Shown: positions 1-22,479 of the stretch, in pieces | Layout of the letters: every line of letters starts with the position of its first letter | Numbering within the stretch: position 1 is the first letter of the stretch | IMG/VR virus record: IMGVR_UViG_3300029309_000378 | Location: 1 to 22,479 of that record | DNA length: 22,479 nt | Origin: a virus | Reading direction: 5' to 3' (one strand) | Program-made: the position numbers and the translations under genes | The notes under the pieces: model-generated | The model's database searches: none | Told to the model about the DNA's origin: nothing | What the model saw: only the letters and a program-made list of their open reading frames with translations

Positions 1-1
1 T

Positions 2-124
2 GACTCTGGCTCAACTCCAGGAACTTTTACAACAACTCAATGTAGATTTGGATGTTATCATTATGCAACAACTAGAAATGATGCTATTAGAAACAGAGTT
101 GTAATTCACGGAGACTTAGCATGA
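2..124 (+). CDS. 3' end of an unknown, probably structural, gene (truncated by window edge)
   Basis: Reading frame 2 is open from the window edge to a TGA at 122-124 and encodes about 40 residues ending in HGDLA. Its third codon positions are almost all A or T and its arginines are AGA, as in the genes that follow. Its stop overlaps the next start codon in an ATGA arrangement, the same junction type seen elsewhere in this block. Frame 3 is also open (to a stop at 102-104), but its third positions are mixed, so I prefer frame 2. The residues (Thr, Gly, Arg and aromatic rich) give no recognisable function. From position it should belong to the tail or fibre genes. Only the C terminus is visible. 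Confidence 0.55.
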   Translation, partial: DSGSTPGTFTTTQCRFGCYHYATTRNDAIRNRVVIHGDLA

Positions 125-693
125 GTAAAGCAGCAGATTTAGCTAGATTTATAGGTAGTGGTAAGGCTGGTAAAATTATAAAAGTAGAAACAACTTCTTT
201 TACTGACTTTGGCACAATTGATTTAACTACAACTGCAAATGACACTGATGTTCCGGGTACAGAAAAAAGTTTTACTAGATTGTTTTCTGATAGCAAAATA
301 CTCGTTCAGTATAATTTAAAAACAACAAGTGGTGGTAATTTATATCTTAATTTACAAAGAAAAATAGGCAGTGGTAGTTATGCTACTGTTTCAGCAGGAG
401 CTTCTGGAACTCAAAATGGAAGAACTTCTAATAGACAATTATTAGGAGCTTATTACAACACAACTTCTGTGAATGCTATGGGTTATGGTATTCATGCAGA
501 ACTTTATCAGTTTCTTGATTCAACAAGCACTGGATTAACAAATTCATCTGATGCAATAACTTATAAAATAACTTGTTATTCTAGTTCTTCTAGTAATGAT
601 TTGCATATTAACATAGACGGCTATACTCCCTCTCATTCAAATTATCATAATACTGTTGAGTCTTCTGTAACCTTTATGGAGATAGCAGTCTAA
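121..693 (+). CDS. Putative tail fibre / tail surface protein, 190 aa
   Basis: This encodes a 190-residue protein rich in Ser, Thr, Gly and Asn, with alternating polar/hydrophobic stretches expected of a beta-sandwich. The N terminus (MSKAADLARFIG) is a short helix of the kind that anchors small fibre proteins in marine phages. The C terminus ends in a strand-like segment, TFMEIAV. There is no signal peptide or membrane segment. GGAG at 110-113 is a good ribosome site seven bases before the ATG. The start overlaps the previous stop (ATGA) and the stop overlaps the next start (TAATG). The role as a tail appendage or receptor-contact protein is inferred from composition and from its place at the head of the tail block; no specific family is assigned. 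Confidence 0.6.
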   Translation: MSKAADLARFIGSGKAGKIIKVETTSFTDFGTIDLTTTANDTDVPGTEKSFTRLFSDSKILVQYNLKTTSGGNLYLNLQRKIGSGSYATVSAGASGTQNGRTSNRQLLGAYYNTTSVNAMGYGIHAELYQFLDSTSTGLTNSSDAITYKITCYSSSSSNDLHINIDGYTPSHSNYHNTVESSVTFMEIAV

Positions 694-1175
694 TGTTTGG
701 TAATTCCTCTTTTGCTGAAGCCGCTTTTGCAAATGTAGGAGGCGTTCTTCTTATAGCCTCTGCTGAAATGAGTGGTATTGCAAGCACCACAAATGTAGGA
801 AGCGGTATTCTTGCAGGCGTATCAACCATAAGCGGTGACTTTACACAAACAACAGATGGTATATTTATTACTGGCAGTGTGAACGCAGAATTAAGTGCAG
901 ATTTTACTCAGACCACTGAAAACATTGCACTTGTAAACTTTACAGATGTATCAATGAGTGCAGATTTTACTCAAACTGCAACGGGTCTTGCAATACTAGC
1001 TGGTGTTTCTTCACAAGATTTAAATTTTACAAAAACAACTTCTGGAGATATACTGTATGTAGCTATTGTGCCAGAAGCAAACGAGACTTATACTGAGATA
1101 ACGCCAAGTGGTACAGAAACATGGACGGAGATAACGCCAAGTGGCACAGAAACATACACAGAAATAAACGCATGA
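693..1175 (+). CDS. Repeat-containing tail/fibre-associated protein, 160 aa
   Basis: This 160-residue protein is built largely of repeats. From about residue 47 there are four copies of a unit of about 21 residues centred on S-x-DFTQTT. The last copy is degenerate (LNFTKTT). The C terminus carries an 11-residue unit (TYTEITPSGTE) twice, then a partial third copy. This architecture suits an elongated beta-solenoid or fibrous appendage. The gene starts inside the previous stop (TAATG) and ends eight bases before the next start codon. There is no catalytic motif, signal peptide or hydrophobic segment. A virion surface role is inferred from repeats and context only. Confidence 0.6.
   Translation: MFGNSSFAEAAFANVGGVLLIASAEMSGIASTTNVGSGILAGVSTISGDFTQTTDGIFITGSVNAELSADFTQTTENIALVNFTDVSMSADFTQTATGLAILAGVSSQDLNFTKTTSGDILYVAIVPEANETYTEITPSGTETWTEITPSGTETYTEINA
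831..1040 (+). repeat. Four degenerate ~63-bp repeats encoding DFTQTT units
   Basis: Four in-frame copies encode SGDFTQTT, SADFTQTT, SADFTQTA and LNFTKTT at intervals of 21, 21 and 20 codons. The DNA copies have diverged at synonymous sites more than the protein has, so the repeat is old and held by selection on the protein. Confidence 0.8.
1086..1172 (+). repeat. 33-bp tandem repeat (2 full copies plus a partial third)
   Basis: Copies at 1086-1118 and 1119-1151 encode T-[YW]-TEITPSGTE. The partial third copy at 1152-1172 encodes TYTEINA and runs into the stop codon. The first two copies are nearly identical in DNA (GAGATAACGCCAAGTGG is shared), unlike the older 63-bp repeats just upstream. 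This suggests recent duplication or slippage. Confidence 0.9.
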
Positions 1176-1182
1176 GGGATAT

Positions 1183-2067
1183 ATGCCAAGTTCTTATACA
1201 GCAAACATAGGTGTAGAAAAAATAGGTTCTGGTGAACAAGCTGGAACTTGGGGAACTACAACCAATTTAAATTTTGATATAGTGGATAGAGCCATTAATG
1301 GTGTGGGAGCCATAACATTATCTGGAACATCACATACACTGACCACGACTGACGGAGCATTATCAGAAGGTGGTAATAAAGTTCTTGTATTAGGTGGGTC
1401 TCCATCTGGTACAAACACGATTACAATATCACCGAATGATCAAGACAAAATGTTTTTTGTACATAATAACTCTGGACAAACTGCAACTTTTACACAAGGA
1501 TCTGGTGGAAATGTGTCTATACCAACTGGATCAAAAGGATTAATTTTTGCAGATGGTGCAGGATCTGGTGCTAAAGTTACAGACCTGCTTGATGGTTTTG
1601 CTTTTGGTGGTACAAAAGTTACATCTACCGCAGCAGAACTCAATCTTATGGATGGCGGTACAAGTGCTGGAACCACGGCCGTTGCTGATGGCGATGGCAT
1701 TGTAACAAATGATGGTGGCACAATGCGACAAACAACTGCCGCTACTTTTTCTACATATTTTAATGCTAATCTTGTAACAGTTCCAAGTGCTATAACTGCT
1801 TCTTCTGCCACACTCACGCCCTCTGCCGCACAATCTATATATCAAAAGGTGGACACCTCTAGTAATAATGTTGCTTTGACTTTAGCCATAGGTAGTTTAG
1901 CTATTGGACAATATATTATTGTAGATAAAACAAGCTCGTCTAATACATTAACATTAAGTTATCCGTCTAACTCACAAGGTGTGAGTCTTGGTAATTCAGC
2001 CTCTTTTGCTATAGCTATAAATCAAAATGGTTCTATTTTTACTTTTATTGAATCTGTTAAATTTTAG
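1183..2067 (+). CDS. Putative tail fibre protein, 294 aa
   Basis: This 294-residue protein has an N-terminal segment (residues 4-30, with the signature EKIGSGEQAGTWG) that I recall as widespread at the start of fibre-like proteins in marine phages. It probably acts as a virion-attachment or trimerisation region. A central stretch at about residues 147-160 (TSTAAELNLMDGGTSAG) matches the AAELN-x-[LM]DG repeat unit common in tail fibre shafts, here in one copy. The C-terminal half is beta-rich and low in charge. A ribosome site GAGGG lies at 1174-1178 and overlaps the previous stop codon. Role as a fibre or host-contact protein is inferred from these motifs and context; the target is unknown. 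Confidence 0.65.
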   Translation: MPSSYTANIGVEKIGSGEQAGTWGTTTNLNFDIVDRAINGVGAITLSGTSHTLTTTDGALSEGGNKVLVLGGSPSGTNTITISPNDQDKMFFVHNNSGQTATFTQGSGGNVSIPTGSKGLIFADGAGSGAKVTDLLDGFAFGGTKVTSTAAELNLMDGGTSAGTTAVADGDGIVTNDGGTMRQTTAATFSTYFNANLVTVPSAITASSATLTPSAAQSIYQKVDTSSNNVALTLAIGSLAIGQYIIVDKTSSSNTLTLSYPSNSQGVSLGNSASFAIAINQNGSIFTFIESVKF

Positions 2068-2074
2068 GTGATTA

Positions 2075-3232
2075 ATGTCAATACCATTAATAGGAAATGT
2101 AGGTTTTACAGAGATTAGTTCAGCAGGTAGTTTAACCACTGCTGCTAGTACAAAAATAGGATTACCTATACAATTATTTAAACTTACAAGTTCTATATCT
2201 GGTCAACTAACATTAACAGAAAACAGTAATCACAAAAAAGTCATCATCGATACAAATGGTAACAATATAATTAATTCTTCTGGATCGCCTCTCAATGTAG
2301 ATTGTCCCTCTGGTGTGCCAGTTGAACTAAAGGGTAGCGGTAATGTACAATCCACAGTTAAAACATTTACAAGTGCAGTGACTGATACAAGTAATACTGG
2401 TACGACTACTGTTGCAGAAGCTGGTAATTCAACACTTGCAGTTACAACAAATCATACTTTTACAGAACAAGTAGTTAATGTAGATAGAAATGCAGGAAAT
2501 GGAAATACTTTTGGTGATGGATCAACAACAGTAGTTAGTCCAGTAACAGGTAGCAACACAAGTTTGTTGGTAAATGAAACATATTTCTCTACCAGTTTTG
2601 CTACATCTTTTGGAGGAGTTGGTCTTGATAATATTAATCGTTCCGATTTTGGAATGTCTTTTACTCATGCCTTTTTAGAAGATGGCACACCAATAAGTGG
2701 TGCTATTGTAGGCCCTAGTGGTCCAAGCACATTTGATGGTGTTTCAGCAGATCAACCAGATACAAACACAACTCATTCTCATGCAGGTGATACTTATCGT
2801 TTTATGAGATGGAACAGTGCGTTAGTTGGCGTTAATAATGGTAATTCTGGTACATTTGCTATTGAAATGTTTATAGATTCAGGAAGTGGTAAAGCCGTTG
2901 TAGCGATCATAGGTGGTCGTGGAGCTTTTAACCAAATTAAAAACGTAGATGTATTTACAACATCAACTGGTAGAAAATTTACTTTTACAAACAACACAAG
3001 TCATACAATCACATTGTCTGGAGGTGATCCATACTCTAGCACATCTGTTAGTGCGAGTGGTACTGGTGTTGTTAATAGAGACTCAACAGATGGATCTTTT
3101 AGTATTACTGGCACCTTTCCAGATACAAATGATGCTGGTGCACCTTTGTCATCTCTTGGATTAAATGAAACTTCTTCAACAACTGTCAATGTAGATAATC
3201 ACACTGGCACTAACTCTGTAAAGGCTTTCTAA
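2075..3232 (+). CDS. Putative tail/receptor-binding structural protein, 385 aa
   Basis: This 385-residue, beta-rich protein is extreme in Thr, Ser, Gly and Asn and very poor in Lys and Cys, as many fibre tips are. The N-terminal third (to about residue 95) has short regular strands (SGQLTLTENSNHKKVIIDT) like a jelly roll or a solenoid cap. The middle has the aromatic, histidine-containing segment THSHAGDTYRFMRWNS near residue 233, the most distinctive part of the sequence. I recognise no named domain. It starts seven bases after the previous gene with an AGGTGA ribosome site, and its stop overlaps the start of the tail-hub gene (TAATG). It could equally be a minor tail decoration protein. Confidence 0.55.
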   Translation: MSIPLIGNVGFTEISSAGSLTTAASTKIGLPIQLFKLTSSISGQLTLTENSNHKKVIIDTNGNNIINSSGSPLNVDCPSGVPVELKGSGNVQSTVKTFTSAVTDTSNTGTTTVAEAGNSTLAVTTNHTFTEQVVNVDRNAGNGNTFGDGSTTVVSPVTGSNTSLLVNETYFSTSFATSFGGVGLDNINRSDFGMSFTHAFLEDGTPISGAIVGPSGPSTFDGVSADQPDTNTTHSHAGDTYRFMRWNSALVGVNNGNSGTFAIEMFIDSGSGKAVVAIIGGRGAFNQIKNVDVFTTSTGRKFTFTNNTSHTITLSGGDPYSSTSVSASGTGVVNRDSTDGSFSITGTFPDTNDAGAPLSSLGLNETSSTTVNVDNHTGTNSVKAF

Positions 3233-5373
3233 TGCCAATGAAAACTTTAAAATTTAAACCTGGTATTGTAAAAGATATAACATCTTATGCAAACGAAGGT
3301 GGATACGTTGATGGTGATAAAATACGTTTTCGTTTTGGTTTTCCAGAAAAAATAGGTGGTTGGGTTAAATTTAGTTCAAGCTCTTATGAAGGCACAGCAA
3401 GAAGACTACACAACTGGGTTGCTCTCGATGGATCTGATTTTTTAGGCATTGGTTCTCATTTAAAATATTATATTGAAGAGGGTCAAAACTTTAATGACAT
3501 TACACCCATCAGAAGCACCACAAGTGCAGGTGATGTAACTTTTGCCGCAACAAACGGATCAACAACAATAACTGTAACAGATCAAGCACATGGAGCTATA
3601 GCTGGTGACTTTGTAACTTTTTCTGATGCAGCTAGTTTGGGTGGTAACATTACAGCCGATGTCTTAAATATAGAATATCAAATACAAACTTTCATAAATT
3701 CTAATACTTATACAATAACTTCTGCTGTTGCAGCTAACTCGTCTGATTCTGGTAATGGTGGTGGTAGCACAGTAGGCACATATCAAATTAACACAGGTTT
3801 AGATAACACAGTTGGTGGAACTGGTTTTGGAGCTGGTCAATTTGGAGGAACAACGAGTGGTGCTCTGTCAACAACAATTAATGAAGGTGGTACATTTAGT
3901 GATTCAGACACAACACTTACAGTAACGAGTGGTACTGGCATAGCGAACAACGATTTTATATTGATTGATCAAGAAATTTTAAAAGTAACAAACGTAGCAA
4001 CAAATGATCTTACAGTAACAAGAGCACAAAGCGGAACAGAAGCATCCACTCACGCTAATGGAGCTACAGTTTTTTTAATTGTCGGTAATGCTTTATCTGC
4101 CGATGACTTTGTAGGGTGGGGTAGTGCTGCAAGTGTTACAGTCCCTGGTGCACAGATTAGAACATGGTCACATGATAATTTTGGTGAAGATTTAATTATT
4201 AATGCTAGAGATAGTAGTTTGTTCTATTGGGACAAAACATTAGGAACAAGTGCTAGAGCCATAGAACTAAGTGCAACTTCTACCTTTAGTGGAGAAAAAA
4301 GTGTGCCAACAATAGCAAAACAAGTTCTAGTATCTGATGTTGATCGTCATGTCATAGCTTTTGGTTGTGACGCAGTAAATTCTAGTAGTAGTGCAGCACA
4401 AGGAAATGGTGTACAAGACCCACTGCTTATAAGATTTAGCAGTCAAGAAAATCCAGTAGACTGGTTTCCAACCGCAACGAACACCGCAGGTGATTTAAGA
4501 CTTGGTGCAGGTTCTACTTTTGTACAAGCAGTAGAAACAAAAAGAGAGATACTTGTCTATACAGATAAGTCTTTACACTCCATGAGGTTTATAGGTCCGC
4601 CATTTACTTTTGGTATTACACAGATTGCATCTAACATAACCATCATGTCTCCAAGTGCAGCTATTGCTACAGAGGATGTGGTATATTGGATGGGCATTGA
4701 TAACTTTTATGTACACGCTGGACAAACTGCACAATTGCCTTGCACAGTTAAAGATGAAGTGTTTACTAACTTTAACCTAGAAGAAAAAGATAAAGTTGTT
4801 GCTGGTATTAATTCTGAGTTTGGTGAAGTTTGGTGGTTTTATCCATCAGCAAGTTCAACAGAGAATGATAAGTATGTTATTTGGAATTATGTCGAAAAGG
4901 TGTGGTACTTTGGAACTTTATCAAGAACAGCTTGGTTAGATCGTGGCATAAGAAACTTTCCTATCGCTGCAAGTACACCACATTTATTTAACCATGAGTC
5001 TGGGTTTGACGATGATACTTCTGCCATGACTGCTTTTATAGAAACGGCTCCAATGGATATAGGAGATGGAGATAAATTTGTGTCTATCAAAAGGGTCATA
5101 CCAGATTTGACATTCACTGGATCTGTGACTGGAAGTTCTCCAAACGCAACATTTACAGTAAAAGCGAGAGACTTTCCAGGCTCTGACTTTGATCAAACTG
5201 GCACTGGCACAACATCGAGAACGGCAACAAGTCCAGTTGAACAGTTTACAGAAAAGCTAGATTACAGAATTAGAGGTAGGTCTTTTGCAATAAGACTTGA
5301 TTCTAGTGCATTAGGGTGTAAATTTAAAATGGGAACACCCAGAGTTGATATCAGAGAAGACGGAAGAAGATAA
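3232..5373 (+). CDS. Putative tail hub/nozzle-type protein (stabilisation-protein-like), 713 aa
   Basis: This 713-residue protein opens with F-K-PGI-V-KDIT-x-YA-x-EGGY-x-DGDKIRFR (about residues 7-35) followed by PEKIGGW (39-45). I associate this opening with tail-hub proteins of marine podoviruses, whose bulk is expected to be a beta-propeller ring as in P22 gp10 and T7 gp12. Residues about 119-162 and 214-284 look like inserted beta modules. The second (about TFSDSDTTLTVTSGTG to HANGATVFLI) resembles a small domain found repeatedly in phage tail proteins. The remainder holds recurring W/F-rich strands (VVYWMGIDNFYVH, EVWWFYPSA, KYVIWNYVEKVWYFGTL) as expected of propeller blades. It is the largest gene of the tail block. 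Assignment to a hub role is inference, and a tail tubular protein B role is the same idea under another name. Confidence 0.6.
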   Translation: MPMKTLKFKPGIVKDITSYANEGGYVDGDKIRFRFGFPEKIGGWVKFSSSSYEGTARRLHNWVALDGSDFLGIGSHLKYYIEEGQNFNDITPIRSTTSAGDVTFAATNGSTTITVTDQAHGAIAGDFVTFSDAASLGGNITADVLNIEYQIQTFINSNTYTITSAVAANSSDSGNGGGSTVGTYQINTGLDNTVGGTGFGAGQFGGTTSGALSTTINEGGTFSDSDTTLTVTSGTGIANNDFILIDQEILKVTNVATNDLTVTRAQSGTEASTHANGATVFLIVGNALSADDFVGWGSAASVTVPGAQIRTWSHDNFGEDLIINARDSSLFYWDKTLGTSARAIELSATSTFSGEKSVPTIAKQVLVSDVDRHVIAFGCDAVNSSSSAAQGNGVQDPLLIRFSSQENPVDWFPTATNTAGDLRLGAGSTFVQAVETKREILVYTDKSLHSMRFIGPPFTFGITQIASNITIMSPSAAIATEDVVYWMGIDNFYVHAGQTAQLPCTVKDEVFTNFNLEEKDKVVAGINSEFGEVWWFYPSASSTENDKYVIWNYVEKVWYFGTLSRTAWLDRGIRNFPIAASTPHLFNHESGFDDDTSAMTAFIETAPMDIGDGDKFVSIKRVIPDLTFTGSVTGSSPNATFTVKARDFPGSDFDQTGTGTTSRTATSPVEQFTEKLDYRIRGRSFAIRLDSSALGCKFKMGTPRVDIREDGRR

Positions 5374-5603
5374 TGGCATTAGTTGGCGTACCACCACCAA
5401 GGTTACCAGAACCACCAGAACAGATAACAAGAGAGTATGTAGAAGATTTAGTCCGTACTTTAGAAATATTTATAGGGCAAGAAAGAAACCCTGGTGAATT
5501 ACGAGCAACTAAAATTACATTGACTGATCTACCAACAAGTTCTAGTGGTTTAGAAGTGGGTGCATTATTTAATGACAGTGGGACTATTAAAATTGTTACA
5601 TAG
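5373..5603 (+). CDS. Small conserved phage tail-associated protein, 76 aa
   Basis: This 76-residue protein starts with a proline-rich segment (VGVPPPRLPEPPEQ). A predicted helix follows (REYVEDLVRTLEIFIGQER), then a C-terminal beta segment (LTDLPTSSSGLEVGALFND) that I recall from short proteins and tail-fibre ends in marine phages. The start overlaps the stop of the hub gene (TAATG). It is followed by the only gap longer than ten bases in the virion block. Function unknown. The helix plus Pro-rich arm would suit an adaptor or plug between the tail hub and another tail part. Confidence 0.6.
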   Translation: MALVGVPPPRLPEPPEQITREYVEDLVRTLEIFIGQERNPGELRATKITLTDLPTSSSGLEVGALFNDSGTIKIVT

Positions 5604-5622
5604 ACTTAATATTAATTATAAG
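5593..5622 (+). promoter_or_regulatory. Weak sigma70-like promoter candidate before the ejection-protein block
   Basis: TTGTTA (5593-5598) and TATAAG (5617-5622) are separated by 18 bases and match the -35 and -10 consensus at four and five of six positions. They overlap the end of the 76-residue gene and the 31-base gap. A perfect 10-bp palindrome, TTAATATTAA, lies between them at 5606-5615. The predicted transcript would begin only a few bases before the ATG at 5635 and lack the AAGG ribosome site. That argues against it, or for leaderless translation. AT-rich sequence gives such matches by chance. Confidence 0.2.
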
Positions 5623-5634
5623 GTAAACTAGGGC

Positions 5635-7227
5635 ATGGACCGAGCCACACAAAAAATTGATATGCCGGGAGGCGGTATCGGTGACTTTATTTATACCGAT
5701 GAAGAATTAGATATAATAGAAGCAAAAGAGCTAGAAGAAGCCTTTGGTAAAGACGGTATTGCACAGTTTAAAGACGTTAGTAAAAAAATTGCTGAGTATG
5801 GCAGATATGGCGATGATACGGTCGCTCACGTTGAAACAGGCGAGCTTATCGTGCCACGGGCATTAATTGAAAATAATCCAGAACTAAAAGAAAGCATTTT
5901 TTCTCATTTAAAAGAGCTTGGGGTAGAAGACCCGGAGAGATATGTTGTTGGTACAAAGAAAAACAGTATTAATCCAGACACAGGTTTGCCTGAATTTTTC
6001 CTATCTAAATTATTTAAGGGAATTGGCAAAGGTGTAAGTAAAATTGGCAAAGGTGTTTCAAGAGCCTTTAAAGGTGTAGGCAAGGCTTTAAAAAAGGCGG
6101 CCCCTATAATATTGCCCGTTGCTTTAAATGTTTTATTTCCTGGTTTAGGAGCTGTTTATTCTGGAGCAATAGGCTCTGGTATAGCTACTTTGTTGCAAGG
6201 GGGTAAGTTAGATGATGCATTCAAGTCGGCACTTGTAGGTGGTGCGACTGGTGCGTTAACAGCTGGTTTTGCAGGAGAAGGCACGTTTGGCCAGAATGTT
6301 ATGGCAGACGTAAGCACAGGTACCTCAAATATAGGTAGTGCTTTTCAAGGTGATTTTAGTGGATTGCAAGCTAGAACTGTTCCAAGCCTTAGAGATTTAG
6401 GTGGTAGTTCTACAGATACTGTTCGAGGGGATGCTGTTAGATTAGACAAAGTTGGTATAGAAAAACTTGACCCAATAAAAACAGCTGATATTGACGTTAC
6501 GGTGGGTAAAGATAACTTTGGAGAATTTGACCCTTTAATACCTAAAAAGCCGACTATGTATGAGAGTTTAAAAAGCGGTGCAAGTAATTTCGGTGATTAT
6601 ATAATGCCTGATAAAAAGAGTTTTGTAGATGTTTTAAAAGAAAAAAACATAGATCCATTGAAAGCTACCGAAGCACAAATAAAAGTAGCAAAAGAAATAG
6701 CAAGTAAAGAAGGACCGGGATTTTTAAGAAGATACGGTCCAACAGCTGGTTTAGCTGGTCTTGGGCTTTATGCTGCTGGTGCCTTTGATGCACCTGAACA
6801 AGAAAGATTAAATATACCTGAAAGCGGTCTTGATGTATATAACAGAAATCCTAACATATTTAACGTCGCTGGCTTAACACCAAATTTAGCAACAGGACCT
6901 TTTAAAATACCAACAAACTACACTTTTAATTACACACCTTATCGATTACCAACAGATCCTTTTAAAAAAGGTGATCCACCTGTGTTTATACCACCTTTTC
7001 AAAGAGCAGCTGAAGGTGGTGAGATATTTCCAAGAAGAAACGGTGGTATAGGACCAAACGAAGGCACACCGGGCAAAGATAGCGTTAGAGCTATGCTGAT
7101 GCCGGGTGAATTTGTAATGACAACAGACGCTGTAAAAGGTTTAGGTAACGGAGATCTTAACACTGGCATAAAAAATATGTATAGTGTAATGAGTAAGTTA
7201 GAGAAAAAAGGAAAGGCGATGGCATAA
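5635..7227 (+). CDS. Putative internal virion / DNA-ejection protein with membrane-active segment, 530 aa
   Basis: This encodes 530 residues. The N terminus is acidic (about 20-50) and is followed by DDTVAHVETGELIVPRAL (60-77). Residues 124-155 form a strongly cationic, amphipathic stretch with heptad repeats (GIGKGVSK, KIGKGVSR, FKGVGKALKK). It runs directly into a Gly/Ala-rich hydrophobic stretch (about 156-188, APIILPVALNVLFPGLG and on), then another small-residue stretch at 198-215. The C-terminal 72 residues contain AEGGE (459-463) and the motif MPGEFVMTTDAV (489-500), a type often seen at the end of tape-measure and other internal tail proteins. The layout suggests a protein stored in the virion that inserts in the host envelope during DNA entry. 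The function is inferred. A 31-base gap precedes it and TAATG couples it to the next gene. Confidence 0.6.
   Translation: MDRATQKIDMPGGGIGDFIYTDEELDIIEAKELEEAFGKDGIAQFKDVSKKIAEYGRYGDDTVAHVETGELIVPRALIENNPELKESIFSHLKELGVEDPERYVVGTKKNSINPDTGLPEFFLSKLFKGIGKGVSKIGKGVSRAFKGVGKALKKAAPIILPVALNVLFPGLGAVYSGAIGSGIATLLQGGKLDDAFKSALVGGATGALTAGFAGEGTFGQNVMADVSTGTSNIGSAFQGDFSGLQARTVPSLRDLGGSSTDTVRGDAVRLDKVGIEKLDPIKTADIDVTVGKDNFGEFDPLIPKKPTMYESLKSGASNFGDYIMPDKKSFVDVLKEKNIDPLKATEAQIKVAKEIASKEGPGFLRRYGPTAGLAGLGLYAAGAFDAPEQERLNIPESGLDVYNRNPNIFNVAGLTPNLATGPFKIPTNYTFNYTPYRLPTDPFKKGDPPVFIPPFQRAAEGGEIFPRRNGGIGPNEGTPGKDSVRAMLMPGEFVMTTDAVKGLGNGDLNTGIKNMYSVMSKLEKKGKAMA
6021..6056 (+). repeat. 21-bp-period direct repeat encoding cationic heptads
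   Basis: AATTGGCAAAGGTGT occurs at 6021-6035 and again at 6042-6056, exactly 21 bases apart. It encodes two successive IGKGVS heptads of the cationic amphipathic segment. A third, more diverged heptad follows. Confidence 0.85.
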
Positions 7228-8135
7228 TGGCAGTAGATGAAACCATACAAACCGTCAGGGAAAGTCCTGAGATTGAAGCCTATCGGATAGGCCTATTAAA
7301 ATCAGCAAAAGAGTTAGCCGATCAGCCTATCACTTTGCCAACACAACAAGTAGCAGGGCTCACGGGTCTACAAGAGGCTGCTAGAAAGCAAGCCGAAGCA
7401 GGTATTGGAGATTTTTTACCATTTATTACTGCGGGTGGTCAGACTTTAGGTCAGGCAAGTCAAACACTTGGTGGTGTTGAGTCAGCTTTAAGAGCTGGGT
7501 CGGGTCCAGTTACACAAGAACTTTTAAATACTTACATGAACCCTTATCAACAGGCTGTTTCTGATGAGATAAACCGTGCTTATGATATGCAACTTAGTGG
7601 AACAAGAGCTGGAGCGGTAGGCTCAGGTGCTTTTGGTGGTTCACGGGCACAAATAGCAGAGTCAGAAATTGACAGAAACAGAGCTTCTGCGTTAGCACAG
7701 GCACAGGCACAAAACTTTTTACAAGCACAACAAGCTGCGGAAAGAGATCTTGCTAGGCAAACACAACTAGGTAGTGGCATTGCAGCTCTATCGGGACAAC
7801 AAGGACAATTAGGTTTAAGACAGGCAGCTCTTGGGGAAACAGGTCAAGCACTGCAACAACGAGACACAGAAAGTGCGTTTAGACTTGGCCAGTTGTTACA
7901 AGCTCAAGATCAAGCAACATTAGACGCAGAAAGACAAAGTAATTTGGCACAACTTTATGAGCCATATCAAAGACTAGGTTTTCTTGGCGATGTGTATAGT
8001 AAGACTCCGACCTCCCAGTCTACTATTACACAAGCCAGTTCACCTAGCGTATCACCGTTTCAGCAATATTTAGGCCTCGGTATTGCAGGATTATCAGCGG
8101 CAGCAGGGGCAAATAGAGCGGGGTTATTTGGATGA
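7227..8135 (+). CDS. Putative internal virion protein, Ala/Gln-rich helical, 302 aa
   Basis: This 302-residue protein is almost entirely helical and rich in Gln and Ala between residues 140 and 245, with long runs free of Pro that should form coiled coil. Conserved-looking landmarks are MNPYQQAVSDEI (104-115) and the glycine-rich AVGSGAFGGSR (130-140). From memory, that pair recurs in structural proteins of marine podoviruses. The C terminus (about 282-302) is a small-residue hydrophobic tail, LGLGIAGLSAAAG, that could contact a membrane. The gene sits between two other putative ejection proteins and overlaps both (TAATG at 7225-7229, ATGA at 8132-8135). By position it is the analogue of the smaller T7 internal core proteins; direct homology is not claimed. 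Confidence 0.6.
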   Translation: MAVDETIQTVRESPEIEAYRIGLLKSAKELADQPITLPTQQVAGLTGLQEAARKQAEAGIGDFLPFITAGGQTLGQASQTLGGVESALRAGSGPVTQELLNTYMNPYQQAVSDEINRAYDMQLSGTRAGAVGSGAFGGSRAQIAESEIDRNRASALAQAQAQNFLQAQQAAERDLARQTQLGSGIAALSGQQGQLGLRQAALGETGQALQQRDTESAFRLGQLLQAQDQATLDAERQSNLAQLYEPYQRLGFLGDVYSKTPTSQSTITQASSPSVSPFQQYLGLGIAGLSAAAGANRAGLFG

Positions 8136-10423
8136 TGAATAGAGCATTATTACAACGACAGATGTTTGCCAATGGTGGTAGAGTCATACCTGATGATGCA
8201 AAAGGTTTACAGGCTTTAGCAGCAGAGCGACCAGATGTTGTAAAAAAAATGGGATTTAAGCCAATGCAGGAGGGTGGTCTTGCAGGTTTAATGCAACAAC
8301 AGGACATGGCAGCCATGCCTATGGGATCACCACCAATGGATCAGCCACCGATGGCAGCACAAGGCGGGGTAGACCCAAATATTTTAGCCTCTACATTAAG
8401 TAACGTAGCAGAAGATACTGGAGACTTAGAGCAAGCTTCAGACTTTCAATCTATGATGAACCAGTTCTCTGGTGAAAATAAATCAGAAGAAGAAAGACGA
8501 GATGATTTAGCCAGTATAGTTGGATCAGAAGACGCAGCTCAAACACCAGATAGTGTTTTGGCTCTAGTTACTCCAATAGTTCAAATTAGTATGGCAGAAG
8601 AAGGCATTGCACCGATGGCTCGCGAGGCAATGGATACACCAGTTGAAGGCGATATGGCTGGCGGAATAATGAGCATGACGGGGGCTGGAAACGAACCACC
8701 CGAAAATTTTAGGTATGGCGGTGAGGTTCGCCGCCGTGGAGACGAGGACCCAGTTTTAAAATTTAGTAATGGAGCCGGAGTACCATCTGTTGGTGGCTTT
8801 TCAAGAATACCTACGACGGAGGACCGTTTAAATAACTTGTTATTACAAAACTTAGCTTTAGCTCAAAATCAAAAAAAACTTCAAGCTTTGAGTGCCTTGC
8901 CAAAAGTAACGCCCGCTAGAGATTTAAAAACCATATTTGAAGAAAAAAAAGATTTATACGGTAGTCTACTTGGTGACTCAGAAGAGCAAAAAAGATTAAC
9001 GCAAGCTCAAATGTTGTTTGACATAGCTAATACAGCTTTGACTTTTGCAGCTCCCATGCCTGGTGAAAAGCCCGGTATGTCTGCTGCTGAAAGACTAGCT
9101 ATGGCAGCTACTACTACAAAGTTAGCCCCAACAATAGGAGCAAGAGCAGCACAATTATCTGCTGATAAACGTAAGTTAGACCTTGCCGCTTTACAAGCAG
9201 CTGAAACTACACAAGCGGCTGAGAAAAAATCAGCCTTAGAATTGCAGAAAAAATTAATAGATAGAAAGAGTAAAACTATTACAGTTGGAGAAAACCAAAA
9301 AGTAATTAATCTCGATGGAGACGTACTTGCAACAGGCCCCACTAAAAAAAGAGTTTTAAAACCGGGCGATAGCCTTTATGACAATGACAATAATTTATTG
9401 CTTACGGTTCCGCCTAAACCAAAATTCAGTGTTGTAAAAGGTCAATTAGTTAAAACAACAGAGGATAGTTCAGGTCAAACTAAAAGTGTGCCCATTTTTG
9501 GTACACGAACACAAGAGAAACCAAACTTACATAGAATAATATACCCAGCAGGCACAACAGAGATTGTTGACGTAAATAGTGAAAGCGGTTTAAACGCTGT
9601 AACTAACGCACCATCGGGTGCTCAGGTTGTTAAAATTGCAGCAGCAAAAACACCAGACCCTACACCAATGTTGTTAACAGGTAGCAACAAAGTTGTAATG
9701 AGCTATGATGGCGGTAAATCATATACAAATGATAGTGGACAGAAAGTCGATATAGCTCCGGGCACAGGTTTTGCTATTAGTGCAGACAAGTCTTATGATG
9801 TTTATAAATCAGAAAAAGTTAGAGCTGACGCTAAAAAAGCTTTAAACAACATGAAATCTAAAAATTATGAAGTCTTTACTCAAGGTATACCACCAGAGCT
9901 TAAAAAAGATTTTGATCAAGTACAAAAAATGGTGCTTGATGGAACGGGTTTTTACTCAAACGTAAGAGCCGGTTTGATGGTAATAGATGGATTTTTACCA
10001 GATACCGTGCAGTTAAAAGACTTCTTCGGTAGCGGCACAGATACAACACAGGCACGACAATACCTTAAAACTATAATAGCTTTAGGAAGATCAGCTCTTG
10101 TAAAAAACAACAAGTTCCCAGTAAAAGAAATGGATTTTATGAAAGAGTTATTCATAGACCCTGAAACTTTATTAAATGATCCTCGACAAGAACTCGAAAA
10201 AATAAAAAATTTAAGAGACACTTTGATAGCTCAAAAAGGTTTTAATCTATCTAAGTTAGCCTCAGGAGACACAGGTGGTAAAGAAAATGATTTAATAACT
10301 AACAATAGTGAAATAGATAGACTTATCTTTTTGTTAGGTGGATTTGATGTAACCTCAGGAGGTGGTTCATCAAATGTTAACAGAGGTCAAATTTTAAAAA
10401 ATATAATTAAACCGGTGAACTAA
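8132..10423 (+). CDS. Putative internal virion protein, 763 aa
   Basis: This encodes 763 residues in three visible parts. Residues 1-200 are low complexity, rich in Met, Gln and Pro, and contain four Gly-Gly motifs: FANGGRV (12-18), MQEGGLA (45-51), MAAQGGV (74-80) and FRYGGEV (193-199). They also contain the acidic-helical TPDSVLALVTPIV (138-150). Residues about 225-400 are helical with long Ala/Lys-rich stretches and probably coiled coil. The last 200 residues form a compact helical region with many charged residues (KFPVKEMDFMKELFIDPETLL). There is no signal peptide or enzyme motif. Two consecutive Met codons lie at the start (8132 and 8135). The first overlaps the upstream stop as ATGA and is preferred, though either is possible. 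Assigned as an ejection or internal protein from context only. Confidence 0.55.
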   Translation: MMNRALLQRQMFANGGRVIPDDAKGLQALAAERPDVVKKMGFKPMQEGGLAGLMQQQDMAAMPMGSPPMDQPPMAAQGGVDPNILASTLSNVAEDTGDLEQASDFQSMMNQFSGENKSEEERRDDLASIVGSEDAAQTPDSVLALVTPIVQISMAEEGIAPMAREAMDTPVEGDMAGGIMSMTGAGNEPPENFRYGGEVRRRGDEDPVLKFSNGAGVPSVGGFSRIPTTEDRLNNLLLQNLALAQNQKKLQALSALPKVTPARDLKTIFEEKKDLYGSLLGDSEEQKRLTQAQMLFDIANTALTFAAPMPGEKPGMSAAERLAMAATTTKLAPTIGARAAQLSADKRKLDLAALQAAETTQAAEKKSALELQKKLIDRKSKTITVGENQKVINLDGDVLATGPTKKRVLKPGDSLYDNDNNLLLTVPPKPKFSVVKGQLVKTTEDSSGQTKSVPIFGTRTQEKPNLHRIIYPAGTTEIVDVNSESGLNAVTNAPSGAQVVKIAAAKTPDPTPMLLTGSNKVVMSYDGGKSYTNDSGQKVDIAPGTGFAISADKSYDVYKSEKVRADAKKALNNMKSKNYEVFTQGIPPELKKDFDQVQKMVLDGTGFYSNVRAGLMVIDGFLPDTVQLKDFFGSGTDTTQARQYLKTIIALGRSALVKNNKFPVKEMDFMKELFIDPETLLNDPRQELEKIKNLRDTLIAQKGFNLSKLASGDTGGKENDLITNNSEIDRLIFLLGGFDVTSGGGSSNVNRGQILKNIIKPVN

Positions 10424-13400
10424 TGAGTTTAGAATTAAAACCTGTAATACTAGATCAACCTCAAATTAATGAGTTTTATGAAAATTATGGGGCAGGAGAC
10501 AATGTAGTAATTGACGGTGTGGATAAGTATATGCCGATCGAAGAGATTATTGCAAGAGACGTTGTATCAAAATCAGGAGTACAATCACCGGGATTATTTA
10601 CATATGATACCTTAAAAGATGGTACAGCTTTATTTTTTGATAAAATACCTGAGTTCAAGACACAAACTCCCGGTCAAAGAAGATTTAAAACAAACGATGA
10701 AATTATTAATTTTTTAGCTAGAACATCACAGGGTGAAGAACTTCAATTTGGCACGATGCTTGAGGGATTTAAAAGAGATATTTTGCCACAAGGTTTATCG
10801 CTAACAGGAGCTGTTACTGGTGCTAAATTAAGTTCACAAGTTGCAAAAAATGTCCCAAGTGTAATTGGCAAATTTGGAACAGTTGCTGGCGGAACTATAT
10901 TAGGGGCCTTTGGTGGTTATGAAGGTGGCGAGTTATTAACTTCTCAACTATTTGGTGATGAGAAAACTATATTACCGGGAACTCGTAAAGCATACGCCGC
11001 TGGTAAAACAGCAGCTGGTGCATTTGCATGGTTGCCAACACCTTTTTTAATATCAAAAAATGTAGATTTTGGCTCTGCTAAGTATTTAGATAATTTAGTA
11101 GAAACTTTAAAAAAAGGACCTTTAACTCCTGCGGATTACAAAAACAAAGATTTAGTAAAAAGTTTAGCTAAAGGCAAAGGACCTAATGTCATACGTTTAA
11201 TTAACGGTATAGAAAAAATGCTGACCTCATCAAAGAAGTTTGCAGTAAAACGTCCTGTTTCTACTTTAGCTGTTGAAGGACTAGTAGGTGTATCACAAAC
11301 AGGCTTTGGCGGTTTTGCAGAACAGACAAAACCGGGCGAAACATTGCCAAGAATAGGGTATGAGCTTGGTGGATCTATTGTCCCGGGTGTAGCAGGAACT
11401 TTACTTATTGACCGTATTGGTGCAATAAAAGACGCTCTTGTTAATATGTTTGGTCGAGCTAAATCTGCAAAAGATAAAGGACTTTTTGCCAGTGCAAGAG
11501 AGGGGATCTCGTTTTTAAAAGAAAAAAGAGAGATGGCTGGTGCAAAAAAGATTTTAGAGTTGCTTGAAGAACAGGGCGAAATTGATCCGTCTTACTTTAA
11601 AGATCAAACAAAATTTAATGCTCTTATAGAAAAATTGAGTCAGGTTGGTGGTAAATTAGATCCTTCAGTACAGCTGACCGCAGGATTAAAAGCAGATAGT
11701 CCGGTGCTCATGGCCATCGAAGCTTCTTTAGCACAAACCAACAGAGGTTTAGGCAAGCAACAGAAATCAGCAATGTCGCAACAAGGTACAGCTATAAGAA
11801 ATGTTATTGTAGCATTAATTAAAACAGGTGATAAAGCTGCCATTAAAGAAGCAATGAAATTATCAGAAGCTCTTTTTTCAGATGCCTTGACACACAGATT
11901 ACACAATGCGACAAAGTTAGTGTTAGATTCTTTTGAAACAGTAAAGGGTAAAGACCCAGCTTCAAACGCAGAGCTTGGTGAAACTTTATTTAAAATGATA
12001 CAGGCACAATTTGTGCTTGGTCGTAAACAAGAAAAAGATTTATGGACTAAAGTAAGGTCCGTTAATTTAGAAAATTTTAAAAATGATATTGGCGAAGAAG
12101 TACCATTGCCTAATTTTATACAAGTTTTCAAAGATGAGTTTGCAGGTCCTGATAACCCTAAAGAATACAGAGAGTTTTTTGCAAAAAATTTAAGGCCTTT
12201 ATTTGCATTTGCTAACAGGAAATCAAGAGAACTTGGCTATGGTGATATAATTGATCCTAAATTATTAGATGAAACAGCCGCAGCAGGTCCAGATTTAAGT
12301 AAATTTGATCAAAACATAGATTCGTTTTTAGCAAGAGGATCATTAAAGGGACGCACAGATAATCTAGTTTTAAATATGGTTAATGAACAGTTGCGATATT
12401 TAAATTTACCTGAGATAGGTAAAGATGAAATATCTAAACTTAAAGACGTTAATACATTTTCTAGAGACGATCTTCTTAGAATACAAAGTCATTTTGCAGA
12501 ACAAAATAATTTTCCAAAAAAATATGGAACTGACGAAGCTGCTTTAACAAATGTCAGAGCCAGAAGAAGTCAATATAATACAGCTAAATCCATATTTAAA
12601 GATTTACTACGAAAACTTGATGCTACACCAAAAGGTGCTGTGGCGAGTGAGGCGGAAGAAGCAACAGGCACTATAACATCTAAAGAACTTATTAAAATGA
12701 GAAGTTTGGCTCTAAGCCTTCAAAGAGGACTGTCAGGACCTAACGGTAATTCTAAAGCAGCAGGCTTTGCAGGGAAGTTCGCCAAGGCTATTTTAGATGA
12801 TTTAGATTCTTATGAAGAGGGTTTAAATGTTGATTATGATGCAGCAAGAGCGTACTCCAAAGCATTTAACAAAGTTTATACAAATACTTTTGCAGGAGAT
12901 GTTTTACAAAAAACATCAACAGGTGTTGTAAAAAACAACCCTGAAACTTTAGCAGACAAACTTTTTTCTGGTAGTGCAGACGCGACAAATTTAAGAGTTA
13001 AGCAAATATTTAACCTCGGCAAGTTTGCAGATGAAAACAATTTAGAAGGTGCCGCAGATTTACCAAACTCAGTAACAGGTGTACTTACAAAGATATTAAG
13101 AAATGCTAAGGCAGCTGCTTTAGATCCTACGACAGGTAATTTAAATGAAAAAGCATTAGCAAGATGGATGGAAACAAATAAAGAGCTTTTAGACTCTCAA
13201 GCCTTTCAAGGATTAAGAGATGATTTAACTGATTTTAATACAGCCAGAGTTTTACTTTCAAATGTCAAAGATAAAAACAAGAACTTACAGAAAAAATTAG
13301 ACAATCAACTTTTCTTTAAAAATGTTTCAGGAGGTAAATCAGCGGAAAGCCCAGTCATTACAGCTGGAGAAGCCATCGTAGGTAGAAACCCAACACGAGA

Positions 13401-15258
13401 TATTAGAAATTTAGCTCGTATCGCTAATGCTTCATCAGATCCAAAAAAAGCTTTAGACGGGTTATATACATCAATCCTTGAGTATGCCATGACAAAAGCG
13501 GGAGGAACAAGTCAATCTTTTAGTCCTCGTGCCTTTTACGACACAGTCTTTTCTGAAATGCCTAAAGCTTTAAGGTCAACAAACCTAGCAGACTTGATGA
13601 TAAAAAACGGCATAGCCACAGAAAAACAAATGAATGGTGTCAAAAGATTTGTTACAGAGTTAGTTAAGTTTGAAGCTATGGAAGCTGCTGGTAAGTTTGG
13701 TATTGGAGATTTAGCCGATGACGTTAATGGTGTCCTTGGTTTCTATTTAAAAATATCAGGTGCCTCAATTGGTCAAGCTATTGCTGCAAAAATGCCTTTA
13801 CCTGGTTCAAGGGGCATGGGTACAGGTCTAATTGAATCACAGGCCGGTGTACGAATAATGGAAAACATATTCAGAGATGTTCCTCAGAGTATGAAAATTG
13901 ACGTCATGGCAGAACTCATGGCCGACCCAGTGAGACTATCTCAAATGTTACAAAAGGCTAGAACGAAAGAAGAAGCAAAACAAATTGGCGATGCTTTGAT
14001 TGGCTGGATGTACTCAAGTGGTTTTAAACCTTTAAAAAGAATTACACCAACCGTCATAAGAGAGGTTGATGAAGAAGTTACAGGACCAGAATTTCAAGAA
14101 CAGAGTTCTGTCCAGTCCAATCAACAGGGGTTTCCCACCACCCAGATTGGACAAGGACTAAATAGCGGTGTGAACAACCGCCTCGCGGCTAACGTGGGGA
14201 CACCCCCACCAGCCGCGTCTATTGATAGAACCAAGTTTGCATCATTGTTTCCAAACGATCCCATATCAGGTTTAATAAATGCTCAACAACAGGGTAATAC
14301 ACAATTTATGGAATATGGCGGTGTAGCTGGCGATCCTTCATATGACATGGGACTTGAAACAGATGTTACAGCCCAACAAGCTATACAATCTGCTTTAGAA
14401 AATAACACAACAAATGATAACGATGTAGCTGTTGAAGCTAAGGTTAAATTACCAAGCACTTTTACATTAAACCAAGGAAACAAAGCTTCAGGGATCACTA
14501 CCATAGCAAATCCATATGTTCGACAAATGTTTGATTTTGTCACAAAATATAAACCTTCTATCAGTATGCCAGAGGGCGGAGGCATACAATTTGGTATTAC
14601 AAAAACATTTCAAGATGGTGGCTTTGTCGATGATTTAGAGGGAGATCCTTCTGACTATGGTATGACCCAAACTGATTTTGACTTTGCCACCAACGTAGGT
14701 CAACAGACAGGTGGTTTTGGTGATGACAATACAGCTCAATCTATAGCTAATTATATTGCAGAGCCACAAGTCGGATTAAACAGATCAAATATTCGAGGCA
14801 TGGCAAATTTTGATCCACAATATGCAGCTGCCTTAAAAATAAAAGCTGGTTTAGATCCTACAAACGCACCCTCATATGGAATAAGTGGCTTAGGTGTCAG
14901 TAATCAACCGATGATTGGAGGTTTGCCTGTACCGTCTTATTCAAGACCACAAATTGAAGGTGAGATAGATGGGAAAAAAGCAATGTTTAATTCTCGTGGC
15001 GAACAGGTATTACAACAATATTTACCCGGAATCGTTAAACAAGGAATGGACATGGGCATCATGGGTCTAGCAAGAAAAGGTTTTGATATTTTTAGCAGAT
15101 TATTTGGTGGTGGTGAAGAGGTCACGCCACAAAAAATAAAAGCACGAGATAAAAATATTACAGCTAATGACATAATCGGGAACCCTAACTATTCAATCAA
15201 TATAAGACGTCTAGCAGGAGAACCCCTCTCCGATATTTTAAAAAGTAGGAGCCGATAA
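10423..15258 (+). CDS. Giant internal virion / DNA-ejection protein, 1611 aa
   Basis: At 1611 residues this is the largest protein here and the positional analogue of the giant inner-core protein of short-tailed phages such as T7 gp16. No lytic transglycosylase motif is visible. Three Gly/Ala-rich hydrophobic stretches lie in the first 350 residues: about 125-175 (with GTVAGGTILGAFGGYEGG), about 190-215 (TAAGAFAWLPTPFLI) and about 285-335 (GLVGVSQTGFGGF). Together they suit insertion in the host membrane. The middle 850 residues are helical and charged. A disordered linker at about 1225-1275 is encoded by an unusually GC-rich stretch with two hairpins. The C-terminal third contains FMEYGG (1295-1300) and FQDGGF (1396-1401), each followed by a GDPS unit, an internal duplication. 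It is TAATG-coupled to the previous gene and abuts the peptidase gene. Confidence 0.65.
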   Translation: MSLELKPVILDQPQINEFYENYGAGDNVVIDGVDKYMPIEEIIARDVVSKSGVQSPGLFTYDTLKDGTALFFDKIPEFKTQTPGQRRFKTNDEIINFLARTSQGEELQFGTMLEGFKRDILPQGLSLTGAVTGAKLSSQVAKNVPSVIGKFGTVAGGTILGAFGGYEGGELLTSQLFGDEKTILPGTRKAYAAGKTAAGAFAWLPTPFLISKNVDFGSAKYLDNLVETLKKGPLTPADYKNKDLVKSLAKGKGPNVIRLINGIEKMLTSSKKFAVKRPVSTLAVEGLVGVSQTGFGGFAEQTKPGETLPRIGYELGGSIVPGVAGTLLIDRIGAIKDALVNMFGRAKSAKDKGLFASAREGISFLKEKREMAGAKKILELLEEQGEIDPSYFKDQTKFNALIEKLSQVGGKLDPSVQLTAGLKADSPVLMAIEASLAQTNRGLGKQQKSAMSQQGTAIRNVIVALIKTGDKAAIKEAMKLSEALFSDALTHRLHNATKLVLDSFETVKGKDPASNAELGETLFKMIQAQFVLGRKQEKDLWTKVRSVNLENFKNDIGEEVPLPNFIQVFKDEFAGPDNPKEYREFFAKNLRPLFAFANRKSRELGYGDIIDPKLLDETAAAGPDLSKFDQNIDSFLARGSLKGRTDNLVLNMVNEQLRYLNLPEIGKDEISKLKDVNTFSRDDLLRIQSHFAEQNNFPKKYGTDEAALTNVRARRSQYNTAKSIFKDLLRKLDATPKGAVASEAEEATGTITSKELIKMRSLALSLQRGLSGPNGNSKAAGFAGKFAKAILDDLDSYEEGLNVDYDAARAYSKAFNKVYTNTFAGDVLQKTSTGVVKNNPETLADKLFSGSADATNLRVKQIFNLGKFADENNLEGAADLPNSVTGVLTKILRNAKAAALDPTTGNLNEKALARWMETNKELLDSQAFQGLRDDLTDFNTARVLLSNVKDKNKNLQKKLDNQLFFKNVSGGKSAESPVITAGEAIVGRNPTRDIRNLARIANASSDPKKALDGLYTSILEYAMTKAGGTSQSFSPRAFYDTVFSEMPKALRSTNLADLMIKNGIATEKQMNGVKRFVTELVKFEAMEAAGKFGIGDLADDVNGVLGFYLKISGASIGQAIAAKMPLPGSRGMGTGLIESQAGVRIMENIFRDVPQSMKIDVMAELMADPVRLSQMLQKARTKEEAKQIGDALIGWMYSSGFKPLKRITPTVIREVDEEVTGPEFQEQSSVQSNQQGFPTTQIGQGLNSGVNNRLAANVGTPPPAASIDRTKFASLFPNDPISGLINAQQQGNTQFMEYGGVAGDPSYDMGLETDVTAQQAIQSALENNTTNDNDVAVEAKVKLPSTFTLNQGNKASGITTIANPYVRQMFDFVTKYKPSISMPEGGGIQFGITKTFQDGGFVDDLEGDPSDYGMTQTDFDFATNVGQQTGGFGDDNTAQSIANYIAEPQVGLNRSNIRGMANFDPQYAAALKIKAGLDPTNAPSYGISGLGVSNQPMIGGLPVPSYSRPQIEGEIDGKKAMFNSRGEQVLQQYLPGIVKQGMDMGIMGLARKGFDIFSRLFGGGEEVTPQKIKARDKNITANDIIGNPNYSINIRRLAGEPLSDILKSRSR
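14115..14152. repeat. Inverted repeat inside the giant ejection protein gene (hairpin 1)
   Basis: GTCCAATC (14115-14122) and GATTGGAC (14145-14152) are perfect 8-bp inverted repeats separated by 22 bases. The loop itself contains GGG-TTT-CCC. It lies in coding sequence for a Gln/Asn-rich linker and forms the left part of a GC-rich patch. Confidence 0.75.
14184..14217. repeat. GC-rich hairpin inside the giant ejection protein gene (hairpin 2)
   Basis: CGCGGCT (14184-14190) pairs with AGCCGCG (14211-14217), and inside it GTGGGG (14194-14199) pairs with CCCCAC (14204-14209). That gives 13 pairs around an ACAC loop, with a small AAC/C internal bulge. The surrounding 60 bases (14161-14220) are 39/60 GC in a gene that is otherwise clearly AT-rich. 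It is not followed by a T-run and lies in mid-gene, so it is not a normal terminator. Confidence 0.85.
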
Positions 15259-15717
15259 ATGAAACTTACAGAAAATTTTAGTTTAGCTGAACTGACAAAG
15301 TCTCAGACAGCTGAACGCAAAGGCATACCGAACAAGCCGACAAAACTACAAGAACAATCACTCAAGCTTATAGCTGAAAAAATATTACAGCCTGTAAGAG
15401 ATTATTTTAGAATACCATTTACGCCTAGTTCAGGTTTTCGTTGTCCTGAGCTCTGTGTAGCAGTGGGGTCATCGACAAAAAGCCAACACACTTGTAAAGT
15501 TAAAGGCGAAGCTGCGGTGGACTTTGAGGTTCCAGGTGTATCTAATATGGATCTAGCTGTGTGGGTTAGTGAAAACCTAGACTTCGATCAGCTGATCTTA
15601 GAATGCTACACAGGCGGTAATACAGGATGGGTGCATTGCTCTATAGCTGAAACACCAAGAAAACAATTGCTTACCTACGATAAAGCTAACGGCTACAGAC
15701 AAGGCCTCATAGGTTAA
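15259..15717 (+). CDS. M15-family peptidoglycan peptidase, putative endolysin, 152 aa
   Basis: This 152-residue zinc peptidase of the D-Ala-D-Ala carboxypeptidase/endopeptidase type (M15) is expected to cut peptide cross-links of the host wall at lysis, or locally during entry. Its N-terminal FSLAELTKS and the core SSGFRCPEL (57-65), SQH (75-77), GEAAVDFEV (83-91) and GWVHCS (123-128) fit the family. The likely zinc ligands are His77, Asp88 and His126. The His-to-Asp spacing is 11 residues, not the usual 7 (H-x2-G-x-A-x-D), because of an added TCKV-type insertion. Five Cys residues (62, 66, 79, 116, 127) are many for such an enzyme. There is no signal peptide, so release would need a holin, not seen in the window. 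AGGAG at 15247-15251 is its ribosome site; the ATG directly abuts the previous stop. Confidence 0.85.
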   Translation: MKLTENFSLAELTKSQTAERKGIPNKPTKLQEQSLKLIAEKILQPVRDYFRIPFTPSSGFRCPELCVAVGSSTKSQHTCKVKGEAAVDFEVPGVSNMDLAVWVSENLDFDQLILECYTGGNTGWVHCSIAETPRKQLLTYDKANGYRQGLIG

Positions 15718-17165
15718 GCAAGCCAGTTTTTCGTATCTTCTTTTAATACTTGGTCTGCAAGATTAATCTTATTACGCAACGCTTCGACGATCTTCTCATC
15801 TATGGTACCCGGTGATATAAGGTCTACATACGTCACAGACTTCTTCTGTCCTATTCTATGTGCTCTATCTTCAGATTGTAACCTACTCTCCAAGTCATAG
15901 CTGTTACTATAATATACAACGGTGGACGCCTGATTGAGTGTAATACCATAACCACCCGTCTTAGGCTGACCTACAAAAAACCTCAGCGAACTATTAGGGT
16001 CTTCAAACATCTGTACAATCTCTTGCCTGTCATCTTGTTTAGTCTCACCATAATAGGTAGCCACACTATCTTTACCATACACCTCAGACAGTCTTTTTTT
16101 AATCTCAGCTATACCGTAGACATAGTTACACCATATAATAACCTTACCGCTTGTTTCTTCTATGATGTTCATCAACTCATCTAATCTGCGATTATCCAAT
16201 ATTTCTAAACGGCCCTCGTCACTTTCAAGATAGCCACAACATATCTGTTGTAATCTCATCAGCTGGGTTAAAATACTAGCTGTTGTAGCAAGCTCGCCCT
16301 TAGACAGTCTAGCTAGTGCGAATCGCCGCATTTCCTCATAAACCTTAGCTTGTTGTGCTGTGAGTTCTACGTTTCTTCTTATATATATTTTATCAGGTAA
16401 GTCCAAACAATCCTTCTTTAATGTACGAGCTGAAAAGCTGACAAGCTTGGCATTAAGCTCATCTAATCGTCTATATCCTACTATATCATTGAAGCTACGA
16501 CCACCAAATGTTTTACGCTGTATAATGGCATATCTGTTTTGAAATGTGAAATAAGATGACTGGCCCAAGGCTTGCGGATCAAGGAACTGACACTGAGAAA
16601 ACAAATCCATAGGTGACTTGGTCACAGGCGATCCTGTCAGTATACGTTTGTATTTCGCAAACTTACCCAGCTCCACTAGGTTCTTGGTACGCATAGCTTT
16701 TCTATTCTTAACAGTAGTGCTTTCATCAATAACCATAATGTTGTCAGGGTTTTGCTTTAGAAAAAAGTACGCAGCCTTTTTACCACGCAAGGTGCTAAAG
16801 GCTTCTACGTTTATAATAAAGAACTTTACGCCAGCCATAATTTCAAACACAACTTTGTTCATATCGTCTTGGAAAGCTTTGGACTTGGACGGTTGCCAAC
16901 GGACCACGAATCGTTCAAATTCTTCAGGTAAATGGTTTGGTATCTCCTGTTTGACCCAGTTATCATACACGCCTTTCGGTGCAACGATCATAGCCGCATC
17001 AATCTCGCCCTCTAATTTTAACTTACCAATTGTATCAATAATTACTTTAGATTTACCTAGTCCCATCTCCATGAACAGGGCGTAGTACTTACGTTTCCAA
17101 CTTAGGTCTAATATTTCTTCCTGATGTCTGAATGGTTTTGTTTTAAATAAATATGGCATTTTCAT
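15714..17165 (-). CDS. SNF2-family (SF2) DNA helicase/translocase, 483 aa
   Basis: This 483-residue helicase carries the full set of SF2/SNF2 motifs. Motif I is MEMGLGKS (32-39, Lys38 of Walker A). Motif Ia lies near VAPKGVYDNW (61-70). Motif II is VIDEST (145-150), in place of the common DEAH. Motif III is LTGSP (176-180). In the second RecA domain, KVIIWCNY (341-348), GQPKTGGYGITL (399-410) and motif VI QSEDRAHRIGQ (430-440) are intact. It should be a dsDNA translocase used in replication, recombination or repair of phage DNA. It is compact, without accessory domains. The start ATG has AAGGGAG five bases upstream (17171-17177 on the plus strand). It is transcribed leftward, opposite to all other genes, and its TAA shares TTAA with the peptidase stop. 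Confidence 0.9.
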   Translation of the reverse strand: MKMPYLFKTKPFRHQEEILDLSWKRKYYALFMEMGLGKSKVIIDTIGKLKLEGEIDAAMIVAPKGVYDNWVKQEIPNHLPEEFERFVVRWQPSKSKAFQDDMNKVVFEIMAGVKFFIINVEAFSTLRGKKAAYFFLKQNPDNIMVIDESTTVKNRKAMRTKNLVELGKFAKYKRILTGSPVTKSPMDLFSQCQFLDPQALGQSSYFTFQNRYAIIQRKTFGGRSFNDIVGYRRLDELNAKLVSFSARTLKKDCLDLPDKIYIRRNVELTAQQAKVYEEMRRFALARLSKGELATTASILTQLMRLQQICCGYLESDEGRLEILDNRRLDELMNIIEETSGKVIIWCNYVYGIAEIKKRLSEVYGKDSVATYYGETKQDDRQEIVQMFEDPNSSLRFFVGQPKTGGYGITLNQASTVVYYSNSYDLESRLQSEDRAHRIGQKKSVTYVDLISPGTIDEKIVEALRNKINLADQVLKEDTKNWLA

Positions 17166-17191
17166 GATTACTCCCTTGACAATATATTATA
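17166..17191 (-). promoter_or_regulatory. Candidate leftward promoter and ribosome site for the SNF2 helicase
   Basis: On the minus strand a perfect TATAAT lies at 17186-17191. A poor -35 (TGCATA, 17209-17214) lies 17 bases upstream, and the strong ribosome site AAGGGAG at 17171-17177 is five bases before the ATG. The predicted leader is only about 14 bases. The -10 is convincing; the -35 is not. Confidence 0.45.
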
Positions 17192-17204
17192 TAACGCATA
17201 TCTT
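17176..17204 (+). promoter_or_regulatory. Candidate sigma70 promoter of the replication operon
   Basis: A perfect -35 box TTGACA (17176-17181), a 17-base spacer and TATCTT (17199-17204, four of six) point rightward toward the replication genes. Transcription would start near 17211, leaving a leader of about 50 bases. It lies in the only substantial intergenic gap of the window, where a promoter is needed for the early block. It overlaps the leftward candidate, so the two probably exclude each other. Confidence 0.6.
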
Positions 17205-17213
17205 CTTATATGC
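17196..17213. promoter_or_regulatory. Perfect dyad between the divergent promoters, possible operator
   Basis: GCATAT (17196-17201) and ATATGC (17208-17213) form a perfect 6-bp inverted repeat with a 6-base spacer. It covers the -10 of the rightward promoter and most of the -35 of the leftward one. A second small dyad, AAGTC/GACTT (17214-17218 and 17228-17232), follows directly. The position suits a repressor or activator site, but no regulator gene is visible in the window. A short hairpin is the alternative. Confidence 0.4.
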
Positions 17214-17247
17214 AAGTCAATAATAACGACTTTTAATCACGAACAAC

Positions 17248-17251
17248 GGAG
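17248..17251 (+). promoter_or_regulatory. Ribosome binding site deciding the first replication-gene start
   Basis: GGAG at 17248-17251 is eight bases before the ATG at 17260 but only two before a possible in-frame TTG at 17254. The ATG is therefore the start. Confidence 0.75.
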
Positions 17252-17259
17252 ATTTGAAC

Positions 17260-17829
17260 ATGAGTGATTTATTAAGACAGGTAGAAGCTGACGCTACTAG
17301 TGCAGATTCTATCAGTGATGTTAGCACAGATAAGCTTAAAAGCGTAGCTGACATTGCACATAAGATAGCCTTAAAAGAAGACGAGGTTTCACAGCTTGAG
17401 GATAAACTCAAGACTGCGAAAAAAGAACTTCTTGCCTTAACTGATGAAGATATGCCTTTGTTGATGGAAGAGATCAACTTAGAAAGTTTTACTTTGTCAG
17501 ATGGCTCTAAGGTCGAGATTGTACCTACCTATGGTGGGTCAATTAAAGTAGCTGATCGCCCACAAGCACATGATTGGCTGCGAGGCAATGGCTTTGGTGA
17601 TTTAATTAAATCATCTGTAGCGGCTGAGTTCGGTATGGGTGAAGACAACATCGCCAAAGATTTCTATGAAGCTGCTTTGTCACGAGGATTTACTGTCGAT
17701 AAGAAAGAAATCGTACATAGCAGTACACTTAAATCTTGGATAAGAGAACAAACTGAAGCCGGTCAAGAGATACCGCCAGTATTTGGTGCGTGGACAGGCC
17801 GTAGAGCTAAAATTATGAAAGGAAAGTAA
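17260..17829 (+). CDS. Conserved phage protein with N-terminal coiled coil, replication operon, 189 aa
   Basis: This 189-residue cytosolic protein has a charged helical region at about 22-62 (heptad-like, DEVSQLEDKLKTAKKELLAL) that should form a coiled coil. A compact globular core follows: FTLSDGSKVEIVPTYGGSI (77-95), a helix with HDWLRGNGFGDLIK (104-117), and a C-terminal STLKSWIREQ (155-164) followed by FGAWTGRRAKI. I recognise the pattern from phage replication regions but know no assigned function. It is first in the operon, directly before the SSB-like gene (TAA then ATG, no gap), so a DNA-binding or replisome accessory role is likely but unproven. ATG 17260 is chosen over TTG 17254 from the ribosome site spacing. 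Confidence 0.7.
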   Translation: MSDLLRQVEADATSADSISDVSTDKLKSVADIAHKIALKEDEVSQLEDKLKTAKKELLALTDEDMPLLMEEINLESFTLSDGSKVEIVPTYGGSIKVADRPQAHDWLRGNGFGDLIKSSVAAEFGMGEDNIAKDFYEAALSRGFTVDKKEIVHSSTLKSWIREQTEAGQEIPPVFGAWTGRRAKIMKGK

Positions 17830-18669
17830 ATGGCAGAATCAGTAGTAAAAAAAGAGCAACAACAAGTTGCAACACTAGATTTCAGTATGGTTGAAGCCGA
17901 CTCAGGTCTAGGTAATAGAGAAGTCGATCAAGAGACTTTAAGTATTCCGTTTTTGAAAACGAACTTATCAAAGCAGATACTTGAAGCTAATCGAGGATCT
18001 GTATCAGGCGATATGTATAATACAGTGACTGGTGAGATCTATGATAGAGAGAAAGGCGTGTTGGTTTTACCTTGTGTATTTCAAAGACGTTTTATTCAAT
18101 GGTCTCCTCTTGGTGATGAGCAGAGTGCACCAATAGCTATATATTCTACTAAAGAAGAATGTCCAGCTACAGAAAGATCTAAGGAAGATAATAAAGAATA
18201 TCTTACCGATGGGTCAGGTCACTACATCGAAGACACTCATCAGCATTACTGTTTAATTATTAAGACTGATGAAAACGGTAAGCCGACTGGAGCTACAGAT
18301 GCTGTTATGATTGCTATGAAGAGCACTTCTCTTAAAGCAAGTCGTAAATGGAATAGCATTATATCCACAAGACGTAAGCAGAAAGCTGACGGATCTATGT
18401 TTATACCGCCAAGGTTTCTATATACTTATAGCCTTGGTACCTACATGGAAAGTGGACGTAAGGGTGACTATTTTGTTTGGGATATGAAGCTGAAAGAAGA
18501 GCTAACGAATATAAACCTTTATAATGAGGCAAAGGCTTTTGCTTTATCTGTTGAGCAGAATAATGTTAATGTAAAATATGAGCAAGAGGAACCTCAAGCT
18601 GAAGCATCAAAGCCTGCATCACCGCCAAAAGCTGAAGTTAAAGGCGGTCAAGAAAATATGCCATTCTAA
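17830..18669 (+). CDS. Putative single-stranded DNA-binding-like protein, 279 aa
   Basis: This 279-residue protein has a globular part of about 245 residues and a Pro/Ala/Ser/Glu-rich disordered linker (about 250-272) ending in GGQENMPF. That build (core, flexible linker, acidic-x-P-F tip) is what bacterial SSB and several phage ssDNA-binding proteins use to recruit partners. The core has beta-rich segments (KGVLVLPCVFQRRFIQWSP, 75-93; HYCLIIKTDENG, 139-150) and a basic patch KASRKWNSIISTRRKQK (169-185) suited to nucleic acid. No classical OB-fold signature is provable by eye. It sits between the coiled-coil protein and the primase, with TAATG coupling to the latter. The SSB role is inferred from the tail and context; a different replication accessory is possible. 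Confidence 0.45.
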   Translation: MAESVVKKEQQQVATLDFSMVEADSGLGNREVDQETLSIPFLKTNLSKQILEANRGSVSGDMYNTVTGEIYDREKGVLVLPCVFQRRFIQWSPLGDEQSAPIAIYSTKEECPATERSKEDNKEYLTDGSGHYIEDTHQHYCLIIKTDENGKPTGATDAVMIAMKSTSLKASRKWNSIISTRRKQKADGSMFIPPRFLYTYSLGTYMESGRKGDYFVWDMKLKEELTNINLYNEAKAFALSVEQNNVNVKYEQEEPQAEASKPASPPKAEVKGGQENMPF

Positions 18670-20198
18670 TGTGGGAGACTTTTAGTTCAATATTTGGTGG
18701 ACTAGAAGAGGCGTTTGGCACTTATAAGATAGATAAGACCCAAACCAATGGTAAGAAGTCCGGTAGAGCGGCTCTCGTTAGGGAGCCACGGACCAAGGAT
18801 CATTGGGTGGGTCATCTGTCAGGTAAAGGGGACTCTCTAGGTATCATACCGATCAATGCACAATCACAGTGTAAGTGGGGTTGTATTGATATTGATACCT
18901 ACCCTCTTGACCATAAAGTTCTTATCGAGAAGATAAGAAAAGTAAAACTACCACTGGTTGTGTGTCGTTCCAAAAGTGGTGGGGCACATTGCTTTCTATT
19001 TAGCGAAGACTGGATAGAAGCAAAAGATATGCAACAGACCTTACAACATATATCAGCTGCTCTTGGCTACGGCCAAAGCGAGATATTTCCAAAACAAATT
19101 AAATTACATTTAGATCGTGGCGATGTAGGTAATTTTTTAAACTTACCGTATTATGACGCAGAAAGTGGCCTTAGATACGCGATAAAGGATGACGGCACCT
19201 CTGCCACCTTAGAAGAGTTTATCGCCCTGTACGATCAATATAAGCTCAATAACGAGCAGATACTGGCATTACAAGTAGAAGACATAAAAGATACACCGAT
19301 TAAAGATGGGCCACCATGCTTACAGACTTTATGTGAAAGTAAAATCAGTGAGGGCGGGCGTAACAACGGACTGTTTAACCTTGCTGTTTACTTACGCAAA
19401 GCGTTTCCTGACAGCTGGGAGACAGAGATACTAACTTACAACATGACCTACCTTGATCCACCACTACCATTAAGTGAGGTCAACCTCGTTGCTAACCAAG
19501 CTAAGAAGAAAGACTATGCTTATAAATGCTCAGACAGTCCGATCAATGCACATTGTAACAAAGAACTATGCAGAACGCGACTACATGGCGTAGGATCGGC
19601 CGTACAAGGGGCAACAGTCGCTAATTTAAGAAAATATAACTCAACACCGCCAGTTTGGTTTTTGGACGTCTCAGGGGAGCCCCTAGAGCTAGACACAGAA
19701 GCACTGCTGTCACAGCCTACGTTTCAGAAAGCCTGCATGGAACAGCTTAACTTCATGCCACGCTCTGTACGAAAAGAGACTTGGGAAGCACGGATCAGTG
19801 CTTTGCTTAATGAGATGAAAGAAAATGATGCAGCTATTATAGAAGTAGCTGAAGATGCAAGCACAAGCGGACAGTTCTACGATTACTTAGAAGAGTTTTG
19901 CAGACACTTACAGCAAGCACAGGAAAGAGAAGAGATATTGTTAAGACGGCCTTGGACCGATGAAGAGGCACACTTAACTTACTTTCGACTAAGAGACTTT
20001 GAAAACTTTCTCAAAAAGAATAAGTTTTTTGAGTACAAGTCGCACAAGATTGCCCAACGCTTACGGGATATTAACGGGTCCAGTACGGTTATGAAAATCA
20101 GTAACCGATCCGTACGCGTTTGGGCAATACCCGCACACCGTAACACGGATCACGAGTTTAATACACCAAATTTACAAACAGAAAAGGAGCCTTTTTAA
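18669..20198 (+). CDS. Archaeo-eukaryotic-type primase (AEP/PrimPol-like), 509 aa
   Basis: This 509-residue primase should make primers for phage DNA replication. The AEP core covers about 1-180. Motif I is GCIDIDTYP (Asp74 and Asp76, metal binding), motif II is SKSGGAHCFLF (101-111, His107), and EIFPKQ (138-143) and GNFLNLPYY (154-162) follow. This set resembles the primases of TOTE-type systems and many phages. A C-terminal region has PPCLQTLC (215-222), GGRNNGLFNLAVYLRK (229-244) and a Cys set at 287, 296 and 301 (YKCSD, HCNKELCR), like the accessory domain that binds a metal or Fe-S centre. The last 180 residues are helical with a winged-helix look (about 425-490) and end in EKEPF. No helicase domain is fused; helicases are encoded separately. 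It is TAATG-coupled on both sides. Confidence 0.8.
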   Translation: MWETFSSIFGGLEEAFGTYKIDKTQTNGKKSGRAALVREPRTKDHWVGHLSGKGDSLGIIPINAQSQCKWGCIDIDTYPLDHKVLIEKIRKVKLPLVVCRSKSGGAHCFLFSEDWIEAKDMQQTLQHISAALGYGQSEIFPKQIKLHLDRGDVGNFLNLPYYDAESGLRYAIKDDGTSATLEEFIALYDQYKLNNEQILALQVEDIKDTPIKDGPPCLQTLCESKISEGGRNNGLFNLAVYLRKAFPDSWETEILTYNMTYLDPPLPLSEVNLVANQAKKKDYAYKCSDSPINAHCNKELCRTRLHGVGSAVQGATVANLRKYNSTPPVWFLDVSGEPLELDTEALLSQPTFQKACMEQLNFMPRSVRKETWEARISALLNEMKENDAAIIEVAEDASTSGQFYDYLEEFCRHLQQAQEREEILLRRPWTDEEAHLTYFRLRDFENFLKKNKFFEYKSHKIAQRLRDINGSSTVMKISNRSVRVWAIPAHRNTDHEFNTPNLQTEKEPF

Positions 20199-20503
20199 TG
20201 CAAGAAGATGAAAGAATGGTCAAAGCCGATGGACTTGAGGACGCTATCATTGGCACAGGTAGTCGTATGAATATGCCTGACGTATTAGTTTACAGCTATA
20301 ACAAAGCCGTAAAGATTTTTATGGAACGAGACGGCATGACACATGAAGAAGCCATAGAATGGATGGAGTTCAATGTTGTCGGTGCTTGGGTAGGAGAAAC
20401 AACACCAATCTTTGTACATGAGATACCATCTGATCAAGAGGTCGATGAGTTTTTACAAGACCTTGGCTTTGAACCACCTATCAATCCCAGTAATGACAAC
20501 TAA
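20198..20503 (+). CDS. Small conserved phage protein of unknown function, 101 aa
   Basis: This 101-residue acidic protein contains VYSYNKAVKIFMERDGMTHE, then EAIEWMEFNVVGAWVGETTP (about 55-74) and IFV. I recall the pattern MxRDGM-x3-EA-x-E-[WYF]-x-[ED]FN-x2-GA[WY]VG-x2-TPIFV as a very widespread phage protein of unknown function, usually in replication or early regions. It has no signal peptide, no Cys and no catalytic motif. It is wedged between primase and UvrD-like helicase with TAATG overlaps on both sides. That tight linkage suggests it works with one of them or in host takeover, but this is inference. Confidence 0.75.
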   Translation: MQEDERMVKADGLEDAIIGTGSRMNMPDVLVYSYNKAVKIFMERDGMTHEEAIEWMEFNVVGAWVGETTPIFVHEIPSDQEVDEFLQDLGFEPPINPSNDN

Positions 20504-22014
20504 TGTTTCGCATATTCGGGCCCCCAGGAACGGGCAAGACAACAACGCTACTCAATATGGTCGATGATCATCTTAGCAAAGGTGTACATCCAAACCACAT
20601 TGCCTTTCTTGCGTTTACAAAGAAAGCAGCCAATGAAGCTAAAGAAAGAGCAGCGGCTAGGTTTAAACTTGATCCTGAAAAAGATTTGTTTTTCTTCAGG
20701 ACTTTACACAGCCTTGCACTAAATTTGTCAGAAATAAGGCCGGAGCAAGTTTTGTCACGAGAACATTTCCTAGAGCTGGGGCAGAAGATAGGTATATCGT
20801 TTGGGCGTATCAGCGGTATGGACGATGATGTAATTGATAAACAAAATACCGATCATCCCATATTAAACATTATCAATTTAGCACGGTTGCGAAAAGTCTC
20901 ACTGCGAGAACAATACAATGAATCATATATAGAAGATGACTGGAACACAGTGAACTATGTCCACAAATGCTACATCGAATATAAGAAACAACGTAACCTT
21001 TATGACTTTACAGATATGCTTGAGATGTTTGTCAAAGACTATGACCGCATCTGCCCGACCTTTGAGATTACATTTCTTGATGAAGCACAGGACTTATCGC
21101 CCCTACAGTGGGACATAGCCCACGCCTTGGATAAGAAAAGCAAAGCCATGTATGCAGCTGGAGATGATGACCAAGCTATCTACAGATGGGCGGGAGCTGA
21201 CGTCGATCAGTTTATTAATTTAGAGGGCACCTCTGAGACACTAGACCAGTCATTCAGAGTACCAAGACAGATACACAAGATCGCTGAATCTATTGTCGAT
21301 CGTATAAAGCACAGGTATCCGAAACGCTATCAGCCTAAAGAAGAAGAGGGGACAGTCAAACACATGGCACGGCTAGATGATATTGATCTCACAGAAGGCC
21401 AATGGCTGATCCTAGCTCAGGCGGGGTACATCTTAAACCCAGTCGCAGAAACGCTCAAGTCTATGGGTCTGCTCTTTTCACACAAAGGCCACCGTTCTAT
21501 ATCTGCGAAGATATCTTCAGCTGTGAATGGCTGGGAACAACTGCGTAAAGGTAAACAGATTACACTCGATACAGCAAGAGATGTCTACAGCTTCATGTCC
21601 AGTGGCACACGGGTCAAGCGAGGTTTTAAAAAATTAAGTGGCATTGATGATCAGGATTTGCTAGACATGGCAACATTACAGAACAGTCACGGACTTGTTG
21701 TAGGGGATGAACTTATATGGCACAAGGCACTCGATAGACTGCCCGAAGAGTCAAGAGTATACATTACAGCCCTGTTACGCAGAGGTGAGAAGTTTAATGG
21801 CGAGCCTCGCATTACAGTATCCACGATACACGGGTCCAAGGGCGGTGAGTCTGAAAATGTTGTGATATTCACCGACTTATCGCCCGCGGCTGACGATGCC
21901 ATGCGGATTGGTAACGATGACGTACACCGCGTGTTCTATGTCGCCGTTACACGGGCCAAACAAAATCTTTACATCATTGAACCTGATGACAACAACAGGA
22001 GCTATCACATATGA
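20503..22014 (+). CDS. UvrD/Rep-like SF1 DNA helicase, 503 aa
   Basis: This 503-residue ATP-dependent helicase has all SF1A motifs in order: I GPPGTGKTTT (6-15, Lys12), Ia AFLAFTKKAANEA (34-46), II FLDEAQDLSP (191-200, Asp193-Glu194), III AAGDDDQAIYRWAGAD (218-233), IV LDQSFRVPRQI (247-257), V VSTIHGSKGGESENVVIF (439-456) and VI RVFYVAVTRAKQNLYII (476-492). It is shorter than cellular UvrD or Rep (about 670-720 residues) and lacks the C-terminal extension. It would unwind DNA at phage forks or in recombination-dependent replication. It is TAATG-coupled to the upstream small gene and ATGA-coupled to the DUF3310 gene. With the SNF2 protein and the primase it forms a replication set that lacks a DnaB-type helicase here. 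Confidence 0.92.
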   Translation: MFRIFGPPGTGKTTTLLNMVDDHLSKGVHPNHIAFLAFTKKAANEAKERAAARFKLDPEKDLFFFRTLHSLALNLSEIRPEQVLSREHFLELGQKIGISFGRISGMDDDVIDKQNTDHPILNIINLARLRKVSLREQYNESYIEDDWNTVNYVHKCYIEYKKQRNLYDFTDMLEMFVKDYDRICPTFEITFLDEAQDLSPLQWDIAHALDKKSKAMYAAGDDDQAIYRWAGADVDQFINLEGTSETLDQSFRVPRQIHKIAESIVDRIKHRYPKRYQPKEEEGTVKHMARLDDIDLTEGQWLILAQAGYILNPVAETLKSMGLLFSHKGHRSISAKISSAVNGWEQLRKGKQITLDTARDVYSFMSSGTRVKRGFKKLSGIDDQDLLDMATLQNSHGLVVGDELIWHKALDRLPEESRVYITALLRRGEKFNGEPRITVSTIHGSKGGESENVVIFTDLSPAADDAMRIGNDDVHRVFYVAVTRAKQNLYIIEPDDNNRSYHI

Positions 22015-22304
22015 AGTATGATGACAATAAACCATATAGAGAAATGATACGGGACAAGTACAAAGAGGTAGGAGACATGATACGAAAACAAGATGAAACG
22101 GTAAACCATCCACCACATTATAAGCAGAATACTGTTGAAGCCATCCATGTCATACAAGCTGGGTTGGGTGCTGGGTTTGCAGATTATCTAAAAGGTAATA
22201 TAATGAAATATCTTATACGTTATAAACATAAAAACGGTGTAGAGGATTTAAAAAAAGCTCAGTGGTACTTGGCTAAATTAATAGAGGTTGAAAGCGATGT
22301 TTAA
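22011..22304 (+). CDS. DUF3310 family phage protein, 97 aa
   Basis: This 97-residue protein has the DUF3310 signature VNHPPHY (residues 31-37), then EAIHVIQAGLG, a helical LKGNIMKYLIRYKHKNGVEDLKKA region and a final WYLAKLIE helix. The family is common in phages and is often annotated as a nucleotide kinase-like or SaV-like protein, but its biochemical role is uncertain. The start at 22011 has AGGAG at 21997-22001 and an ATGA overlap with the helicase. An in-frame ATG at 22077, just before the conserved domain and with AGAGG eight bases upstream, is a possible second start giving 75 residues. The 3' end overlaps the next gene by eight bases. Confidence 0.85.
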   Translation: MKYDDNKPYREMIRDKYKEVGDMIRKQDETVNHPPHYKQNTVEAIHVIQAGLGAGFADYLKGNIMKYLIRYKHKNGVEDLKKAQWYLAKLIEVESDV

Positions 22305-22479
22305 AGCAATGGCACTTATATGTGCTGCATGGATAGCAAACGGAGAGGCCAAACAAGCGTGTTTCACACATATGTTTGAATGGGAGTTTGAAACAAAACG
22401 AGAATGTCAGATTAGACTGCTTCACTATCGGGCAAAAGAATTACCACATTATCACAACATTGTATTAGGCGAATGTATT
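22297..22479 (+). CDS. 5' part of a small predicted secreted protein (truncated by window edge)
   Basis: The ATG at 22297 lies inside the end of the DUF3310 gene (8-base overlap) and opens a frame of 61 codons running off the window. The N terminus (MFKAMALICAAWIANGEAKQ) looks like a signal peptide: one Lys, a hydrophobic stretch and a plausible cleavage after GEA. The mature part has Cys residues at 22, 37 and 60, with Cys9 in the leader, and alternates charged and aromatic residues (FEWEFETKRECQIRLLHYR). A periplasmic or envelope location is inferred. Its place in the early operon suggests a host-envelope function such as superinfection exclusion, but nothing in the sequence proves it. The C terminus is unknown. 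Confidence 0.65.
   Translation, partial: MFKAMALICAAWIANGEAKQACFTHMFEWEFETKRECQIRLLHYRAKELPHYHNIVLGECI

What the first reader, a model, noticed from the sequence alone, without database searches (positions are those of the whole stretch)
14110..14220. GC-rich island with two hairpins inside the giant ejection-protein gene
Seen: 14161-14220 is 39/60 GC and 14101-14160 is 31/60, in a gene that is otherwise strongly AT-rich. Two inverted repeats sit side by side: 8+8 bp at 14115-14152, and a very stable 7+6 bp compound stem at 14184-14217. They encode a Gln/Asn/Pro-rich linker (about residues 1231-1266) between the helical body and the C-terminal Gly-Gly-motif region. Inference: either a small palindromic element inserted in frame into a tolerant linker, as known for palindromic elements inside Rickettsia ORFs, or an RNA structure that slows ribosomes between domains or marks an mRNA processing site.
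Basis: partly seen in the sequence, partly recalled or inferred. Interest (0 to 1): 0.68.

Follow-up and report, generated by a model that had tools for sequence, protein, structure and literature searches.

The report
Conserved RNA hairpins inside phage gene
A short stretch in the middle of a marine phage's DNA-injection gene is kept almost letter-perfect, even where the protein would allow changes, because it folds into three hairpins; it also marks the spot where these phages carry different gene pieces on either side, so it is probably a working RNA element hidden inside a protein gene.

Summary
The GC island and its hairpins are real. They are the most stable 120-nt stretch in the window (-54 kcal/mol) and beat every synonymous re-coding tried. 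There are three hairpins, not two: 14110-14158, 14165-14181 and 14184-14217. Twelve other viral records (one nearly the window itself) carry the element, once each, in frame, at the same place.

Nucleotides, not amino acids, are conserved. The four closest sequences differ at 0-2 of about 32 synonymous sites in the island, against 8-15 of 37 in the next 57 codons, and seven of their eight variable columns lie outside stems. More distant copies keep the hairpins through paired changes and re-paired arms.

It is not an inserted palindromic element: single copy, absent elsewhere, and relatives without it have a linker at least as long. No recombinase, integrase, reverse transcriptase, Rfam family or overlapping frame explains it.

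It lies at a module joint. Gene bodies upstream (20-57% identical) and tails downstream differ between phages that share it.

Best reading: a cis-acting structured RNA in the ejection-protein mRNA, acting on translation or mRNA processing at the body/C-terminus boundary. The structure is shown, the function inferred. The recombination-joint role may be cause or by-product.

The parts
14104..14223 (+). Three-hairpin element (40 codons, SSVQSNQQGFPTTQIGQGLNSGVNNRLAANVGTPPPAASI) in the linker of the ejection-type protein
   Evidence: Most stable 120-nt window; synonymous sites frozen; found once per carrier record by covariance model
14110..14158 (+). Hairpin 1: outer helix 14110-14113/14155-14158, inner helix 14115-14122/14145-14152, large G-run/C-run loop
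   Evidence: arms replaced but re-paired in L016 and the L111-L116 group
14126..14144 (+). Invariant loop of hairpin 1, AGGGGTNTCCCACCACCCA
   Evidence: used there as the search pattern, so its invariance in L102-L110 is biased; the protein scan brought in the same records
14165..14181 (+).
   Evidence: paired changes C-G to G-C (L016) and T-A to G-C (L111, L115, L116)
14184..14217 (+). Hairpin 3: 7-bp stem 14184-14190/14211-14217 and 6-bp stem 14194-14199/14204-14209
   Evidence: T-A to U.G to C-G series at 14190/14211
10423..15258 (+). Host gene: 1611-aa ejection-type (DNA-transfer-like) structural protein
   Evidence: ORF; 25% identity to DSL-LC04 'DNA transfer protein'; gene 7227-8135 matches PHROG 4287 DNA ejection protein
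10423..14103 (+). Body module upstream of the element; deeply different types in phages with the same element
14224..14295 (+). C-terminal motif (FASLFPNDPISGLINAQQQ), the end of the protein in relatives without the element
14296..15258 (+). Variable tail with Gly-Gly motifs added after the motif; unrelated types in L112 and L113

Best explanation
A cis-acting structured RNA element of three hairpins is embedded in frame in the disordered linker of an ejection-type structural protein in a clade of about 60-kb marine phages. Selection holds the nucleotide pairing; the linker peptide is largely a passenger (shown by comparison). In the messenger it most likely forms a strong block just after the body has been translated and before the C-terminal motif and added tail. 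There it slows ribosomes at the domain boundary or serves as a recognition or processing site on the late mRNA (inferred). Because it is the only nucleotide-identical stretch between divergent bodies and tails, it also serves as the joint at which these modules have been exchanged (incongruent body, island and tail types shown; mechanism inferred).
For: Stability beyond synonymous re-coding in the window and its four closest relatives, weaker in the second group. In the four closest sequences synonymous changes are 0-2 of about 32 sites in the island against 8.5-15 of about 37 in the next 57 codons, while amino-acid-changing rates are like the neighbours'; five of six pairs have Fisher P below 0.002. 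The island is the lowest-pS 40-codon window of the gene in L008-L009 (0.06 against mean 0.63), L112-L113 (0 against 0.41) and L111-L113 (0.16 against 0.56). Variable columns avoid stems, 7 of 8 unpaired, P=0.015. RNAalifold finds hairpins 2 and 3 on its own with both-sided changes at three pairs. The three-hairpin structure has 92% of cells paired against 83% in shuffles and 35-49% when slid; the covariation score is reached by 0 of 500 shuffles. Other reading frames are closed by stops in all ten sequences checked. The linker is modelled as disordered, at low confidence.
Against: No expression data. Both strands fold about equally well. Wobble pairs fit + strand RNA at four places and - strand RNA at two or three, so strand and even RNA versus DNA are not decided. 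The sequences fall into three groups, so independent paired changes are few (about five). Most of hairpin 3 never varies and says nothing by covariation. In the second group the energy is only mildly better than GC-matched synonymous versions (z -1.4 to -2.1), and the arm test of hairpin 1 is not significant in L115 and only marginal in L016 and L116.
Confidence: 0.5

Rival explanations
1. DNA-level module-exchange site: the hairpins form in DNA (single strand or cruciform) and promote or guide recombination, so that bodies upstream and tails downstream are swapped at this point.
For: Homology between phages with a 95%-identical backbone stops at 8764 and restarts at 14093-14096, at the element's edge. 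Three deep body types occur in one backbone and recur in the other. L112 and L113 share the body (94.7%) and an identical island but have unrelated tails. One contig ends inside the element.
Against: No resolvase, tyrosine integrase or reverse transcriptase in carrier records up to 60 kb. Plain homologous recombination needs identity, not pairing. The other edge of the exchanged cassette, near 8764, shows no synonymous freeze. An element frozen for another reason would become a joint anyway.
Confidence: 0.2
2. Selfish palindromic element inserted in frame into a tolerant linker (Rickettsia-type).
For: In frame, about 120 nt, hairpin-forming, in a disordered linker.
Against: One copy per record at one place; no copy found in genome contigs; linker not longer than in relatives lacking it; strong nucleotide constraint after arrival.
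Confidence: 0.05
3. Recent sharing only: the island is alike because it was spread recently by recombination, with no structural constraint.
For: It sits at exchange boundaries.
Against: Amino-acid-changing differences are as frequent as in neighbours while synonymous ones are missing, which recency cannot give; differences avoid stems; arms are replaced yet re-paired.
Confidence: 0.05
4. Genome-level signal such as a packaging (pac/cos-like) or replication site that needs these inverted repeats in DNA.
For: Single copy per genome, conserved nucleotides, inverted repeats.
Against: Lies mid-gene inside the structural module; relatives HTVC027P, DSL-LC04 and L122 have no copy; no end-of-genome data.
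Confidence: 0.1
5. Recoding signal (frameshift or bypass) that makes a short form without the tail.
For: Relatives end at the motif just after the island; a frameshift inside the island would stop within about 120 nt.
Against: The ORF is open straight through in all carriers; no conserved slippery heptamer seen by eye ahead of the stems; a shift would cut before the motif, not after it.
Confidence: 0.05

Closest known systems
Rickettsia palindromic elements (RPE; Ogata et al. 2000, 2002, as reviewed in PMC10969869)
   Same: About 100-150 bp, hairpin-forming, read in frame inside a protein gene, in a tolerant region.
   Different: RPEs are repeated families inserted in many genes; this is single copy, one locus, no added length, and under nucleotide-level constraint with paired changes.
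PeSL promoter-terminator stem-loop cassettes of T4-type phages (Arbiol et al. 2010; Comeau et al. 2014, cited in PMC4503421)
   Same: Conserved stem-loop sequence lying between exchangeable phage modules.
   Different: PeSLs pair an early promoter with a terminator stem-loop and, to my knowledge, lie between genes in many copies; this lies inside one ORF, once, without promoter or terminator.
Conserved motifs that act as joints for swapping adhesin modules in T-even tail-fibre genes (Tetart et al. 1998, cited in PMC3797505)
   Same: Intragenic conserved stretch at which protein modules are exchanged.
   Different: From memory, those motifs are conserved as protein (glycine-rich, His-box); here the nucleic-acid structure is conserved, and the protein is an ejection-type protein.
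Cis-acting RNA structures inside viral coding regions (synonymous-constraint elements, e.g. HIV RRE, RNA-virus coding elements; general knowledge)
   Same: Frozen synonymous sites, covarying stems, in-frame overlap with coding sequence.
   Different: Known mainly from RNA viruses and retroviruses; this is in a dsDNA phage structural gene and matches no Rfam family.

Membership tests
Cis-acting RNA structure in a coding region | Suppressed synonymous variation against the same gene's average | tested here: met
Cis-acting RNA structure in a coding region | Helices supported by paired changes | tested here: met
   few independent events, hairpin 1 changes register between groups
Cis-acting RNA structure in a coding region | Forms in the messenger and has a function there | not testable with these tools
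   No transcript, probing or mutant data; strand undecided
Rickettsia palindromic element | Repeated, dispersed copies in the genome | tested here: not met
   One copy per carrier record; none in genome contigs by hairpin-3 pattern
Rickettsia palindromic element | Extra in-frame insertion relative to homologues | tested here: not met
   Linker of L122 and DSL-LC04 is as long or longer without it
PeSL cassette | Promoter plus terminator stem-loop between genes | tested here: not met
   Inside an ORF; promoter-like and terminator-like counts at chance level, none in the island
Site-specific recombination site (gix/cix-like) | Cognate serine or tyrosine recombinase encoded by the phage | tested here: not met
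   No PF00239 or PF00589 match in 7 carrier records of up to 60 kb, some incomplete
Diversity-generating retroelement target hairpin | Reverse transcriptase in the same genome | tested here: not met
   No PF00078 match
Known Rfam family | Covariance-model match | tested here: not met
   No match up to E=5 in the region; only a sub-threshold hit elsewhere in the window
Programmed recoding signal | Open alternative frame or stop to be bypassed | tested here: not met
   Frame 0 is open through; +1 and -1 frames closed within the island or just after it in all copies checked

The most novel reading that the evidence does not exclude
These phages maintain a purpose-built structured joint inside the ejection-protein gene: a three-hairpin element whose pairing is under selection because it directs or tolerates exchange of 5'-body and 3'-tail modules in frame while also working on the mRNA, i.e. 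an intragenic shuffling site defined by nucleic-acid structure rather than by protein motif or recombinase site.
Probability: 0.15. Interest if true: 0.85.

Novelty: new variant of a known kind. Interest (0 to 1): 0.62.

Why it matters
Structured elements inside coding sequence are well known in RNA viruses but rarely looked for in DNA phages, because coding DNA is usually set aside in RNA-motif searches. Here the nucleotide pairing, not the protein, is what is kept across phages whose gene bodies are only 20-57% identical. This gives a concrete, testable case of RNA-level (or DNA-structure-level) control inside a phage structural gene, and a possible reason why phage protein modules join where they do. 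A second, similar element in the primase gene of the same phages suggests the case may not be isolated.

Tried and rejected
Rfam over the region and the whole window: nothing relevant. Annotated phage genomes: no relative of the island or C-terminal half; full protein only 24-25% to DSL-LC04 and one uncultured phage. Genome contigs: 63 candidates, none confirmed, and no exact hairpin-3 hit. attC-like reading of hairpin 3 by eye: the AAC is not kept (AAT, AAA in relatives), dropped. DGR and recombinase readings: no enzymes. Overlapping gene: frames closed. Intrinsic terminator: none in the island. Similar islands in the equivalent genes of HTVC027P, DSL-LC04, L020, L021, L030, L033: none. Left edge of the exchanged cassette (about 8764): GC-rich but synonymous sites vary freely. 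L122's own Pro-rich linker: GC-rich, one 120-nt window with z -3.1 but not a homologue of the element. Loop 1/hairpin 2 loop kissing interaction (by eye): not kept in relatives. w-L010 gene-wide pS was uninformative because parts of the body were recently exchanged.

Full report
Observation. A third hairpin, 14165-14181, lies between them, and hairpin 1 has an outer helix, so the element is three hairpins in a row over 14110-14217. Of 746 windows of 120 nt in the 22-kb record, 14101-14220 has the lowest folding energy, -54.2 kcal/mol, and the lowest z-score of a coarse scan. Against synonymous versions of the same peptide it stands at z -9.2 (gene codon usage), -3.7 (codon permutation) and -5.0 (GC-matched), with none of 500 reaching it. 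Third-position GC is 0.55 against 0.22 in the rest of the gene, so the GC comes from codon choice, not only from the amino acids.

Gene and anatomy. The ORF 10423-15258 (1611 aa) has no Pfam or PHROG match, but it is 25% identical to the 'DNA transfer protein' of Phage DSL-LC04 over residues 216-1284, and the gene at 7227-8135 matches a DNA ejection protein family. In DSL-LC04 and in record L122 the protein ends with the same motif that follows the island here (..MFQSLFPMDIVSSLPS*..ATLFPNDPISGLINSRQQGPR*), preceded by a Pro-rich linker. So the plan is body, linker, C-terminal motif; in the window's group the linker carries the hairpins and the protein runs on into an added tail. AlphaFold gives helices up to the body end and then disorder through the linker, at low overall confidence.

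Carriers. Protein and DNA scans of IMG/VR found twelve records besides the window with the element; one is 99.97% identical to the window. A covariance model of ten copies finds exactly one full copy in every carrier record, at the same place and strand of the gene (one carrier is cut off inside the element), and none in L122, DSL-LC04, HTVC027P or the more distant L020, L021 and L030. Seven of the records first came in through a DNA pattern taken from the loop of hairpin 1, which biases that loop towards looking invariant; a later scan by protein motif only brought in the same records plus L122.

Selection on nucleotides. Between the four closest sequences (window, L008, L009, L010) the 40 island codons differ at 0-2 synonymous positions of about 32, while the following 57 codons differ at 8.5-15 of about 37 and the next gene at pS 0.26-0.39; amino-acid-changing differences are as frequent in the island as next to it. 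Fisher P is below 0.002 in five of six pairs. Seven of the eight variable columns are unpaired in the window's fold (P=0.015). Gene-wide, the island is the lowest-pS 40-codon window in L008-L009 (0.06 against 0.63), L112-L113 (0 against 0.41) and L111-L113 (0.16 against 0.56). This is the reverse of ordinary protein constraint. An overlapping gene is excluded on the + strand, since the other two forward frames carry stops in or just after the island in all ten copies checked.

Structure kept through change. L016 aligns without gaps but has replaced both arms of hairpin 1, which re-pair, and has turned C-G into G-C in hairpin 2; folded alone it gives the same three hairpins. In the L111-L116 group hairpin 1 uses TTGCC/GGCAA instead of CCAATC/GATTGG, hairpin 2 has T-A changed to G-C in three copies, and hairpin 3 shows T-A, U.G and C-G at one position. 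RNAalifold on ten copies finds hairpins 2 and 3 unaided with three both-sided pairs. Counting on the full three-hairpin structure gives 92.3% of cells paired (83.1% in shuffles, 35-49% when slid) and a covariation score reached by 0 of 500 shuffles. Limits: the copies fall into three groups, so independent events are few; two of the both-sided pairs in hairpin 1 mix pairing registers; most of hairpin 3 never varies; and in the second group the folding energy is only mildly better than GC-matched synonymous versions.

Module joint. Phages with a backbone 94-99% identical to the window's (M15 peptidase to primase) lose all DNA similarity at 8764 and regain it at 14093-14096, at the first bases of the element. 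Three deeply different body types occur within this backbone, and each has a counterpart in the other backbone. Downstream, L112 and L113 have bodies 94.7% identical and identical islands but tails with no similarity. So the island and the short motif behind it form a fixed joint between exchangeable parts. No resolvase, integrase or reverse transcriptase was found in seven carrier records, so ordinary homologous recombination at the only conserved stretch is the simplest account. Whether the structure promotes this or merely keeps the stretch identical is open.

Mechanism. What is shown: a selected three-hairpin nucleic-acid structure, in frame, single copy, at a domain and module boundary. 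What is inferred: that it works in the messenger. Wobble pairs at 14165/14181 and 14190/14211 and two in L016 fit + strand RNA, but other mismatches fit the opposite strand and both strands fold well, so this is a lean, not a proof. The likeliest action is on translation or processing of the late mRNA between body and C-terminal motif. I put that at about one half, a DNA recombination-joint role at one fifth, a packaging or replication signal at one tenth, and the rest on minor rivals.

Comparison. It works somewhat like synonymous-constraint RNA elements of RNA viruses; it is not a Rickettsia palindromic element (PMC10969869 describes those as repeated families), not a PeSL cassette (as cited in PMC4503421), not a known Rfam family, and lacks the enzymes for site-specific recombination or diversity-generating retroelements. 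I class it as a new variant of a known kind.

Noticed in passing
window 18729-18825 (+), inside the primase-like gene 18669-20198: A second coding-embedded structure: one long bulged hairpin (about 30 bp), -48.9 kcal/mol, z -5.5. Synonymous sites nearly frozen (0-3 of 29 against 44-53 of 220 in the rest), and much of the stem is kept in L112, L113 and L116, though the top of the stem is not.
   Followed up: partly
window 8764-14096: A 5.3-kb exchangeable cassette (C-terminal two thirds of gene 8132-10423 plus the body of the ejection-type protein) with at least three deep types in one phage backbone.
   Followed up: partly
window 14296-15258: Tail of the ejection-type protein with Gly-Gly motifs is an added, exchangeable extension; relatives L122 and DSL-LC04 stop before it.
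   Followed up: partly
L102 11809-11827 (contig end): The contig ends inside the hairpin-1 loop of the element, as expected if assembly breaks where several body types share the same joint in one population.
   Followed up: no
window 1-22479: The window is near-identical (99.97% over 12 kb) to IMGVR_UViG_3300030101_001822 (49.9 kb); nearest named phages by the SNF2 helicase are DSL-LC04 (55%), 023Pt_psg01 (53%) and pelagiphages HTVC027P and HTVC023P (47%).
   Followed up: no
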